From Pantoea rwandensis (GTDB taxonomy: Bacteria > Pseudomonadota > Gammaproteobacteria > Enterobacterales > Enterobacteriaceae), in NCBI RefSeq assembly GCF_002095475.1, contig NZ_MLFR01000009.1, positions 1 to 64,000 on the forward strand: a stretch of DNA of 64,000 bases, in the 5' to 3' direction. A program made the position numbers and the translations under genes. Below, in pieces: positions 1 to 64,000 of the stretch. The notes beneath the pieces are model-generated. The model did not search any database. It was not told the origin of the DNA and saw only the letters and a list, made by a program, of their open reading frames with translations. The stretch's first letter is position 1; every line of letters begins with the position of its first letter.

Positions 1-44
1 AAATCGTTTCATACGATAGGCACTGAAGAATGATTTCCAGATGT

Positions 45-120
<76 letters not shown>

Positions 121-186
121 AATCTCTGTTCATCCTGAACAATAGTAAAAATTCAAAACCCGAAAGATATCGAGATATTCCGCATT

Positions 187-393
187 GCGTGATGAATCGC
201 GCCATTACCGCTTCGTGCGCGCTGAGAGTGCTTATTCCGTCGAGATACCCCGCCTCACGTGCTTAATTGCGCGATGAATCGCGCCGCTACCGCTTCGTGC
301 GCGCTGAGAGTGCTTATTCCATCGAGATACCCCGCCTCACGTGCTTAATTGCGCGATGAATCGCGCCGCTACCGCTCTGTGCGCACGATTGTC
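187..393. repeat. 82-bp tandem repeat, about 2.5 copies
   Basis: Units begin at 187, 269 and 351, an exact 82-bp period; the third copy breaks down after about 35 bases. Copies 1 and 2 differ at only a few positions. Each unit opens with the near-palindrome GCGCGAT-GA-ATCGCGC (GCGTGAT in copy 1), able to form a short hairpin, and contains CCGCCTCACGTGCTTAATT. The stretch 121-443 between the tRNA and the rhodanese gene holds nothing else I can support: no plausible coding frame. It looks like a REP-type palindromic element amplified in tandem. Confidence 0.85.
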
Positions 394-443
394 AAACCCG
401 CACAAGCTTGTAACGGCGCAATTTATTGCGCACTGAGCAGCAC

Positions 444-2060
444 TCAAGCCATTGCGGTTGGCACTTGCGCAGGCAGCACGCGGAAACCATGGGTTCCATC
501 GCGATCCAACTGCGCCACCAAACCATATTCCCAATCCAGATAGGCTTGCATCACACCGGGTTCGATATCTGTGCCTTCATAGGGGCGGCGATAACGGTCA
601 ATCGCAGGTGACAGCAACTGTTGTTCGCCTTGCTCAGTTGGCAGCTTAGCCGCGCGCCAGGCAGCATTACCACCTTCTAGCACAAATACCGGTTTACCGG
701 TAAGCTCCGCCACCTGCTCCACGGCATAACCGGCCAGCAGGCTACTCCCACAGGTCAGCACATAGCGTCGCGCTTCAGGCAGTACGGCTTTACCTTGCTG
801 TTGCAACGTTGAGCGCAACAACCAACCCGCGCCGGGAATATGGTTGTTGAGGTGGTTGGCTCGAGTCGTAAAGTCCAGCACTTGCGTCTGTCCCTCCGCC
901 AGCCATTCTGCGAGCTGCTGTGGTGAGATAAATTCCGGCTGTGCAACCGGGGGCACCTTGGCTTTCCAGTTGCCGGTTGCACTGAAGTCACCCAACTGTA
1001 ACTCTTCTAACACCGAAACCTGCCAGCCCAACTGGGCCAGCCAGGAAGCTGTCATGTTGGCGCGCACGCCATCGTCATCCACTAGCACAATACGTGCGCC
1101 GCGTACGCTGGCGTAGTGGTCGGTTTCCTGTACCAGCTGTCCGCCGGGTACGTGACGGCTGCCTGGCAACTGACCCGCGACGTACTCTTCGGCATCCCGC
1201 ACATCAAACAGATAGGTAGTGCGCGGCTCCTGCTGCCAGCGTTTCAGGGTTGCCAATGGAATACGCTCCACACCAGCACGATCGGCGATGTTGCGTGCAT
1301 TATTGGCCGCCTGGCGCTGCGCCGTTTCACTGGTTTCACCGTAGCGACGTGACTGGCCATGGTCCAACGGGTGGCCCGCCAGCGTCCAGCCAATAGTGCC
1401 GTTGCGCAGGGCAAAAACCGGGTTGCGAATCCCGGCATTCACCAGCGATTGCGTACCGATAATGCTGCGCGTCCGTCCTGCGCAGTTCACAATCACGGTG
1501 GTTTCTGGCGAGGGGGCAAGGTCACGCACGCGCAATACCAATTCACCACCGGGTACACTGGTGGCACTTGGAATGCTCATGGTCTGGTACTCATCAAAAC
1601 GGCGGGCATCCAGTACTACCACGTTTGCGTCACTGTTGATGAGATGCTGCACTTCATCGGCGGACAGTGAAGGGGTGTGATTGTGATGTTCAACCAATTC
1701 ACCAAAGGCTTTGCTCGGTGAATTCACATCAATAAACAGTTCGCCACCTGCTGCTTGCCAACCGGTTAAGTCATCTTTCAGCAGCGCGACATTGCGGTAG
1801 CCGAGTGCAGCGAAACGCTCTGAAGCAGCCTGCGCTAACCCTTCGTCATTGTCATAGATCGTGATCGCTGTGCTCTGCTGAGGGATGCGATCCAGCAGCT
1901 CCAGCTCCAGTTTAGAAAGTGGAATATTGACCGCAAACAACGGATGGCCGGTGGCAAACAACGCTTCGTCACGCACATCAACAATGGCCACTTCCTGCTG
2001 CTGACGCAGTGCCTCAAGAATGTCCGCAGCCTGGCGGAAAGGGAAAACGGGTTTACTCAT
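444..2060 (-). CDS. four-domain rhodanese (thiosulfate sulfurtransferase-like)
   Basis: A 538-residue protein made of four tandem rhodanese folds, a cytosolic persulfide or sulfur-transfer protein. Domain 2 has the active loop CAGRTRS with Cys193; domain 4 has a Cys in the loop TCGSSLL near residue 440. In domains 1 and 3 the loop Cys is replaced by acidic residues (YDNDEG near 70, VDDDGV near 350), so these are probably inactive structural domains. The start ATG at 2058-2060 lies inside the last codons of the upstream dioxygenase gene (8-bp overlap), indicating translational coupling; an in-frame ATG further upstream would add 21 unlikely residues. It is the last gene of a four-gene organosulfur operon, so it probably handles the sulfane or sulfite sulfur released there. 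The natural sulfur donor cannot be read from sequence. Confidence 0.88.
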   Translation of the reverse strand: MSKPVFPFRQAADILEALRQQQEVAIVDVRDEALFATGHPLFAVNIPLSKLELELLDRIPQQSTAITIYDNDEGLAQAASERFAALGYRNVALLKDDLTGWQAAGGELFIDVNSPSKAFGELVEHHNHTPSLSADEVQHLINSDANVVVLDARRFDEYQTMSIPSATSVPGGELVLRVRDLAPSPETTVIVNCAGRTRSIIGTQSLVNAGIRNPVFALRNGTIGWTLAGHPLDHGQSRRYGETSETAQRQAANNARNIADRAGVERIPLATLKRWQQEPRTTYLFDVRDAEEYVAGQLPGSRHVPGGQLVQETDHYASVRGARIVLVDDDGVRANMTASWLAQLGWQVSVLEELQLGDFSATGNWKAKVPPVAQPEFISPQQLAEWLAEGQTQVLDFTTRANHLNNHIPGAGWLLRSTLQQQGKAVLPEARRYVLTCGSSLLAGYAVEQVAELTGKPVFVLEGGNAAWRAAKLPTEQGEQQLLSPAIDRYRRPYEGTDIEPGVMQAYLDWEYGLVAQLDRDGTHGFRVLPAQVPTAMA

Positions 2061-2643
2061 GTGATAGATCCCAAATGTTCGGTAAGTAACGGTTGCTGTA
2101 ACCGGAGATAAACTGTTTTTCACTGCCGTCTTCGCGATACACCGCGCGTTTTACCGCGCCAATATTGGCGCCATACACGTGGATGCTGATCGAGACGCGA
2201 TCGTCATAGGCATTGCTGACACGATGGATATCGCCGACGGTGGGCGAGACGGCTTCAACGCTGCCGGGATCGAGACGCACCGGAGCGCCTTCCGGCTGCA
2301 GGCCGTGCGGCCCCGGCTGCCAGGATTGTGATATTTCCGCCCCGCGCAACATGCCAATCAAACCCCACACGCGATGGTCGTGAATCGGCGTTTGCTGGCC
2401 CGGCCCCCAAACGAAGCTCACTACGGAAAAGCGCTGCTGGGCATCGGCGTAAAGCAGATATTGTTGATAATGTTCGGGGTGCGGCTGGGTATAGGCTTCA
2501 TCGAGCCAGTCGTCATACTGGATCAAGTCGGCCAGCCAAGCACTGCCCTGTTCTAAAACAGTCGCTTCATCGGGATTCTTGTCGAGTAACGTAGCCAGAT
2601 TAGCGACAAAATCGCGTAAACGCTGATGCTGATAGACACTCAT
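2053..2643 (-). CDS. cysteine dioxygenase-family thiol dioxygenase (cupin)
   Basis: A 196-residue mononuclear non-heme iron dioxygenase that adds O2 to a thiol to give a sulfinate. The iron ligands are visible as His88 and His90 (motif PIHDH) and His140. A Ser153-x-His155-x-Tyr157 triad is present, as in characterised thiol dioxygenases. Near residues 60-64, where mammalian cysteine dioxygenase has the carboxylate-binding Arg, this protein reads HYQQYLL, which fits the Gln-type branch that includes 3-mercaptopropionate dioxygenases; the substrate may therefore not be cysteine (inference). Its start overlaps the binding-protein stop as ATGA, and its end overlaps the rhodanese start, so all three are co-translated. 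Confidence 0.88.
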   Translation of the reverse strand: MSVYQHQRLRDFVANLATLLDKNPDEATVLEQGSAWLADLIQYDDWLDEAYTQPHPEHYQQYLLYADAQQRFSVVSFVWGPGQQTPIHDHRVWGLIGMLRGAEISQSWQPGPHGLQPEGAPVRLDPGSVEAVSPTVGDIHRVSNAYDDRVSISIHVYGANIGAVKRAVYREDGSEKQFISGYSNRYLPNIWDLSHE

Positions 2644-3623
2644 GATTTATCTCCCGGCGCGCTTTTGGCGACCTGATTGGCCTGAGCAGACAAACTAAAA
2701 TCAAAGGCTTTGCTGACATCAATCGCCTTTGGCAATACCTGATAGCGATGGAAGAAGTCGGCAGATTTTTGCAGCGTAGGGATCAGGTTGGCATCAAACA
2801 CCAGCGGACGAATGCGTGCATCGGCAATCCAGCTACTGGTGATGTTGGTAGGCATATTCAGTGTCTTGCCTAACACGCTGGCAAATTCCTGTGGATGTTG
2901 CTGCGCCCATATTTGTGCTTTCGCCAGGCGTGCTAACAGGTCGGCAATGGCTTTACGTTTACCGGCATCACTCAACGCCTCGTCACGTGCCAGCGCATAC
3001 GAATAACCGGACATAATGCCTTTGCCACCGCCGTCCGGGACGCGCACCGTGCCATCCACTGCGGTAGAGGTAGCGATGTAGGGCTCCCAAGGTGCCCAAG
3101 CGGATACCGCTCCTGACGTTAGCGCGGCATGGCCATCCACCGGGCCCAGGAAGCGCATTGTGACGTCATCAGGCTTTAACCCGGCGCGTTCCAGCAGACC
3201 TAGCAGCAGATAATGTCCCCAGCCACCTCTATTCACCGCGATCTGCTTGCCTTTCAAATCTTGCAAACGATGAATACCAGCGTTGGGCCGCGTGAGCAGG
3301 GCAATACTGTCAGGGTTATTCTGCCAAGCCCCCACGGCCTTGACGGGGGCGCCAGCAGCAAATACAAACAGGAATGGCAGATCGCCCGTGAAGCCAACGT
3401 CGAGCGCACCGGCATTTAACGCCTCTTGCACAGGTGCACCTGAGTCAAATGCAGTGAGTTTGAGATCGTAAGGCAGGTTGTTAAGTTCGCCAGAGGCCTT
3501 TAATGCAGCAAAACGATCGCCTTTAACATCGCCCAAACGCAGCGTGACTTTATCGGCGGCAAAAAGCGGATTGAGCGTGGAGAGCGCCAGCGCAACACCG
3601 GTAAACAGTGCAGCCAGACGCAT
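2640..3623 (-). CDS. sulfonate-type ABC transporter substrate-binding protein
   Basis: A 327-residue periplasmic solute-binding protein of the SsuA/TauA (NMT1-like) family. The N-terminus MRLAALFTGVALALS followed by NPLFA-AD is a Sec signal peptide cleaved after about residue 22. The mature part carries the family features: a GDVKGDRF-type beginning, then KGKQIAVNRGGWGHYLLLGLL near the hinge and SAWAPWEPYI in the second lobe. Family members bind alkanesulfonates, taurine or similar organosulfur anions. It sits between the monooxygenase gene (the two genes share base 3623) and the dioxygenase gene (ATGA overlap). No permease or ATPase gene is nearby, so it must borrow a transporter encoded elsewhere or do something other than import. 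Confidence 0.85.
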   Translation of the reverse strand: MRLAALFTGVALALSTLNPLFAADKVTLRLGDVKGDRFAALKASGELNNLPYDLKLTAFDSGAPVQEALNAGALDVGFTGDLPFLFVFAAGAPVKAVGAWQNNPDSIALLTRPNAGIHRLQDLKGKQIAVNRGGWGHYLLLGLLERAGLKPDDVTMRFLGPVDGHAALTSGAVSAWAPWEPYIATSTAVDGTVRVPDGGGKGIMSGYSYALARDEALSDAGKRKAIADLLARLAKAQIWAQQHPQEFASVLGKTLNMPTNITSSWIADARIRPLVFDANLIPTLQKSADFFHRYQVLPKAIDVSKAFDFSLSAQANQVAKSAPGDKS

Positions 3624-4712
3624 CAGGCGCTCCTTTTTTCAGTGACGTCCAGCGCAGCCACTTTTTCACGCGTCAGTGGGATCAGCTCCTGACCATATTC
3701 CACCGCATCATTCAGCGGATCGAAGCCGCGAATCAATACGCTGTGAATGCCGAGGCGATAGTATTCCAACAGCGCGTCGGAAACCTGGTCGGCGGTTCCT
3801 ACTAGCGCGGTGGAGTTGTAGCCGCCTTGCACCAGCTTAGCGACACCGGTCCATAACACTTTGTCCAAACGATCGCCTTCATTGGCGGCCGCCAGCAGAC
3901 GCTGCGCTCCGACGCTTTGCGGCTTGGGTTTGCCAAAAGCAAAACCGGTCTCTTGCAGTTGCTTTTCGGCCAGTTCACGGATGTGCTCGGCGCGCTCCCA
4001 AGCTTCTTTCTCGGTTTTACCGATGATCGGACGGAACGAGATATTGAAATCAATTTCACGCCCGTGCTGAGCCGCAGCGGCTCGCACGTTGCGCACCGTC
4101 TCTTCCGCGCCTTTCAGCGGTTCGCCCCACAAAGCAAACACATCGGCATGACGGGCAGCCACATCAATCGCTTCCTGTGACGATCCGCCAAAATAGACCG
4201 GCAGTTTGTTCTGTACGGGCTTGATGGCAGAAAACGCCTGCTCAGCCTGGTAAAAGTTTCCCTTATGATCATAAGGCTGGCTGGATTCCAGACTCTGCCT
4301 GAGCACGGTGAGGAATTCGTCGCTGCGCGCGTAGCGTTCAGCCTTATTGAGGAAATCGCCATCGCGGCGCTGCTCGACATCGCTGCCACCACTGATGATA
4401 TGCACCGCCAGACGACCGTCGGTGAGATGATCGAGTGAGGCCAGCTTGCGTGCTGCCAGCGTAGGGGAGACAAAGCCTGGACGGTGTGCCAGCAGGAATT
4501 TCAGTTTGGAAGTGTGTGCCGCCGCATGCGCGGTGACCAGGAATCCATCCGGCTGATCGGACCAATAACCCACCAGAATGCGGTCAAATCCCGCTTCTTC
4601 ATGGGCGCGGGAAAAAACGCGCGATGTAGTCTTTATCGAACAGCGGACCGCTAGCCGGGATAATCTCGGAAGCCAGACGGTGGCCAATCATGCCAAGAAA
4701 TTGAATGCTCAT
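3623..4712 (-). pseudogene. LLM-class flavin-dependent monooxygenase (SsuD-like), frameshifted near its start
   Basis: First gene of the organosulfur operon. Family members use FMNH2 and O2 to cleave C-S bonds of alkanesulfonates or sulfones. Translation from ATG 4710-4712, with an AGATTCTCC-complement Shine-Dalgarno (GGAG), gives MSIQFLGMIGHRLASEI and continues to about residue 33, IARF, then hits a stop. The rest (SRAHEEAGFDRILVG onward) is in another frame. Removing one base from the run of six A at 4612-4617 (plus strand) restores a continuous protein of 362 residues, the normal family length, with GGSSQEAIDVAARHADVFALWGE-type flavin-binding features. All other codons look intact, so this is either a recent mutation, a slippery phase-variable tract or a sequencing error. 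Without repair, only a start further inside could be used. Confidence 0.8.
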
Positions 4713-4879
4713 ACGATTCTCCAGATGTGACGTTATGGAGAAAAACTACGGGCGCAGGCAACCGTGACGGAAATTCAATATTGTGCAAAGGTTTTGCGAA
4801 TGTTGGGGAAGCAGCGGATGACGGGGGAACTATGGGGTTGAACGCGAGATAGAACAGAAAGGCATAAATAAGAAGAGAA

Positions 4880-4899
4880 GGGCGAGCCGCAGCTCGCCC
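4880..4899 (-). terminator. terminator of nupC
   Basis: Perfect hairpin GGGCGAGC-CGCA-GCTCGCCC six bases past the nupC stop. Read on the minus strand, the stem is followed by the T-rich stretch TTCTCTTCTTATTT. The T tract is interrupted, so termination efficiency is uncertain. Confidence 0.65.
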
Positions 4900-4905
4900 G
4901 GTACA

Positions 4906-6096
4906 TCAGAAGGCCAGAACCAGACCGGCGATAGCAGCAGAGAGCACGCTCACCAGGGTTGAACCGTACAGCAGTTTCAGGCCGAAGCGCGAAACCACGT
5001 TACCCTGTTCTTCGTTCAAGCCCTTAATCGCACCTGCCACAATCCCGATTGAAGAGAAGTTCGCGAAAGAGACGAGGAACACAGACAGGATACCTTCCGC
5101 ATGTGGAGAGAGCTGACCGGCAATTTTCTGCAGGTCCATCATCGCCACGAATTCGTTTGAAACCAGCTTGGTCGCCATGATACTGCCCACCTGCAGCGCT
5201 TCGCTGGACGGTACGCCCATCACCCACGCAAACGGATAGAACACATAACCGAGCACACCCTGGAAGCTGATGCCGAAGATCAGGTCAAACAGCGCATTCA
5301 GGCCGGAAATCAAGGCGATAAAACCAATCAGCATAGCGGCAACAATGATCGCCACTTTGAAACCGGCGAGGATGTATTCACCCAGCATTTCGAAGAAGCT
5401 CTGACCCTTGTGCAGATCCTGCAACTGCAGATCTTCTTCGCTATCGACGCGGTAAGGGTTAATCAGTGACAACACGATAAAGGTGCTGAACATGTTCAAT
5501 ACCAGCGCAGCCACCACGTACTTCGGTTGCAGCATGGTCATATAGGCGCCCACGATGGACATCGAAACCGTCGACATCGCCGTAGCGGCCATGGTGTACA
5601 TACGACGCTGAGACATTTTGCCGAGAATATCTTTATACGCGATGAAGTTTTCTGACTGTCCCAAAATCAGAGAGCTCACGGCATTAAAGGATTCCAGCTT
5701 GCCCATTCCGTTCACTTTTGACAGCACGGTACCGATGCCGCGGATAACCCAAGGCAGGATACGGAAATGCTGCAAAATACCGATCAGGGCCGAGATGAAC
5801 ACAATCGGGCACAGAACATTAAGGAAGAAGAAGGCCAGGCCTTTCTCACTCATGTTGCCAAACACGAAGTTGGTGCCTTCGGCGGCGTACTTGAGCAGAT
5901 GGTCAAACACCCCCGCAAACCCTTTCACGAAGCCGAGGCCCGCTTCAGAGTTAAGGAAGAACCACGCCAGCAGAACTTCAATCACCAGAAGCTGGACGAT
6001 ATAGCGAATGCGAATGCTTTTACGATCGTGACTGACCAGTAAGGCCAGTGCGGCTACCACCACTAATGCCAAAAGAAAGTGCAAAATATGGGACAT
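4906..6096 (-). CDS. nupC: nucleoside permease NupC
   Basis: A 396-residue inner-membrane concentrative nucleoside transporter (CNT family) importing pyrimidine and some purine nucleosides with protons. The sequence matches E. coli NupC almost end to end from memory, including the diagnostic stretches [46 protein letters not shown] and [20 protein letters not shown]. Many hydrophobic segments span the whole length. Length is close to the E. coli protein (400). It is transcribed away from mntH; the 368-bp gap holds a CRP-like site and a palindrome that could serve its promoter, as nupC is known to be CRP/CytR-controlled in E. coli. Confidence 0.97.
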
Positions 6097-6142
6097 GTCG
6101 GCTCCAAATTTGAGGAGGGTTGTATTTTGTTGCGTATTCTAT

Positions 6143-6180
6143 GTAACGCGTTACTTAAAAACGAGATCAAAACCACATTA
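6143..6180 (-). promoter_or_regulatory. nupC upstream control region: 12-bp palindrome and CRP-like site
   Basis: GTAACGCGTTAC at 6143-6154 is a perfect palindrome. Adjacent, on the minus strand at 6159-6180, TGTGG-N6-TCTCG resembles the CRP consensus TGTGA-N6-TCACA (one good half, one weak half). A GTTGCGTA stretch just left (about 6130-6137) resembles a CytR half-site. E. coli nupC is activated by CRP and repressed by CytR, so the arrangement is plausible, but none of these sites is strong on its own. The rest of 6097-6332 is AT-rich with nothing I recognise. Confidence 0.4.
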
Positions 6181-6332
6181 TAAGTATTCGATATCGACTA
6201 ATTTCTAAGAAAAGTCTTACCGCTCACAACCTGTTCACAAACTCTTCACAAGAAATATCCACAAAAACATTGTCTATAAAATAACCCAAGAGTAGAGTGA
6301 TTCCTGTTGCAAACATTTTGGCAAGATCTGGC

Positions 6333-6362
6333 TTTACCGCAAGATATAGCAATGGCTATACT
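6333..6362 (+). promoter_or_regulatory. predicted mntH promoter
   Basis: TTTACC at 6333-6338 and TATACT at 6357-6362 are separated by 18 bp, a fair sigma-70 match. The MntR palindrome covers the spacer and the -10, which is the expected geometry for repression. Confidence 0.5.
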
Positions 6363-6363
6363 T
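6341..6363. promoter_or_regulatory. MntR operator of mntH
   Basis: An imperfect palindrome reading AAGATATAGC-AAT-GGCTATACTT, a near match to the enterobacterial MntR box (AACATAGC-AAA-GGCTATGTT). It lies about 100 bp upstream of the mntH start and overlaps the -10 of the predicted promoter, consistent with manganese-dependent repression. Confidence 0.8.
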
Positions 6364-6464
6364 CATAGCACCATCTATTAATACGATAACTAAAATCGAA
6401 TTCACTTGCCTTGGTGGCTCTGTATTCTGTACGGGTCAACAAGCGTTAGGACAGGGTCCACACT

Positions 6465-7706
6465 ATGTCAGAAAGCCGCACCGCTGAGCGCGCCGCTCGC
6501 GGAGCCAGAAAGATTAAACTCGCGCTGCTCGGCCCTGCCTTCATCGCGGCGATTGGCTACATCGATCCCGGTAACTTTGCCACCAATATTCAGGCAGGTG
6601 CGGCCTACGGCTACAAGCTGCTTTGGGTGGTGGTCTGGGCCAACGTGATGGCGATGCTGATTCAGCTCATGTCCGCCAAACTAGGGATTGCTACCGGCAA
6701 AAATCTTGCCGAGCATATCCGCGATCGTTTTCCACGTCCTGCCGTATGGTTCTATTGGGTGCAGGCTGAAATCATTGCTATGGCGACCGATCTCGCTGAA
6801 TTCATTGGTGCGGCGCTGGGGTTCAAGTTGTTGCTCGGCATATCGCTGCTACAAGGTGCAGTGTTAACTGGGGTAGCCACTTACCTGATTTTGATGTTGC
6901 AAAACCGCGGGCAGAAACCGTTGGAGCTGGTGATCGGTGGGCTACTGCTGTTTGTGGCGGCAGCCTATATTGTTGAGCTGTTTTTCTCACAGCCAAAAGT
7001 GAGTGAACTGGTCACTGGCATGGCGCTGCCTTCACTGCCTTCATCAGATGCGGTGTTTCTGGCTGCCGGTGTACTGGGTGCCACCATTATGCCGCATGTG
7101 ATTTACCTGCACTCAGCGTTGACGCAACACGGCAACATTGGCAGCAAAGCGGATCGCTATTCATCTACCAAACTGGATGTGGCGATTGCCATGACCATCG
7201 CGGGTTTTGTGAATTTGGCGATGATGGCGACGGCGGCGGCGGCTTTCCACTTTAGCGGTCATACCAGCATTGTGGATCTCGATCAGGCTTATTTGACGCT
7301 GCAACCGCTACTCGGCCATGCGGCAGCAATCGTGTTTGGTTTGAGCCTCGTTGCCGCAGGTTTGTCATCTACCGTAGTCGGTACTTTGGCAGGGCAGGTG
7401 GTGATGCAGGGCTTTATTCGCTTCCATATCCCGCTGTGGCTGCGTCGCACCATCACTATGCTGCCTTCCTTTATCGTGATCTGGGCCGGTTGGGATCCGA
7501 CGCGCATTCTGGTGATGAGCCAGGTGCTACTCAGCTTTGGTATCGCGCTGGCGTTGATTCCGTTGCTTGCCTTTACCGGCAATCGTGAATTGATGGGCGA
7601 TGAGATGGTGAATTCACGCCTGATGCAGAACGCCGGTCGTCTGATTGTGGTGTTGGTGGTGGCGCTAAATCTCTATTTGCTGGTGGGTGAAGCGCTCGGC
7701 TGGTAA
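6465..7706 (+). CDS. mntH: manganese/divalent metal:proton symporter MntH (Nramp)
   Basis: A 413-residue Nramp-family inner-membrane importer of Mn2+ (and Fe2+). The two metal-site signatures are present: DPGN at residues 34-37 in the first transmembrane helix, and MPH in [13 protein letters not shown] in helix 6. Eleven or so hydrophobic segments are spread along the chain, and the length equals the E. coli protein (412). An ATG with an AGGGTCC-type weak Shine-Dalgarno starts it. Its promoter carries an MntR box, and a strong hairpin terminator follows 30 bp past the stop. The nupC-mntH-ypeC order is the E. coli order. Confidence 0.97.
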
Positions 7707-7736
7707 CTATTCGGTTGGTCAGCATGAAGAAAAGAA

Positions 7737-7763
7737 AATCCCGGCTATTAGGCCGGGATTTTT
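7737..7763 (+). terminator. bidirectional terminator between mntH and the ypeC-like gene
   Basis: Stem AATCCCGGC / GCCGGGATT with a six-base loop, followed by TTT on the plus strand and preceded by AAAAG, so it can also serve the converging minus-strand gene. Confidence 0.85.
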
Positions 7764-7766
7764 GTA

Positions 7767-8123
7767 TTAATGATGATGGTGATCGTGATGGTCGCGGCGA
7801 TCATCGTGGCGATGGTCATGACGCCAATGGTCACGGCGTTCCCGCTCATGCCAACGGCGTTCACGCTCACGTTCGTAAGCCTGATGACGACGCCACTCTT
7901 CATGACGCCACCAGCGGCGATCATTATATTGATAGCGATCGTTCCACCAACGTGGTTCACGCCAGCGACCACCGTCCCAATAATTGCCGTGGCGATCGCG
8001 ATCGCCGAGATGCAGCGTAACGCCTGGACCCAAATTGATGGTGGCACTATTGGCTTCTGCTGTGTGCATCGCCAGGGGTGAGAGTGTTGCCAGCAAGGCG
8101 GCAAACAAAATTGCACGTTTCAT
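7767..8123 (-). CDS. ypeC: YpeC-like secreted DUF2502 protein, His/Arg/Asp-rich
   Basis: A 118-residue exported protein. Residues 1 to about 25 (MKRAILFAALLATLSPLAMH, then TAEA) form a Sec signal peptide. A short conserved part, ATINLGPGVTLHLGDRDRHGNYWDG, matches the DUF2502 family to which E. coli YpeC belongs; the location beside mntH agrees. The rest is low-complexity: Trp/Arg-rich, then an almost pure Arg/Asp/His tail ending in HHDHHHH, longer than in E. coli YpeC as I recall it. The tail could bind metal, which would suit the mntH neighbourhood, but this is a guess. Start supported by AAGGAGAAG six bases upstream. Function unknown. Confidence 0.8.
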   Translation of the reverse strand: MKRAILFAALLATLSPLAMHTAEANSATINLGPGVTLHLGDRDRHGNYWDGGRWREPRWWNDRYQYNDRRWWRHEEWRRHQAYERERERRWHERERRDHWRHDHRHDDRRDHHDHHHH

Positions 8124-8253
8124 AACTTCTCCTTTTCAGTGGCTTATCACTGCCACCGTTGCGCTAGTGTGCCACATCGGTCCAGTGTTGCCTTGAGAGT
8201 GAGTCTGAAAACGCTGAGGGAAATCTGAATTGAGAATTTTCTGCTGCGGAAAA

Positions 8254-8273
8254 CACCCGGCCTGAGCCGGGTG
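8254..8273 (-). terminator. terminator of the aldo-keto reductase gene
   Basis: Perfect eight-base-pair stem CACCCGGC-CTGA-GCCGGGTG; on the minus strand it is followed by TTTTCC. It sits ten bases past the stop. Confidence 0.8.
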
Positions 8274-8282
8274 GGTAAACGT

Positions 8283-9275
8283 TTACACCAAAATGTGATG
8301 AATCGCGTCGATCTCTTCAGCTGTCAGCACGGGTTGGCTTAACATCTCCACCGCATCATCGATTTGCGCGGTTTTACTCGCACCAATCAGGACCGATGTG
8401 ACGCGCGCATCGCGCAGCACCCAGCTCAGCGCCATTTGCGCCAGCTTTTGCCCACGCTGTTGCGCGATGGCCTGCAGCTTGCGCACTTTTTCCATCTTCT
8501 CTTGGGTTAGTTGGCTTTCATTCAGGAACTGGCTGCCACTGGCCGCGCGCGAATCCTCAGGAATACCTTGCAGATAGCGGTCAGTCAGCACGCCGCCTGC
8601 CAGCGGAGAGAAGGCGATGCAGCCAACGCCATTATCACCCAGTACATCCAGTAAACCCTGCTCTTCCGGTGCACGTTCGAACATGGAGTATTTAGGCTGA
8701 TGAATCAGGCATGGCGTGCCTAAATCGCGCAGAATGGCAATCGCCTCGGCTGCTTTATCTGCCGGATAGTTGGAAATCGCGGCGTACAGCGCTTTACCCT
8801 GGCGCACCACCTGATCCAGCGCACGCATGGTCTCTTCCAGCGGCGTTTCCGGATCGGGACGGTGGTGATAGAAGATATCAACATACTCCACACCCATGCG
8901 CTTCAGGCTCTGATCCAGACTGGAAATCAGATACTTGCGTGAACCCCAGTCGCCGTAAGGACCGTCCCACATGGTGTAACCGGCTTTGGTGGAGATGATC
9001 AGCTCATCGCGCAGTCCGGCAAAGTCTTCACGCAGAATACGGCCAAAATTGGATTCTGCGGAACCTGGTGGTGGCCCATAGTTGTTGGCAAGGTCGAAGT
9101 GCGTGATGCCACGATCAAAGGCATGGCGCAGTAATTCACGGCTATTATCGACACGTGTACTGTCACCAAAGTTATGCCAGAGACCGAGTGAAATCGCGGG
9201 TAATTTCAGGCCGCTTCGGCCACTGCGACGATATTGCATCTGTTGATAACGTTCGGGATGGGGAAAAACACTCAT
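8283..9275 (-). CDS. gpr: aldo-keto reductase, YghZ/Gpr (L-glyceraldehyde 3-phosphate reductase) type
   Basis: A 330-residue NADPH-dependent (beta/alpha)8-barrel oxidoreductase of the AKR14 / potassium-channel-beta-like group. The catalytic tetrad is visible: Asp61 and Tyr66 (FDLANNYGPPPGSAE), Lys97 (STKAGY) and His137/138 (IFYHHRPD). The C-terminal cofactor part reads TSVLIGASKTAQIDDAVE. The N-terminus MSVFPHPERYQQMQYRRSG parallels E. coli YghZ. I chose ATG 9273-9275, which has AGGAACG upstream; an upstream in-frame ATG would add 14 unconserved residues. E. coli YghZ reduces L-glyceraldehyde 3-phosphate and detoxifies methylglyoxal; substrate here is inferred. Divergent from ipdC. Confidence 0.85.
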   Translation of the reverse strand: MSVFPHPERYQQMQYRRSGRSGLKLPAISLGLWHNFGDSTRVDNSRELLRHAFDRGITHFDLANNYGPPPGSAESNFGRILREDFAGLRDELIISTKAGYTMWDGPYGDWGSRKYLISSLDQSLKRMGVEYVDIFYHHRPDPETPLEETMRALDQVVRQGKALYAAISNYPADKAAEAIAILRDLGTPCLIHQPKYSMFERAPEEQGLLDVLGDNGVGCIAFSPLAGGVLTDRYLQGIPEDSRAASGSQFLNESQLTQEKMEKVRKLQAIAQQRGQKLAQMALSWVLRDARVTSVLIGASKTAQIDDAVEMLSQPVLTAEEIDAIHHILV

Positions 9276-9320
9276 GCAGCGTTCCTGTCTCAAAAGGGGA
9301 GAAAGTGACATCAGCATAGC

Positions 9321-9381
9321 AGTGTATGCGTTTACACTAAGCTGAAACGCGCCGAAGATCCCAACTTACAGAATTTTCTGT
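9321..9381. promoter_or_regulatory. two inverted repeats between the reductase gene and ipdC
   Basis: AGTGTA-N6-TACACT at 9321-9338 is a perfect 6+6 inverted repeat, and ACAGAA-TT-TTCTGT at 9368-9381 is a second one. Both lie in the 213-bp divergent gap. They look like operators, but I cannot name the regulator. The first has G and C 14 apart as in TyrR boxes yet lacks the TGTAAA half-site, so I do not call it TyrR. Confidence 0.4.
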
Positions 9382-9488
9382 CGTCGTAACGATTGCTTGC
9401 CACAAATTCCCATGCGCTGATGATGAAAATCTCGCCCATTCAGCCACATCGCTGATACTTCGATCATCCCCTTAAGAAGGAGCTGTCG

Positions 9489-11144
9489 ATGAAACCCCTC
9501 AACGTTGGCGACTATTTACTGCACCGTTTAGAGCAAGCTGGCATTCGTCATCTGTTCGGCGTGCCAGGTGATTACAACCTGCAATTTCTCGACAGCGTCA
9601 TCGCCCACCCTGAGATTGCCTGGGTCGGTTGTGCCAATGAGTTAAATGCGGCCTACGCAGCGGATGGTTATGGCCGTTGCAACGGTGCTGCTGCGTTGCT
9701 CACCACGTTTGGCGTGGGCGAACTCAGCGCGATCAATGGGATTGCAGGTAGCTATGCAGAATATGTTCCGGTGATTCATATTGTCGGCGCGCCTGCCAGT
9801 CGCGCACAACAGCAAGGTGATTGCGTGCACCATTCTCTGGGGGACGGCGACTTCCATCACTTCCTGCGCATGGCGCAAGAGGTGAGTACCGCCAGCGCGG
9901 TGCTGACAGCGGAGAATGCGGTTGAAGAAATTGACCGTGTGATAGAGGAGGCGCTTCACCAGCACCGGCCTGGCTACTTACTGCTGGCGGTGGATGTCGC
10001 GGCGACGGAGATTGCGATACCTGATGTTCAGCCTGGTGTGCCTGTCCATCAGGACACCGCAGTTGCGGCAGTATTTGCTGCTGCCGCCGAACGCTTACTG
10101 GCTCCTGCACAGCGCGTTGCGTTACTGGCCGATTTCCTCGCTTCGCGTTGGCAATTGCAATCGCCGCTGTTTGCACTCCGGCAATTGCGCGGTATCCCCG
10201 CCGCCACATTACTGATGGGCAAAGGCGTGCTCGATGAGCAACAGCCTGGCTATGTGGGTACTTATGCCGCCGAGGGCAGCAGCGATCGGGTACGTCGAGC
10301 TATTGAAGAGACCGATGTCACGCTGTGCGTGGGCGTGCGTTTCACCGATACCTTGACCGCCGGTTTCACCCAGCAGTTACCCGCAGAGCGTGTGATCGAC
10401 CTGCAACCGTTTCATGCCACGGTAGGAGGGGAATGCTTTGCACCGCTCAGCATGGCGCAGGCGCTCTCCGCATTGTTGCCTGTTTATCAACGTCACTGCG
10501 CACATTGGGCGCTTGCTGACACCGCCTCTTGCGAAGAAATTGAGCAAAACGATGATGCGATAATCAGTCAGCGCGCATTCTGGCAGGCGATGCAGCGCTT
10601 CCTGCAACCGGGTGATATTATCCTGGCCGATCAGGGCACTGCCGCCTTCGGGGCCGCCGCGCTGCGTTTACCGTCGGCAGCACAATTGCTGGTGCAACCG
10701 TTATGGGGATCGATTGGCTATACTCTACCGGCGACCTTTGGTGCACAAACGGCACAACCCGACCGTCGCGTCATTTTGATTATCGGTGACGGTTCCGCGC
10801 AACTGACGATCCAGGAACTGGGTTCCATGCAGCGGGACGGGCAGCAACCCATTATCTTCCTGATCAATAATGATGGATACACGGTTGAGCGGGCGATTCA
10901 CGGCGCTGAACAGCGCTACAACGACATCGCACAGTGGAACTGGACCGCGCTGCCCCATGCGATGAGCGTCGAGTGTGCGGCACAAAGTTGGCGCGTGAGC
11001 GAAACGGTGCAGTTAACGGCGGTGATGGAGCAATTAATGCTTAATCGTCGCCTGACGCTGGTGGAAGTGGTGATGGAGAAACAGGATTTGCCGCCGCTGC
11101 TGCGCAAGGTCACCGCGTCATTGCATCAGCGCAACGGTGGCTAG
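9489..11144 (+). CDS. ipdC: indolepyruvate decarboxylase
   Basis: A 551-residue thiamine-diphosphate enzyme that decarboxylates indole-3-pyruvate to indole-3-acetaldehyde, the key step of auxin synthesis by the indolepyruvate route in plant-associated enterobacteria; phenylpyruvate can also be a substrate. Visible features: catalytic Glu51 (CANELNAAYAADGYGR), the His114-His115 pair (DCVHHSLGDGDF) and the TDP-binding motif GDGSAQLTIQELG...NNDGYT near residues 430-460. Length matches IpdC (about 550). The start has an AAGGAG six bases upstream (cccttAAGAAGGAGctgtcg context). Location beside glk is that known for ipdC in Enterobacter/Pantoea. Related pyruvate decarboxylases are similar, but the gene neighbourhood and sequence favour IpdC. 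Confidence 0.93.
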   Translation: MKPLNVGDYLLHRLEQAGIRHLFGVPGDYNLQFLDSVIAHPEIAWVGCANELNAAYAADGYGRCNGAAALLTTFGVGELSAINGIAGSYAEYVPVIHIVGAPASRAQQQGDCVHHSLGDGDFHHFLRMAQEVSTASAVLTAENAVEEIDRVIEEALHQHRPGYLLLAVDVAATEIAIPDVQPGVPVHQDTAVAAVFAAAAERLLAPAQRVALLADFLASRWQLQSPLFALRQLRGIPAATLLMGKGVLDEQQPGYVGTYAAEGSSDRVRRAIEETDVTLCVGVRFTDTLTAGFTQQLPAERVIDLQPFHATVGGECFAPLSMAQALSALLPVYQRHCAHWALADTASCEEIEQNDDAIISQRAFWQAMQRFLQPGDIILADQGTAAFGAAALRLPSAAQLLVQPLWGSIGYTLPATFGAQTAQPDRRVILIIGDGSAQLTIQELGSMQRDGQQPIIFLINNDGYTVERAIHGAEQRYNDIAQWNWTALPHAMSVECAAQSWRVSETVQLTAVMEQLMLNRRLTLVEVVMEKQDLPPLLRKVTASLHQRNGG

Positions 11145-11343
11145 AGGCGTTTTGCGCTCGCCACGTTGGACCCGGTGATGCCTGAGAATCCTGAAGTACT
11201 GCTTGTACGTTCCGGTTTCTCCGTGCAGTCCGATGGCTTGGGGGCGACAGTTTCGGAAAGTTGCCTCTATACAGTTAAGCCGCTGATTGTCAGGCTGTGC
11301 CACGCACCAGAACGCTTTACGCTCATCGTGCTGGTGGGCGTTA

Positions 11344-11371
11344 TTGTTTTATTGGCAGGCTCTTATATAGT
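11344..11371 (+). promoter_or_regulatory. possible glk promoter
   Basis: TTGTTT at 11344-11349 and TATAGT at 11366-11371, spacing 16, about 40 bp upstream of the glk start. A weak assignment. The remaining 11145-11343 holds no supported gene. Confidence 0.35.
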
Positions 11372-11411
11372 GTCCTGCAATTGTTTATGACCCAAGCGGA
11401 GCAGCAGAAGA

Positions 11412-12377
11412 ATGACAAAATACGCCCTGGTCGGCGATGTAGGCGGCACCAACGCCCGCCTCGCCCTGTGTGAGGTGGAAACCGGCGCCATCTCCCAGGC
11501 CAAAACATTCTCAACATCAGACTACGACAATCTCGAAGCGGTGATTCGTGCTTATCTCGACGAACAAAAGCTGGACATTAAGCATGCCTGTATCGCCATC
11601 GCCTGTCCTATCACCGGTGATTGGGTGGAGATGACCAACCACGATTGGGCATTTTCAACGCGTGAGATGAAAGAACATCTGGCATTCGACAGTCTCGAAA
11701 TCATCAATGATTTCACCGCCGTGTCGATGGCAATCCCGATGCTGACCGACAATGAAGTGATTCAGTTTGGTGGCAAATCGCCGGTAGAAGGCAAACCGAT
11801 TGCCATTTATGGCGCCGGCACCGGATTGGGCGTCAGCCATTTGGTACACGTTGATAAACGCTGGGTCAGCCTGCCGGGAGAAGGTGGGCACGTTGACTTC
11901 GCCCCGAACAGCGAAGAAGAGGGCGAAATCCTCGAAGTGCTGCGCGCAGAACTCGGCCATGTGTCGGCGGAGCGCGTGCTGTCAGGTTCCGGCTTGGTCA
12001 ATCTGTACCGTGCCATCGTCAAATCTGACCAGCGCGAGCCTGAAAACCTGAAGCCAAAAGACGTGACCGAGCGCGCATTGAAAGACAGCTGTATCGATTG
12101 CCGTCGTGCACTTTCGCTGTTCTGCGTGATTATGGGGCGTTTCGGTGGCAACCTGGCGCTCAATCTCGGCACCTTTGGTGGCGTGTACATCGCAGGGGGA
12201 ATTGTGCCGCGCTTCCTCGACTTCTTCAAAGCTTCCGGCTTCCGTGCCGCGTTTGAAGATAAAGGCCGTTTCCGTGATTATCTGGTCGATATCCCGGTGT
12301 ATATGATCACGCACGATCAGCCTGGCCTGCTGGGCGCGGGCGCGCATTTGCGCCAAACGCTGGGTCGCGTACTGTAA
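11412..12377 (+). CDS. glk: glucokinase
   Basis: A 321-residue cytosolic kinase that phosphorylates free glucose with ATP to glucose 6-phosphate. It carries the phosphate-binding motif [13 protein letters not shown] near residues 8-20, the catalytic-loop region [14 protein letters not shown], a second nucleotide motif [12 protein letters not shown] and [18 protein letters not shown]. Length is identical to E. coli Glk and the sequence aligns throughout from memory. The gene stands alone between ipdC and the ypdBA pair; the E. coli genome also has glk next to ypdAB. A strong hairpin terminator follows. Confidence 0.97.
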
Positions 12378-12386
12378 TCTGTTCAA

Positions 12387-12412
12387 GCGAGCAGCATCCT
12401 GCTGCTCGCTTT
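12387..12412. terminator. bidirectional terminator between glk and ypdB
   Basis: Perfect nine-bp stem GCGAGCAGC-ATCCT-GCTGCTCGC followed by TTTAC. It overlaps the convergent end of ypdB by two bases, so both genes probably stop here. Confidence 0.8.
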
Positions 12413-13136
12413 ACAACCTCATCAACTGGCGAAACGCCTTCACCTTACTGCGGCTCACCGGCACCTGCACATCCAAATCGCGCAATTTCACCAGATAGGT
12501 ATTGTTAAACCACGGCTCGATCTCACGAATTTTGCTGAGGTTGACGCAATAGGAACGATGGCAGCGGAAGAACAGCTGCTCGGGCAGGCGGTTGCAAAAT
12601 TCCGTAATGGCCACGGACATGACATAAGCTTCGCGCCGCGTATAAACAAACGTCAGTTTTTCGTGCGCCTCAACGTAATAGATATCGTTGATATCCGTCA
12701 CGATAATGCGCTCATCTTTCACCAAATTCACCGTTTGCGGGGCGTTTTGTTGCGTTTGCGGTTGAGCCAGTTGCTGCTGCGCGCTGGCTTCCAGTTTATT
12801 CAACATGGTGATAATGCGCGACTCATGGTAGGGCTTGAGGATGTAGTCAAACGCATCCAGTTCAAAGGCATCAACCGCGTGTTCTTTCCACGCAGTGATA
12901 AACACAATCAATGGCTTGTGCGCAAACTGATTGATGTTCTGCGCCAGCAGCATGCCATCCAGTGAGGGAATGTTGATGTCGAGGAAAATGACGTCAACGC
13001 GATGATTTTGCAGATACTTCAGTACCTCTAGCCCATCATCAAAGCAGGCTTCAATGCTGATCTGGCTATGCTGTTGGATCATCCAGCTCAATTCTTGCTG
13101 AGCGAGAAATTCGTCTTCGACGATGATGGCTTTCAC
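12411..13136 (-). CDS. ypdB: LytTR-family response regulator YpdB (PyrR)
   Basis: A 241-residue response regulator. The receiver domain (1-120) has the acidic pair in VEDE near the N-terminus, phospho-acceptor Asp53 (IFLDINIP) and Lys in YILKPY. The LytTR DNA-binding domain follows at about 137-241 ([19 protein letters not shown] ... [15 protein letters not shown]). In E. coli this protein answers to the sensor YpdA and activates yhjX when pyruvate is present. Start overlaps the ypdA stop as ATGA (13133-13136), so the pair is co-translated. A yhjX-like gene with the matching direct-repeat operator lies at 23.5-24.8 kb of this window. Confidence 0.93.
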
Positions 13137-14848
13137 GTGGTGGGTTCCGTGATATGGCTGAGCGGTGCAGCCAGACGCTGACCATTCTTGTTGAGGGTGA
13201 AGGCGATTTCCGTCCCCGGATGATGACGAGTGATACTCAGCCCCTGACCGGAAAGCAGTTTCACCCGATGATGCACGTTAAGCAGCCCGATTTTATTGCC
13301 CGGCATCTCATCACGCGCTACACGTCCAATCACCTCTTCGCTGATGCCCGCGCCCGTGTCGCGCACTGCGACGCGTACACAGTCACCAAGGTCTTTCACA
13401 CTCAATGTCACCACCCCTTTGCCACGGCAGGGCTGAATCCCGTGCACAATGGCATTTTCCACCAGAGGCTGAATCAGCAAACTTGGCAAAGTGAAGTGCA
13501 GATCTTCATCAATGTCATAAATCATCGACAGCTTGTCGCCAAAACGAGCTTGTTCAATCGCGATGTAATCCTTCACCTGCCACAGCTCTTTTTTGATGTC
13601 GATGAGTTCATCGTCGTTGAGTTCGAGGTTATAGCGTAGATAGCGCGAAAGATTAATCACCAGCTGGCGTGCCGTATCCGGATTGAGACGAATGGAAGAG
13701 GAGATGGCATTCAGTGCGTTAAACAGGAAGTGCGGGTTAATTTTGCTTTGCAACGCGCGCAATTCAGCTTTGTTCGCCATTTCACGTAATTGCTCCGCGC
13801 GTGACACCTCCAGTTGTGTGGAGATAATTTGCGACAAACCAATCGCCATCTCTTTTAGCGATCCGGTAATGCGATGCGCGCGACGATAATAGATTTTTAG
13901 CGTGCCCGTTACTTCCCCTTTTTCCCAAAGGGGAATAACCAGCATCGAGTGAATATCTTTGGTGCGATGCGCTTCATCGTTATTCTTAATGATGATTTTG
14001 CCGCTGGCGATGGACTGCGCAGTGGTAGGACTGATGCCGTCATCGCCATTCTGGTAGTTGTGCTCACCGTAACCAACGTACGCCAGAATCTGCTTGGTAT
14101 TGGTGATGGCCACGGCATCGGCATGAATATCGCTACGAATAATCGCGCATACCTGGCGCAGTGACTGGCTATTTACCTGGCGAAATAGCGGCAGGGTTTT
14201 ATTGGCTATTTCCAGTGCCAGCTTGGCCTGGCGTGCGGCAATCGCTTCTTTTTCGCCCTCCACGCTCTGCACCAGCAGTACAATCAAGCCGATACTGGAA
14301 GCGCCAAGGATCATAGGCAGGGCAATCTCGGAAACAATGGAAAAGCCCAGCGCCATCGGCTTTGCCCACAGTACAATCAGCACCATGGTCAAGGTTTCGC
14401 ACAGCATGCCGCCCAAAATACCGGCACGCCAACGCTGCTCTTTGCTGACGCGGCGGTTAATGACGCCAGACGCGACCCCGGCGATGATGCTAGTGATCAA
14501 ACAAGGCACAGCGGTGACGCCATCCATATCGATCAGATAACGGTGGACCCCGGCAATCACGCCAGTGGCAATCCCCACCCAGGGACCAAACAGAATGCCG
14601 CCGGACATCACAGCAATCACTCGGACATTCAACAGCGAGCCATCAACGTTGATGCCAGACCAGGTGCTGAACAGGGCAAACAGCGAGAAAATTGCCGTCA
14701 CCACCACCTTTTCTTTTATCGAATGCTCATCTTTTTGCAACAGCTGACGAAACACCCGGGTGCGGGTGAGAAAGAACAGGCAAATCAGCATCAGCGCAGC
14801 GCGGTCAAAAACCGCCAGCAGCATGTCGAAGTGGGAGGGCAAGGGCAT
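13133..14848 (-). CDS. ypdA: LytS-family sensor kinase YpdA (PyrS)
   Basis: A 571-residue inner-membrane histidine kinase. Residues 1 to about 200 hold six hydrophobic segments of the 5TM-5TMR_LYT type ([44 protein letters not shown]). A GAF domain follows (about 220-340), then the HisKA_7TM-like phosphorylation site in [17 protein letters not shown] with the acceptor His, and an ATPase domain ending with DTGAGIS and [13 protein letters not shown]. The body matches E. coli YpdA, which senses extracellular pyruvate. The ATG at 14846-14848 follows CTGAGAGATGC, a weak ribosome site, but the N-terminus [20 protein letters not shown] aligns with the E. coli start. Confidence 0.93.
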
Positions 14849-15076
14849 CTCTCAGGCAGAGCTAGGATGGGACTATGATAAAAAATGTGATCAAGATCTA
14901 CCAGCGCCGCGACACCCGCAAAACGTTTCTCATGGTTTAGATCAATTTTCCTGCCAATTTCTCCATCACACACCGCACGAATTTAAAACAGCAATGAATT
15001 CAATTACAAGTCAGTACGGGCCATTCCAACAATCAAAGCGCCCCGATGGTCTGTCAATCTCCAGGACGTGCTCCGT

Positions 15077-15215
15077 GCGTTTTTTAAAACAGCAACGCAT
15101 GCAGCTCAAGGCCAGAACGGGCCTGCCCGAAGAGCAAAGCGTCCGCGCCAAGGATGGCGCGGCCGATCTGCATGGATGCGTTTTACCTTTGCGATCGGGC
15201 TGGCCCGTTCTGGCC
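15077..15215. repeat. long inverted repeat with two inner GGA-loop hairpins
   Basis: The non-coding stretch 14849-15383 is dominated by this structure. The outer arms GGCCAGAACGGGCC (15110-15123) and GGCCCGTTCTGGCC (15202-15215) are perfect complements. They continue inward with GCCCGA/TCGGGC (15125-15130 with 15195-15200) and GCAAAG/CTTTGC (15134-15139 with 15187-15192), giving 26 paired positions. Inside lie two hairpins: CCGCGCC-AAGGAT-GGCGCGG (15143-15162) and GCAT-GG-ATGC (15170-15179). A small GCGTT...AACGC hairpin precedes the left arm (15077-15098). The loops CAAGGATG and CATGGATG resemble CsrA-binding sites. No coding frame is credible. It may be a structured RNA or a dispersed palindromic element. 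Confidence 0.7.
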
Positions 15216-15383
15216 CTGGCACCCAACCCACAGCGACAATCAATCCAACTCCCAACCCCCTAACGCACGAAAAAGAGGAAAGCTTGACTAACAAAAAGAG
15301 GATTAATAAATCCGTGTGCTGAGCGCTGGTTGTCTATGGCCCGGTTTGCTATGTTGCCCTAAGTAAATTCGCGGAGCGCATTA

Positions 15384-15908
15384 ATGCAACTTCTCACCCC
15401 TCGGTTAACCCTGACACGCTTACAAGCCGAAGACTGGCAAATCTTTAAAGCGGTACACGAAGATCCCGGCACCATGACCTGGGTGAGTGAAATTCCTGAC
15501 GAAAACGACATTCGCCAACGCTTTACCGAGCGTCTCGCCCCGTGGCAGGTCACCAGTTTTCATATGCTCTGCCTGGTAGCACGTCTGCGTGAAACCAATG
15601 AACCCATTGGCCTGTTTGGTTGCAGCGCCGAGTGGCAACCTTATCGTCAGGCAGAAGTCGGTTACATGCTTTGCCATCGCTACACCGGAAACGGCTACGG
15701 CAGTGAAGCGCTCAGGGCACTGTGCGACTTCTTGCTACAAGCAGAATTTCATAAGCTCAAAGCGCTGGTCATCGAGGGGAATTGGCCGTCCCGAAGCATT
15801 CTGGAAAAGAATGGTTTCACGTTAGAGGGTACGCTACGGGATAATTATCTGCTAAACGACCAATGGGTGAACGATTGGGTGTTTGGCCGCCTGAATCCGC
15901 AAAATTAA
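15384..15908 (+). CDS. GNAT-family N-acetyltransferase (RimJ/RimL-like)
   Basis: A 174-residue acetyl-CoA-dependent N-acetyltransferase. The N-terminus LLTPRLTLTRLQAEDWQIF is the usual opening of the RimJ/RimL/SpeG-like branch. The acetyl-CoA loop lies in VGYMLCHRYTGNGYGSEALRALCDF (Gln/Arg-x-x-Gly-x-Gly/Ala reduced to YTGNGYG), followed by the beta-strand and helix motif NWPSRSILEKNGFTLEGTLRDNY. The substrate is unknown: members acetylate ribosomal proteins, antibiotics or metabolites. It stands alone upstream of alaC in the same direction, 117 bp apart, with no clear terminator between them, so some read-through is possible. Confidence 0.85.
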   Translation: MQLLTPRLTLTRLQAEDWQIFKAVHEDPGTMTWVSEIPDENDIRQRFTERLAPWQVTSFHMLCLVARLRETNEPIGLFGCSAEWQPYRQAEVGYMLCHRYTGNGYGSEALRALCDFLLQAEFHKLKALVIEGNWPSRSILEKNGFTLEGTLRDNYLLNDQWVNDWVFGRLNPQN

Positions 15909-15926
15909 AAAAATTTTCTGTTGCTC

Positions 15927-15979
15927 TCGACAACTCTGTTATCAGCGCGTTATGTTCTTCTTCGGTCACCGCAGTGACC
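15927..15979 (+). promoter_or_regulatory. possible alaC promoter and leader hairpin
   Basis: TCGACA (15927-15932) and TATGTT (15951-15956) at 18-bp spacing could be the promoter. Just downstream, GGTCAC-CGCA-GTGACC (15964-15979) is a perfect hairpin without a T tract, placed in the predicted 5' leader about 47 bp before the start codon. Confidence 0.35.
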
Positions 15980-16025
15980 AGCGTCGCTCGGACGGTCCGG
16001 GCGCCTACGTAAACCAGAGGACATC

Positions 16026-17261
16026 ATGGCTGATAACAGCACACCCCGTCGTTTCTCGCGTATTGAACGCCTTCCCCCTTATGTATTTAACATTACCGCT
16101 GAATTGAAGATGGCTGCGCGTCGGCGCGGCGAAGACATCATCGATTTTTCGATGGGGAACCCGGATGGCCCAACGCCGCCACACATCGTGGAAAAACTCT
16201 GCCAGGTGGCACAGCGCGAAGACACGCACGGCTATTCAACCTCTAAAGGCATTCCTCGTCTGCGTCGCGCTATCTCACGCTGGTACGCAGATCGCTATCA
16301 GGTGGATATCGACCCGGAATCGGAAGCCATTGTCACTATCGGTTCCAAAGAAGGTTTGGCGCACTTGATGCTGGCCACGCTGGATCACGGTGACACCGTA
16401 CTGGTGCCAAACCCAAGCTATCCGATTCACATCTACGGTGCGGTGATTGCCGGTGCTCAGGTGCGTTCGGTACCGCTGGTGGCGGGCGTGGATTTCTTCA
16501 ATGAGTTGGAACGCGCCATCCGCGAAAGCTATCCGAAACCGAAGATGATGATCCTCGGCTTCCCTTCGAACCCAACTTCACAGTGTGTTGAACTGGACTT
16601 TTTTGAGCGCGTGATTGCGCTGGCTAAACAGTACAACGTGCTGGTAATCCACGATCTCGCTTACGCCGACATCACCTACGATGGCTGGAAAGCGCCGTCG
16701 ATTATGCAGGTGCCAGGCGCGCGCGACGTGGCCGTAGAATTCTTCACCCTGTCGAAAAGCTACAACATGGCGGGTTGGCGTATCGGCTTTATGGTGGGTA
16801 ACAAAGAGCTGGTGGCTGCACTGGCACGCATCAAAAGTTATCACGATTACGGCACCTTCACACCGCTGCAGGTCGCGGCGATTGCGGCACTGGAAGGCGA
16901 CCAACAATGCGTGCGCGATATTGCAGAGCAGTACAAACGCCGCCGCGATGTGTTGGTGAAAGGTTTGCATGAAGCAGGATGGATGGTCGATCTGCCTAAA
17001 GCGTCAATGTACGTCTGGGCAAAAATTCCCGATCACTACGCGCATCTCGGTTCATTGGAGTTTGCTAAGCTGCTGCTGCAAGAAGCCAAAGTCTGCGTCT
17101 CACCGGGCATTGGCTTTGGTGATTACGGTGACACCCACGTGCGATTTGCCCTGATTGAAAACGGCGATCGTATCCGCCAAGCGGTGCGTGGTATTAAAGC
17201 CATGTTCCGTGCGGATGGTATTTTGCCGGGAACGGTAAAAGCGCAGGAAGAAGAAGAGTAA
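16026..17261 (+). CDS. alaC: alanine transaminase AlaC
   Basis: A 411-residue class I/II PLP aminotransferase catalysing glutamate + pyruvate to 2-oxoglutarate + alanine; AlaC is one of the main glutamate-pyruvate transaminases in E. coli. The PLP-binding Lys is Lys244 in [14 protein letters not shown]; Asp210 (IHDLAYADI) and the Asn of GFPSNPT complete the cofactor pocket. Alignment with E. coli AlaC (412 aa) is near-complete from memory. ATG preceded by AGAGGA. It uses the same metabolite, pyruvate, that the neighbouring YpdA/YpdB pair senses. The product ends in an acidic tail (QEEEE). Confidence 0.96.
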
Positions 17262-17270
17262 AACTAAGAA

Positions 17271-17288
17271 GGGCGACGTGGGTCGCCC
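17271..17288 (-). terminator. hairpin between alaC and ypdK
   Basis: Stem GGGCGAC-GTGG-GTCGCCC. The T-rich side (TTCTTAGTTTT) is on the minus strand, so it fits ypdK best; on the plus strand no T run follows. Confidence 0.65.
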
Positions 17289-17300
17289 CGCCTGGCATGA

Positions 17301-17375
17301 TTATTTGAGCATCAGCACGAAGGTGCCAACCCAGATCAACAGGAAGAAAGAAACTCCCATGAAAGCGTATCTCAC
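17301..17375 (-). CDS. ypdK: small membrane protein YpdK
   Basis: A 24-residue single-span membrane protein, MRYAFMGVSFFLLIWVGTFV plus LMLK. It aligns with the 23-residue E. coli YpdK (MKYFFMGISFMVIVWAGTFA, then LMI), a small protein known from the same place beside alaC. The start is GTG at 17373-17375, with a strong AGGAG seven bases upstream (GAGGAGTTGTTTTGTG on the minus strand). Longer open frames through here are chance extensions. Function unknown; small proteins of this type usually sit in the inner membrane and modulate a partner. Confidence 0.85.
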   Translation of the reverse strand: MRYAFMGVSFFLLIWVGTFVLMLK

Positions 17376-17577
17376 AAAACAACTCCTCTGAGCGGTTACC
17401 ATGCTGGTGATCCCAGTCCAGCGTAACCCGAACAGAATAAGAGAAAGGTGAAGTTCATAACCGCTGCACGCTTTCTTCTCAGGTGGTTCCAAGCGAACTC
17501 AGAACAGGATCGAGCGCTAATTTACGCGCAATCGATCCGAAAATAAATAGGCCACTTCTGAGAGATTGCTCACATTT

Positions 17578-18606
17578 TCAGCGCGCTTCAATTTCCGGTA
17601 TCGCGGACATACCTACGCGGAGTTGGGCGACGTCTGGCTGATTGGCATCCAGCACGATTTTCACCGGTAGACGCTGGACCACTTTGGTGTAATTCCCGGT
17701 GGCATTGTCCGGAGAAATGGCTGAAAAAGTCGCTCCAGTGGCTGGTGCAATGCTATCAACACGACCGGTAAAGGTCTTGCCGGGCAACGCATCCACTCTT
17801 ACCACCGCTTTCTGCCCTGGCTGAACATCCGCCAGTTGTGTCTCAAGATAATTGGCCGTGATATAGGTCTGCTGCAATGGCACTACCGCCAGTAAACGTG
17901 TACCCGCGCTGACATAGGCACCCAGGCGCACCGAACGTTGTCCGACCATGCCATCCACGGGCGCAACAATGCGCGTATAAGACAGGTTCAGTTTGGCCTG
18001 ATCCACACTGGCTTGTGCTGCGGTCACATCGGCTTCTGCCTGACGCACTGCCGCCTGCAACACACCTACCTGCTTCATCGCTGCCGCCACTGCCGCTTCA
18101 CTCTGACGCACTGCCGCAGAGGCTGAGCGCTGGGTTGAACTCGCTTTCTGCTGTTCATCGGCGGCAATGGTGCCACTTTTATACAGTTGGTTGTAACGCG
18201 CCGCGCTCTGACCTGCGTATTGTGCCGAAGCCTGGCTGGCCGCGAGGGTCGCCTTCGCTTCATCAATGGTGGATTGCTGCTGTTCCAATTGGGCCACACT
18301 GCTCAACCGTTTGGCATCACTCACTTGCAGATTCGCCAGTGCGGTTTCCAGCGCGACACGGTAATCGCGGTCATCCAGCGTGGCCAGCAGTTCGCCGGCT
18401 TTTACACGCTGGTTATCTTGCACATTGACACTGGCCACATAGCCGGAGACTTTCGGGGCGACCAAAGTATAGTCCGCGTTGACATAGGCATCATCCGTGC
18501 GATGGTCATTGCCGGTCATTGATGACCAAACAAAAAAGGCCATTGCCAGCAACACGATTAATAGGGCGCTCAGCAGCACCGTTCTTTTAAGAGCAAAAGC
18601 TTGCAT
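17578..18606 (-). CDS. HlyD/EmrA-family periplasmic adaptor of an efflux pump
   Basis: A 342-residue membrane fusion protein. The single N-terminal membrane anchor is residues 9-30 (RTVLLSALLIVLLAMAFFVW). A barrel-sandwich lipoyl half-motif follows (TDDAYVNADYTLVAPKVSGY), then a long Ala/Gln/Ser-rich coiled coil (about residues 80-190), the second lipoyl half (LSYTRIVAPVDGMVGQRSVRLGAYVSAG), and a beta-barrel. It bridges the inner-membrane MFS pump to an outer-membrane channel. I used ATG 18604-18606, five bases after the transporter stop; an upstream ATG would run into that gene. Co-transcribed with the EmrB-like transporter and probably controlled by the IclR regulator. Confidence 0.87.
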   Translation of the reverse strand: MQAFALKRTVLLSALLIVLLAMAFFVWSSMTGNDHRTDDAYVNADYTLVAPKVSGYVASVNVQDNQRVKAGELLATLDDRDYRVALETALANLQVSDAKRLSSVAQLEQQQSTIDEAKATLAASQASAQYAGQSAARYNQLYKSGTIAADEQQKASSTQRSASAAVRQSEAAVAAAMKQVGVLQAAVRQAEADVTAAQASVDQAKLNLSYTRIVAPVDGMVGQRSVRLGAYVSAGTRLLAVVPLQQTYITANYLETQLADVQPGQKAVVRVDALPGKTFTGRVDSIAPATGATFSAISPDNATGNYTKVVQRLPVKIVLDANQPDVAQLRVGMSAIPEIEAR

Positions 18607-18611
18607 ATCAA

Positions 18612-20213
18612 TTATCTCGATGTCGTCGTAACAGGTTGAATCAGGGTTTGTGGCGGCCAAACACGTTTCGGCAGCCAGGCCGTCAGCAAAAGCAGTAGGG
18701 CGGCGAAAGCGATCAGCATCTGATAGCAATCACTCAAGCTCAGCACCATCGCCTGATGTTTCAGTAAGGTGGCGAAACCGCTGAGATTTTCCGCGCTGCT
18801 GGCACTGCCGTCAGGCAATAAAGGGAAACTGCTGCTGGATTGTGCGCTGCTGGGGGCGGTCATCAGCCATGGGCGGCTGGCGGCACTCCCCACCAGAATA
18901 TTGGAGTGGAACTGTTCGCGGTGGCTGATAAACCACCCCACCAAGGTGCTGGCGGCAATACTGGAAAATCCGCGAACCGTGTTAAACATCGCTGAGGCGA
19001 AGGGGCCTTCGGGGGGCGCCACCACGCTGGTGGCACTCATCAACACCGGCAAAATCACCATCGGCTGACCAAACGCCTGCAAAATCTGGATCAGCCAGAA
19101 GTTTTGCCGTGCCCAATCAGTGGTGATCTGCATCCCCATCAAGCACGAGATGACCAGTAGCATCACGCCTGCGGTCAACATCCAGCGGCAATCTATCCAG
19201 CGAAGATTCAGCAGCGCAGCGACCAGCGGGGCGATCAATAATTGCGGCAAGCCGATGGTCAAGGCCAGCGGCGCAAATTGCAACGTGCGGAATCCCTCAA
19301 CCTGACCGAGGTACGCGGACGGCAGCGCCGAGCCGGACAGGGCCAGAATCAATACGCCCGCCAGTGCCAGTAAACCGTGTGTCAAATTATGCCGACGCAG
19401 CATCTGTAATTTGAACAGCGGCAACGGGTGAAACCATTCATTAATAAAGAACACAGTCAGCAATGCGAGAGCACTGAATAATAGCGCGGCAAACAGCGGT
19501 GAGCTGAGCCAGTCAAGGCGTTCACCTTGCGTCAGCGCCAGAATCATCAGCGCCATACCAGAGCAACCGGTCAACATGCCAAACAGGTCAATTTGCTTAA
19601 AGCGTTCGAAGCGCAGGGGATCTTGTGGCAGGCCCCAGCCAATCAGCAGCATAGCGATCAGCATGGCGGGGATAACTTGCCAAAATACAAACATCCAACT
19701 GACTTCATCGGTCCAGAATGCGGCCAGTGTCGCGGCAAGATTGGGACCAAAAGTGGCGGTCAGCGCGTAGGCACCTAAGCCATATAGTTTGATCGGCGGT
19801 GGTAGAAAACGCAGGGCGACCGTCATCAGCAGCGGCGGTAAAGCGCCACCGAACAGGCCCTGAATCACCCGCAGCGCAATAAACAGTGGCGCATTGGGTA
19901 ACAGCGGCAGCAACAGGCCGCTCAGCATAAAACCGGCCGAAACCGCGAGGGCAAAGCGGCGCAGAGAAAAGGTCACGGCAAACCAAGGCGCGATCATCAT
20001 GGCGGCCACTTCCGCGGCTTGATAGGCGGAAATGATCCAACTGCCCTGATCGTAGCTGATGCCGATGGCGGCACGAATATCCGCTAGCGCGATATCGGTT
20101 ACGCGGTCATTTAATCCGGAGGTGAGCGCAGCAATCAGCACGCCAACCAACCCCAGCGCGAGGCGCAGAGTAAACGGATGGGGTGCCGGAGCCGCAACTG
20201 GCTGGGCGTTCAT
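18612..20213 (-). CDS. EmrB/QacA (DHA2) family MFS drug-efflux transporter
   Basis: A 533-residue, 14-helix major facilitator. Typical features: DRVTDIALADIRAAIGISYDQGSWI (motif D1-like helix 1), FSLRRFALAVSAGF (motif A region), RVIQGLFGGALPPLLMTVALRF (motif B) and GAYALTATFGPNLAATLAAFWTDEVSWMFVFW (antiporter motif C region). It probably expels amphipathic drugs or aromatic compounds through the adaptor encoded five bases downstream. The operon diverges from an IclR-family gene with two palindromic operators between, so induction by an aromatic or other small effector is likely. The substrate cannot be told. Confidence 0.88.
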   Translation of the reverse strand: MNAQPVAAPAPHPFTLRLALGLVGVLIAALTSGLNDRVTDIALADIRAAIGISYDQGSWIISAYQAAEVAAMMIAPWFAVTFSLRRFALAVSAGFMLSGLLLPLLPNAPLFIALRVIQGLFGGALPPLLMTVALRFLPPPIKLYGLGAYALTATFGPNLAATLAAFWTDEVSWMFVFWQVIPAMLIAMLLIGWGLPQDPLRFERFKQIDLFGMLTGCSGMALMILALTQGERLDWLSSPLFAALLFSALALLTVFFINEWFHPLPLFKLQMLRRHNLTHGLLALAGVLILALSGSALPSAYLGQVEGFRTLQFAPLALTIGLPQLLIAPLVAALLNLRWIDCRWMLTAGVMLLVISCLMGMQITTDWARQNFWLIQILQAFGQPMVILPVLMSATSVVAPPEGPFASAMFNTVRGFSSIAASTLVGWFISHREQFHSNILVGSAASRPWLMTAPSSAQSSSSFPLLPDGSASSAENLSGFATLLKHQAMVLSLSDCYQMLIAFAALLLLLTAWLPKRVWPPQTLIQPVTTTSR

Positions 20214-20243
20214 AGCAGGCTTCTCGTTTTAATATTGATGCAG

Positions 20244-20262
20244 TGTATTGCGATGTGATACA
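20244..20262. promoter_or_regulatory. IclR-type operator, copy 1
   Basis: TGTATTGCGATGTGATACA, a 19-bp imperfect palindrome (TGTAT...ATACA), starting 31 bp upstream of the efflux operon start codon. It is repeated almost exactly 44 bp to the right. Confidence 0.75.
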
Positions 20263-20287
20263 TGTCGCATCTTACATCTCGGTATGA

Positions 20288-20306
20288 TGTATTGCAATGT
20301 GATACA
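20288..20306. promoter_or_regulatory. IclR-type operator, copy 2
   Basis: TGTATTGCAATGTGATACA, differing from copy 1 at one base. The centre-to-centre distance of 44 bp is close to four helical turns, so two dimers would bind the same face and form a tetramer, as IclR regulators do. It lies 57 bp before the regulator start, so autoregulation is likely. Confidence 0.75.
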
Positions 20307-20363
20307 GGGTGCAAAAGTGCTGTCATTCGCGCTAAAGTAGGGCAGGCCAAAAAGGAACGCACA

Positions 20364-21149
20364 ATGGTTGAACTTCCCTCAAGCCGTGAGGATGAAAAAG
20401 CGGGTGGCATCCAAGTCATCGCGCGTGCGGCAAAAATTCTGAATGCACTGGGTGAACATCCGGGTGGTATGAGTTTGGGTGAAATTGCCCAAGTGGTGGA
20501 TTTGCCTCGTTCAACCGTGCAGCGCATTATCGCCGCGCTGGACAGCGCTCAACTGGTGCGCAGCACTGGCGCAGGCGGTTTACGGCTCGGCCCGGCACTG
20601 CTGAAGTTGATCTCAAGCGTGCACAGTGATGTGGTTGAGATCGTGCGTCCTTTCCTTGAACAACTCTCTGTAGATATCAATGAGACGGTCTCTCTGGCGC
20701 GCGCCAGTGGGACACAATTAGCGATTGTGCATTACGTGGTGGCGTCGCGTGAATTACGCGTTGTGCCGCGCATTGGGTTGAATCTACCGCTTTACAGTAC
20801 GTCGGGCGGCCGCGCACTGTTGGCGCTGGAAAGTGATGATGATGTGCGAGTGATGGTGGGTGAAGCTTATAAAGAGCTGACCGAAATGACGGTGAAAACG
20901 CTGCCGCAGCTGCTAGAGCTGATTGCTGAAGTGCGCGTCAGCGGTCTGGCTATTGATCGCGGTGAAACCCTGGAAGGTATTTCCACCATGGCGGTGGCGA
21001 TCGACACCTTGTTTGGTCGATTCTCTATTTCGCTGTTGGTGCCGACCGCGCGTTTCCATAAACAGGAAGCGCACTATCGTGAGGAAATCTTGAAGTGCAA
21101 AGAGGCGCTGATTCGCGAAATTGGCAAAATGACCGCTGTGGAAGGATAA
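20364..21149 (+). CDS. IclR-family transcriptional regulator
   Basis: A 261-residue regulator. An N-terminal winged helix-turn-helix spans about residues 14-75 (VIARAAKILNALGEHPGGMSL, EIAQVVDLPRSTVQRIIAALD), and the C-terminal effector-binding domain covers about 90-255 (INETVSLARASGTQLAIVHYV, LYSTSGGRALLAL, GLAIDRGETLEGISTMAV). I chose ATG 20364 with AAGGAA ten bases upstream; an earlier in-frame ATG overlaps operator 1 and adds 34 unconserved residues. Divergent from the efflux operon and upstream of the stress-protein gene by seven bases, so it probably heads a small operon with the next two genes. Confidence 0.88.
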   Translation: MVELPSSREDEKAGGIQVIARAAKILNALGEHPGGMSLGEIAQVVDLPRSTVQRIIAALDSAQLVRSTGAGGLRLGPALLKLISSVHSDVVEIVRPFLEQLSVDINETVSLARASGTQLAIVHYVVASRELRVVPRIGLNLPLYSTSGGRALLALESDDDVRVMVGEAYKELTEMTVKTLPQLLELIAEVRVSGLAIDRGETLEGISTMAVAIDTLFGRFSISLLVPTARFHKQEAHYREEILKCKEALIREIGKMTAVEG

Positions 21150-21156
21150 CCAACTG

Positions 21157-21609
21157 ATGAAAACCCTGCTGATGGCCATTGATAACTCTCCGGTGGCAGA
21201 AAAAGTGATCGCATTAACGATTGAACAAGCATTAGCACAACAGGCACAGGTGACGGTATTGTGCTGTGTCGACCCGGCCTATTCATCCTGCAATCAACCG
21301 ATCGAAATTGATGCGGGAGAAGATCCTGACGATTTCGTGGCCGCTAAAGATGAGCAAAATACGGCTGAAATGGTAGTGCGCCATGCGCTGGCGCCCATTT
21401 TACGTGCTGGCGTCACGGCGAGAGGTTTGATTCTCGCCGGTGAAGCTGCGGAAACCATCGTGGCGCAGTCTAATGTGCTCAAAGCCAGCATGATAATCAT
21501 GGGGCGCCGCCACCTGTCGCCTTTTAATCGGCTGCTGAAAGGCTCGGTCAGCGCAGCAGTGATTGAGCGCGCCAACTGCCCTGTATTGATTGACGTTCGC
21601 AAGGATTAA
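21157..21609 (+). CDS. universal stress protein UspA family
   Basis: A 150-residue cytosolic UspA-fold protein. It opens MKTLLMAIDNSPVAEKVIAL, with the usual Asp near residue 9, and ends with MIIMGRRHLSPFNRLLKGSV followed by ANCPVLIDV. The classical ATP-binding G-x2-G-x9-G-S motif is degenerate here (GRRH...KGSV), so nucleotide binding is doubtful. An unusual Cys pair occurs in VLCCVDPAYSSCNQP. It starts seven bases after the IclR gene and is followed nine bases later by a membrane-protein gene, indicating one transcript. Role not known; the context suggests a stress response linked to the IclR effector. Confidence 0.87.
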   Translation: MKTLLMAIDNSPVAEKVIALTIEQALAQQAQVTVLCCVDPAYSSCNQPIEIDAGEDPDDFVAAKDEQNTAEMVVRHALAPILRAGVTARGLILAGEAAETIVAQSNVLKASMIIMGRRHLSPFNRLLKGSVSAAVIERANCPVLIDVRKD

Positions 21610-21618
21610 TAACGCTCC

Positions 21619-22422
21619 ATGCTCTCGCTTTTCCCTATTACGCTAGCGGCCTTTGTGCTGCTGGCGATCATCATTATTGTGCTGGTCCGGACTACGTCAT
21701 TGCGCTTATGGCAGGGCGTTATTCTCTTTCTGTTGCCGTTAGTGTTGGCCAACTTTCTGTGGTTCAGCTGGCTGCACCCTCGCCAGGAGCGACAAGCGCT
21801 GGCGCAGGAAGTCACGACCCAGTTGAGTCTCGCACCGGGTTACCGCCTGTTGAAAATTCAAGAGCCGGCCCTGTGGCAACTCCTCAATCGTGAATTGCTC
21901 CACAAGCGCATGGAAGGTGTGCCCGCTGACCAGGCCTTGGGGGAAATGCGGGGTTGGTTGATGGATTTAGTCAACCAACGTATGGCGCGTGCCGATGATG
22001 AGACGCTGGTGAATTATCTGCGTGTTTCCGTTGAGGAAATGCAGGCATTGAAGCAGCCTGAACCCCAGCGCTGTTTCCGCTTCCTCTATCCTCAGGTTAA
22101 TGGCGGCATTAACTTGCAACAGGTGCTGTCGCCTGAACTTTACCAGCGCGATGCGCAGGCGCTTGATCAGTTGTTACAACAAAGCACCGGCAACGATGTG
22201 CCGATCGATCAGGCTCTGGCACAGCGCGATTTGCAAAGTATTGTCGAAAAGCTCTACGGCAAATGGGGGGACAAGCTGCAGCAACTCAACATGCCAGCGG
22301 ATACCGCCGTGGATCGCAGTGCGATGTGCGCCATGTCTATTGACCTCTACAGCGGTATTCTCGCATTGCCTGCCAAACAAGCGGCCAATCTTTTACGTAA
22401 GATGGTCAGCTTAACCGGCTAG
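21619..22422 (+). CDS. uncharacterised inner-membrane protein
   Basis: A 267-residue protein I do not recognise. Two hydrophobic segments occupy about residues 5-23 and 31-50 (LFPITLAAFVLLAIIIIVLV; LWQGVILFLLPLVLANFLWF). The remainder is a soluble, helix-rich domain with many Leu/Gln (LLKIQEPALWQLLNRELLHKRMEG, VNQRMARADDETLVNYLRVS). Only the N-terminus is anchored, so the C-terminal domain is probably cytoplasmic or periplasmic depending on topology. It overlaps nothing but follows the usp gene closely and ends at the CCGGCTAGCCGG palindrome. Probably the last gene of the iclR-usp transcript. Confidence 0.75.
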   Translation: MLSLFPITLAAFVLLAIIIIVLVRTTSLRLWQGVILFLLPLVLANFLWFSWLHPRQERQALAQEVTTQLSLAPGYRLLKIQEPALWQLLNRELLHKRMEGVPADQALGEMRGWLMDLVNQRMARADDETLVNYLRVSVEEMQALKQPEPQRCFRFLYPQVNGGINLQQVLSPELYQRDAQALDQLLQQSTGNDVPIDQALAQRDLQSIVEKLYGKWGDKLQQLNMPADTAVDRSAMCAMSIDLYSGILALPAKQAANLLRKMVSLTG

Positions 22423-22427
22423 CCGGC

Positions 22428-22452
22428 AAAAAAAAGCCCGCTCAGCGCGGGC
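22428..22452 (-). terminator. strong minus-strand intrinsic terminator without an annotated gene
   Basis: Stem GCCCGC / GCGGGC with a five-base loop; on the minus strand it is followed by eight T (A run at 22428-22435). On the plus strand no T tract follows. The only genes nearby are on the plus strand, so something on the minus strand between here and about 22.6 kb must be transcribed for this to have a job. Confidence 0.75.
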
Positions 22453-22570
22453 ACAAAGGTCACTATCAGTTTTTTTCTTCTGGGTATCACCTGGTGTGGT
22501 GCAGACATCGTTTCGTCTGAATGAATCATCTCATTACCACTTAGATAAGAAAAACCGTTTGGTTTTATCA
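22428..22570 (-). ncRNA. candidate small RNA (minus strand)
   Basis: Inferred from the orphan terminator. The minus-strand sequence upstream contains the stem-loops CAGAC...GTCTG (about 22500-22520) and CACC-ACACCA-GGTG, then an A-rich single-stranded AGAAGAAAAAAACTG before the terminal hairpin and T8 tail, an organisation typical of Hfq-dependent small RNAs. A weak promoter (TTGATA...TTATCT at about 17-bp spacing) can be drawn near 22551-22579. I do not recognise it as a known E. coli small RNA. The 5' end is a guess. Confidence 0.3.
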
Positions 22571-22674
22571 ATTTGATTGGTAAAAACTTTGCATGTTTGC
22601 GTATTTCGCGCCTGTTTCCTATAGATGCGCATGATGCTGCCTTTTAGACTGCAGCATCTAATGAGGACACCCTA

Positions 22675-22956
22675 ATGAAGAAAATGCTTATTAGCGCAAT
22701 AGCGCTTTTTATGCTGGCCGGTTGTGGCGTCAGCAAACCCGGCGGATTTGAACGTGTTGATGAAGATACCAGCTCAAATACCGTGCAGTATCGCTATGAT
22801 CCGCAGAAGTTGAATAAAGATGCGATGGAAATTGATTTGGCGAGTTATTGTAATCAGCGTGGATTTGATAAAGTGGAATCGCTCCCGGCCCAGGACAGCC
22901 ATTTGCCAGGATTAAAGAAAGCCTGGTACCAATGTAATTATGCAGTGAAAAGCTAA
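22675..22956 (+). CDS. small lipoprotein, unknown function
   Basis: A 93-residue secreted lipoprotein. The signal peptide MKKMLISAIALFMLAG ends in the lipobox LAGC with acylated Cys17; residue +2 is Gly, which gives no inner-membrane retention signal, so outer-membrane sorting is expected. The mature part is short and hydrophilic with two further Cys (SYCNQRGFDK and WYQCNY) that could form a disulfide. ATG preceded by GAGGACAC. A perfect terminator follows at once, so the gene is monocistronic. I do not recognise the family. Confidence 0.8.
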   Translation: MKKMLISAIALFMLAGCGVSKPGGFERVDEDTSSNTVQYRYDPQKLNKDAMEIDLASYCNQRGFDKVESLPAQDSHLPGLKKAWYQCNYAVKS

Positions 22957-22963
22957 AAAAATA

Positions 22964-22990
22964 GGGCGGGATAATTTCCCGCCCTTTTTA
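22964..22990 (+). terminator. intrinsic terminator of the lipoprotein gene
   Basis: GGGCGGG-ATAATTT-CCCGCCC followed by TTTTTATTT. The A run before the stem (AAAAAAATA) allows it to end the converging minus-strand gene too. Confidence 0.9.
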
Positions 22991-23023
22991 TTTCTTATTA
23001 TTTGCTGTGTGTGCTTTGCCCAA

Positions 23024-23173
23024 TTACCAGTGACGTCCGTGGTAGCCGCGGTCGTGATGCCAGCCGCCACCGTGGCCCCAGCCGGGGCCGCGTCCATATC
23101 CATCATGAACAATACAGCCACTCAACATGGTCATGATGGCAACAACCGAAGCAACCTTAATTAACTTATTCAT
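23024..23173 (-). CDS. very small Gly/His/Trp-rich lipoprotein
   Basis: A 49-residue protein. Signal peptide MNKLIKVASVVAIMTMLSGC with lipobox LSGC and Cys20; the mature 30 residues are IVHDGYGRGPGWGHGGGW followed by HHDRGYHGRHW, almost all Gly, His, Arg, Trp and Tyr. The start at 23171-23173 has GAGGAGGACT eight bases upstream, an excellent ribosome site, which with the lipobox makes it very likely real despite its size. The His-rich body might bind metal (inference). Monocistronic and convergent with the preceding lipoprotein gene. The stretch 23174-23456 to its right holds nothing I recognise beyond its promoter. Confidence 0.72.
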   Translation of the reverse strand: MNKLIKVASVVAIMTMLSGCIVHDGYGRGPGWGHGGGWHHDRGYHGRHW

Positions 23174-23456
23174 GGAGAGTCCTCCTCTTTTCCAATGAAC
23201 TCAGATTACTGTGGAAAAGTGGAGTGAAGATGCAGTGAATGTAGAGTTATTTCTGGATCTATTACCAGATATGTCAATTAAAGGCTAAAAAATTCAGGAG
23301 GGAAAATAAACCAATCGGATAAAGCTGAATGCCTGTTGATAATACCGCGAATAATCTGAAATGCAATGTTAAATAACAGTCATTCTCAATAAGAGTCTAT
23401 TTATGCAGAAACCGTGGAGAAAGTGGATGCCGCTTTTCCCACGGCATCCAACAGAC

Positions 23457-24674
23457 TTAATTATGCAGCAAAGGCTCGCTGACGTTTTGACGATTTGGCA
23501 GACGAATGCTGAGTGACAGCACCAGAGAAATCACCAGCAACGTCATTATCAGACTGAAGGTGACGGTAAACCCGCCGAATACTGAAGCCACCAACGAACC
23601 CATGACGCTGCCAATGCCGAAACCCAGGTAAATCAGGCCATAATTTTTAGTGAGATTGTTGAGCCCAAAGAAGTCACTCACCAGTGAAGGGAACACGGTG
23701 ATCGTGCCGCCGAAGCTGAAGGCGACGCAGGCCAGCGACAGGAAGAAGGAGGTTTCATTCATCCGGGTGAACAACAAAATGCTCATCCCGACCAGCGAGA
23801 CGACCTGTGCCAGTGAAATCACGCGAATGCGCGCCATCTTATCTGACAGCACGCCCAGAATCAGACGACCACTGAGGTTTGCAATCGCAATGATGGTAAC
23901 GGCGTTCGCGGCGGTTTGCGTTGACAGATGCACCATGCCTTCGCCGATATCCTTTGCCACTCCAATCACATACAAACCACTCATACAGGCGGTAAGGAAC
24001 ATCAGCGCCAACATCCAATACTGTGGCAAACGCACCGACTGCGCCAGGGTGTAATCTTTCGCCTGTGCCTGCAAGTCGCCACCGGCTTGCTGTACTGGCG
24101 CGTCTCGCATCATCAGCGCACCCACGATGATCATCGTCATCGCCAGAACGCCCCCAGATCATAAAGGTGTTTTCCAGACCATAATTCGTCAGCAGTGCCC
24201 CACAGATAAACTTAAAGCCGAGGCTGCCCAAACCGTACGCACCAATGAACAGGCTGATATCAGCCCCTTGCGCTCCGGGAACCATTTCACGCAGTTTGAC
24301 AGCGTCATCAGATAACCCGCACCGTCTGCCAGGCCGACCAAAATCCCAGCGCTGAGGTAAAGCATCATCAGATTATCGGCGTGAGCGGTAAGCCAGAAGC
24401 CGACAGCCATTAACACGCCCGCACCCATTGTGACGTTACGGACGCCAAAACGTTCCTGCAACTTACCTGCCAATGAGGAGGCAATCGCCAACCCTAAGCT
24501 GAGCAAGCCAAAAGAGAAAGCGACCTGACTGATCGGCGCATCAAGTTTGTGCGCCAGCTGGCCATTAAACAGGCTCCAGGTGTAAACCGAACCCAGTGCA
24601 AATTGGGTGATAATGGTGCCGATAAGCGTAAGCATGCGGGTACGCTGATACTGCGCAGTGGTTGCTGTTTTCAT
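23457..24674 (-). pseudogene. yhjX: YhjX-like MFS pyruvate transporter, two frameshifts
   Basis: Conceptual 405-residue, 12-helix major facilitator of the oxalate/formate antiporter family, close to E. coli YhjX (402 aa), a pyruvate-induced pyruvate transporter. The reading frame starts at ATG 24672-24674 (GGGGAGAG upstream) with MKTATTAQYQRTRMLTLIGT and runs to KGLISA near residue 144. There one base is missing (about 24252); the next frame gives FIGAYGLGSLGFKF. At a run of five C on the plus strand (24151-24155) one extra base returns to the first frame for AMTMIIVGALMMRDAP to the end. The two changes cancel, so total length is normal. Either a decayed gene or two sequence errors. A YpdB-type operator lies upstream. 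Confidence 0.82.
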
Positions 24675-24772
24675 TTTTATCTCTCCCCTCAGGGAATGCG
24701 GAATCTGCAGCAATCATATGTGCCTCACGCGCGTGCAGGGTGGGAGAGGGCGTGAATAGCCGGGACGATGGA

Positions 24773-24803
24773 ATGAAATGCAGCGAAACGGGTATGAATA
24801 GCA
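24773..24803 (-). promoter_or_regulatory. YpdB (PyrR) direct-repeat operator
   Basis: On the plus strand ATGAAATGCA (24773-24782), an 11-bp spacer and ATGAATAGCA (24794-24803). This is the reverse complement of the motif GGCATTTCAT-N11-GGCATTTCAT to which YpdB binds upstream of yhjX in E. coli. One half matches 9 of 10 and the other about 7 of 10, with the exact spacer. It lies about 100 bp before the yhjX-like start codon. Confidence 0.75.
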
Positions 24804-24957
24804 TTGCGTGATGGGATATCAGCGCAGTGACAGATGTCATTTTAAGCGTAGCGGTTGCCATGCGTAAACATGTGTAACTAAGTATGATATCCAGGGCCAT
24901 TTCTCTGCAAGATTGCAGATTTTTGCCAGGATTAAAACTCACTCAACGGGAGGAAAT

Positions 24958-25197
24958 ATGAAAGACCGAGCATATGAATCCGCATCCAATGAGGATGAAG
25001 TTTGCTGCATCATCGGTCAGGCGGTGATCGAGTTAAGCGATGAGCATCAGCCTGTGAATAAATCCACGCTGTCGCTGAAATTACTGGCTATGGCCGATCG
25101 CGACAGAGATGATGAACGCGTCCTGCTTTATTGGATTGCCAGAAAAGCCATCAATCAACCTCACCAGCTCAATATCGGTGTTCAGGGCTGGCGATAG
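24958..25197 (+). CDS. YmgB/AriR-like small regulatory protein
   Basis: A 79-residue cytosolic protein. The central part DEVCCIIGQAVIELSDEHQP, VNKSTLSLKLLAMADRDRDD, ERVLLYWIARKAI parallels the E. coli YmgB/AriR and YcgZ group (E-x-x-AVLGQAV-x-x-L..., VN-x-x-x-I-x-x-x-L), which are connector proteins affecting biofilm and acid resistance. Start ATG 24958 has a perfect GGAGG; an upstream in-frame ATG adds 15 residues without support. Divergent from the yhjX-like gene, sharing its control region. The family call rests on a short motif, so it is moderate. Confidence 0.65.
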   Translation: MKDRAYESASNEDEVCCIIGQAVIELSDEHQPVNKSTLSLKLLAMADRDRDDERVLLYWIARKAINQPHQLNIGVQGWR

Positions 25198-25205
25198 AGG
25201 AAAAA

Positions 25206-25228
25206 AGAGCGGGCGCAATGCCCGCTCT
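25206..25228 (-). terminator. terminator of the DMT transporter gene
   Basis: Perfect nine-bp stem AGAGCGGGC-GCAAT-GCCCGCTCT; the minus-strand side is followed by TTTTTTCC, directing it to the transporter, while it may weakly serve the plus-strand gene ending at 25197. Confidence 0.85.
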
Positions 25229-25235
25229 CGCATTT

Positions 25236-26135
25236 CTAAGCCAAGCGTAACTTCCGCGCAGTCGGCCAACGCACAAACATCACCATATTCCCTGCCAGAA
25301 TCATCACCAGCCCGATAATCGCATTGCTATGCCATTGGTAACCTTCATAAAAGGTAGACAGTGTCAGGGCGACCAGCGGGAAAAGCAGTGTGCTATACGC
25401 AGCCTGGCTGGCGCCGATACGACCGACTAAGGTGAAATAGGCACCAAAGCCCAGCACCGAACCAAAGATGGCCAGATAACTCATTGCACCCATCCACTGC
25501 AAATTGAGGGCTGGGGCCAGTGAATCGCCGTTTAGCAGTGCCAGCATCGCCATCATGATCGCGCCATACAGCATGGCATAGCTGTTGGTGGTGAGCACAT
25601 CACGCTGGCGACGTTGATGACGCGTAGAGATCATATTGCCCAGTGAAAAGCCCAGTGTACCTAGCGCGCTGAGACCGATACCCCACAATAACTGTGGAGC
25701 CGGATGCGCCGCCTGAATATCATTCCAGAACAGGGCAACGATGCCGCCAAGCCCCAGAATAGCCGCTGGCAACAAGCGAAATGATGGTCGTTGACGAAAG
25801 AATATCCAGCTATTCAGCGCGTTATACAGCACTGCCATGGAGAAAATGACGGACTCCAATCCACTACTGATCCATGCCGCTGCATGGTAGAAGCAGACAA
25901 AATTAAAGCCAAATACACAACAGCCTTGAAGCAGGCAGAATAAGTGATCTTGCTTATCTAACGGGCGCAGGCGTTTTATAACTTTGAGTATCACCAGCAT
26001 CAACACCGATGCCAGCAAGAAACGCCAGAATACCGCGACCAGCACCGGTGTGCTGCCTGCTTCTTGTTGCAAAAAAATGGCAATCCATGTGGTGCCCCAA
26101 ATTAACACCACCGCGAGGTATAACACTATGTTCAT
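25236..26135 (-). CDS. EamA/DMT-family transporter
   Basis: A 299-residue, ten-helix transporter with two EamA repeats. The first begins MNIVLYLAVVLIWGTTWIAI and ends near 130 (SSGLESVIFSMAVLYNALNSW); the second covers about 150-290 (LLWGIGLSALGTLGFSLGNM, YLAIFGSVLGFGAYFTLVGR). DMT members export metabolites or amino acids. I used ATG 26133-26135 (GGAG upstream); longer frames upstream run into the AraC gene's leader. Divergent from an AraC-family regulator 183 bp away, which probably controls it. Substrate unknown. Confidence 0.86.
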   Translation of the reverse strand: MNIVLYLAVVLIWGTTWIAIFLQQEAGSTPVLVAVFWRFLLASVLMLVILKVIKRLRPLDKQDHLFCLLQGCCVFGFNFVCFYHAAAWISSGLESVIFSMAVLYNALNSWIFFRQRPSFRLLPAAILGLGGIVALFWNDIQAAHPAPQLLWGIGLSALGTLGFSLGNMISTRHQRRQRDVLTTNSYAMLYGAIMMAMLALLNGDSLAPALNLQWMGAMSYLAIFGSVLGFGAYFTLVGRIGASQAAYSTLLFPLVALTLSTFYEGYQWHSNAIIGLVMILAGNMVMFVRWPTARKLRLA

Positions 26136-26318
26136 TACAGGCTCTCCAGCACAATCATGCCCCGTAGTGTGTCCGACCTGCTGGACTGCCGCTTGCATGC
26201 CTTTGCGTGTGAATTGCAAAATCTTGCGCATTTTTCCCAAGATGTCCTGCGCTGATCTGTCTTCTGTCCCGCGAGATACGTACACTGAAAGCAATTGAAC
26301 CGCGAGTGAATAGTTTCC

Positions 26319-27194
26319 ATGCCCGATTACCAGACCTTCCACATGTTGCAGCGCCATAAAGCGCAACTGCGCGATAGCGTGCAGTTGACGAGCGGCATTA
26401 AGCTGGCGGCTTGGTTTAACAGTGGCGATCGCGTCACTAATCTCAGTAATCACCATACGCTGAGTCTCTATACGGCGGACGGCTATGATACCTGGCATAA
26501 AACCCCACACGGGTGGCGCAACGGTGGGGGACCGGATCGTTTCTGTCTGATGCCTTCGGGCGTGGAATCGACCTGGGATCTGCGTTCAGATTTGTCATTC
26601 GTGCATCTTTACTGCACCGAAGAACACTTGCGCCATCTGAGTGAACAAATTTGGGATCGCAGCCCCGCGCAACTCAATCTGCACGAGAAGATCTTTTCCG
26701 AGGATGACCGCATTACGCAGCTCTATCGGCATTTCTTGTTAAGTGTTGACTGGCAGCAACCGGCCAACCAACTGATGCTGAGCAGCGCCTCAACGCTATT
26801 GATGACGCATCTGCTTCAGCGTTATAGCGAAGTCCAGTGGCAGGCTCCGCAAGTGCGTGGCGGCTTAGCTCCAGCGGTGCTGCGTCGCGTGCTGGCTTGT
26901 ATCGATGCTCAACTGGACCAACCCCTAACGCTGGCGCAATTAGCTGCCGAAGCCGCCTTGAGTGAATATCACTTTGCACGCATGTTCCGTTGTAGTGTGG
27001 GTGAAGCACCGCATCAATATGTGATGCGCCGCCGCATGGATACCGCATTGCAGCTGTTGAAGTTCAGCACCTTGCCTTTAACGGAGATCGCACTACGTTG
27101 CGGCTTCCACTCCTCAAGCCACTTCAGTAACCGTTTTCGCCAACTCCACGGCGTTACACCTTCGGTGTGGCGTCAAAGCGCGCATCAGGTTTAA
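26319..27194 (+). CDS. AraC-family transcriptional regulator
   Basis: A 291-residue regulator. The N-terminal two thirds form an effector domain with no family I recognise by eye. Residues about 190-285 hold two helix-turn-helix motifs of the AraC type: LTLAQLAAEAALSEYHFARMFR and LTEIALRCGFHSSSHFSNRFR, followed by the typical GVTPSVWR. It diverges from the DMT transporter gene, so it is probably its regulator. The start ATG at 26319 is preceded by a weak AGTTTCC sequence; the next Met is only eight residues in, so the exact start is uncertain. Confidence 0.85.
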   Translation: MPDYQTFHMLQRHKAQLRDSVQLTSGIKLAAWFNSGDRVTNLSNHHTLSLYTADGYDTWHKTPHGWRNGGGPDRFCLMPSGVESTWDLRSDLSFVHLYCTEEHLRHLSEQIWDRSPAQLNLHEKIFSEDDRITQLYRHFLLSVDWQQPANQLMLSSASTLLMTHLLQRYSEVQWQAPQVRGGLAPAVLRRVLACIDAQLDQPLTLAQLAAEAALSEYHFARMFRCSVGEAPHQYVMRRRMDTALQLLKFSTLPLTEIALRCGFHSSSHFSNRFRQLHGVTPSVWRQSAHQV

Positions 27195-27471
27195 TTTCGC
27201 TGTAATTGACTGAAACAGCCAGATTCCACCTGCGAGAATCGTCCCACATTTCATCATCTATGCTTTTAATATGCTGATTTCTTTTTCGCCTCATGTACAA
27301 TGTTGTTCATTAAGGTATTGTTATCATTGTATTAATTACGGTTTCAGCTTATATGGAGAGGTAATGGCTGTTTTGAAGGTGCGGTGTGACACCCTGTTAA
27401 ATAGGGGGAGATTTTTTTCTGAGGATGGCGTGTCCCATTGTCCTAAGTATGGTGATGGAGAGGGAGGAAAC

Positions 27472-27750
27472 ATGCTTGAAGCACGCGTTGTAAAAATTGA
27501 ATCTGATGTCAAATACATCAAACGTGATGTCGATGAGTTAAAGGCCGATGTAAAATCCATTGATAGAAACATGGTTACCATGCTTGCGAAACTGGACTGC
27601 ATCAAAGAGTCGCTCGCTAAAAAGCCCTCAACAGATACCGTCGACAAGAGGATCTCTGAAGCCAAGCTCGCTATTTTACTGGGTGTTCCAGCCTTAATCG
27701 CTATTGGCAGCGCAGTCTACAAGTTGATAGCGCATTTCTATTTCTCTTGA
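27472..27750 (+). CDS. coiled-coil protein with C-terminal membrane anchor
   Basis: A 92-residue protein that I do not recognise as a core enterobacterial gene. Residues 1-60 form a heptad-like coiled coil (MLEARVVKIESDVKYIKRDV, DELKADVKSIDRNMVTMLAK) and residues about 68-88 a single membrane helix (AILLGVPALIAIGSAVYKLI). This layout, coiled coil then membrane anchor, resembles the phage hemolysin/holin accessory XhlA and similar small phage or defence proteins. Start ATG has GGAGGAAAC upstream. An alternative start at 27364 (GAGAGG upstream) would add a Cys-containing N-terminus. It lies between an AraC gene and tRNA-Arg, on the 3' side of the tRNA, where integrating elements usually leave remnants; base use is more AT-rich than the neighbours. 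Confidence 0.65.
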   Translation: MLEARVVKIESDVKYIKRDVDELKADVKSIDRNMVTMLAKLDCIKESLAKKPSTDTVDKRISEAKLAILLGVPALIAIGSAVYKLIAHFYFS

Positions 27751-27979
27751 AGCCCCGGAACTGTCCGGGCTTAGCTAATCTCTTCGCCAGTTATCGAACA
27801 TCCTTGCGAGCGATTTTGATTATTCAATTTGTTTGAGTGTGGGCGGAGTAACCCGGGACGGCGAGAATCAATGACTTGGACGATTATCTGACCGTTAACG
27901 ATGTTACGAGAGGATTATTATGCGCATAACTGAAACTAAGAGAATTTTACGAACGAAGGGAGGATGAAGGAAGGCTATA

Positions 27980-28054
27980 TGGTGTCCCCTGCAGGAATCG
28001 AACCTGCAACTAGCCCTTAGGAGGGGCTCGTTATATCCATTTAACTAAGGAGAC
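27980..28054 (-). tRNA. argW: tRNA-Arg (anticodon CCT)
   Basis: A 75-base tRNA with encoded CCA. Acceptor GTCTCCT pairs with AGGGGAC, one G-T pair included; the anticodon loop is CT-CCT-AA, with the anticodon at plus positions 28019-28021 (agg); the T arm is GCAGG-TTCGATT-CCTGC. The sequence nearly equals E. coli argW, which likewise neighbours yfdC-type genes and is a known integration site for prophages. No second copy of its 3' end is seen in the window. Confidence 0.97.
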
Positions 28055-28140
28055 GCGGCGCGCAGTATAGCGTACCAACCAGCAAAATTTAACCGTGTAA
28101 ATCCTGTTTGCTCAATCTATCAGCAATGTCGTGCCGTAAA

Positions 28141-29061
28141 TCACTGTTGTTTCTTCTGCGCTTTCTCTTTGCGCTTCTGCTCTGCCTTCGCTTTGGCCTT
28201 CGCCGCTTCGCTCATGTCATTACGTATTTGCGCATGGCTGATCAAGGCAAAAATGAGCGTGCCGCCGGTAATATTGCCCAGCAAAGTCGGCAGAGCAAAG
28301 GGCCAGAAGAACTCATACCAAGGAAGCGTGCCGGCAAATACCAGATATAACACCTCAACCGATCCCACCACGATATGCGCCAAATCGCCCAGCGCGACCA
28401 GCCACGTCATCATCACGATGACCACAATTTTCGCCGCGCCTGCATAGGGAAACATCCACACCATGGTGGCAATAATCCAGCCAGAAATGACCGCGTTGGC
28501 GAACATCTCGTGCGGTGGATTGGCCATCACTTTTTCGCTGATCGAGGTAAAGGCTTGGCGTGTGGCATCGTCAAAGATCGGCATATGATTAAATGCCAGC
28601 GCGCCGAGTGCAGTACCAATCAGATTACCCGCCAGTACGACTCCCCAAAGACGCATCAGCAATAAAACATTCCCACCTGTGGGCTTGTGCATCACGGGCA
28701 GTACTGCCGTGACCGTGTTTTCAGTAAACAACTGTTGGCGCGCCATGATCACGATGACAAACCCAAAGGTGTACCCTAGATTCTCGAGTAAAAAACCGCC
28801 CGGCACTTCAGCCAAATGCACGTGGAAAATCCCTTTAGCCATCAGCGAGGCACTCATGGAAAGCCCAGCGGCTACGGCAGACCAAAGCAATGCCATGCCG
28901 TCGCGTTCTAGCTCTTTCTCTCCGTCCTGCCGGATCTCTTCATGGATAGCAGCAGCCCGCGATGGCAGGGCTTCTTCATCCACCTCAATCTCTTTCCCTT
29001 GCTCTTTTTCCTCACTCTCAACATCGTTGTCATGTTCTGAAATGGATTGTGATGGCTTCAT
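28141..29061 (-). CDS. yfdC: YfdC, formate/nitrite transporter family
   Basis: A 306-residue inner-membrane protein of the FNT (FocA/NirC-like) family. About the first 50 residues are cytosolic and acidic (DNDVESEEKEQGKEIEVDEE); then six transmembrane helices follow, including GLSMSASLMAKGIFHVHL and the family segments ARQQLFTENTVTAVLPV and ANAVISGWIIATMVWMFPYA. The tail is Lys/Ala-rich (KAKAKAEQKRKEKAQKK). It matches E. coli YfdC (310 aa), a predicted inner-membrane protein of unproven substrate. I chose ATG 29059-29061 (GGGGA four bases upstream). Stands alone, with the tRNA gene downstream. Confidence 0.92.
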   Translation of the reverse strand: MKPSQSISEHDNDVESEEKEQGKEIEVDEEALPSRAAAIHEEIRQDGEKELERDGMALLWSAVAAGLSMSASLMAKGIFHVHLAEVPGGFLLENLGYTFGFVIVIMARQQLFTENTVTAVLPVMHKPTGGNVLLLMRLWGVVLAGNLIGTALGALAFNHMPIFDDATRQAFTSISEKVMANPPHEMFANAVISGWIIATMVWMFPYAGAAKIVVIVMMTWLVALGDLAHIVVGSVEVLYLVFAGTLPWYEFFWPFALPTLLGNITGGTLIFALISHAQIRNDMSEAAKAKAKAEQKRKEKAQKKQQ

Positions 29062-29305
29062 GTTTTCCCCGAGTGATAATGCCAATGCGTAATAAGCGTA
29101 GACGGTTTTATCAAGGGCGAAATGTTACTTAGATTCAAATTAAGAGTAACAAGATTTTAACTGAGGCGATTTTTTGAGCAGATATCTGAGATGATGCGCA
29201 CGAATCCCCCCTTTTAGGGAAGTGAGAGCTAACTCACAGACTTCGGCCCACAGATTCATTGTGGTATTATCGCCGCCTTATTTCACAGCTGCGATTCCCT
29301 CTTTC

Positions 29306-29920
29306 ATGCTCAAAGTCATTAATCTCTCATGCGTTCGCGATGAGCGAACCCTGTTTCATGGGCTGAGCTTCCATGTACAACCGGGTGACATTGTGCAAAT
29401 TGAAGGTCCTAACGGGGCAGGAAAAACCTCACTACTGCGTCTGCTGGCCGGGTTAAGCCGGGCAGAGGAAGGTGAGGTAATGTGGCAATCGCAGCCGATT
29501 CATCAACAGCGTGAGATGTGGCATCAAAACCTGCTTTATCTTGGCCATCATCCCGGCGTTAAGTCGGTACTCTCTCCCTTGGAAAACCTGCATTTCTGGC
29601 ATGGAAACCATGATGAAGAGGCGATTTTTGATGCTCTGGAGCAGGTCAATTTGTTGGGGTATGAAGAAGTGCCTGTCGCGCAATTGTCAGCCGGACAGCA
29701 ACGTCGTGTTGCGCTGGCACGCCTGTGGCTTAGCCCGGCAAAAGTATGGATTCTGGATGAACCCCTCACGGCTATCGATAAAGGCGGCGTGGAGAAATTA
29801 ATGGCCCGCTTCGCAGAACATGCCGATAACGGTGGCGCAGTCATTTTGACGACGCATCAGGATTTGCCTGGTGACGCTGAACGTGTGCGTAAAATTCGTC
29901 TGACTTCGGAGTGGGCTTGA
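29306..29920 (+). CDS. ccmA: cytochrome c maturation ABC transporter ATPase CcmA
   Basis: A 204-residue ATPase of the CcmABCD complex, which releases heme-loaded CcmE. Walker A GPNGAGKT is at residues 34-41, signature [14 protein letters not shown] near 135-148, Walker B WILDEP near 155 and the switch His in TTHQD. ATG 29306 gives the normal length (E. coli 207); upstream Met codons lie in noncoding leader. The stop overlaps the ccmB start (TGATG). First gene of a nine-gene operon running on the plus strand; its promoter should lie in 29086-29305, where I see no clear consensus. Confidence 0.95.
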
Positions 29921-30579
29921 TGTTAGGTCGGGTGATTCAGCGCGAATTAAAGATCGCTTTCCGCAGCGGCGCAGAGGTGATCAATCCGCTGTGGTTCTTC
30001 CTGATTGTTATCACGCTGTTTCCGTTAGGTATCGGTCCGGATCCGCAGCAGCTGGCGCGCATTGCGCCAGGCGTGGCATGGGTCGCCGCCTTATTAGCGT
30101 CGCTGCTGGCGCTGGAACGTCTGTTCCGTGACGATTTTCTGGATGGTTCACTCGAGCAATTACTTTTGCTGCCCACGCCACTTCCTGTGACGGTATTGGG
30201 AAAAGTGATTGCTCACTGGCTGATTACCGGTCTACCGCTGATTTTGTTATCGCCGCTAGCGGCACTGCTGCTATCACTGGATTTTTCCGGCTGGCGTGCC
30301 ATGGCGCTGACGTTATTGCTGGGTACGCCAACCCTGAGTTTCTTAGGTGCAATTGGCACAGGTCTGACGGTCGGGCTGCGGCGTGGCGGCGTATTACTGA
30401 GTTTACTGGTATTGCCCTTGTCGATACCGGTTTTAATTTTTGCTAGCGCGGCGATTGATGCCGCCGGCCAAGGGTTGCCGATCGGAGGTTATCTGGCAAT
30501 TCTTGGCGCGATGCTGGCAGTGAGCGCAACACTTTCGCCGTTTGCAACTGCTGCGGCTCTGCGTATTAGTCTGCACTAA
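29920..30579 (+). CDS. ccmB: heme exporter membrane subunit CcmB
   Basis: A 219-residue, six-helix inner-membrane permease partner of CcmA. The N-terminus [20 protein letters not shown], the FFLIVITLFPLGIGPDP stretch and LFRDDFLDGSLEQLLLLPTP are characteristic CcmB sequences. ATG 29920 overlaps the ccmA stop, as TGATG, which fits coupled translation and E. coli length (220). Confidence 0.95.
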   Translation: MLGRVIQRELKIAFRSGAEVINPLWFFLIVITLFPLGIGPDPQQLARIAPGVAWVAALLASLLALERLFRDDFLDGSLEQLLLLPTPLPVTVLGKVIAHWLITGLPLILLSPLAALLLSLDFSGWRAMALTLLLGTPTLSFLGAIGTGLTVGLRRGGVLLSLLVLPLSIPVLIFASAAIDAAGQGLPIGGYLAILGAMLAVSATLSPFATAAALRISLH

Positions 30580-30634
30580 TCCTTGCGGCCCCAGAGCAGC
30601 AGGATTTTTAATTCTTTAAATGTGAGCTATGCAA

Positions 30635-31375
30635 ATGTGGAAATGGTTACACCAGTGGGGAAAGCCTGAGCGGCTTTACCAACTATGCGGTCGCTTGATT
30701 CCGTGGTTCGCGGTGCTTGGCGTGGCGACGCTGCTACTCGGTTGGGTGTGGGGTTTCGGCTTCGCACCGGCTGATTATCAGCAAGGCGACAGCTTCCGAA
30801 TTATGTACATTCACGTGCCTGCGGCGATGTGGTCAATGGGCGTCTATGCCTCGATGGCGATTGCGGCGTTCATTGGCCTGGTCTGGCAGATGAAGACAGC
30901 GGATTTGGTATCAGCAGCGATGGCTCCAGTGGGGGCGGTGTTTACCTTTATCGCCCTGATCACCGGTTCCGCATGGGGTAAACCGATGTGGGGTACCTGG
31001 TGGATCTGGGATGCCCGGTTGACCTCTGAGCTGGTGCTGCTCTTTCTTTATATGGGCGTGATTGCGCTCTATCACTCCTTCGACGATCGCCGTACGGCAG
31101 GGCGTGCCGCCGGTATCTTGATTCTCGTCGGCGTGGTTAACCTGCCAATTATTCACTTCTCGGTTCAGTGGTGGAACACGCTGCATCAGGGGTCTTCCGG
31201 CATTCTGCAGCAGGCGATCGCGCCAAGTATGCGTACCCCGCTGCGTTGGGCCATCCTCGGCTATCTGCTGGTGTTCGTTGCGCTGACGCTGATGCGTCTG
31301 CGAAACCTGATCTTGTTCACTGAACGTCATCGCCCTTGGGCAATTGATGTGGCTCAGGGAGGGCGCAAAGCATGA
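30635..31375 (+). CDS. ccmC: heme-handling protein CcmC
   Basis: A 246-residue, six-helix protein of the heme-handling (HHP) family that delivers heme to CcmE. The WWD motif is present as WGTWWIWDARLTSELVLLFLY, with conserved His60 (MYIHVPAAMW) and a second His in NLPIIHFSVQWW. I chose ATG 30635 because it aligns with the E. coli start MWKTLHQL and lies eight bases after GAG; ATG 30629, two codons earlier, is possible. Confidence 0.94.
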   Translation: MWKWLHQWGKPERLYQLCGRLIPWFAVLGVATLLLGWVWGFGFAPADYQQGDSFRIMYIHVPAAMWSMGVYASMAIAAFIGLVWQMKTADLVSAAMAPVGAVFTFIALITGSAWGKPMWGTWWIWDARLTSELVLLFLYMGVIALYHSFDDRRTAGRAAGILILVGVVNLPIIHFSVQWWNTLHQGSSGILQQAIAPSMRTPLRWAILGYLLVFVALTLMRLRNLILFTERHRPWAIDVAQGGRKA

Positions 31376-31605
31376 CGCCAGCCTTCTCGTCGTGGAGCGA
31401 TTTCTTCGCTATGGGCGGCTATGCCTTCTATGTCTGGCTCGCCGTTATCCTCACGTTGATTCCATTGATCGGTCTGGTGCTGCACACCGTGCTGTTTCGT
31501 CGCCGCTTGCTGGCCGAAATTCGCCAACGCCAATCCAGGGAGCGCCGCATTCGCGACGCGAAATCGAAAAAAGCTGCCAGTGAAGCAGCAGGAGAATCTG
31601 TGTGA
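31372..31605 (+). CDS. ccmD: heme exporter accessory protein CcmD
   Basis: A 77-residue small membrane protein stabilising CcmC-CcmE. It has the family layout: [20 protein letters not shown] (one helix), then a basic cytosolic tail ([20 protein letters not shown]). Starts by ATGA overlap with the ccmC stop. Confidence 0.93.
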
Positions 31606-32087
31606 ATATTCGTCGTCGTAACCGCCTGTATGTGGTGGTAGCGATTTTGGTCGGCTTAGGCTTGGCCACAACGCTGGTGATGTACGCACTGCGTTCCAAC
31701 ATCGATCTGTTTTACACCCCGAGTGAAATTCTTTACGGCAAAGGCGAGGCGCATCAGATGCCTGAAACCGGGCAGCGTTTGCGCGTTGGCGGCATGGTCA
31801 TGCCGGGCAGCGTGAAGCGTGATCCGAAAACCTTGGCAGTATCTTTCAAATTGTATGATGCCAATGGCGTGATCAGCGTGAGTTATGAAGGCATCCTGCC
31901 GGACCTGTTCCGTGAAGGGCAGGGCGTTGTCGCGCAAGGCGTACTGGAAGACGGTAACCTGGTGAACGCCAAAGAAGTGCTGGCCAAGCATGATGAAAAA
32001 TACACGCCGCCAGAAATTGAAGATGCGATGAAGCAAAACCATAAAGGACCTGCAGCCGCTTATCAGCAGGCAGGTGCACAATCATGA
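31602..32087 (+). CDS. ccmE: periplasmic heme chaperone CcmE
   Basis: A 161-residue, membrane-anchored periplasmic OB-fold protein. It binds heme covalently through His130 in the motif VLAKHDEKY with Tyr134, identical in position to E. coli CcmE. One N-terminal helix ([20 protein letters not shown]). The start is GTG at 31602, overlapping the ccmD stop as GTGA; there is no ATG nearby that gives the conserved [10 protein letters not shown]-terminus. Confidence 0.95.
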
Positions 32088-34041
32088 TTCCAGAAATTGG
32101 TAGCTTTTTATTGTGTCTGGCGCTGGGATTGTCGCTGCTGTTAAGTGTCTACCCGCTGTGGGGCGCAGCCCGTCAGGATGCACGTTTGATGGCAATGGCA
32201 CGTCCGCTGGCGTGGGGCATGTTTGCCTGTATCGCCGCCGCTTTCCTGGTGTTAGTCCATGCCTTTATCGTCAACGACTTCACCGTGGGCTACGTCGCCA
32301 CTAACTCCAACACTCTGCTGCCGGTTTACTACCGTATTGCAGCAACCTGGGGCGCACACGAGGGTTCATTGCTGCTGTGGGTGCTGCTGCTCAGCACCTG
32401 GACAGTGGCGGTAGCGATTTTCAGTCGCAGTATGCCGCAAGATGCGTTGGCACGGGTGTTAGCTGTAATGGGGATGATTAACCTTGGCTTCTTGCTGTTT
32501 ATCGTCCTGACTTCAAATCCATTCACTCGCACTCTGCCCAACTTCCCGATTGATGGTAGCGACCTGAATCCGATGCTGCAGGATATTGGTCTGATTTTCC
32601 ATCCACCTTTGCTGTATATGGGATACGTTGGTTTCTCGGTCGCGTTCGCCTTTGCCATTGCGTCATTGATGGCGGGACGTCTGGATACCGCGTGGGCCCG
32701 CTGGTCACGCCCCTGGACCACTGCTGCATGGGTGTTCCTGACGATTGGTATCGTGCTCGGCTCGGCTTGGGCCTATTACGAACTTGGCTGGGGTGGCTGG
32801 TGGTTCTGGGATCCGGTCGAAAATGCGTCCTTCATGCCATGGCTGGCCGGTACGGCGCTGATGCACTCGCTGGCCGTGACGGAAAAACGCGGCAGTTTCA
32901 AATCCTGGACGGTACTGCTGGCGATTACGGCCTTCTCGCTCAGCCTGTTGGGCACCTTCCTGGTGCGTTCCGGCGTGCTGGTCTCTGTGCACTCATTTGC
33001 CTCCGACCCGGCACGTGGCATGTTCATCCTTGCCTTCCTGGTGATTGTGATTGGTAGCTCGTTGCTGCTCTACGCCCTGAAAGGCGGCAAGGTGCGCAGC
33101 CGAGTACAAAGCGAAATCTGGTCGCGCGAATCCTTCCTGCTGGGCAACAATGTTCTGCTGATTGCTGCGATGTTGGTGGTGTTGCTCGGGACGTTGTTGC
33201 CACTGGTTCACAAGCAGCTTGGACTGGGTAGCATTTCAGTCGGTGAACCGTTCTTCAACACCATGTTTACTTGGTTAATGGCACCTTTTGCCTGATGCTG
33301 GGCATTGGACCGCTGGTGCGCTGGCGTCGTGATGAGCCACAAAAATTGTGGAAACGTCTTGGCGTGGGCCTGCTGGTCACTTTGATCCTGTCAATCGCGC
33401 TGCCTTGGCTGCTGCAGGATCGCATTGAGGCGATGACGGTCATCGGTCTGCTGATGGCGATTTGGGTGATTCTGTTGACGCTGATGGAACTGCACGAACG
33501 CGCCACGCATCGTCATAGTTTCTTTAAAGGTCTGCGCCATCTGACGCGCAGCCACTGGGGCATGGTGCTGGGGCATCTCGGTGTGGCCGTGACCGTGGTC
33601 GGCATCGCCTTTAGCACACAATACAGTGTAGAGCGCGATGTGCGTATGAAGTCGGGCGATACCGTTGACATCCACAACTATCATTTCATTTTCCGTGATG
33701 TCCATAACCTGCAAGGGCCCAACTACAGCGGCGGTGTAGCGATTATCGACGTCACCCGCAACGGTAAACCTGAAGCGGTACTGCATGCAGAAAAACGCTT
33801 CTACACCGCGGCGCGTACCATGATGACAGAAGCGGCGATCAGTGGCGGATTCACCCGAGATCTCTACGCAGCGCTCGGTGAAGAGCTGGATGATGGTTCA
33901 TGGGCCGTGCGCATTTACTATAAACCGTTTGTTCGCTGGATATGGTTCGGCGGGGTCTTTATGGCGGTGGGCGGCCTGTTCTGTCTGTTCGACCCGCGCT
34001 ACCGCTCGCGCAAAAAAGCGCAGCGGGAGGAGCTGGCATGA
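32084..34041 (+). pseudogene. ccmF: cytochrome c heme lyase subunit CcmF, frameshifted
   Basis: CcmF is the large membrane subunit of heme lyase, with a WWD motif. The first part (32084-33295, 403 codons) contains [19 protein letters not shown] and ends ...FTWLMAPFA, then a stop. The remaining protein continues at once in the next frame ([20 protein letters not shown] to 34041). Adding one C in the GCC-TGATG stretch at 33290-33295 restores the expected APFALMLGIG, giving 652 residues (E. coli 647). The genes before and after are intact, and CcmF is essential for c-type cytochromes, so a single-base sequencing loss is the simplest explanation; a real mutation would abolish cytochrome c maturation. 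Confidence 0.87.
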
Positions 34042-34595
34042 ATAAGAAAATACTGTTTATCCCGCTAGTGTTGTTCCTGTTCTTAGCGGCAGCGTTAATG
34101 TGGCAGCTGTCACGTAACGCCAACGGTGACGATCCGACCCTGTTGGAATCTGCCTTGATTGGCAAACCCGTACCCGTGTTTAAGCTTGAAGCGCTCGATA
34201 AACCGGGAAAAATCTACGATCAGCAGGTCCTTACCGACGGTAAACCGATTCTGCTAAATGTTTGGGCCACCTGGTGTCCAACCTGCCGCGCCGAGCATCA
34301 ATACCTGAATACGCTGGCCGAAAAAGGTGTGCGTGTGGTGGGGCTGAATTACAAAGACGATCGCACAAAAGCGGTCACCTGGCTGAATACGTTAGGCAAC
34401 CCTTACGCGCTCAGTTTGTATGATGGTGATGGGATGCTGGGCCTGGATCTTGGCGTATACGGCGCACCGGAAACCTTTCTTATCGATGGTCACGGCATTA
34501 TCCGTTATCGCCATGCGGGCGATATGAATGACCGCGTATGGAATGAAGAAGTGAAACCGCTGTGGGATAAATACAGCAAAGGAGCGGGCGCGTGA
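34038..34595 (+). CDS. ccmG: thiol:disulfide interchange protein CcmG (DsbE)
   Basis: A 185-residue membrane-anchored periplasmic thioredoxin. N-terminal helix (ILFIPLVLFLFLAAALMW), then the active site WATWCPTC with Cys80 and Cys83, and the cis-Pro region YGAPETFLIDG. It reduces apocytochrome c or CcmH. ATG 34038 overlaps the ccmF stop (ATGA) with GGGAGGAG upstream. Confidence 0.95.
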   Translation: MNKKILFIPLVLFLFLAAALMWQLSRNANGDDPTLLESALIGKPVPVFKLEALDKPGKIYDQQVLTDGKPILLNVWATWCPTCRAEHQYLNTLAEKGVRVVGLNYKDDRTKAVTWLNTLGNPYALSLYDGDGMLGLDLGVYGAPETFLIDGHGIIRYRHAGDMNDRVWNEEVKPLWDKYSKGAGA

Positions 34596-35047
34596 AACGG
34601 CTGCTTCTGTTATTCGTGGGCTTGATGCTCAGCACCAGCCTGTGGGCGGCCATCGATACCTATCAATTCGATTCGGTGCAGCAGGAAGAGCAATATCGCG
34701 ATCTCACCGGATCGCTGCGCTGTCCTAAGTGCCAAAACAACAGCATTGCCGATTCCAATGCAATGATAGCCGCCGATATGCGCCTGAAAGTGTATGAGCT
34801 GATGAAGCAAGGCCAGAGTCGCCAGCAGATCATTCATTACATGGTGGCACGTTATGGCAACTTCGTGACCTATGAACCGCCGGTCACCCCCTCGACGCTG
34901 ATTCTGTGGGTAGGGCCAGCGCTGTTTGTGGTGCTCGGCGGGTTAATAATTATTCTGCGCAATCGCCGCGGTAAATCGCGTAGCGATCTCGATGACGATG
35001 AACAACAACGCCTTGCGGCGATTCTAAAGCGTGACGGGAAGCCGTAA
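34592..35047 (+). CDS. ccmH: cytochrome c maturation protein CcmH (redox part)
   Basis: A 151-residue periplasmic thiol oxidoreductase. A signal peptide or anchor precedes residue 20 (LLLLFVGLMLSTSLWA), the LRCPKCQNNS motif has Cys44 and Cys47, and a C-terminal helix (LILWVGPALFVVLGGLIIIL) anchors it. Start is GTG, overlapping the ccmG stop as GTGA. In E. coli this domain is fused to the next; here they are separate genes. Confidence 0.94.
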   Translation: MKRLLLLFVGLMLSTSLWAAIDTYQFDSVQQEEQYRDLTGSLRCPKCQNNSIADSNAMIAADMRLKVYELMKQGQSRQQIIHYMVARYGNFVTYEPPVTPSTLILWVGPALFVVLGGLIIILRNRRGKSRSDLDDDEQQRLAAILKRDGKP

Positions 35048-36258
35048 TGACTGGATTTTGGATTACCCTGATTATCTTGCTGGTGGCGGCGTCAGTGCTG
35101 TTTGTCAGCGCAGGCTGGCGTCAGCGTGAAGCCAGCAGTGGCGATCGCGATCGTCTGAACACCGATTTTTATCAGCAGCGTCTGCGTGAATTGGAGCGCG
35201 ATGAAGAAGAGGGCGTCGTGGCAGAGCGCCCTGAGATGGTACGCGAACTGCAGCAAACCTTGCTGACCGATGTGCCTACTGAGCACGCTGCGCGCATTCA
35301 TCACAGCAGCCGCTGGGTTTTATTGCCGGGTGTGGTGGTGCTACTGCTGGTGTCGGTAGGTTTCTATCTGAAAACCGGCGGATTGGGACAACTGGCAGGT
35401 TGGGTGAGTGTGCAACAGGAATACCCTGAACTGCGCGCCCGTTTAATGGACCCAAAAGCAACCCCTTTGACAATGGAAGAGCTGGCCCGTTTACAGTTGG
35501 GATTGCGTAGTTCTTTGCAGAACGATCCTCAGAATCTCAACGACTGGACGATGCTAGGCCGTCTGGGCATGGTACTAAATAATGCCACCAGTGCGAGTCA
35601 GGCTTTCCAGCGTGCGCTGCAACTGGCGCCAAACAATCTGGAACTGCAGCAAGATTACGCGGAGGTTCTGACACGCTCCAGCGATCCGCAGGATAACCGT
35701 CAGGCGAATGTCTTGCTGAAAGATCTGTTAAACCACGATCGTAACAACGTGCGCACGCTGAGCCTGTTGGCATTTAATGCTTTTCAACAGCAGCAATATG
35801 ATGAGGCGATAAGCACGTGGCAGGTGATGCTGAAGGTGTTACCCGCAGGCGATAAGCGTATCACTATGATTCAGCGCAGCATTGAACAAGCGAAAACGGA
35901 TGCAGGACAGCAAAATAGTCACCTGGCATTGACGGTGAGTTTAGCTCCGCAGGCAGAAAAAATGTTACCGCAAGGCGGAGTGATGTATATTTCTGTGTCT
36001 GACGGTGCTTCACCGGTGCCTGTGGCTGTGAAGCGTTTACCGCTGAGCCACTTCCCGTTATCGCTCACGCTTGATGACAGTAACGCCATGATGCAAGACC
36101 GCCTACTTTCGGCGCAGCATCAGGTGCAGGTCCGGGTGCGTATCTCGCGCGATGGTAGTGCCAATCCTCAATCTGGGGACTGGTTTGGTTTAAGCGCGGT
36201 TACCCCTTGGGATGGTCATCAGCAAATGGCTGTGGAAATTAATCAACAGCAGCCCTGA
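35047..36258 (+). CDS. ccmI: apocytochrome c chaperone CcmI (TPR protein)
   Basis: A 403-residue protein. Two helices near residues 5-22 and 92-112 anchor it in the inner membrane; a TPR domain at about 160-300 (LNDWTMLGRLGMVLNNATSA, QAFQRALQLAPNNLELQQDYAEVL) binds the C-terminus of apocytochromes; a C-terminal domain of about 100 residues follows (LALTVSLAPQAEKMLPQGG). It begins TAATG on the ccmH stop. This corresponds to the C-terminal half of E. coli CcmH. Last ccm gene; mlaA starts 35 bp on. Confidence 0.92.
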   Translation: MTGFWITLIILLVAASVLFVSAGWRQREASSGDRDRLNTDFYQQRLRELERDEEEGVVAERPEMVRELQQTLLTDVPTEHAARIHHSSRWVLLPGVVVLLLVSVGFYLKTGGLGQLAGWVSVQQEYPELRARLMDPKATPLTMEELARLQLGLRSSLQNDPQNLNDWTMLGRLGMVLNNATSASQAFQRALQLAPNNLELQQDYAEVLTRSSDPQDNRQANVLLKDLLNHDRNNVRTLSLLAFNAFQQQQYDEAISTWQVMLKVLPAGDKRITMIQRSIEQAKTDAGQQNSHLALTVSLAPQAEKMLPQGGVMYISVSDGASPVPVAVKRLPLSHFPLSLTLDDSNAMMQDRLLSAQHQVQVRVRISRDGSANPQSGDWFGLSAVTPWDGHQQMAVEINQQQP

Positions 36259-36293
36259 AGCGATACATTTTTCAACCGCACAGGGAGATAAGA

Positions 36294-37061
36294 ATGAATA
36301 ACCGCCTGACCGGTATGGCGCTGGCCAGCTTGCTGCTCGTGGGATGTGCCAGTTCAAAACCGGCGGATCCAACGCAGCCTGCGCAGCGCAGCGATCCGCT
36401 CGAAGGCTTTAACCGCACGATGTTTAACTTCAACTACAACGTGCTGGATCCTTATGTCGTGCGTCCGGTTGCGGTTGCATGGCGCGATTACGTGCCTGTG
36501 CCTGCGCGCAGTGGTTTAAGTAATTTCCTGGGAAACCTGGATGAACCCGCCAGCATGCTGAACTCGATTCTGGTGGGAGAGCCGCGTCAGGCGGGGATCC
36601 ACTTTACGCGTTTCTTCCTCAATACCGTGTTAGGGTTGGGCGGATTTATCGATGTAGCAGGCAAAGCGAATACAGAGTTGGCGCGTGAAGTGCCGCACCA
36701 TTTTGGTAGCACTCTGGGTCGTTACGGTGCGGGCTACGGTCCATACGTGGTGTTGCCGGGTTACGGTAGCTTCACGGTGCGTCAGGATGGTGGCGACTAT
36801 GTCGATACACTCTACCCTGTGCTGAGCTGGCTCACCTGGCCAATGTCGATTGGCAAATGGACACTGGAAGGCGTGGAAACGCGTGCACAGCTGTTGGATT
36901 CAGATGCCATCCTTAAGCAACAGCAAGATCCGTATGCCTTTATACGTAATGCCTATTTCCAGCGTAATGACTTCCTCGCCAATGGCGGCAAGTTGAAGCC
37001 GGAAGAGAATCCGAACGCCAGCGCGATTCAGGATGATTTAAAAGATATCGATTCACAGTAA
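36294..37061 (+). CDS. mlaA: phospholipid-binding outer-membrane lipoprotein MlaA (VacJ)
   Basis: A 255-residue lipoprotein of the Mla system, which removes misplaced phospholipids from the outer leaflet of the outer membrane. Lipobox LVGC with Cys18 (+2 Ala-Ser, outer-membrane sorting). Conserved stretches: DPLEGFNRTMFNFNYNVLDP, LNSILVGEPRQAG, RFFLNTVLGLGGFIDVA and YGPYVVLPGYG. ATG with GGGAGATAA upstream. Thirty-five bases after ccmI, so it may share the ccm transcript. A strong terminator follows. Confidence 0.96.
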   Translation: MNNRLTGMALASLLLVGCASSKPADPTQPAQRSDPLEGFNRTMFNFNYNVLDPYVVRPVAVAWRDYVPVPARSGLSNFLGNLDEPASMLNSILVGEPRQAGIHFTRFFLNTVLGLGGFIDVAGKANTELAREVPHHFGSTLGRYGAGYGPYVVLPGYGSFTVRQDGGDYVDTLYPVLSWLTWPMSIGKWTLEGVETRAQLLDSDAILKQQQDPYAFIRNAYFQRNDFLANGGKLKPEENPNASAIQDDLKDIDSQ

Positions 37062-37065
37062 AAAT

Positions 37066-37095
37066 AATGGCGACTTTCACAGTCGCCATTTTTTT
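37066..37095 (+). terminator. terminator of mlaA
   Basis: Ten-bp stem AATGGCGACT-TTCAC-AGTCGCCATT with TTTTTTT; the preceding AAAATA permits use from the other side too. It overlaps the 3' end of the next, convergent gene. Confidence 0.92.
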
Positions 37096-38605
37096 ATGTC
37101 TGCTTTACGGGCTGCCTGAGGAGTATGCCCACCCACACTGCGCACCCAAGCGTTATCGCAGCCAATCCGTTGAGCAGGATAAAATACGCATGCTCCACAT
37201 TGCTCATCAGCAAGGGGGCCGAAATCTGCGGCAGCAGTTCATGTGCTTGAAGAACGTGACTACCTGATAACCACACCGCAGCTTTATCACGTGACGCGAT
37301 ATCCAGAGTGGGGAAGCTTTCTTGAAGGCCCAGCTGATTGAGCAACGCCAGTAGCGCCATCACTATCGCCAAAGCAATCCCTTCACCCGCCACACGCACA
37401 GTATTAAACAAACCTGCCGCCATTCCTGCACGTTCTACCGATACCGCCGACACGGCCAGCCCGTCCATTAATCCCCATGGCAATGCGGCACCCATGCCGG
37501 TCACAAACATCGAGCAAGTGAGTGCAACGAGTCCATCCGTTTTTATCGCATGCGCCATGCCGATTAAACCCAGCGTTGCTAGCAGCAAGCCTGCCACTGA
37601 GATGTTCCCCGGATTAAACCAACGTGTTAGCCAGGCCGCGATGCCAGGAAAAATCAACATCGGAGCAGTGAGGGCCAGCAAAATGACCGCGCTTTGTGTT
37701 TCGCTAAAGTTACGCGCGCCCATTAAAAATAGCGGGACAACAATCAACAGCACCACGTAGCAGTAGCAGGTTGCCACCGGCAACAGCAGCACGCCGGCAA
37801 AATGCGGCTGACGCAGCAGTGCCAGAGTGAAAACCGGATGGGCGATACGCTGCGTGTGGCGGACAAACAATGCGCCTGCCAGCAGAGTCATGGCCAACCC
37901 GATGAACACCGTCAATGACAATGCTCCGTATTGCGGTAGCAGGATCAGCGTAGTGGTGAAGGCGAGGAGGGCGAGGCTAAACAGGGCCGTTCCGTGTATG
38001 TCTGCCGGGACGGATGGCGGGGTCTTCATGGCGGTGATACTGAGTTGTCCCGCCAGTCCGATTACCATTGCCATGGCAGCCAACAGCGCATACACCCAAC
38101 GCCAGCTGAGCGCGTCGGTGATGATGCCCATCACTAAGGGACCGAATGCCAAGCCAACGCCGAATAAAGTACCCAGTAAACTGAAAACCCGCGTGCGTGC
38201 TGGCCCATTGTAGAGATGCGCCAGCGCCGTGGCACCCCCCGCCAGCGTCAACGCGGCGGCAATACCCTGCAAGGCGCGATAAACGCCGAGCGTTAATGTG
38301 CTACTGGTGAGAGCAATCAGCAGGGAACTGACAGCGAATAGCGCCAGTCCGGCGATGAATACGCGCTTATGTCGAAGCTTGTCGGCCGCCACGCCCGCCG
38401 CCAATAAGCCACTGCCAAAGGTCAGCATGAAGCCATTGGTTAGCCAGGCGAGCGACAGTGGCCCACCGTGAAGATCCCTGCTAATTGCGGCTGTGGTCAC
38501 CACGCCGCCGGTAAAACTCAAAGGGAGTAATAACGCCGCCAGTAAAATCGCTAAGGTCGCACTGATATTGACGCCTGAAGAGGATGTGCTGCTGATTTCC
38601 GTCAT
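37094..38605 (-). CDS. DHA2-type MFS transporter
   Basis: A 503-residue, 14-helix major facilitator. Helix 1-2 loop and motifs: SFTGGVVTTAAISRDLHGGP, then the motif A region AADKLRHKRVFIAG, motif B YRALQGIAAALTLAGG and motif C TLFGVGLAFGPLVMGIITDA. Such pumps export drugs or metabolites. It is divergent from a LysR-type gene 107 bp away, the probable regulator. The start ATG at 38603-38605 has a GGGCAGAT-like weak ribosome site. Substrate unknown. Confidence 0.85.
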   Translation of the reverse strand: MTEISSTSSSGVNISATLAILLAALLLPLSFTGGVVTTAAISRDLHGGPLSLAWLTNGFMLTFGSGLLAAGVAADKLRHKRVFIAGLALFAVSSLLIALTSSTLTLGVYRALQGIAAALTLAGGATALAHLYNGPARTRVFSLLGTLFGVGLAFGPLVMGIITDALSWRWVYALLAAMAMVIGLAGQLSITAMKTPPSVPADIHGTALFSLALLAFTTTLILLPQYGALSLTVFIGLAMTLLAGALFVRHTQRIAHPVFTLALLRQPHFAGVLLLPVATCYCYVVLLIVVPLFLMGARNFSETQSAVILLALTAPMLIFPGIAAWLTRWFNPGNISVAGLLLATLGLIGMAHAIKTDGLVALTCSMFVTGMGAALPWGLMDGLAVSAVSVERAGMAAGLFNTVRVAGEGIALAIVMALLALLNQLGLQESFPTLDIASRDKAAVWLSGSHVLQAHELLPQISAPLLMSNVEHAYFILLNGLAAITLGCAVWVGILLRQPVKQT

Positions 38606-38712
38606 TGCGTATCTCGTACAGAATGGAGTAGATGACGTAACAGACTATTGTGGATATAAAAGAGGATAAACGGGGTGTAACTCCACTCTTTGCGGACATA
38701 AGGTTTATTATC

Positions 38713-39609
38713 ATGGACAGTCTTACCTCATTGAGCGCTTTTGTGCGCACGGCTGAAACACTCAGCTTTGTGCAGGCGGCACAGCTGCTGGGCATTTCTG
38801 CTTCTGCAGTGGGTAAAAATGTGGCTCGGCTTGAACAACAGCTTGGGGTAAGACTGTTCAATCGCAGCACACGCAGTGTGAGTCTGACAGCCGAAGGGGC
38901 ATTGTTACTGGCACGAACACGTCCCATCCTTGAGCAACTGCGTGATGTGGAAGCGGAGATCACCCAAGCCGTTGCCCATCCAAGTGGCAAACTGCGTGTG
39001 TCACTACCGGTGGTGGGGTATCGATTGATTACGCCACTGCTCCCGCAATTTCATCAGCTCTATCCTGACGTTGAATTAGATTTTGATTTTAGTGACCGAC
39101 TGGTCAACGTGATTGATGAGGGGTTTGATGTCGCTATCCGCAGCGGCGAGATGCAGGATTCGCGGTTACAGGCGCGTACGCTAGGACCTTTTCGTTTTGT
39201 GCTTTGCGCCAGTCCAGACTACCTCGCGGCAAGGGGGACGCCAACGGCGAGTGCTGACTTGGCACAGCATCACTGCATTTTCTTTCGTTTTCCCGCAACA
39301 GGGTTGATTCAACACTGGGAACTGGCGGATCTTCGCGTCACCGGAGATTTCCAGCCCGCTAAATCACTGACGGTGAATAATATCGAAGCGATGGTGCAGA
39401 GCACGTTAGCCGGTATGGGGATCAGCTATATCCCTGATTTTGTGGTGCGCGAAGTGCTGGAACAGGGCAAGTTAATAGAAGTGCTGCCGGGGAGTTGTAT
39501 TCGAGAAAGTGGTTTTTCGGCGATCTGGCCGGGGCGCTATCTGCCACCACGCGTTCGCTGCTTTATTGATTATCTGGCCGAGCACTGGCCAGTATCCCGT
39601 CGCCAATAA
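38713..39609 (+). CDS. LysR-family transcriptional regulator
   Basis: A 298-residue regulator. The winged helix-turn-helix at residues 1-60 reads LSAFVRTAETLSFVQAAQLL, GISASAVGKNVARLEQQLGV, RLFNRSTRSVSLT; the effector domain spans about 90-295 (GKLRVSLPVVGYRLITPLLP, DVAIRSGEMQDSRLQARTLG). The subgroup resembles those regulating nearby transporters or oxidoreductases. I chose ATG 38713, which gives the standard N-terminus; the upstream extension of 21 residues lacks support. Likely regulates the divergent MFS gene. Confidence 0.88.
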   Translation: MDSLTSLSAFVRTAETLSFVQAAQLLGISASAVGKNVARLEQQLGVRLFNRSTRSVSLTAEGALLLARTRPILEQLRDVEAEITQAVAHPSGKLRVSLPVVGYRLITPLLPQFHQLYPDVELDFDFSDRLVNVIDEGFDVAIRSGEMQDSRLQARTLGPFRFVLCASPDYLAARGTPTASADLAQHHCIFFRFPATGLIQHWELADLRVTGDFQPAKSLTVNNIEAMVQSTLAGMGISYIPDFVVREVLEQGKLIEVLPGSCIRESGFSAIWPGRYLPPRVRCFIDYLAEHWPVSRRQ

Positions 39610-39610
39610 A

Positions 39611-39634
39611 AACGGCGACATCGCTGTCGCCGTT
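39611..39634 (-). terminator. terminator between lysR-type gene and fadL
   Basis: Perfect ten-bp stem AACGGCGACA-TCGC-TGTCGCCGTT; on the minus strand it is followed by TTTTTATTGG, so it mainly terminates fadL. Confidence 0.85.
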
Positions 39635-39653
39635 GTACACACCGTCGTTGGCA

Positions 39654-40937
39654 TCAGAACTTGTAGTTAAAGCCCGCGCCGTACAGCCAGGCTTTACCAT
39701 CGGAGTTAAAGGTATATGAACCTTCTTTGATGGTGACTTTCTGGCCGTGCATATAGGAAATACCCAAATCAATAGAGGCATCTTCATTGAAGGCATAAGA
39801 TGCACCGGCGCTCAGCCACAGGCGATCCTGATCTGGGATAGAGATTGAGCGTTTATCCGCTGGCACCGGGCTGTCATCAAACGCAATACCGGTACGGAAG
39901 GTCCAGTTATCGTCGTAGAAGTAGGTGGTACCCAAAGCGATGCGGTAGGCATCGTGGTAGCCTTCATCCTTATAGAACAACGTTTGGCCATTACTGCCCG
40001 TGGCCTTCAGCTCTTGGAACTGGCTCCAGCTGGTGTAGGCCATGCTGTAGTGTACCGCCCACTGTGGCGCCACTTTATGCCAGCCTGACACTTCCCACAT
40101 TTCTGGCAGATTGAGCGTCAACGATCCCGGAATCGTCGCGCCGCCTGTACCATAAGGCAGCCCTAACAACTGCGCTTGCGGTAAGGAGTTAACAAAGGTA
40201 GGTAAGTCGCTGCGGTAGTTGCCGTCGAAATCGATTTTTACCTCAGAACGGTAGGTAAAGCCGAAGCGGTTGTTTTTGTCCACTTCATATAAAATCCCTG
40301 CGTTCCAGCCGTATCCCCATTTATTACCGTTCAGGTGTGCCACTTTTGTGTCAGCGGGTAGGCCCAATGCAGAGCCGGCTTCACCTGCATAACGTTCGAT
40401 TTTAGCTTTGGCGTAAACCGCATCAAATCCAAGGCCGAAACTGAAATGTTCGTTCAAACGATAAGCTGTACTGATATTAAAGTTACCGGTCTGCAGATCG
40501 GTTTTACCGCCATATCCGCCTGCGGTGTAGCCATCATTAAACTCTGTTGCCAGACCATAGTTCGACGTAACAGATGCACCAACCCACCATTGATCATTAA
40601 TCGGTTGGACGTAATGAATATTGGGCACCCACTGATTCGGCGCAATATTGCTGGCATTCAGGCTGCGCCCGGTAGGACTTTGACCCGTGATATTCACATC
40701 AGGATCAATATAAACAGCACCGATAGAGAACGATGGACGATCCATCAATGCCATGGTCGCGGGGTTGCGGCTGGCGGATGCGGCGGTATCGCCCATCGCA
40801 CCTTCACCCGAATATGCACGACCTAAACCAATTGCTGAGAATTCATTAAGTTGAAAGCCTGCGGCGTAAACTTGGGAAGAAATAAGCGCCACAGCAGCTG
40901 CCACAGCTGACTTTGCAAACAGGTTCTTATGGTTCAT
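39654..40937 (-). CDS. fadL: long-chain fatty acid outer-membrane transporter FadL
   Basis: A 427-residue outer-membrane 14-strand beta-barrel that imports long-chain fatty acids. Signal peptide of about 25 residues ([21 protein letters not shown]), then the conserved plug and N-terminus [20 protein letters not shown], and SRNPA. It ends in [13 protein letters not shown], with the C-terminal Phe needed for barrel assembly. ATG 40935-40937 fits GAGG eight bases upstream. FadR-like sites lie before it, as in E. coli where fatty acids induce fadL. Several loops are shorter than in E. coli. Confidence 0.95.
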
Positions 40938-41024
40938 GACCACAACCTCATCTAGATTTATTATTAAACGTTGTTACGTCGCGTAACAAAGGACGGCGGA
41001 TTGTAGGGACTGATGACAAAGACA

Positions 41025-41063
41025 CATATCAGACCAGTGCGACGAGTATAGGTCCGACCTGTG
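41025..41063 (-). promoter_or_regulatory. FadR-like operators upstream of fadL
   Basis: TATAGGTCCGACCTGTG at 41047-41063 is a near-exact match to the FadR consensus core (TGGTCCGACCTGT). A second, weaker site, ATCAGACCAGTGCG at about 41027-41040, resembles a half-site in the other orientation (ACTGGTCTGAT). They lie 90-130 bp before fadL, which in E. coli is repressed by FadR. Confidence 0.75.
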
Positions 41064-41183
41064 TATTTGTTGCAATATTGTTTTTTAAATATTTCCAATT
41101 TGATCGACAAAATCAGATCTGCTTAACAAAATCGTATTGATGCCCATTCAGCATAGCGGTCAAATTTGTTCTGGATCAATTTT

Positions 41184-41205
41184 TAGTGTGATATTCGTCA
41201 CTTAG
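41184..41205 (+). promoter_or_regulatory. CRP-like site in the fadL-yfcZ gap
   Basis: TGTGA-TATTCG-TCACT, matching the CRP consensus with nine of ten core positions. It lies 90 bp before yfcZ and 248 bp before fadL. E. coli fad genes need CRP. The rest of 40938-41294 is AT-rich; I see no further gene. Confidence 0.65.
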
Positions 41206-41294
41206 CGGCAGGGAGATAGATGGCAGGGCGCATGGGGCGTACAATTTGCGTTAGAAATGATCCGCTTGTATCGATTTTTCGTCAGGAGAGAGCT

Positions 41295-41591
41295 ATGACT
41301 GATGCCATTAAAAAATGCAGTGCCAACGAAACCGCAGCCTGTTGCTGTGTGGATGTGGGCACAGTGATGGACAATACCGATTGTACCGCCAGTTGGTCTG
41401 GTGTATTTGCCGATCGCCATGCTGCGGAGGTGATGCTGGCGCACCTGAGTGACAAAGCACGTCAGGTGGAATCCGATCCCTGCGATATTCGCTCCGCTTT
41501 TATCGAGGAAGCGGCTGGTGTGCGTCTCAATGTTGATTTCACTTTTGCTTGCCAGGCTGAAACCCTGATTTTCCAGCTCGGCTTACGCTAA
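41295..41591 (+). CDS. yfcZ: YfcZ/YiiS family protein
   Basis: A 98-residue cytosolic protein of the UPF0381 (YfcZ/YiiS) family. It has a Cys-rich N-terminus (KKCSANETAACCCVDVGTVM), and the conserved DFTFACQAETLIFQLGLR C-terminus matches E. coli YfcZ. It stands between fadL and fadI as in E. coli. ATG preceded by AGGAGAGA. The role is unknown; the clustered cysteines suggest metal or redox chemistry, but this is not established. Confidence 0.93.
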   Translation: MTDAIKKCSANETAACCCVDVGTVMDNTDCTASWSGVFADRHAAEVMLAHLSDKARQVESDPCDIRSAFIEEAAGVRLNVDFTFACQAETLIFQLGLR

Positions 41592-41598
41592 TCCTGCT

Positions 41599-41635
41599 GC
41601 TGCCGGAAGCCCTTTCGGCAGCGTTTTCTCTTTTT
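41599..41635 (+). terminator. terminator of yfcZ
   Basis: Stem GCTGCCG...CGGCAGC followed by GTTTTCTCTTTTT, eight bases past the stop. Confidence 0.88.
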
Positions 41636-41703
41636 CGTGTCTTCCCTCGCACTTTTTTTCTTCTGTTATTGGCGACTTAGCGACACCTGGTTAACACTGA
41701 TGA

Positions 41704-41720
41704 TCAGGTCAGACCTGTTT
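41704..41720 (+). promoter_or_regulatory. FadR operator of fadIJ
   Basis: TCAGGTCAGACCTGTTT, an excellent FadR box with the CAGGTCAGACCTG palindrome, 39 bp before the fadI start codon. It fits the known FadR repression of fadIJ. Confidence 0.85.
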
Positions 41721-41758
41721 GGCAATGATGCCAGGGTCGTAAATTACAGGTGAGTGCA

Positions 41759-43069
41759 ATGAGCAAAGCGCAGCCGCTGCTGACGCGTCAGGGCGAACGT
41801 ATCGCCATAACCCACGGATTACGCACACCTTTCGCACGGCAGGCGAGTGATTTTCACGGCATTCCGGCGCTAGAGTTAGGGCGCATGGTGGTGTCTGAGC
41901 TAATGGCACGTAGCGAATTACCTTTTGAGGTGATCGATCAACTGGTATTTGGTCAAGTGGTGCAGATGCCGGAAGCGCCGAATATTGCGCGCGAAATCGT
42001 CCTCAGTAGTGGTTTGAGTGTGCACACTGATGCCTACAGTGTCAGCCGCGCGTGCGCCACCAGTTTTCAGGCGGTGGCCAATGTAGCGGAGAGCCTGATG
42101 GCCGGCACCATCAATGCCGGCATTGCAGGGGGAGCCGATTCCTCTTCGGTACTGCCGATTGGCGTCAGCAAAACGCTGGCACGCGCATTGGTCGATCTCA
42201 ACAAAGCACGGACCTTCAGCAAAAAACTGCAAATTTTACGCCGCTTGCGTCCGCGCGATCTGTTGCCGGTGCCACCGGCGGTGGCGGAGTTTTCTACCGG
42301 ATTACGCATGGGAGATACCGCCGAGCAGATGGCAAAAACGCATGGCATCACGCGCGAGCAGCAAGATGCGCTGGCGCTGCGCTCGCATCAACATGCTGCA
42401 CGCGCCTGGCAGTCCGGCGTATTGGCGCAAGAAGTGATGCCCGCGTTTGTGCCACCGTGGAAAGCGCCGATTGAGCAGGATAACAATATCCGCTTCAACG
42501 CCAGCGCCAGTGATTACGCCAAACTTCGCCCGGCATTTGATCGTCGCCATGGTTCAGTCACTGCCGCTAACAGCACGCCACTCACTGATGGGGCAGCGGC
42601 GGTGATATTAATGCGTGAAGGGCGCGCACGTGAGCTGGGCATCACTCCGCTTGGCTATCTACGTAGCTACGCCTTCACCGCAATCGATGTCTGGCAGGAC
42701 ATGCTGCTCGGTCCCGCTTATGCCTCACCGCTGGCGCTGGAACGTGCGGGGATCACCCTTAACGAGTTGACGTTGATTGATATGCATGAGGCTTTTGCTG
42801 CCCAAACCCTGGCTAATTTGAAAATGTTCCGCGATGAACGCTTCGCCCGCGACGTGCTCAATCGGCCGCATGCGCTGGGTGAAGTCAATGAAGAGCGTTT
42901 CAATGTCCTGGGCGGTTCGATTGCTTATGGCCACCCATTTGCCGCGACGGGCGCGCGTATGATCACCCAAACACTGCAGGAACTGCGGCGACGCGGTGGA
43001 GGACTGGGATTGGTCACCGCCTGTGCAGCGGGTGGTTTAGGCACCGCAATGGTTCTGGAGGCTGAGTAA
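41759..43069 (+). CDS. fadI: 3-ketoacyl-CoA thiolase FadI
   Basis: A 436-residue thiolase of the FadIJ complex, cleaving 3-ketoacyl-CoA to acyl-CoA (two carbons shorter) and acetyl-CoA, mainly under anaerobic conditions. Cys99 ([13 protein letters not shown]), the [16 protein letters not shown] His and the ACAAGGLG Cys form the catalytic set. Identical in length to E. coli FadI. I chose ATG 41759 (AGGTGA upstream); GTG 41750 in frame is less likely. The stop overlaps the fadJ start (TAATG). Beta-subunit of the complex with FadJ. Confidence 0.95.
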
Positions 43070-45198
43070 TGAGTCCATCCGCATTCCATTTACAGATGCG
43101 CCTCGATCATGTCGGTGTCATCACCATCGATGTGCCTGGCGAGAAGATGAACACGCTCAGGGCCGAGTTTGTATCACAAATTAAAGCGGTGCTGGCCGAA
43201 GCGCGTAGTAACCCACAATTGGCAGGATTAGTGTTGATTTCGGGTAAGAGCGATAACTTTGTGGCGGGTGCTGATATCAGCATGATAGCCAAATGCCAGA
43301 CCGCAGAGGAAGCCGAAGCATTGGCGCGCCAGGGACAGGAAGTGATGGCGGAAATTGCCGCGTTACCCTTCCCGGTGGTGGCGGCCATTCATGGCGCTTG
43401 CCTCGGTGGGGGTCTTGAACTGGCGCTCGCCTGTAGCGCTCGTATCTGCTCGCTGGATGAGAAAACCCGGCTAGGACTGCCAGAGGTGCAGTTAGGTTTA
43501 TTGCCGGGTTCTGGCGGCACCCAAAGGCTGCCAAAACTGATCGGCGTGCCGCAGGCGTTACCGTTAATACTCAGTGGCAAACAGCTGCGTGCCAAACAGG
43601 CGTTGAAGCTCGGTGTGGTTGACGATGCAGTTCCGCTATCCATTCTGCTTGAGACAGCAATTGCACAGGTACATAAAGGAAAGGTATTACGGCGTGAGCT
43701 GACGCTTCGCGATCGCATCATGCAGGCTCCCATGGTGCGTTCCTTATTATTTGCGATGGCAAAACGTCAGACCGACAGCAAAACCCAGGGCAATTATCCA
43801 GCAACAGATCGCATCCTGCAGGTCGTTCGCATAGGACTGGAGCAGGGCAGCAACGCCGGGCACGCCGCCGAGGCGCGCGCTTTTGGTCAGTTGGCGATGA
43901 CGCCAGAATCAGCCGCACTGCGTAGTCTGTTTTTTGCATCGACCGCCATCAAGAAAGAGGCGATGGCAGACGCAGAACCACGGCCACTGAAACACATTGG
44001 TGTGCTGGGTGGTGGGCTGATGGGCGGAGGCATAGCCAGCGTCACTGCACTGAAAGCCGGTTCACCGGTGCGTATTAAAGACGTCGATCTCAACGGCGTG
44101 AATCATGCGTTGCAGTACAGTTGGGATCTGCTGAGCCAAAAGGTTAAGCGACGCCAGATGAAACCCGCTGAACGGCAACAACAGATGGCTCGCATCAGCG
44201 GCGGGACTGATTATCAGGGGTTTAGTCATCGCGATGTTGTGGTTGAAGCCGTATTTGAAGATTTAGCGCTCAAACAGCAGATGGTGGCGGAGGTCGAGAA
44301 TCACTGCCAGCCGCAGACGATTTTTGCTTCTAACACCTCATCGTTGCCGATCGGGGATATCGCAGCCAATGCGCAGCGACCAGAGAATGTGATTGGTCTG
44401 CATTATTTTAGTCCCGTCGACAAGATGCCGCTGGTGGAGGTGATTCCCCATGCGGGGACCTCAGCCGCAACTCTGGCAACCACCGTAAAACTGGCGCGTC
44501 AGCAGGGAAAAACAGCGATAGTGGTGGCCGATCGGCCTGGTTTCTACGTCAACCGTATTCTCGCACCCTATATAAATGAAGCCATGCGCTGTCTTTTGGA
44601 AGGTGAACCGGTTGAGCATATTGACCGCGCGCTGGTTAAATTCGGTTTCCCGGTTGGACCGTTACAGTTATTGGATGAAGTGGGTATTGATGTCGGCAGC
44701 AAAATCAGTCCCATCTTAAAGCAAGCTTATGGTGAGCGATTTAGCGCGCCGGAGGCGGTGAACGCCATCCTCGCCGACGGCAGAAAAGGGCGTAAAAACA
44801 AAAAAGGTTTCTACCTTTACACCCGTTCGCGTTGGCCGGGTCAGCGCAAAGTTGATGACAGCCTCTATACGTTGCTGAATATCAAACCCCTGGCTAAACA
44901 GAGTGAAAAGCAGATTGCAGAGCGTTGTGTGCTGATGATGCTAAACGAAGCGGCACGTTGCCTCGATGAGGGCGTGATTCGCAGTGCGCGCGATGGTGAT
45001 ATTGCCGCCGTGTTTGGCATCGGTTTTCCCCCATTCTTGGGTGGTCCATTCCACTATATGGATCAACGTGGGGGGCTTGACATCGTCAACACATTACGCG
45101 CATTAATGCAGCAACAGGGTGAACGTTTTGTGCCCTGTGAAGCTTTGATGACAATGTCAGAAGCGCAAACGAATTTTTACACTTCTGCACAATCATGA
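43069..45198 (+). CDS. fadJ: fatty-acid oxidation complex alpha subunit FadJ
   Basis: A 709-residue multifunctional enzyme. Residues 1 to about 190 form an enoyl-CoA hydratase with Glu117 (GGGLELALA) and Glu139 ([16 protein letters not shown]); residues about 300-490 form the NAD-binding 3-hydroxyacyl-CoA dehydrogenase ([15 protein letters not shown]) with the catalytic [16 protein letters not shown]; the C-terminal helical part follows. It pairs with FadI. Length compares with E. coli FadJ (714). Co-transcribed with fadI under FadR control. Confidence 0.95.
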
Positions 45199-45270
45199 AT
45201 AGGCGCACAGATTCAGCGGGTTAGTTATGGCGTGATGGAGTAGGTGCTTCGGCGCCATTCTGAGATATGC

Positions 45271-45300
45271 TTATTTAATAAACAACCGGTTGACTATACT
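45271..45300 (+). promoter_or_regulatory. possible sixA promoter
   Basis: A weak -35 TTATTT (45271-45276) and a good -10 TATACT (45295-45300), spacing 18, 94 bp before sixA. No terminator is visible after fadJ, so read-through is also possible. Confidence 0.4.
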
Positions 45301-45393
45301 GAAGCCATTGGGGTAAAACACAGCGTTCATTCGTAGAATGACGCGTCTGGTGCTGTGGTACCCGACGATATCGACAAACAACAGCGGTGCTTT

Positions 45394-45876
45394 ATGCAAG
45401 TTTTTATCATGCGTCATGGCGACGCAGCTCTGGAAGCAGCGAGTGATTCGGTTCGCCCTTTAACGATCTGTGGTTGTGACGAATCGCGTCAGATGGCGAG
45501 TTGGCTGAATGGCCAGGCGCTGGATATCGAACGGGTGTTAGTGAGCCCTTATTTGCGTGCTGAGCAGACACTCGCGACGGTGCGCGAAGCCCTGAAATTA
45601 CCGGAAGGGCAGGATGTGCTGCCTGAACTCACGCCGGGTGGTGATCCTGGCATGGTGGCCTGTTATCTCCAGGCACTGGCACAGAAGGGTGTAAAATCGG
45701 CGTTGGTTATTTCACATCTGCCGCTGGTGGGCTATCTGGTTTCAGAACTTTGCCCGCAGGAAGCGCCACCGATGTTCGCGACCTCGGCTATCGCCTATGT
45801 GAACTTTGATGCAGAAGCCTGCGAAGGCAAACTGGAGTGGCAGGTCAGCCCGTCTAAATTGGCCAAAGCGATGTAA
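45394..45876 (+). CDS. sixA: phosphohistidine phosphatase SixA
   Basis: A 160-residue phosphatase of the histidine phosphatase superfamily. The catalytic RHG motif is Arg7-His8-Gly9 (MQVFIMRHGDA); the second His lies in LVISHLPLVG. In E. coli SixA removes phosphate from histidine of phosphotransfer proteins (ArcB, PtsNTR). I chose ATG 45394, giving the E. coli N-terminus; an earlier ATG would add 13 residues. The FadJ-SixA-SmrB order is the E. coli order. Confidence 0.94.
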   Translation: MQVFIMRHGDAALEAASDSVRPLTICGCDESRQMASWLNGQALDIERVLVSPYLRAEQTLATVREALKLPEGQDVLPELTPGGDPGMVACYLQALAQKGVKSALVISHLPLVGYLVSELCPQEAPPMFATSAIAYVNFDAEACEGKLEWQVSPSKLAKAM

Positions 45877-45891
45877 ATTCGCCCGTTCTAT

Positions 45892-45917
45892 GGGCCGCAG
45901 CAGCGGCCCTTTCCTTT
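45892..45917 (+). terminator. terminator of sixA
   Basis: Perfect seven-bp stem GGGCCGC-AGCA-GCGGCCC followed by TTTCCTTTT. Confidence 0.85.
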
Positions 45918-45922
45918 TCCGC

Positions 45923-46030
45923 GTCATACTTCGAGCAGCAACACTATTGGCTGCTACATCCACCCCAGTGACTTACGCCTGTAAGCTCACCGATACGAAT
46001 CCGCTTACCGCCTTATTACCGTTTGAATAA
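45923..46030. repeat. degenerate palindromic intergenic element, copy 1
   Basis: Begins GTCATACTTCGAGCAGCAA, contains the central hairpin GTGACTTAC-GCCT-GTAAGCTCAC (45968-45990) and ends TTTGAATAACTGCGG. The shape, TIR-like ends around a CACTTAC..GTAAG core, resembles a mobile non-coding palindromic element I recall from Enterobacterales genomes (typical end: TTCGAGTTGCA, CTCGAATTATTT). It fills the sixA-smrB gap. Confidence 0.5.
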
Positions 46031-46057
46031 CTGCGGTTAAAAGTGCTGGGTGTTTAT

Positions 46058-46606
46058 TTAGGGCAGTTCTGGCGGTTGCCACTCTTCCACTTCAATCAGC
46101 ACCAGCAATGCGGCATCGCCACCAAACAGTTTTGGTGCCTGATGGAACGCCATCACATGCGGATGTTGCGCCAGCCACAGCGGTGTTTGCTGCTTGAGGA
46201 TATGCTTGCCGTGGCCAGTCATCACACTGGCACAGAACAAGTGTTCGCGGCGGCAGGCAGCAATCAGCGCACCTAACTCCTGTTTCGCCTGTTGCTGTCT
46301 TAACCCGTGTAAATCCAAAAAAATCTCTGGGGTGTAATCGCCCCGACGTAATTTCTTTAATTCGTAGTGGCTGACATCAGCGCGCACGTAACGCATCGGG
46401 CCGTCACTGGAGAGCAGCGGCTGAAATTCATCGGAGAAGTAATGGCTGTTATCAGCCTGCTCGGAAAGCAGTCTTTTAAGCGGTACTTCGCGTGTTTTCA
46501 CTACCGATTTATGCACGATAGTGTCTTGTTTCAGCTTGCGCGTCCCGCTCATTAATTCGCGGAACAGTGACTGATCGTCCTGGCTTAGCGGCGTTTTCTT
46601 ACTCAT
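46058..46606 (-). CDS. smrB: ribosome rescue endonuclease SmrB
   Basis: A 182-residue endonuclease with a C-terminal Smr domain that cuts mRNA between collided ribosomes. The conserved DLHG motif ([15 protein letters not shown]) and TGHGKHIL motif lie in the last 90 residues; the N-terminal part carries [20 protein letters not shown]. Close to E. coli SmrB (183 aa). Divergent from prmB. ATG follows the minus-strand leader TTATCGAGCC, a weak ribosome site. Confidence 0.95.
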
Positions 46607-46763
46607 GGCTCGATAATAGGGTTAAAAGGCTGGTCATCAACCGGTGACATACCTTAACGCGGGCCGTTAACAAATGTCAGCTTTTTCGCCTTGCTGCGCT
46701 GAATTCTGCCCGGCTTCGTGGCAAACTATCGGCCGATTGATTTTAAGGCCTGCGGAGGGCTAC

Positions 46764-47696
46764 GTGGACAAGATTTTCGTCGATGAGGCAGTGAGTGAAC
46801 TGCACACCATTCAGGATATGCTGCGCTGGGCTGTCAGCCGTTTTTCGGCGGCAGGCATTTGGTACGGGCACGGCACGGACAATCCTTGGGACGAAGCCGT
46901 TCAACTGGTTCTGCCTACGCTTTGGTTGCCGCTGGATATTCCCGAAGATATGCGCCATGCGCGCCTTACTGCCAGTGAGCGTCACCGTATTGTTGAACGC
47001 GTAATTCGCCGCGTCAACGAGCGCATTCCGGTGGCCTATCTCACCAATAAAGCTTGGTTCTGCGGTCATGAGTTCTATGTCGACGAACGCGTGTTAGTGC
47101 CGCGTTCACCGATCGGCGAGCTGATCGAAAACCGCTTTGCCGGTCTGATTGGCGAACAACCCCATCATATTCTCGACATGTGCACTGGCAGCGGCTGTAT
47201 TGCCATTGCCTGCGCTTACGCCTTCCCAGAAGCCGAAGTGGATGCGGTTGATATTTCTACCGATGCGCTGGCGGTGGCTGAGCAAAACATCGAAGAACAT
47301 GGTTTGATGAACCACGTCACGCCGATTCGCGCCGATCTGTTCCGTGGTCTGCCGCAGGTGAAATATGACCTGATCGTCACCAATCCACCGTATGTTGATG
47401 CGGAAGATATGGACGATCTGCCAAACGAATATCGCCATGAGCCAGAACTTGGCTTAGCAGCGGGCAGTGATGGCCTGAAACTGGTGCGCCGTATTCTGTC
47501 CTGCGCGCCAGATTATCTGAGCGAGCAGGGCGTGCTGATTTGCGAAGTGGGCAACAGCATGGTGCACATGATTGAGCAGTATCCGGATGTGCCATTCACC
47601 TGGCTGGAGTTTGATAACGGTGGTGACGGCGTATTCATGCTGACGCGCGAACAGATTGTCGCGGCGCAGCATCATTTCTCTTTCTATAAAGACTAA
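46764..47696 (+). CDS. prmB: ribosomal protein L3 (uL3) glutamine methyltransferase PrmB
   Basis: A 310-residue SAM-dependent methyltransferase that methylates a Gln of ribosomal protein uL3. The NPPY motif is in [15 protein letters not shown]; the SAM-binding loop is [20 protein letters not shown]. The sequence is nearly collinear with E. coli PrmB (310 aa). The start is GTG at 46764 with GGAGGG seven bases upstream; an upstream in-frame ATG would add 30 residues without similarity. A hairpin GGGCGAGCGCTCGCCC lies between it and aroC (47703-47718). Confidence 0.95.
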
Positions 47697-47742
47697 AAAT
47701 CGGGGCGAGCGCTCGCCCGCAACATCGCAACAAGGAACCACA

Positions 47743-48828
47743 ATGGCCGGAAACAGCATCGGACAAGTTTTTCGCGTAACCACCTTTGGCGAGTCGCACG
47801 GTATTGCGCTGGGCTGCATTGTTGATGGCGTGCCACCCGGCATTCCCCTGACGGAAGCGGATATTCAGCACGATCTCGATCGCCGCCGTCCTGGCACGTC
47901 GCGCTATACCACACAGCGCCGTGAACCGGATCAGGTGAAAATTTTGTCTGGCGTGTTTGAGGGCGTCACCACGGGGACCTCTATCGGCCTGCTGATTGAA
48001 AATACCGATCAGCGTTCGCAGGACTACGGCGCAATCAAAGATCTGTTCCGTCCAGGTCATGCGGATTACACCTACGAGCAGAAATACGGCCTGCGTGACT
48101 ATCGCGGCGGCGGTCGTTCATCCGCACGTGAAACCGCGATGCGTGTTGCCGCAGGTGCAATCGCTAAGAAATATTTGCAGATGAAGCATGGCATCCAGGT
48201 GCGTGGCTATCTGGCGCAGATTGGTGATGTCGCCTGCGAGCTGAAAGACTGGAGCATTGTCGAAGAGAATCCGTTCTTCTGCCCGGATGCGTCAAAGTTG
48301 GAAGCACTGGACGAACTGATGCGTGGCCTGAAGAAAGAAGGCGACTCAATCGGCGCGAAAGTGACCGTGATGGCCGAAAACGTGCCGCCTGGTCTGGGCG
48401 AGCCGGTATTTGATCGTCTCGATGCCGATCTGGCGCATGCCTTGATGAGCATCAATGCGGTAAAAGGCATTGAAATCGGCGACGGATTTGCCGTTGTGAG
48501 CCAACGCGGTAGCCAGCATCGTGATGAAATTCGTGCCGACGGTTTTCAGAGCAACCATGCGGGTGGCATTTTGGGCGGAATCAGCAGCGGTCAGACTATC
48601 AGCGCGAATCTGGCCATGAAGCCGACTTCCAGCATCACCGTGCCGGGTAAAACCATCACCCGTGATGGCGAGGAAGTGGAAATGATCACCAAAGGTCGCC
48701 ACGATCCTTGTGTCGGTATTCGTGCGGTACCGATTGCCGAAGCGATGATGGCGATTGTGTTGATGGACCACCTGCTGCGCCAGCGTGCGCAAAACGGTGA
48801 CGTCAACAGCAACGTACCGCGCTGGTAA
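47743..48828 (+). CDS. aroC: chorismate synthase
   Basis: A 361-residue enzyme converting 5-enolpyruvylshikimate 3-phosphate to chorismate with reduced FMN, the last common step for aromatic amino acids. Signatures: [39 protein letters not shown] and [17 protein letters not shown]. The length equals the E. coli protein. ATG with AAGGAA upstream; a 29-residue upstream extension is not supported. mepA follows seven bases after the stop. Confidence 0.96.
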
Positions 48829-48835
48829 GCCACTG

Positions 48836-49660
48836 ATGCGCCGCCTGCTCACCACCGTTGCCGCGCTGTTGTGCAGTGCGGCCGCCTTTGCCGCCACGCC
48901 GTGGCAGCAAATCCATCAGCCCATTGCGGGCAGCCCACAGTCGATTGGTGGTTTCGCCAATGGCTGTATCGTGGGTGCGCAGCAATTGCCGCTCAACTCG
49001 CCAAACTATCAAGTGATGCGCCAGGATCAACGGCGCTACTTCGGCCATCCCGATCTTATTGCTTTTATTCAACGCCTGAGTACGCAGGTGCATCAGCTGC
49101 AGTTAGGGCAGGTTTTGATTGGTGATATGGGCATGGCGGCCGGTGGGCGCTTTAGCAGTGGTCATGCCAGTCATCAAACCGGGCTGGATGTTGATATCTG
49201 GCTGCAACTGCCGCAAACGCGCTGGACGTCGCAGCAACTGCTGAAGCCGCAGCCGCTGGATCTGGTGGCAGCAGACGATAAGCAAGTCATTGCGCGTCAC
49301 TGGCAGCCGCAAATCGATAGTCTGATTAAGTTGGCAGCCAAAGATGATGAAGTGACACGCATCTTCGTCAATCCAGCGATTAAAAAGCAATTATGTGCCG
49401 ATGCGGGTAGCGATCGTGCATGGTTGAATAAGGTCCGCCCCTGGTTCGCGCACCGTGCACATATGCATGTGCGTTTGCGCTGTCCGGCGGGCAGTCTGGA
49501 GTGCGAAGATCAGGCCGCTCCGCCGCCAGGTGATGGCTGTGGTGCTGAACTCGACAGCTGGTTCTTGCCCAAAAAACCAGGCAGCACTCCGCCAGTGAAG
49601 AAAGCGCCGCCGCCGTTGCCACCATCTTGTCAGGCACTGTTAGATCGCCATTTATTATAA
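48836..49660 (+). CDS. mepA: penicillin-insensitive murein endopeptidase MepA
   Basis: A 274-residue periplasmic zinc endopeptidase (LAS family) that cuts DD- and LD-cross-links in peptidoglycan. Signal peptide [20 protein letters not shown]. Zinc ligands by position: His110, His113, Asp120 ([13 protein letters not shown]) and His211 (HMHVRL). Cys residues probably form disulfides as in E. coli MepA (274 aa). Seven bases after aroC; the gene order aroC-mepA is the E. coli order. ATG 48836 is the first residue of the signal peptide; an earlier in-frame ATG reads into aroC. Confidence 0.95.
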
Positions 49661-49735
49661 CAATTTGTAGAGGCGCGCTTGGGTGCGCCAGCTGGTGGCT
49701 TTAAGGCCCCTCTACGCTGTATTTTAAGGATTATC

Positions 49736-50533
49736 ATGGAGTGGTTTGTTGTCAGCCCGTGGATTCTCTGCGTGCTGTTTCTGGTTGCGGTACTGGCGGC
49801 GTTTATCGACTCCATCGCAGGCGGTGGCGGTTTACTTACCGTGCCTTCTTTACTCGCCGCTGGGCTTTCCCCCGCACAGGCCCTAGCCACGAATAAGCTC
49901 CAGTCGGTGGGGGGATCCTTCTCCGCTAGCCTCTACTTTGTTCGGCGCGGTGCGGTGAAATTGCGTGAACAGCGGCTCAATATCGCGATGACCTTTATTG
50001 GTGGAGTATGCGGCACCGTATTGATCCAGCATATTCAGGCCGATGTGCTGCGTCAGATCCTGCCAATATTGCTGATCAGCATTGGTTTATGGTTCCTGCT
50101 GATGCCACGTCTGGGTGAAGCAGATCGCGAACATCGCCTGCAAGGGTTGGCCTATGCATTGGTGGGCGGCGGCTGCGTTGGTTTCTATGATGGCTTTTTT
50201 GGACCGGGTGCCGGTTCATTCTATGCGCTGGCATTTGTTACGCTGTGTGGATTCAATCTGGCCAAAGCGACGGCCCACGCCAAAGTCCTAAATTTCACCT
50301 CTAACTTCAGTAGCCTGCTGTTCTTTATGTTTGGTGGAAAGGTGGTTTGGGGCACTGGCGTGATTATGCTGATCGGTGCATTTTTAGGTGCACGCCTGGG
50401 TGCAAGACTGGTGCTAAGCCGCGGTCAGAAGCTGATTCGCCCGATGGTGGTAACGGTCTCAGCGGTCATGAGCGCCAAATTGTTATGGGATAGTCACGGC
50501 AGCGCGATACTGGCGTGGATGGCCACCCTGTAA
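49736..50533 (+). CDS. yfcA: TauE/SafE-family permease YfcA
   Basis: A 265-residue, eight-helix inner-membrane protein of the TSUP (TauE/SafE) family, whose members move sulfite, sulfonates or sulfur-containing anions. Two repeats each hold the family segment: FIDSIAGGGGLLTVPSLLAA and YDGFFGPGAGSFYALAFVTL. It matches E. coli YfcA (269 aa), a protein of unproven substrate. ATG 49736 with AAGGAT upstream. Follows mepA by 75 bp. Confidence 0.93.
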   Translation: MEWFVVSPWILCVLFLVAVLAAFIDSIAGGGGLLTVPSLLAAGLSPAQALATNKLQSVGGSFSASLYFVRRGAVKLREQRLNIAMTFIGGVCGTVLIQHIQADVLRQILPILLISIGLWFLLMPRLGEADREHRLQGLAYALVGGGCVGFYDGFFGPGAGSFYALAFVTLCGFNLAKATAHAKVLNFTSNFSSLLFFMFGGKVVWGTGVIMLIGAFLGARLGARLVLSRGQKLIRPMVVTVSAVMSAKLLWDSHGSAILAWMATL

Positions 50534-50601
50534 ACCAATACTCGTCAAGACGGGCGACCAGTGCGACAATGGCAATAATTTTTTTTAAAGATTAAAATAT
50601 T

Positions 50602-51147
50602 ATGAGTACAGAACATCATTACCAGCAGCTGGTAGACATTTTTGATGGCTGCTTTGTTGACGACTTTCAGACCCGTCTAATTAAAGGCGACGATGAACCT
50701 ATCTATCTTCCAGCGGATGAGGAATCGCCGTGGAACCGTGTGGTGTTTGCTCATGGTTTTTATGCCAGCGCACTGCATGAGATTTCCCACTGGTGCATTG
50801 CGGGTGAAGCACGCCGCAAGTTGGTGGATTTTGGTTACTGGTATTGCCCGGATGGACGCGATGCGCAAACGCAAAGCCAGTTCGAGTCGGTAGAGGTGAA
50901 GCCACAGGCACTGGAATGGATGTTTTGTGTTGCGGCAGGCTTCCCCTTCAATGTCAGCTGCGACAACCTCGAAGGAGAATGTGAGCCAGATCGTATCGCA
51001 TTCCAGCGCAAGGTCCATGCTCAAGTGATGGCCCATTTTGAGCAGGGCATTCCGGCTCGTCCCGCTCGATTTATCGATGCGTTAACAAACTATTACGGTA
51101 CACCTGCGCTGACGGCGGCACATTTTCCGTGGCCGGAAGATCTGTGA
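50602..51147 (+). CDS. epmC: elongation factor P hydroxylase EpmC
   Basis: A 181-residue hydroxylase that finishes modification of EF-P Lys34 (hydroxylation of the beta-lysyl-lysine). It retains HEISHW with His59, Glu60 and His63, a plausible iron site, and CPDGRDAQTQSQFESVEVKP. Strong match to E. coli EpmC (YfcM, 182 aa). An AT-rich leader precedes the ATG. The yfcL gene follows 31 bp later. Confidence 0.94.
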   Translation: MSTEHHYQQLVDIFDGCFVDDFQTRLIKGDDEPIYLPADEESPWNRVVFAHGFYASALHEISHWCIAGEARRKLVDFGYWYCPDGRDAQTQSQFESVEVKPQALEWMFCVAAGFPFNVSCDNLEGECEPDRIAFQRKVHAQVMAHFEQGIPARPARFIDALTNYYGTPALTAAHFPWPEDL

Positions 51148-51178
51148 TTCGCCAGCCCATAATTAAAGGATAGAAGAG

Positions 51179-51460
51179 ATGATCGTAGAATTTGAAACAC
51201 GCATCCTGGCTTTGATTGACGATATGGTTGATCACGCCAGTGACGACGAGCTATTTGCCGGTGGCTATCTGCGTGGTCATCTGACCCTGGCGGTGGCTGA
51301 GATTGAAATCAGCGGTGAACACACGCCTGAAGCGCTGCAGATTCACGTTACCAATAGTCTGCAAAAAGCCATTGCTGCGGGTGAACTGTCGCCACGCGAT
51401 CAAGCCTTGGTGATTGGCATGTGGGATAACTTGTTCCTTCAGGCTCGTCAGCCCGCATAA
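51179..51460 (+). CDS. yfcL: YfcL family protein
   Basis: A 93-residue cytosolic protein matching E. coli YfcL (92 aa): [40 protein letters not shown]. Function unknown; it stands between epmC and mnmC in many enterobacteria. A terminator hairpin (GGGGCG-TTTTCT-CGCCCC plus TTGTTTT) follows six bases past the stop. Confidence 0.93.
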
Positions 51461-51466
51461 CAACAT

Positions 51467-51491
51467 GGGGCGTTTTCTCGCCCCTTGTTTT
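51467..51491 (+). terminator. terminator of yfcL
   Basis: Stem GGGGCG-TTTTCT-CGCCCC, then TTGTTTT. It overlaps the end of mnmC by two bases. Confidence 0.8.
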
Positions 51492-53502
51492 ACCGTCCGG
51501 CTTTCTTCCCCTTCAGCAATTTTCTTATCCAGTAGCGGTTTGGATTCATGGCCGATAACGTCGTGGTGTCCAACGGTTGTGGTTCACCGCTCATCTGCGC
51601 TGCTAACACTTCTGCCGCCAATGGCGCACTGCACAAGCCGCGCGAGCCCAGCGCACCCAACACAAACAAGCCGCTATAAGTAGGAGCCTCGGTAATGTTT
51701 TCGCCACGCACACGTTGTTCCGGTAAATCCGCATATTGTGCCAGTGTTGCCTCATAATCTGGCGCGCTGCCGCTCATCGGTAAATGATCGCGCGTTGCGC
51801 AGCGGACCCCATTACGCGCTTCATTATCGCTGACATCCACCTGTAACGGCCATTCCGCATCGGGTAAGCAATCAATGAGCCGCTGGCGGTTTTCCTGCTG
51901 ATCGTCAATGCGGAAAGCGGTGGCGGTATCACCACGGTGGTAGCTGGCACCAACACAATGCGTATTGAACGTTGGGCTAACCGGGGTGAGATATCCGTCG
52001 TAGCAGAGTACCGTTTTCAGGGTGCCCAGCATCGGTGTGGTGGGGACATGGCTGACCTGACCGGCGACCGGATAAACCGGTAGATCTTTGCTCTGTTGGA
52101 TCTCCAGCAGCGCATGACCATTGGCAAGTACCACCTGTGCATGTTGCACGGCTGGCTGGTCGCTGAATTGCAGTGTCCAGCTATCATCGCGACGTTCCAG
52201 TTGCGTAACGCGATGCAACCAGTGGACGCGTAAGCCCAGTGTTTGCGCGTACTCCAGCAGATTGCTGGTGAGTTGCGAAGGGGAGAGCCACCCCCCATGA
52301 GGATAGAAAATCCCACCCCATCGCGTATCGACCCCCGCCAACTGCTGCGCTTGTGCTTGATCAACGCCGTAGGCGATATCATGCGGCAGTCCCATGTTCA
52401 GCATCTGGGTGATCTTCTCGGCGCTTTTACTGTCCCAGCCAAGTTGTAAAACGCCGCTCCAGTCATGCTCAAACATCACGGGCAGTTGATCGTATAAACG
52501 ACGGGCAAAGGTGAACGCTGCTGGGAAAAAGGTGGCGAGCGCCGGATCGTGTTGGTTGAGCAGTGGATAAAGCGCACCCTGACGATTACCTGAAGCACCC
52601 AATGCCGGTGCTGCATCTGCACAATAAAGGGATACCTTCCAGCCTCGGCGTAGCAGCGCCAGCGCCAGAACGGCACTGGCTAAGCCACCGCCAACCAGCG
52701 CGACGTCTTGGCTACTGGTGGCGGGTCGCGCATACCAAGGCTGGCTATGAGGCAGATCAATCGTCTGTTCCATCACGCCTGTTAACATTTCACGCTTGTG
52801 GCCGAACCCTTTACGCTTCGCCACGGTGAAACCCGCTTCTTGCAATCCGCGACGGACAAAACCGGCGGCGGTAAAAGTGGCCAGCGTCCCGCCCGGTCGG
52901 GCCAGACGTGCCATGGCGGCGAACAGTTCAGGTGTCCACATTTCCGGATTTTTCGCGGGTGCGAAACCGTCTAAAAACCACGCATCAACTTGGGCGTGAA
53001 GACTGTCATCAAAGGTATTAATTAGCGCGTTAATATCTCCAAGCCAGAGATCGAGCGTGACTTTACCGCCGTTAAACAGTAAACGCTGGCAACCCGGTAG
53101 CGCTTGTGGCCACTGTTGCTGTAACTGCTCTGCCCAGGGCGCCAACTCTGGCCAGTGAGCATGGGCTGCCACCAAGTCGGTTTGCGTCAGTGGGAATTTT
53201 TCGCAGCTAATAAAGTGCAGGCGCTTAAGTGTGGCGTGCGGATGCGCATTGCAGAAGTCATCAAACGCTTGCCACAGGGTAAGAAAGTTAAGACCAGTCC
53301 CAAAACCGCTTTCCGCGACGATAAAAAGATCGCGCGAATGTTCGGCAAAGCGGACCGGAATTTGGTTGCCATTGAGGAAGACATAGCGCGTCTCTTCCAG
53401 TCCATTGTCGTTGGAGAAGTAGACGTCGTCGAATGCTCGGGAAACAGGTGTACCCTGATCATTCCAATTTAATTGCGCGTGTTCAACCGGGGATGATTTC
53501 AC
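51490..53502 (-). CDS. mnmC: bifunctional tRNA modification enzyme MnmC
   Basis: A 670-residue enzyme of the mnm5s2U pathway in tRNA wobble position 34. The N-terminal 250 residues form the SAM methyltransferase ([39 protein letters not shown]); the C-terminal 400 form the FAD-dependent oxidase that first removes the carboxymethyl ([40 protein letters not shown]). Aligns with E. coli MnmC (668 aa). Divergent from fabB with 155 bp between, which contain FadR and FabR-like sites. Confidence 0.95.
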
Positions 53503-53578
53503 GGGAAAGGCTCATTTTTCAGGCAGTGGCGCGATTTTAGCGAGTGCCGTCACATGACGCAAATTTACAAAAGGAAAT

Positions 53579-53595
53579 GGCTGATCGGACTTGTT
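53579..53595 (+). promoter_or_regulatory. FadR-like activator site of fabB
   Basis: GGCTGATCGGACTTGTT matches the FadR consensus at most conserved positions. FadR is a known activator of fabB in E. coli. It sits directly left of the FabR palindrome. Confidence 0.7.
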
Positions 53596-53597
53596 CG

Positions 53598-53613
53598 GCT
53601 TACAACTGTAAGC
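53598..53613 (+). promoter_or_regulatory. FabR-type palindrome of fabB
   Basis: GCTTACA-AC-TGTAAGC, a perfect palindrome with arms resembling the FabR operator (TACA..TGTA). FabR represses fabB and fabA when unsaturated acyl-ACP is ample. A -10-like TAAGCT lies at its right edge. This site and the FadR-like site occupy adjacent bases, as in E. coli. Confidence 0.7.
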
Positions 53614-53657
53614 TAGAGTGCACGTCAATCCAAAAGAAGTGGAATGAGGACTATTGA

Positions 53658-54878
53658 ATGAAACGTGCAGTGATTACTGGCCTGGGTATCGTTTCCAGCA
53701 TTGGTAATAACCAGCAAGAAGTGCTGGCTTCTCTGCGTGAAGGCCGTTCCGGGATCACCTTCTCTGAAGAGATGAGAGATATCGGCATGCGCAGCCACGT
53801 CTGGGGCAACGTCAAACTGGATACCAACGGGCTCATCGATCGCAAAATCGTGCGTTTCATGAGTGATGCTTCAATCTACGCTTACCTGTCAATGGCGGAA
53901 GCGATTCAGGATTCAGGTCTGACTGACGAGCAGTATCAGAACAACCCACGTGTGGGTCTGATTGCCGGTTCAGGCGGTGGCTCGCCACGTTATCAGGTAT
54001 TTGGTGCCGATGCGATGCGTGGCCCACGTGGTCTGAAAGCGGTCGGTCCTTATGTTGTGACCAAAGCCATGGGTTCAGGCGTGTCTGCCTGCCTGGCAAC
54101 GCCGTTTAAAATCCACGGTGTGAACTACTCTATCAGCTCCGCTTGCGCGACTTCTGCACACTGCATCGGTAATGCGGTTGAGCAGATTCAGTTGGGCAAA
54201 CAGGACATCGTGTTTGCTGGCGGCGGCGAAGAGCTGAGCTGGGAAATGGCCTGTGAGTTCGATGCGATGGGCGCACTGTCCACCAAATACAACGAAACGC
54301 CAGAAAAAGCTTCACGTACTTACGATGCAAACCGTGATGGTTTCGTGATCGCAGGCGGCGGCGGTATGGTAGTGGTTGAAGAGCTGGAACATGCTCTGGC
54401 TCGTGGCGCGCACATCTACGCAGAAATCGTGGGCTACGGTGCGACTTCTGACGGTGCAGATATGGTAGCGCCATCAGGTGAAGGCGCAGTGCGTTGCATG
54501 AAAATGGCTATGCAGGGCGTGGATACCCCAATCGATTACCTCAACACCCACGGCACTTCAACGCCAGTCGGCGATGTGAAAGAGCTGGGCGCAATTCAGG
54601 AAGTGTTCGGTGACAATTCACCGTTCATCTCTGCGACCAAAGCCATGACCGGTCACTCACTGGGTGCAGCAGGCGTGCAGGAAGCGATCTATACGCTGTT
54701 AATGCTGGAGCACAGCTTCATCGCGCCAAGCATCAACATCGAAGAGCTGGATGAAGCCGGTAAAGGCCTCAACATCGTGACCAAGCCGACTGAAAAAGCG
54801 CTGACCACCGTGATGTCGAACAGCTTTGGTTTCGGCGGCACTAACGCCACCTTGACCATGCGTAAGCTTCCAGCTTAA
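53658..54878 (+). CDS. fabB: beta-ketoacyl-ACP synthase I FabB
   Basis: A 406-residue condensing enzyme (KAS I) needed to elongate unsaturated fatty acids. Catalytic Cys163 ([12 protein letters not shown]), His298 (LNTHGTSTP) and His333 (TGHSLG) are at the classic positions. The sequence equals E. coli FabB in length and order. The start ATG follows GGAATGAGGACTATTG. Expression is probably tuned by the FadR/FabR sites upstream. Confidence 0.97.
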
Positions 54879-54884
54879 GTTCCC

Positions 54885-54960
54885 GTCATACTTCAACATG
54901 TAGACCCGGTCACTGATTTCAGTCAGCTACCGGGGATGCAAATTGAATGCTATGGGGTAG
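54885..54960. repeat. degenerate palindromic intergenic element, copy 2
   Basis: Left end GTCATACTTCAACATGTA, right end TGCAAATTGAATGCTATGGGG; the ends are imperfect inverted copies (CATACTTCAA with TTGAATGCTATG). Inner CCGGT...ACCGG encloses ACTGA-TT-TCAGT. Same end sequence (GTCATACTTC) as the element at 45923. It separates fabB from its probable terminator. Confidence 0.5.
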
Positions 54961-54980
54961 TTGATAGCGTTGTTCTAAGG

Positions 54981-55007
54981 GCCGGTTAATCCGGCTCTTG
55001 TTGTTTT
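54981..55007 (+). terminator. probable terminator of fabB
   Basis: Five-bp stem GCCGG-TTAAT-CCGGC followed by TCTTGTTGTTTTT. The short stem and broken T run make it moderate. Confidence 0.55.
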
Positions 55008-55159
55008 TGACATTTGCCCCGCCGCTTGCCTACACTCTTCCCGTCGCCTCAATGAAACAAAATAATCGTTTGCGCAATTTGTGAATCAAATCACCCATTT
55101 CTGCCTTGTGCAGCAAATGAGCGTATTGCGCATGCCCTGAACAAGGAGTTCCTACCATC

Positions 55160-56341
55160 ATGACCACGGCTGCCGATACGCAGACGCAATCTGTGCTGCC
55201 CTTGGGCTGTATCTCATTTGCGGTCTTTCTCACCTACCTCACCGCTGGCCTCGCGTTGCCGGTTATCCCGCTGTATGTGCATCAAGAATTAGGGATGAGC
55301 AATCTGATGGTGGGCATCGCAGTGGGGATTCAATTTTTTGCCACGCTGCTGACGCGCAGTTTCGCTGGACGTCGTGCCGATCAGCACGGTGCTAAACTCA
55401 CGACCCAACATGGGATGCTCGCAATCGCCTTGGTGGGCGTGGCGTATCTGGCTGCGGCATTACTGCCGGTGTCGCCATGGGCCAAGTTCGGTTTACTGGC
55501 GATAGGGCGCTTACTGCTGGGATTTGGTGAAAGTCTACTGCTCACCGGCAATCTGACCTGGGGCATGGGGTTGGTAGGAAGCAAACGTTCTGGGCTGGTG
55601 ATGTCGTGGAACGGTATGGCGATCTATGGATCGCTGGCGGCAGGGGCTCCGCTCGGTCTGCTGATCAACCAACATGGTGGATTCGCCGCCTTGGGCATGG
55701 TAGCGCTGCTGCTTCCGTTGTTGTCGCTGGCCATCAACAGCTGGGTTAACAAAGTACCGGTGGTCGGCGGGGAGCGTCCCTCACTGTTTAGCGTGGTAAA
55801 AACCATTTTCCAGCCGGGTATGGCGCTGGCACTTCAAGGGACGGGATTCGCGGTTATTGGCACCTTTACGTCCCTCTATTTTGCCGCTGAAAACTGGGGG
55901 AATGCCGGTTTTGCCCTGACAGCATTTGGCTGTGCTTTTGTCTTGGTGCGAGTGTTCTTTGGTGGTTTACCCGATCGTCACGGCGGTGTACGGGTGGCGT
56001 TGGTTTCTCTGCTGGTGGAGACGGCGGGTTTGCTGCTGCTGGCGGGTGCGACATCGGGCGGGATGGCGCTGATTGGGGCCGCACTGACGGGCTGCGGTTG
56101 TTCACTGATCTTCCCGGCATTGGGTGTAGAAGTGATTAAACGCGTGTCACCGCAGATTCGGGGGACGGCGCTGGGCGGCTTCTCCGCCTTCCAGGATATT
56201 GCTTACGGTGCCAGCGGACCGCTGACCGGCCTGCTGGCGACGGCTTTAGGTTATGGCTCGGTCTATATTGCGGGCGCGTGCTGTGCCGCACTGGGCATAT
56301 TGGTTACCTGGTCGTTTGCGCGTAGCGCGACAACAGCATAA
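55160..56341 (+). CDS. yfcJ: YfcJ-type MFS transporter
   Basis: A 393-residue, 12-helix major facilitator of the YfcJ/YhhS arabinose-efflux-like group. Characteristic segments: [40 protein letters not shown] (motif A), [20 protein letters not shown] (motif B region). It matches E. coli YfcJ (392 aa), also downstream of fabB; the substrate is unknown. The last 38 bases overlap the 3' end of the convergent MocR gene (56304-56341). Confidence 0.9.
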
Positions 56342-57740
56342 CCAGCTTATCGCAGGCACTGACGATCTCACCGGGCGTCAGTGCAGCGAAGCCCAGTATC
56401 CAGCCTTTCTGCGATGTGTTTCCAGCATAAAGCGGCGAAAGGCGGGGCAGCAGCAGACCCATCTCTGCGGCTTGCTGAGTCAATGGTGCTTCTTCACCCT
56501 GCTTTAGACAAACCGTCAACTGCAACCCGCCCGCAGCATGTAGCGGCTTTAGCCACGGCTGCATGCGCGTGTTGATTTGCTCCAGCAACCGATCGCGACG
56601 GCTATGATAAAGCTGACGCATCAAGCGCAAGTGGCTGGCAAAATAGCCCTGCTGCATAAACTCGGCGGTCATCGCCTGGGGCAGCAACGCGCTATGACCA
56701 TCCATCACACTGCGCGCGCGGCCCAGGGCATCAACCAGCTGTGGCGGCACCACCATCCACGCCAGCCGCAGCGAGGGAAACAACATTTTAGAGAAAGTGC
56801 CAAGGCAAATGACCCGACTGTCGTTTTCCAACCCCTGAAGCGCTGGGGCGGGACGATCGTCATAATGAAACTCACTGTCGTAATCGTCCTCAATCAGCCA
56901 ACTCTGCTGTTCACGTGCCCAGGCAAGCCAGTGTAAACGGCGCGCCAGGCTCATCGGAATGCCTGTGGGGTAGTGGTGCGCGGGTGTCATATAGACCAGC
57001 TTGGCGCGTCCACTTAAGGGTATGGCGCCTTCGCTATCCAGTGGCATTACCCGACAGCGCGCACCTGCAGCGAGAAAGGCGTTGCGCGCGCCGGGATAGC
57101 CAGGTTCTTCGAGCCATACCTCATCGTCGTTATCGAGAAACATCAGCGCCAGCAGCTGCAACGCTTGCTGTGAGCTGGTCAGTATCACCACTTGTTCAGC
57201 TGAACACCTCACACCACGCGACAACGCCAGATAATCGGCCACAGCCTGACGCAGTGGCCGATAGCCCAGCGGATCGCCATAACCCATCACCTGGCTGCCT
57301 AAGCGACGTTGAACACTGTTGCTGATGCGGCGCCACTGTTCATGCGGAAAGGCGCGTAATTCTGGTGAACCCGCCGCGAAGGCGTGGGGAAACGGCGGAT
57401 CCTGACAGCCGCCGGTGGCCAGAACCTGTTCGCCCCTGCGGGAGAAAGGGGGAGAATCTTGGCTGGCACTGGATGCAAGACGCTGTGGTATAGCAATCGA
57501 CACAAAGGTGCCGCGTCCGGCTCGTCTTTCCAGATAGCCTTCGCTCTCTAACTGCGCATACGCCGCTTCCACCGTCACGCGCGATAAGGATAAGTCGGCT
57601 GCCATCTGGCGGCTGGAGGGCAGTCGCGCATGATGAAGCAAATGACCTTGCGTGATGGCCTGGCGTAACATCATGCACAGGCGTTCACGCAATCCGCCTT
57701 TGGGTTGGTGGTTAAACAGGGCCAAAAAGTGGGGGCTCAT
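56304..57740 (-). CDS. MocR-family (GntR / aminotransferase-like) regulator
   Basis: A 478-residue regulator. A winged helix-turn-helix at residues about 15-78 ([53 protein letters not shown]) is joined to a class I aminotransferase-like domain (about 115-470) with the PLP-Lys in [17 protein letters not shown]. Members bind PLP and often control vitamin B6, GABA or taurine metabolism. Divergent from a rhodanese gene; three GTGGT-type elements lie in the 86-bp gap. Its 3' end runs 38 bases into yfcJ in opposite direction. The regulated pathway cannot be read off. Confidence 0.87.
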
Positions 57741-57741
57741 G

Positions 57742-57789
57742 GTGGTCTTATCATCTTGGAGAAAGTGGTATCAGGTTAAAGACCACTTT
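57742..57789. promoter_or_regulatory. MocR-type operator region
   Basis: Three copies of the element GTGGT: forward at 57742-57746 and 57765-57769, and inverted (ACCAC) at 57782-57786. The last two form the inverted repeat AAAGTGGT-N12-ACCACTTT. MocR regulators usually bind one inverted plus one direct repeat. It covers the shared control region of both divergent genes. Confidence 0.65.
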
Positions 57790-57826
57790 GCCGTAAACTG
57801 AGTCCCAATCACAACAGGAGAATGCC

Positions 57827-58270
57827 ATGTCATCAGTGTTACGTTTCCCCGCAGCCAGCCCACAAGAGAGCCTGGCCTATTTGCAGCACAAACTCAGTTA
57901 TTACACCGATGCCTGGGACTTGGCTGAAGATCTGGCACAGGGTATGAATGCGATTGTGGTGATCGACGCACGTGCCAGCGAGGTGTACCAAGCGGGGCAC
58001 ATCACCGGCGCGATCTCATTCCCTCATCGCACCATGAATGCTGAGTCCACTGCACCGTTGGATCGCGGCAAAGTGTACATCACCTATTGCGATGGTATTG
58101 GCTGCAACGGCTCAACCAAAGCGGCATTGAAGCTGGCCTCGCTGGGTTTCCAGGTGAAAGAGCTGATTGGCGGGTTGGATTTCTGGAAGCGAGATGGTCA
58201 TCCGCTGACGTGGGGCGAGGCACCGGGAGAATGGCCACAAGCCACCTCCGGTGCTCATTGTGGTTGTTAA
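57827..58270 (+). CDS. single-domain rhodanese
   Basis: A 147-residue cytosolic rhodanese-fold protein. The active-site loop is YCDGIGCNGSTKAAL, with Cys in the CDGIGC position and a longer loop than the six-residue type; the family prefix VVIDARASEVYQAGHITGAI is typical. It ends in a Cys pair (AHCGC). Start ATG has AGGAG upstream. It is divergent from the MocR regulator, which may control it, and ends one base short of the convergent flk gene. Sulfur acceptor unknown. Confidence 0.87.
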   Translation: MSSVLRFPAASPQESLAYLQHKLSYYTDAWDLAEDLAQGMNAIVVIDARASEVYQAGHITGAISFPHRTMNAESTAPLDRGKVYITYCDGIGCNGSTKAALKLASLGFQVKELIGGLDFWKRDGHPLTWGEAPGEWPQATSGAHCGC

Positions 58271-58271
58271 G

Positions 58272-59303
58272 CTACAGAAACAGCCACAATAAGAAGAAGA
58301 ACGCCGCCAAACCGAGGATTAGCGTTAAGGCAGGACGCTGCGCCAGCGGGCGCGGCAAAATCTCAACCCATGGCGACCAGATGGGCTGCGGGCGCAATTC
58401 GCTGGCAGCATGCGGTTGCTCATGATTTTTCTCGACGCGACGACTGAACAGCAGATTAAGCAGATCTTGCGTTTGCGCAGGGGTCAGTACCGTTTGCGGT
58501 GTAGCCTGGAAACGTTGCTGGCTGTAATCCTCCAGCAGTCGCTGTTCGTTGTGTGTCAGCGGCTGTTTCAGGGAACTTTCCAGCATTTGCAACGTTGGCG
58601 CACTGTGTTGGGCCAACGTCTGGCGTACCTGAAGATATTGCGTCAGCAGTGGGAAGTGGCGTGAAGGAATCGGATCGCCACTTTTCAAATTGACCAGTTT
58701 CAGCGTATCGGTCAGCAGTTTAACCGGCGATTCCCCTGTCATTGCAGCAAGGCGTGTCACTTGTTGATTGAGCGACTGCTGCTCGGCAGGGAGCAATGTG
58801 CGGTCGGAAACGCGCGTCTGTTGCGGCTGGGGGATCGCCATCTGTCCATTTTGCAGCATCGTCAGCACCTGGCGTAACTGATCTTGCGACAGCGCGCTCA
58901 ATACGGTTTGGTTAAATTGCTGACGGATAAAGTCGCTCACGGCTTGGCGATTGTTGCCCTGCGGCAATTTTTCTAACAGTTGCTGTAATAACTGGCGCGT
59001 CGCAAGGCTATTTTGTACCTGCGTCAATCGACCATTCAAATGCTGTTCGGCGACAGGGAAATGTCGTGATTGCAGCTCCGCATCATTCTTAACACCCACT
59101 TCATGGCGAACCCCGGCCCAGAGTTCAGGGGCTTTCAGTGTGCTGAGTGACATGATGCGTACAATCAAGCGTTCGAGCGTGGTGCGCTGCGCAGGGGATA
59201 ACGGCTGTTCACCTGCCGGTCCGCCGGGACGAGTAGGGCCAGTCGCGTTAGTGAGCGTTGAACGATCGCCCGCGGGCACACCGGGACCGCTAAGAGGTTG
59301 CAT
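58272..59303 (-). CDS. flk: flagellar regulator Flk
   Basis: A 343-residue inner-membrane protein with a single C-terminal helix (PALTLILGLAAFFFLLWLFL) and a Gln/Leu-rich cytosolic body. The middle section (AELQSRHFPVAEQHLNGRLT, NNRQAVSDFIRQQF, GQMAIPQPQQ, LLPAEQQSL) aligns with E. coli Flk, which prevents premature secretion of late flagellar substrates. I chose ATG 59301-59303 (AAGGATTCC upstream); the longer frame runs into a terminator. It lies near pdxB/usg in E. coli too. Confidence 0.9.
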   Translation of the reverse strand: MQPLSGPGVPAGDRSTLTNATGPTRPGGPAGEQPLSPAQRTTLERLIVRIMSLSTLKAPELWAGVRHEVGVKNDAELQSRHFPVAEQHLNGRLTQVQNSLATRQLLQQLLEKLPQGNNRQAVSDFIRQQFNQTVLSALSQDQLRQVLTMLQNGQMAIPQPQQTRVSDRTLLPAEQQSLNQQVTRLAAMTGESPVKLLTDTLKLVNLKSGDPIPSRHFPLLTQYLQVRQTLAQHSAPTLQMLESSLKQPLTHNEQRLLEDYSQQRFQATPQTVLTPAQTQDLLNLLFSRRVEKNHEQPHAASELRPQPIWSPWVEILPRPLAQRPALTLILGLAAFFFLLWLFL

Positions 59304-59370
59304 GGCGGAATCCTTGAGAAACGAGGTCAGATCCGGGTGCGCCGGAAAAACGAGGACATATGATAGCAAA

Positions 59371-59402
59371 AGCCCCCAGGAAATCCACGGGGGCTGGGGG
59401 CT
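59371..59402 (-). terminator. terminator of the EamA transporter gene
   Basis: Nine-bp stem AGCCCCCAG...CTGGGGGCT; on the minus strand followed by TTTGCTATC. It sits 16 bp past the transporter stop. Confidence 0.65.
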
Positions 59403-59417
59403 TTCAGGGCAATAAAA

Positions 59418-60323
59418 TCAGGCCGCAGGATCGGGAACGTTGGTCTCACGCGGTTTACGCAGCGGGGTTTTCATACGTTGCGCCAGAATTACACCGACTA
59501 AGGTCATCCCGCCACCAATCCAGTGATAAGCATGCAACTGCTCATGCAGGAACATCACCGCGATAATGGCAGTAAACGCCGGTACGAAATTCATAAAAAT
59601 ACTGGTGGTGCTGGCCCCAAGTCGCTGCACGCCAAGGATCCACAAAAAAGGCGCGACAATCGAAGCAAACAGTCCAGCAAACAGCACCAGCGGGATATTA
59701 TGCATATTAAGTGAGACATCCGGCGCACGCAGGAAACCGGGCAGTAGCAGCAGAACACCGAAGAAAATTTGCACGTACAGGCTCTGCCACGTTGGCAGGG
59801 GAATCGCCCAGCGTTTAGTAAGTACGCCGTAGAGTGCGTAAGACGTGGACGCTGCCAGCATCATCAATTCTCCATTGCCCAAACGCTGATTCAGCAACTG
59901 AGCCGGGTTGCCTTCACTGACCAGCCACACCAAACCGGCAAACGACAGCAGGCCACCAATCAAAATTCCGCGAGTGGGTGCCAATCGCAGTACGAACAGG
60001 CTGAGTAGAATGGTCAGCAGCGGAATCGTCGCGCCGAGAATGCCCATCATTACCGCCGACACGCTGTGCGCCGCATAGTAAGCAAGACTTTGATACAGCA
60101 CCATGCCCAGCAGACCCAGGATCAGCAATCGCCATAAATTCGCGCGGATGGTATGCCGATGCCGCCACACGCCGGGCAAGCAGAACGGCGCCAGCATCAC
60201 TAACGCCAGCAACCAGCGATAAAAGGAAATGGCGGCAGGATCGATGCTCCCAGCAGAGAGTTTGCTGACGATAGTGTTGATCGACCAGATCATCACTGCG
60301 ATGAGCGGAAACAGTAAATACAT
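59418..60323 (-). CDS. EamA/DMT-family transporter
   Basis: A 301-residue, ten-helix exporter with two EamA repeats: MYLLFPLIAVMIWSINTIVS onward (first, about 1-135), and GELMMLAASTSYALYGVLTK onward (second, about 155-285). The C-terminal tail is basic then acidic. I used ATG 60321-60323 (AGGAG eight bases upstream); the longer frame to 60446 overlaps the divergent AraC gene. A neighbouring AraC-family gene, 95 bp away, is the likely regulator, a pairing like E. coli nimR/nimT. Substrate unknown. Confidence 0.87.
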   Translation of the reverse strand: MYLLFPLIAVMIWSINTIVSKLSAGSIDPAAISFYRWLLALVMLAPFCLPGVWRHRHTIRANLWRLLILGLLGMVLYQSLAYYAAHSVSAVMMGILGATIPLLTILLSLFVLRLAPTRGILIGGLLSFAGLVWLVSEGNPAQLLNQRLGNGELMMLAASTSYALYGVLTKRWAIPLPTWQSLYVQIFFGVLLLLPGFLRAPDVSLNMHNIPLVLFAGLFASIVAPFLWILGVQRLGASTTSIFMNFVPAFTAIIAVMFLHEQLHAYHWIGGGMTLVGVILAQRMKTPLRKPRETNVPDPAA

Positions 60324-60418
60324 CGTACGGCTCCTGAAGTTAATTGCGAACAGTTTACGTTTGACCGGTTTAAACCAGATAGTTAAAATCGGACAATATT
60401 CGTTAGCCACCGGACAGA

Positions 60419-61198
60419 ATGAATCTACAAGTCGAGTATCAGGCACCCATTGATGCGCCGCTGCTGCGCTTCTTTATGCGTTACGACGAAGCCAACGCGA
60501 AAACCGAATATCTGTCGCATGCCCACGATTGGGGACAGGTGATTTTTGTCACCAGCCACGTACTTGAAATGGAAGTCGAAGGTGAGCGCCTGTTAGCGCC
60601 TTCTGATATGCCTGTTTGGATCCCCGCCTCGCATCGTCACGGCAGCTACAACCACGGCCACGCACGATTTCGCACGCTAAATATCGCCGCAGATCTCTGT
60701 GTCGGCATGCCGAAGAAAGCGTGTTTACTGCACGTTGATGCGATTGTGCATGCCATCATGAATGATTTTGCACGCCGTACTGTGGAACAACCCATCAGTG
60801 AATCTGACTGGCGTTTGTGTGAGGTGTTGATTGATCGTTTGCGCCTGGCGCCGGTACATACCAGCTATTTGCCGATGTCGGATGACAAATTTCTCGCGCC
60901 GATCTTGCGAGCGTTGGAAGAGAACCCTGGCGACAACACCACGCTGGCACAATGGGCGAAGCGCGTGTTTACCACTGAGCGTACGCTAGCGCGACGTTGC
61001 CAGCAGTTGTTACAAATGTCCTTCAGCGAATGGCGGCAGCGCCTACGTTTTCTGCGCACAATTGCGCTGCTGGAGCAGGGCTGTAGCGTGCAGTCTATTG
61101 CGTATGAACTCGGCTACAGCTCGGCATCGGCCCTGATTGTGATGTTTCAACAGCAGGCGGGCACCACGCCGGATCGCTATCGCAGTCGGTTAGGTTAA
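60419..61198 (+). CDS. AraC-family regulator (cupin-type sensor)
   Basis: A 259-residue regulator. The N-terminus is a cupin-like sensor ([37 protein letters not shown]), with His residues that may bind a metal or ligand; the C-terminal double helix-turn-helix spans about 160-255 ([49 protein letters not shown]). Its subtype is that of NimR/RipA-like regulators of adjacent efflux genes. Divergent from the EamA transporter. The ATG lies within a compact 95-bp gap. Confidence 0.87.
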
Positions 61199-61256
61199 TC
61201 CCCGGCTTTATGTCAGAATACGCGCCTCAAAATCTTCAGATGACAGGACCGCCGCA

Positions 61257-62381
61257 GTGAAAATTCTCGTCGATGAAAATATGCCTTATGCCCGCGAACT
61301 GTTCAGCCGCACCGGAGACGTGCTGGCGGTGCCTGGCCGTCCGTTACCGGAAGCCGAGCTACAGGATGCCAGCGGATTAATGGTGCGTTCGGTTACCAAG
61401 GTAAATGCAGCGCTGCTGGCCGGTACGCCGGTGAAGTTTGTTGGTACCGCAACCGCAGGCACCGATCATGTTGATGACGCATCGCTGGCGGCGGCCGGTA
61501 TTGCCTTCTCTGCGGCACCGGGTTGTAACGCCATTGCCGTGGTGGAGTATGTGTTCTCATCATTACTGCTGTTAGCCGAGCGCGATGGCTTCGCGTTACG
61601 CGATCGTACCGTGGGGATTGTCGGTGTCGGCAATGTCGGCGGTCGTTTGCAAAAGCGTCTTGAAGCGTGGGGCGTGAAAACCCTGCTGTGTGATCCGCCG
61701 CGTGCCGATCGTGGCGATCAGGAAGATTTTCGCTCGCTCGATGAGCTGGTCGCACAGGCCGATATTCTGACGTTTCACACGCCGCTGTTTAAAGACGGGC
61801 CGTATAAAAGCTGGCATCTGGCCGACATGGCGCTAATGATGGCACTGAAACCCAATACTATCCTGATCAATGCCTGCCGAGGCCCGGTGGTGGATAACGC
61901 CGCGCTGCTAGAAGTGTTGAGAATGCGCAGCGATCTTAGCGTGGTGCTGGATGTATGGGAGCCAGAGCCGGATCTGAACCTCGATTTGTTGGATAAAGTG
62001 GATATCGCCACTGCACACATTGCGGGCTATACGCTGGAAGGCAAAGCGCGCGGCACCACGCAGGTCTTTGAAGCCTGGTGTGAGTTTATCGGCCAGCCGC
62101 AACAGGTCGCGCTGGAAAGTCTGCTGCCTGCGCCGGAATTTGGCACCATCACGCTGCACGGCAAGCTCGATCAGCCGACGCTGAAACGACTGGTACACCT
62201 GGTGTATGATGTGCGCCGCGATGACGCGCCACTGCGTAAAGTGGCCGCCCAGCCGGGTGAATTTGACCGCCTGCGCAAGCAGTATGAAGAGCGTCGTGAA
62301 TGGTCATCTTTGCAGGTGAAATGTGATGATGCCGAGGCGGCTATAATGCTGGAAAAACTCGGTTTTCGCGCCAGTTTGTAA
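61257..62381 (+). CDS. pdxB: 4-phosphoerythronate dehydrogenase PdxB
   Basis: A 374-residue NAD-dependent 2-hydroxyacid dehydrogenase in the second step of pyridoxal-phosphate synthesis. The NAD motif is [12 protein letters not shown] (120-131); catalytic residues are visible as Arg in [10 protein letters not shown], Glu in DVWEPEPD and His in TAHIAGYT; a PdxB-specific dimerisation domain forms the C-terminus. The start is GTG 61257 with AGGA nine bases upstream. Slightly shorter than E. coli PdxB (378). A terminator lies 50 bp beyond the stop. Confidence 0.95.
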
Positions 62382-62430
62382 AGTTAAATCAATCCCCTGC
62401 GATTTAGCGCGGGAAAAGTCTTAAATGTCA

Positions 62431-62458
62431 GGCGGTGTAATCACCGCCTCTCTTTTTT
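62431..62458 (+). terminator. terminator between pdxB and usg
   Basis: Seven-bp stem GGCGGTG-TAAT-CACCGCC followed by TCTCTTTTTT, 26 bases before the usg start. It probably separates pdxB from usg-truA, or attenuates read-through into them. Confidence 0.9.
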
Positions 62459-62483
62459 ATGTCATTGTCTGGAGTAAACCAAC

Positions 62484-63494
62484 ATGTCTGACGGCTGGAA
62501 TATTGCGTTATTGGGCGCAACAGGCGCAGTAGGGAACGCTGTACTGGAATTGCTGGCGGAACGCCAGTTCCCGGTTGGTGAATTGTATCTGCTGGCGAGT
62601 GAAAACGGTGCCGGTGAAAACAAGCGCTTTGAAGGTCGCACAGTGCTGGTGCAGGACGCCGCCGAATTTGACTGGACGCAAGCGCAGCTGGCGTTTTTCG
62701 CCGCCGGACGTGAAGCGTCTGCACGCTACGCCGAAGAAGCCGCCAGCCAAGGCTGTTTGGTGATCGACAGCAGCGACCTTTTCGCGCTGGAGCCGGATGT
62801 GCCGCTGGTGGTGCCGGATGTTAATCCACAAGTGATGGCGGATTATCGCAACCGCAACATTATTACCGTTGCCGATAGCCTGGTGAGCCAACTGCTGTGT
62901 GCCATCAAACCGCTGGTCGATACCGCTGGTTTGAGCCGTTTGCAGGTGACCAACTTGCTGTCGGTTTCCAACCAAGGCAAAGCGGCGGTTGACGGTTTAG
63001 CTGGTGAAAGTGCGCGTTTGCTGAACGGCGTGCCCGCCGATGAGCACTATTTTGGCCGCCAACTGGCGTTCAACATGTTGCCGCAAATAGTTGATGCGCA
63101 AGGCAGCGTGGAAAGTGAACGACGCTTGGTTGAGCAGGTGCGCAAAGTGTTGCAGGACGAAGGTTTACCGCTGGCGGTCAGCAGCGTGCAAGCGCCAGTG
63201 TTCTACGGCAATGCGCAGATCGTCCATATCGAGAATTTGCGTCCGCTATCAGCAGAAGAAGCGCGTGATGAACTGGCGCGTGCTGAAGACATCAATCTGA
63301 GCGAAGAGGGCGAGTTCCCCACGCAGGTGACGGATGCTTCCGGCAACGACATGCTGAGCATCGGCTGCGTGCGTAACGATTATGGCGTACCGGAGCTACT
63401 GCAGTTCTGGTCAGTCGCTGACAACATCCGCTTTGGCGGTGCGCTGATGGCAGTGAAAACCGCCGAGAAATTGGTGCAGGAGTACTTCTATTAA
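62484..63494 (+). CDS. usg: USG-1 protein (aspartate-semialdehyde dehydrogenase-like)
   Basis: A 336-residue protein of the aspartate-semialdehyde dehydrogenase family. The nucleotide-binding start [20 protein letters not shown] is intact, but the position of the catalytic Cys is not in the usual C-N context ([16 protein letters not shown]), so it is probably not an active dehydrogenase. In E. coli usg lies upstream of truA with translational overlap; here TAATG overlap at 63492-63496 is preserved. Function unknown. Confidence 0.93.
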
Positions 63495-64000
63495 TGTTGT
63501 CTGAAGCTACGACATTTAAGCTGGCGTTAGGTATTGAGTACGACGGCAGCCGTTACTACGGCTGGCAGCGACAAAATGAAGTGCGCAGCGTGCAGGAAAA
63601 ACTGGAAAAAGCGCTCTCGAAAGTGGCAAATCATCCTGTGGTGGTGTTCTGTGCGGGACGTACCGATGCCGGCGTGCACGGTACGGGGCAGGTGGTGCAT
63701 TTTGAAACCACCTCTCAGCGCGCCGACAGCGCCTGGACCTTGGGTGTTAACGCCAATTTACCTGACGATATTGCGGTGCGTTGGGTGAAAGCGGTGCCGG
63801 ATGAATTTCATGCCCGCTTTAGCGCCACGGCGCGTCGTTATCGCTATGTGATCTTCAATCAGCGGCTTCGACCGGCGATTCTCGGCAACGGCATCACCCA
63901 TTTTTATCATCCACTGGATGCCGAAAAAATGCAGCGCGCCGGACAGTGTTTGATCGGCGAGAACGATTTCACCTCATTCCGCGCGGTGCAGTGCCAGTCA
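63494..64000 (+). CDS. truA: tRNA pseudouridine(38-40) synthase TruA (5' part)
   Basis: The first 169 codons of TruA, cut by the window end. The catalytic Asp58 is in [18 protein letters not shown]. Forms pseudouridine at positions 38, 39 and 40 of tRNAs. N-terminal [18 protein letters not shown] is the family opening. Starts by overlap with the usg stop (TAATG). No frameshift in the visible part. Confidence 0.95.

Follow-up and report, generated by a model that had tools for sequence, protein, structure and literature searches.

The closest described system is the 3mdo-tst gene pair of Pseudomonas protegens, an apparent transcription unit that acts on 3-mercaptopropionate (3-MPA) and comprises homologues of Pseudomonas aeruginosa PA2602-PA2603 (PMC12947264). 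In Pseudomonas the pairing of dioxygenase and rhodanese has already been described, and within the part of the open literature consulted for the four-gene set described below this is the only report that treats it; the main text of PMC9765439 does not mention PA2603. Azotobacter vinelandii 3MDO (6XB9) is a further relative, which shares with the dioxygenase of this locus (MDO) the Gln-type active site, the same Fe ligands, the Ser-His-Tyr motif and a relocated arginine. In Variovorax B4 and Advenella, the clusters for mercaptosuccinate dioxygenase also group a thiol dioxygenase gene with a rhodanese gene, and that of Advenella additionally holds an ABC transporter and a LysR gene. These clusters involve a different member of the dioxygenase family, and the accessible part of the report describes a cystathionine beta-lyase and names no luciferase-like monooxygenase (PMC5373536). 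The Advenella Mdo-Acd cluster for growth on 3-MPA as a carbon source likewise contains a 3-MPA dioxygenase, and as far as the same part goes it is adjoined by a CoA transferase and a desulfinase (PMC5373536), neither of which is among the four genes here.

The window analysed is a 64,000-nucleotide stretch of the plant-associated bacterium Pantoea rwandensis (contig NZ_MLFR01000009.1), and the features of interest are collected in the table below. MDO and the rhodanese (RHO) are homologous over their length to the P. protegens pair and equally adjacent. In the Pseudomonas loci seen, the binding protein (SBP) and monooxygenase (LLM) genes are separate, divergent or undetected, whereas in Pantoea they overlap upstream in one unit. 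The original prediction regarded the organosulfur compound as unassigned, which is not supported given that 3mdo-tst had been described for 3-MPA. The locus can be read as a sulfur-scavenging operon centred on this compound, in which LLM would make and MDO would oxidise 3-MPA, a reading that we hold at about even odds (roughly 0.5).

Table. Features of the operon in the window.
Feature	Position	Strand	Remarks
RHO, four-domain rhodanese, 538 aa	444..2060	-	ATG at 2060; Cys193 (domain 2), Cys437 (domain 4)
MDO, predicted 3-mercaptopropionate dioxygenase (thiol dioxygenase of the Gln type), 196 aa	2053..2643	-	Gln61, His88, His90, His140, Ser153, His155, Tyr157, Arg166
SBP, SsuA-family periplasmic binding protein, 327 aa	2640..3623	-	without adjoining permease/ATPase
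LLM, SsuD/MsuD-like FMN-dependent luciferase-like monooxygenase	3623..4712	-	frameshifted near 4614 here; intact in relatives
Conserved stretch upstream of LLM, putative promoter/operator	4738..4798	-	alignment, 13 Pantoea-clade sequences

In the order LLM-SBP-MDO-RHO the genes overlap by 1, 4 and 8 bp, and the same junctions are seen again in close relatives. The four overlapping genes of the original prediction are present as such, but the first of them is not a single open frame. The aligned stretch upstream of LLM is probably its promoter or operator. No regulator gene lies within the Pantoea operon, and the only RNA element above gathering score in positions 1-6500 is a tRNA. The sole regulator link found is the binding of BsrA near PA2602, which is not sulfur-specific in the part of the source available, and PA259x/PA260x genes are absent from the main text of one open paper on sulfur starvation in P. 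aeruginosa; together with the lack of a regulator gene, these points count against the sulfur-scavenging reading. A blastn comparison of positions 2056-4700 with E. coli gave no match in 20,395 records.

From the ATG at 4712 the LLM frame runs into a TGA after 37 codons, and the remainder is open in another frame only (ORF 3623-4687, TTG start). The orthologue from a related genome (G021) matches the window in a different frame on either side of 4614/4615, and the break comes down to a T run whose length differs by a single base; unbroken copies are found in relatives. It is very unlikely that the operon is decaying in this strain, with LLM a true pseudogene and SBP a relic. Decay would fit the frameshift, the lack of SBP in four MDO-positive genomes of the genus and the broken MDO, LLM, SBP or RHO genes found in some relatives (L011, L014, L015). 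The dN/dS values between the window and its relatives are nevertheless about 0.02-0.08 for all four genes (LLM being measured downstream of the break). Furthermore, among 48 window genes compared there is one further similar one-base break, in an unrelated gene of the NrfE/CcmF family near 33,291, and the LLM frameshift is therefore likely a sequencing error. The broken LLM of this assembly counts against the sulfur-scavenging reading all the same.

The best solved relatives of MDO are 6XB9 and 7KOV (3e-89), both identified as A. vinelandii 3MDO in the accessible part of PMC8050391, where Arg168 is said to hold the substrate carboxylate. They are followed by 3USS and 4TLF (9e-82) and 4WVZ (1.4e-80), all named 3-mercaptopropionate dioxygenase, and by 4QMA (6e-82), whose label of cysteine dioxygenase counts against the main reading. 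The three Fe-binding histidines, the Ser-His-Tyr residues and Gln61, which takes the place of Arg60 in cysteine dioxygenase, are conserved in all 108 aligned rows, near-duplicates included, and 107 of them carry Arg166 at the position of Arg168 in the A. vinelandii enzyme. The iron site and the exchange of Arg for Gln that were originally noted in the window are properties of the whole alignment, and the Gln-type sequence supports the suggestion that a mercapto acid would be preferred to cysteine. A cysteine dioxygenase identity was rejected on the Gln-type site and the poor match to cysteine dioxygenase 9T7V (just 0.0063), and a type I enzyme (PF05995) on a score of 20.9 bits, below the gathering cut-off of 23; at E 0.001 the PF05995 profile has no match in the organism's own genome. 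Mercaptosuccinate dioxygenase was discarded likewise (8VNI, merely 1e-6), and MDO is predicted to be a Gln-type 3-mercaptopropionate dioxygenase.

RHO contains four rhodanese stretches and can be aligned from end to end with 1YT8, a four-domain protein of known structure (residues 8-529 on 8-529, E 1.5e-217), which makes it a 1YT8-type four-domain rhodanese with predicted sulfurtransferase activity. We take 1YT8 to be PA2603, and 4TLF and 4WVZ to be PA2602. The prediction that two of the domains are devoid of the active cysteine is true of the window protein (domains 1 and 3 lack it, domains 2 and 4 have it), but it is not an unusual trait as the pattern is family-wide, with C193 in 85/85 and C437 in 83/85 rows (85 of 94 being left after a length filter). 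Deletion of the rhodanese gene tst in P. protegens does not significantly change the level of 3-MPA (PMC12947264).

The two upstream genes are reminiscent of the E. coli SsuEADCB/MsuD systems. LLM is nearest to MsuD (7JV3, 5.1e-58) and SsuD (38% identity), SBP belongs to the SsuA family, and a related operon in another genus (g123) includes SsuC and SsuB. The differences are that LLM scores below the SsuD cut-off and is without the sulfonate-binding arginines, and that SBP forms a clade of its own. Against the SsuD profile TIGR03565 LLM reaches 233.5 bits in the window and 239.3 in an intact relative (L001), short of the cut-off of 518.2, and against the dimethylsulfone monooxygenase profile (SfnG, TIGR04021) it reaches 149.8, short of 382.95. 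In MsuD, R225 and R296 bind the sulfonate and are each essential according to the accessible part of PMC8234197. None of 73 LLM rows (out of 75, near-duplicates included) keeps these residues, R225 being replaced by Ser and R296 by a non-Arg residue, whereas all three controls keep both; W195 (MsuD numbering) is retained in 73/73, and LLM also lacks the C-terminal tail of SsuD. An arginine two residues past R225 in all 73 rows, and another a few residues further in the R296 loop in 23 of them, might replace those lost, which counts against the main reading. LLM was rejected as the SsuD orthologue, the genome having an SsuD and an MsuD-like protein (83% and 64% to E. coli SsuD), of which LLM is neither. 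Judged by alignment, LLM is a distinct SsuD-like subfamily.

An alternative, and a rather unlikely one, is that LLM acts downstream of MDO. The product 3-sulfinopropionate would first be oxidised to 3-sulfopropionate, in some loci by a flavoenzyme of the acyl-CoA-dehydrogenase fold, and LLM would then release sulfite in the manner of SsuD. The kinship of LLM to MsuD and SsuD and of SBP to SsuA is in line with such an order, as are the possible substitute arginines and an acyl-CoA-dehydrogenase-fold gene, which 23 of the 63 named loci with RHO have within their flanks. The Pantoea operon, however, is without this gene, and the one such protein tested matches methanesulfinate monooxygenase 6U76 at 2e-9, far below its match to 5Z8T/5GJ7 (8.5e-57). 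The loss of R225, R296 and the SsuD tail and the low SsuD score also argue against a sulfonate as the substrate of LLM.

SBP scores 227.7 bits against the SsuA-family profile TIGR01728 (curated cut-off 163.5) and is a separate clade in a tree from which 3 sequences were lost. It had been described as an orphan without permease or ATPase, and in none of 16 Pantoea-clade loci does a permease occur in the fetched flanks (up to 8 kb, some shorter). As regards transporter genes that go with the set, there are three MDO-positive g123 genomes in which the SBP orthologue is part of a seven-gene operon (LLM-SBP-SBP2-SsuC-SsuB-MDO-RHO) whose SsuC and SsuB score above their cut-offs. Together with a separate ssuEADCB operon elsewhere in the P. 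rwandensis genome, this likely explains the missing transporter genes, and SBP may use an SsuBC importer encoded elsewhere. SBP2-SsuC-SsuB may have been lost from the four-gene form or inserted in g123. Among 36 genomes of the genus, 16 of 20 with MDO and none of 16 without it have an SBP orthologue, the four exceptions counting against the main reading. SsuC exceeds its cut-off in 34 of the 36, including all 16 with SBP, but being near-universal its presence tests little. The 20-row SBP set includes near-duplicates. The median dN/dS of SBP (0.043) is the lowest among the four proteins. The dN/dS values are rough, since pairs often have dS > 1, and one SBP pair and one MDO pair were not computable.

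The four-gene form is found again beside nupC in Pantoea and relatives, and with the same junctions in close relatives and occurrences in other genera the set does recur beyond the strain, as anticipated; the search for relatives reached close ones only and the best 80 of 116 were kept. RHO adjoins MDO on the same strand in 61/80 named MDO loci and in 19 of the 20 family-f1 loci examined (out of 29). An LLM-type gene is near 45 and an SsuA-type SBP near 42 of the 63 named loci with RHO, and neither is found near the 17 without it, a contrast weaker than it looks because the RHO-less loci are more distant, 5 of the 17 have short flanks and the references come from RHO-type loci. The counts are based on blast references with a floor of 100 bits (200 for LLM) and are lower bounds, as flanks are short at 15 of the 80 loci, scores have floors and a RHO in several pieces can fail the adjacency test; the outcome was much the same with a permease profile (4/33 vs 3/33). 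Genes for CoA transferase or CoA ligase are present at two RHO-less loci inspected. In P. aeruginosa, PA2598-PA2600 near PA2602 are presumably sulfonate-type genes as well. That SsuA- and SsuD-type neighbours accompany the dioxygenase-rhodanese pair supports the organosulfur role originally proposed.

These neighbours also bear on the possibility that the locus disposes of endogenous or environmental 3-MPA as a reactive thiol, with no gain of sulfur and with the sulfur genes around it incidental. P. protegens CHA0 releases 3-MPA, and deletion of 3mdo raises the amount (PMC12947264). That this organism produces 3-MPA itself (PMC12947264) counts against scavenging. Disposal is unlikely nonetheless, as the genes overlap with those for SBP and LLM, neither of which was found near RHO-less loci, and as SBP is strongly conserved.

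In the preferred sulfur-scavenging reading, SBP would capture an anionic organosulfur compound and pass it to the SsuBC importer. LLM, supplied with FMNH2 by a reductase (for instance SsuE), would then cleave the S-alkyl bond of a 3-mercaptopropionate derivative; candidate substrates are 3-(alkylthio)- or 3-(alkylsulfonyl)propionates, which would yield 3-MPA or its sulfinate. Homology strongly implies that MDO would convert 3-MPA to 3-sulfinopropionate, from which sulfite would be freed in a further, putative step, and RHO may carry or trade sulfane sulfur or sulfite. The four-gene form would be a variant of the larger unit with its own SsuCB, in which SBP is retained as a working part. A more far-reaching and doubtful proposal is that the LLM proteins beside 3-MPA dioxygenases form a new C-S-cleaving monooxygenase subfamily, which would act on S-alkyl propionates to liberate 3-mercaptopropionate or its sulfinate, and that the operon is a complete, undescribed sulfur-assimilation route with SBP docking on a shared SsuBC in trans.

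The enzymology of 3-MPA dioxygenases is well studied; the present findings bear on the origin of their substrate and on the reason for their rhodanese partner. The census splits a rhodanese and sulfonate-type setting from rhodanese-less loci and points to LLM, a conserved partner enzyme whose active site is altered. For pseudomonads, burkholderias and enterobacteria, the physiological source of 3-MPA thereby becomes testable.

The minus-strand operon runs in the order monooxygenase (LLM, SsuD/MsuD-like), periplasmic binding protein (SBP, SsuA family), thiol dioxygenase (MDO) and four-domain rhodanese (RHO), and points away from a nucleoside-transporter-like gene which we take to be nupC. The genes overlap by 1 bp (LLM/SBP), 4 bp (SBP/MDO) and 8 bp (MDO/RHO), and their relative spacing is identical in close relatives. 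Among the best 80 of 116 loci kept from a contig scan for MDO, the named ones closest to this locus belong to Pantoea sp. alder81, Erwinia sp. S63 and an entry carrying the label Enterobacter cancerogenus M004. The conserved stretch upstream of LLM is consistent with a putative promoter or operator. The first base of the window is base 1 of its contig in the 5.8 Mb assembly, and a head-to-tail repeat with a unit of 82 bp lies between RHO and a tRNA-Ala at the contig end; short pieces of it occur at 19 further places in the genome among the matches listed.

Features of the operon and of the surrounding window
Feature	Position	Remark
82-bp repeat	184-384	two copies and a 37-base part
RHO	444-2060	four-domain rhodanese
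MDO	2053-2643	Gln-type thiol dioxygenase, predicted 3-mercaptopropionate dioxygenase
SBP	2640-3623	SsuA-family binding protein
LLM	3623-4712	FMN-dependent monooxygenase
Stretch upstream of LLM	about 4738-4798	conserved in 13 Pantoea-clade sequences
NrfE/CcmF-family heme lyase gene	32084-34038	one-base break against genome G021, near 33,291

The solved chains nearest to MDO in sequence are 6XB9/7KOV, 4QMA, 3USS/4TLF and 4WVZ (3e-89 to 1.4e-80). The labels of 3USS/4TLF and 4WVZ read 3-mercaptopropionate dioxygenase and those of 6XB9 and 4QMA cysteine dioxygenase type I; 6XB9/7KOV is the Azotobacter vinelandii enzyme Av3MDO according to PMC8050391. Mercaptosuccinate dioxygenase (8VNI, 1e-6) and cysteine dioxygenase (9T7V, 0.0063) are weaker matches. 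Gln61, His88/90/140 and Ser153-His155-Tyr157 are present in all 108 aligned rows, and Arg166 in 107. The same paper describes Gln63 of Av3MDO, which matches Gln61, as the mark of the Gln-type, and Arg168 as binding the substrate carboxylate. The original observation of Gln in place of Arg holds for the glutamine; the carboxylate arginine has moved and is not lost. Conversion of 3-mercaptopropionate (3-MPA) to 3-sulfinopropionate by MDO is strongly implied.

The alignment of RHO with 1YT8 spans residues 8-529 (E 1.5e-217). Among 85 homologues, length-filtered from 94, Cys193 of domain 2 is kept in 85 and Cys437 of domain 4 in 83, and in domains 1 and 3 an acidic loop takes the place of the cysteine, which appears in domain 3 of a single row. 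Two cysteine-less domains, which had been read as a loss of the active Cys, are therefore the ordinary state of this family. In Pseudomonas protegens, section 3.4 of PMC12947264 reports that 3-MPA is raised by deletion of the dioxygenase and not significantly affected by deletion of the RHO gene.

Within the best 80 of 116 loci, RHO lies near MDO in 63 and is adjacent and co-directional in 61. The 63 RHO-bearing loci have an LLM-type gene nearby in 45 cases and an SsuA-type SBP in 42; the 17 RHO-less loci, which are more distant and include five with short flanks, have neither. Presence of RHO, mapped on the MDO tree, requires 4 changes vs 15.9 in shuffles, so that it follows descent without a clean split. 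In the two RHO-less loci examined (L072, Variovorax; L063, Pollutimonas) CoA-transferase, CoA-ligase or enoyl-CoA hydratase genes adjoin MDO, which fits the carbon route known from Advenella (PMC5373536). In the family of the window, MDO occurs in 29 of 392 genomes and 14 of 154 genera; loci fetched from 20 of the 29 carry RHO (20/20), LLM (16/20) and SBP (15/20). Klebsiella and Sodalis records have LysR-MDO-RHO with an ABC importer or tripartite tricarboxylate transporter nearby, and a Paraburkholderia plasmid record has LLM-aldolase-MDO-RHO-LysR-SBP. In a genome of the family, the genes near MDO include an NtaA/DmoA-family monooxygenase of 435 aa adjoining an SsuA-type binding protein (L134:2552-4949), and a luciferase-like monooxygenase of equal length occupies the corresponding place in P. 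putida (L017:5296-7675).

SBP orthologues (E up to 1e-80) occur in 16 of the 36 genomes of the genus, every one among the 20 that carry MDO, and SBP has the lowest median dN/dS of the operon (0.043, vs 0.057 for LLM, 0.063 for MDO and 0.073 for RHO). At the same nupC-mntH site, four loci that form one clade with support 91 (L003, L005, L006, L008) carry LLM-MDO-RHO and no SBP; SBP is also missing from L014, where LLM is broken. This pattern reads as loss of SBP. Three MDO-positive genomes of another genus have LLM-SBP-SBP2-SsuC-SsuB-MDO-RHO; in L144 the NCBIfam scores are 457.5 for SsuC (cut-off 347) and 428.7 for SsuB (cut-off 395). This seven-gene operon (L137, L143, L144) combines two distinct SsuA-type binding proteins with a single SsuCB pair, which suggests that one importer may serve both. 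SBPs of the window and of that genus share a clade (support 100; 20 rows including near-duplicates); E. coli SsuA and those further SsuA-type proteins of this genome that the tree includes fall outside it. Among loci with LLM, SBP and RHO, the fetched flanks lack a permease in 29 of 33 loci from the scan and 8 of 15 from the family. The ssuEADCB genes of this genome lie on another contig, and SsuC exceeds its cut-off in 34 of the 36 genomes, including all 16 with SBP, which is permissive for a shared importer and not telling. We infer that SBP is a working part which uses SsuBC in trans.

LLM shares 38% identity with E. coli SsuD, and its closest PDB match is MsuD; assignment as SsuD or SfnG was rejected, both scores being below cut-off. 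MsuD activity needs each of R225, R296 and W195 according to PMC8234197, and all three are kept in E. coli SsuD and in the SsuD and MsuD-like protein of this genome. Across the 73 LLM rows taken from these loci, W195 is always kept, R225 is always Ser and the R296 column never holds Arg, the columns of this loop being less certain because of a two-residue insertion. An Arg two residues past R225 in all 73 rows, and one a few positions further along the R296 loop in 23, count against simple loss of the sulfonate arginines. LLM is best seen as a separate subfamily, probably with a substrate other than a plain alkanesulfonate. S-dealkylation has precedent in flavin enzymes (PMC10863075), and a putative reaction of this kind on a 3-MPA derivative would suit LLM.

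LLM had been taken as open from the ATG at 4712, but it meets a stop after 37 codons and continues in another frame; the intact orthologue of the relative genome G021 aligns in two pieces with the junction at 4614/4615. The comparison with the window took in 48 G021 proteins of 150 aa or longer; 46 match in one piece, and the second split gene, of the NrfE/CcmF family, differs by one base beside a T run, as in LLM. Two such breaks among 48 genes point to homopolymer errors in the assembly, and the LLM frameshift is likely a sequencing error. Elsewhere, MDO is broken near its end in Pantoea rodasii (L011), LLM in Candidatus Pantoea haifensis (L014), and SBP and RHO in Candidatus Pantoea persica (L015).

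The MDO-RHO pair is already known; searches of an open-access library, mostly short of full text, gave no account of the four-gene unit, the related seven-gene operon carrying SsuCB, the co-inheritance of SBP or the altered LLM subfamily. Gene order, homology, active-site residues, recurrence and constraint are established here. In the proposed scheme SBP with SsuBC would import the substrate, LLM would act upstream of MDO, and RHO may handle sulfane sulfur or sulfite. The purpose of the operon would be sulfur gain.
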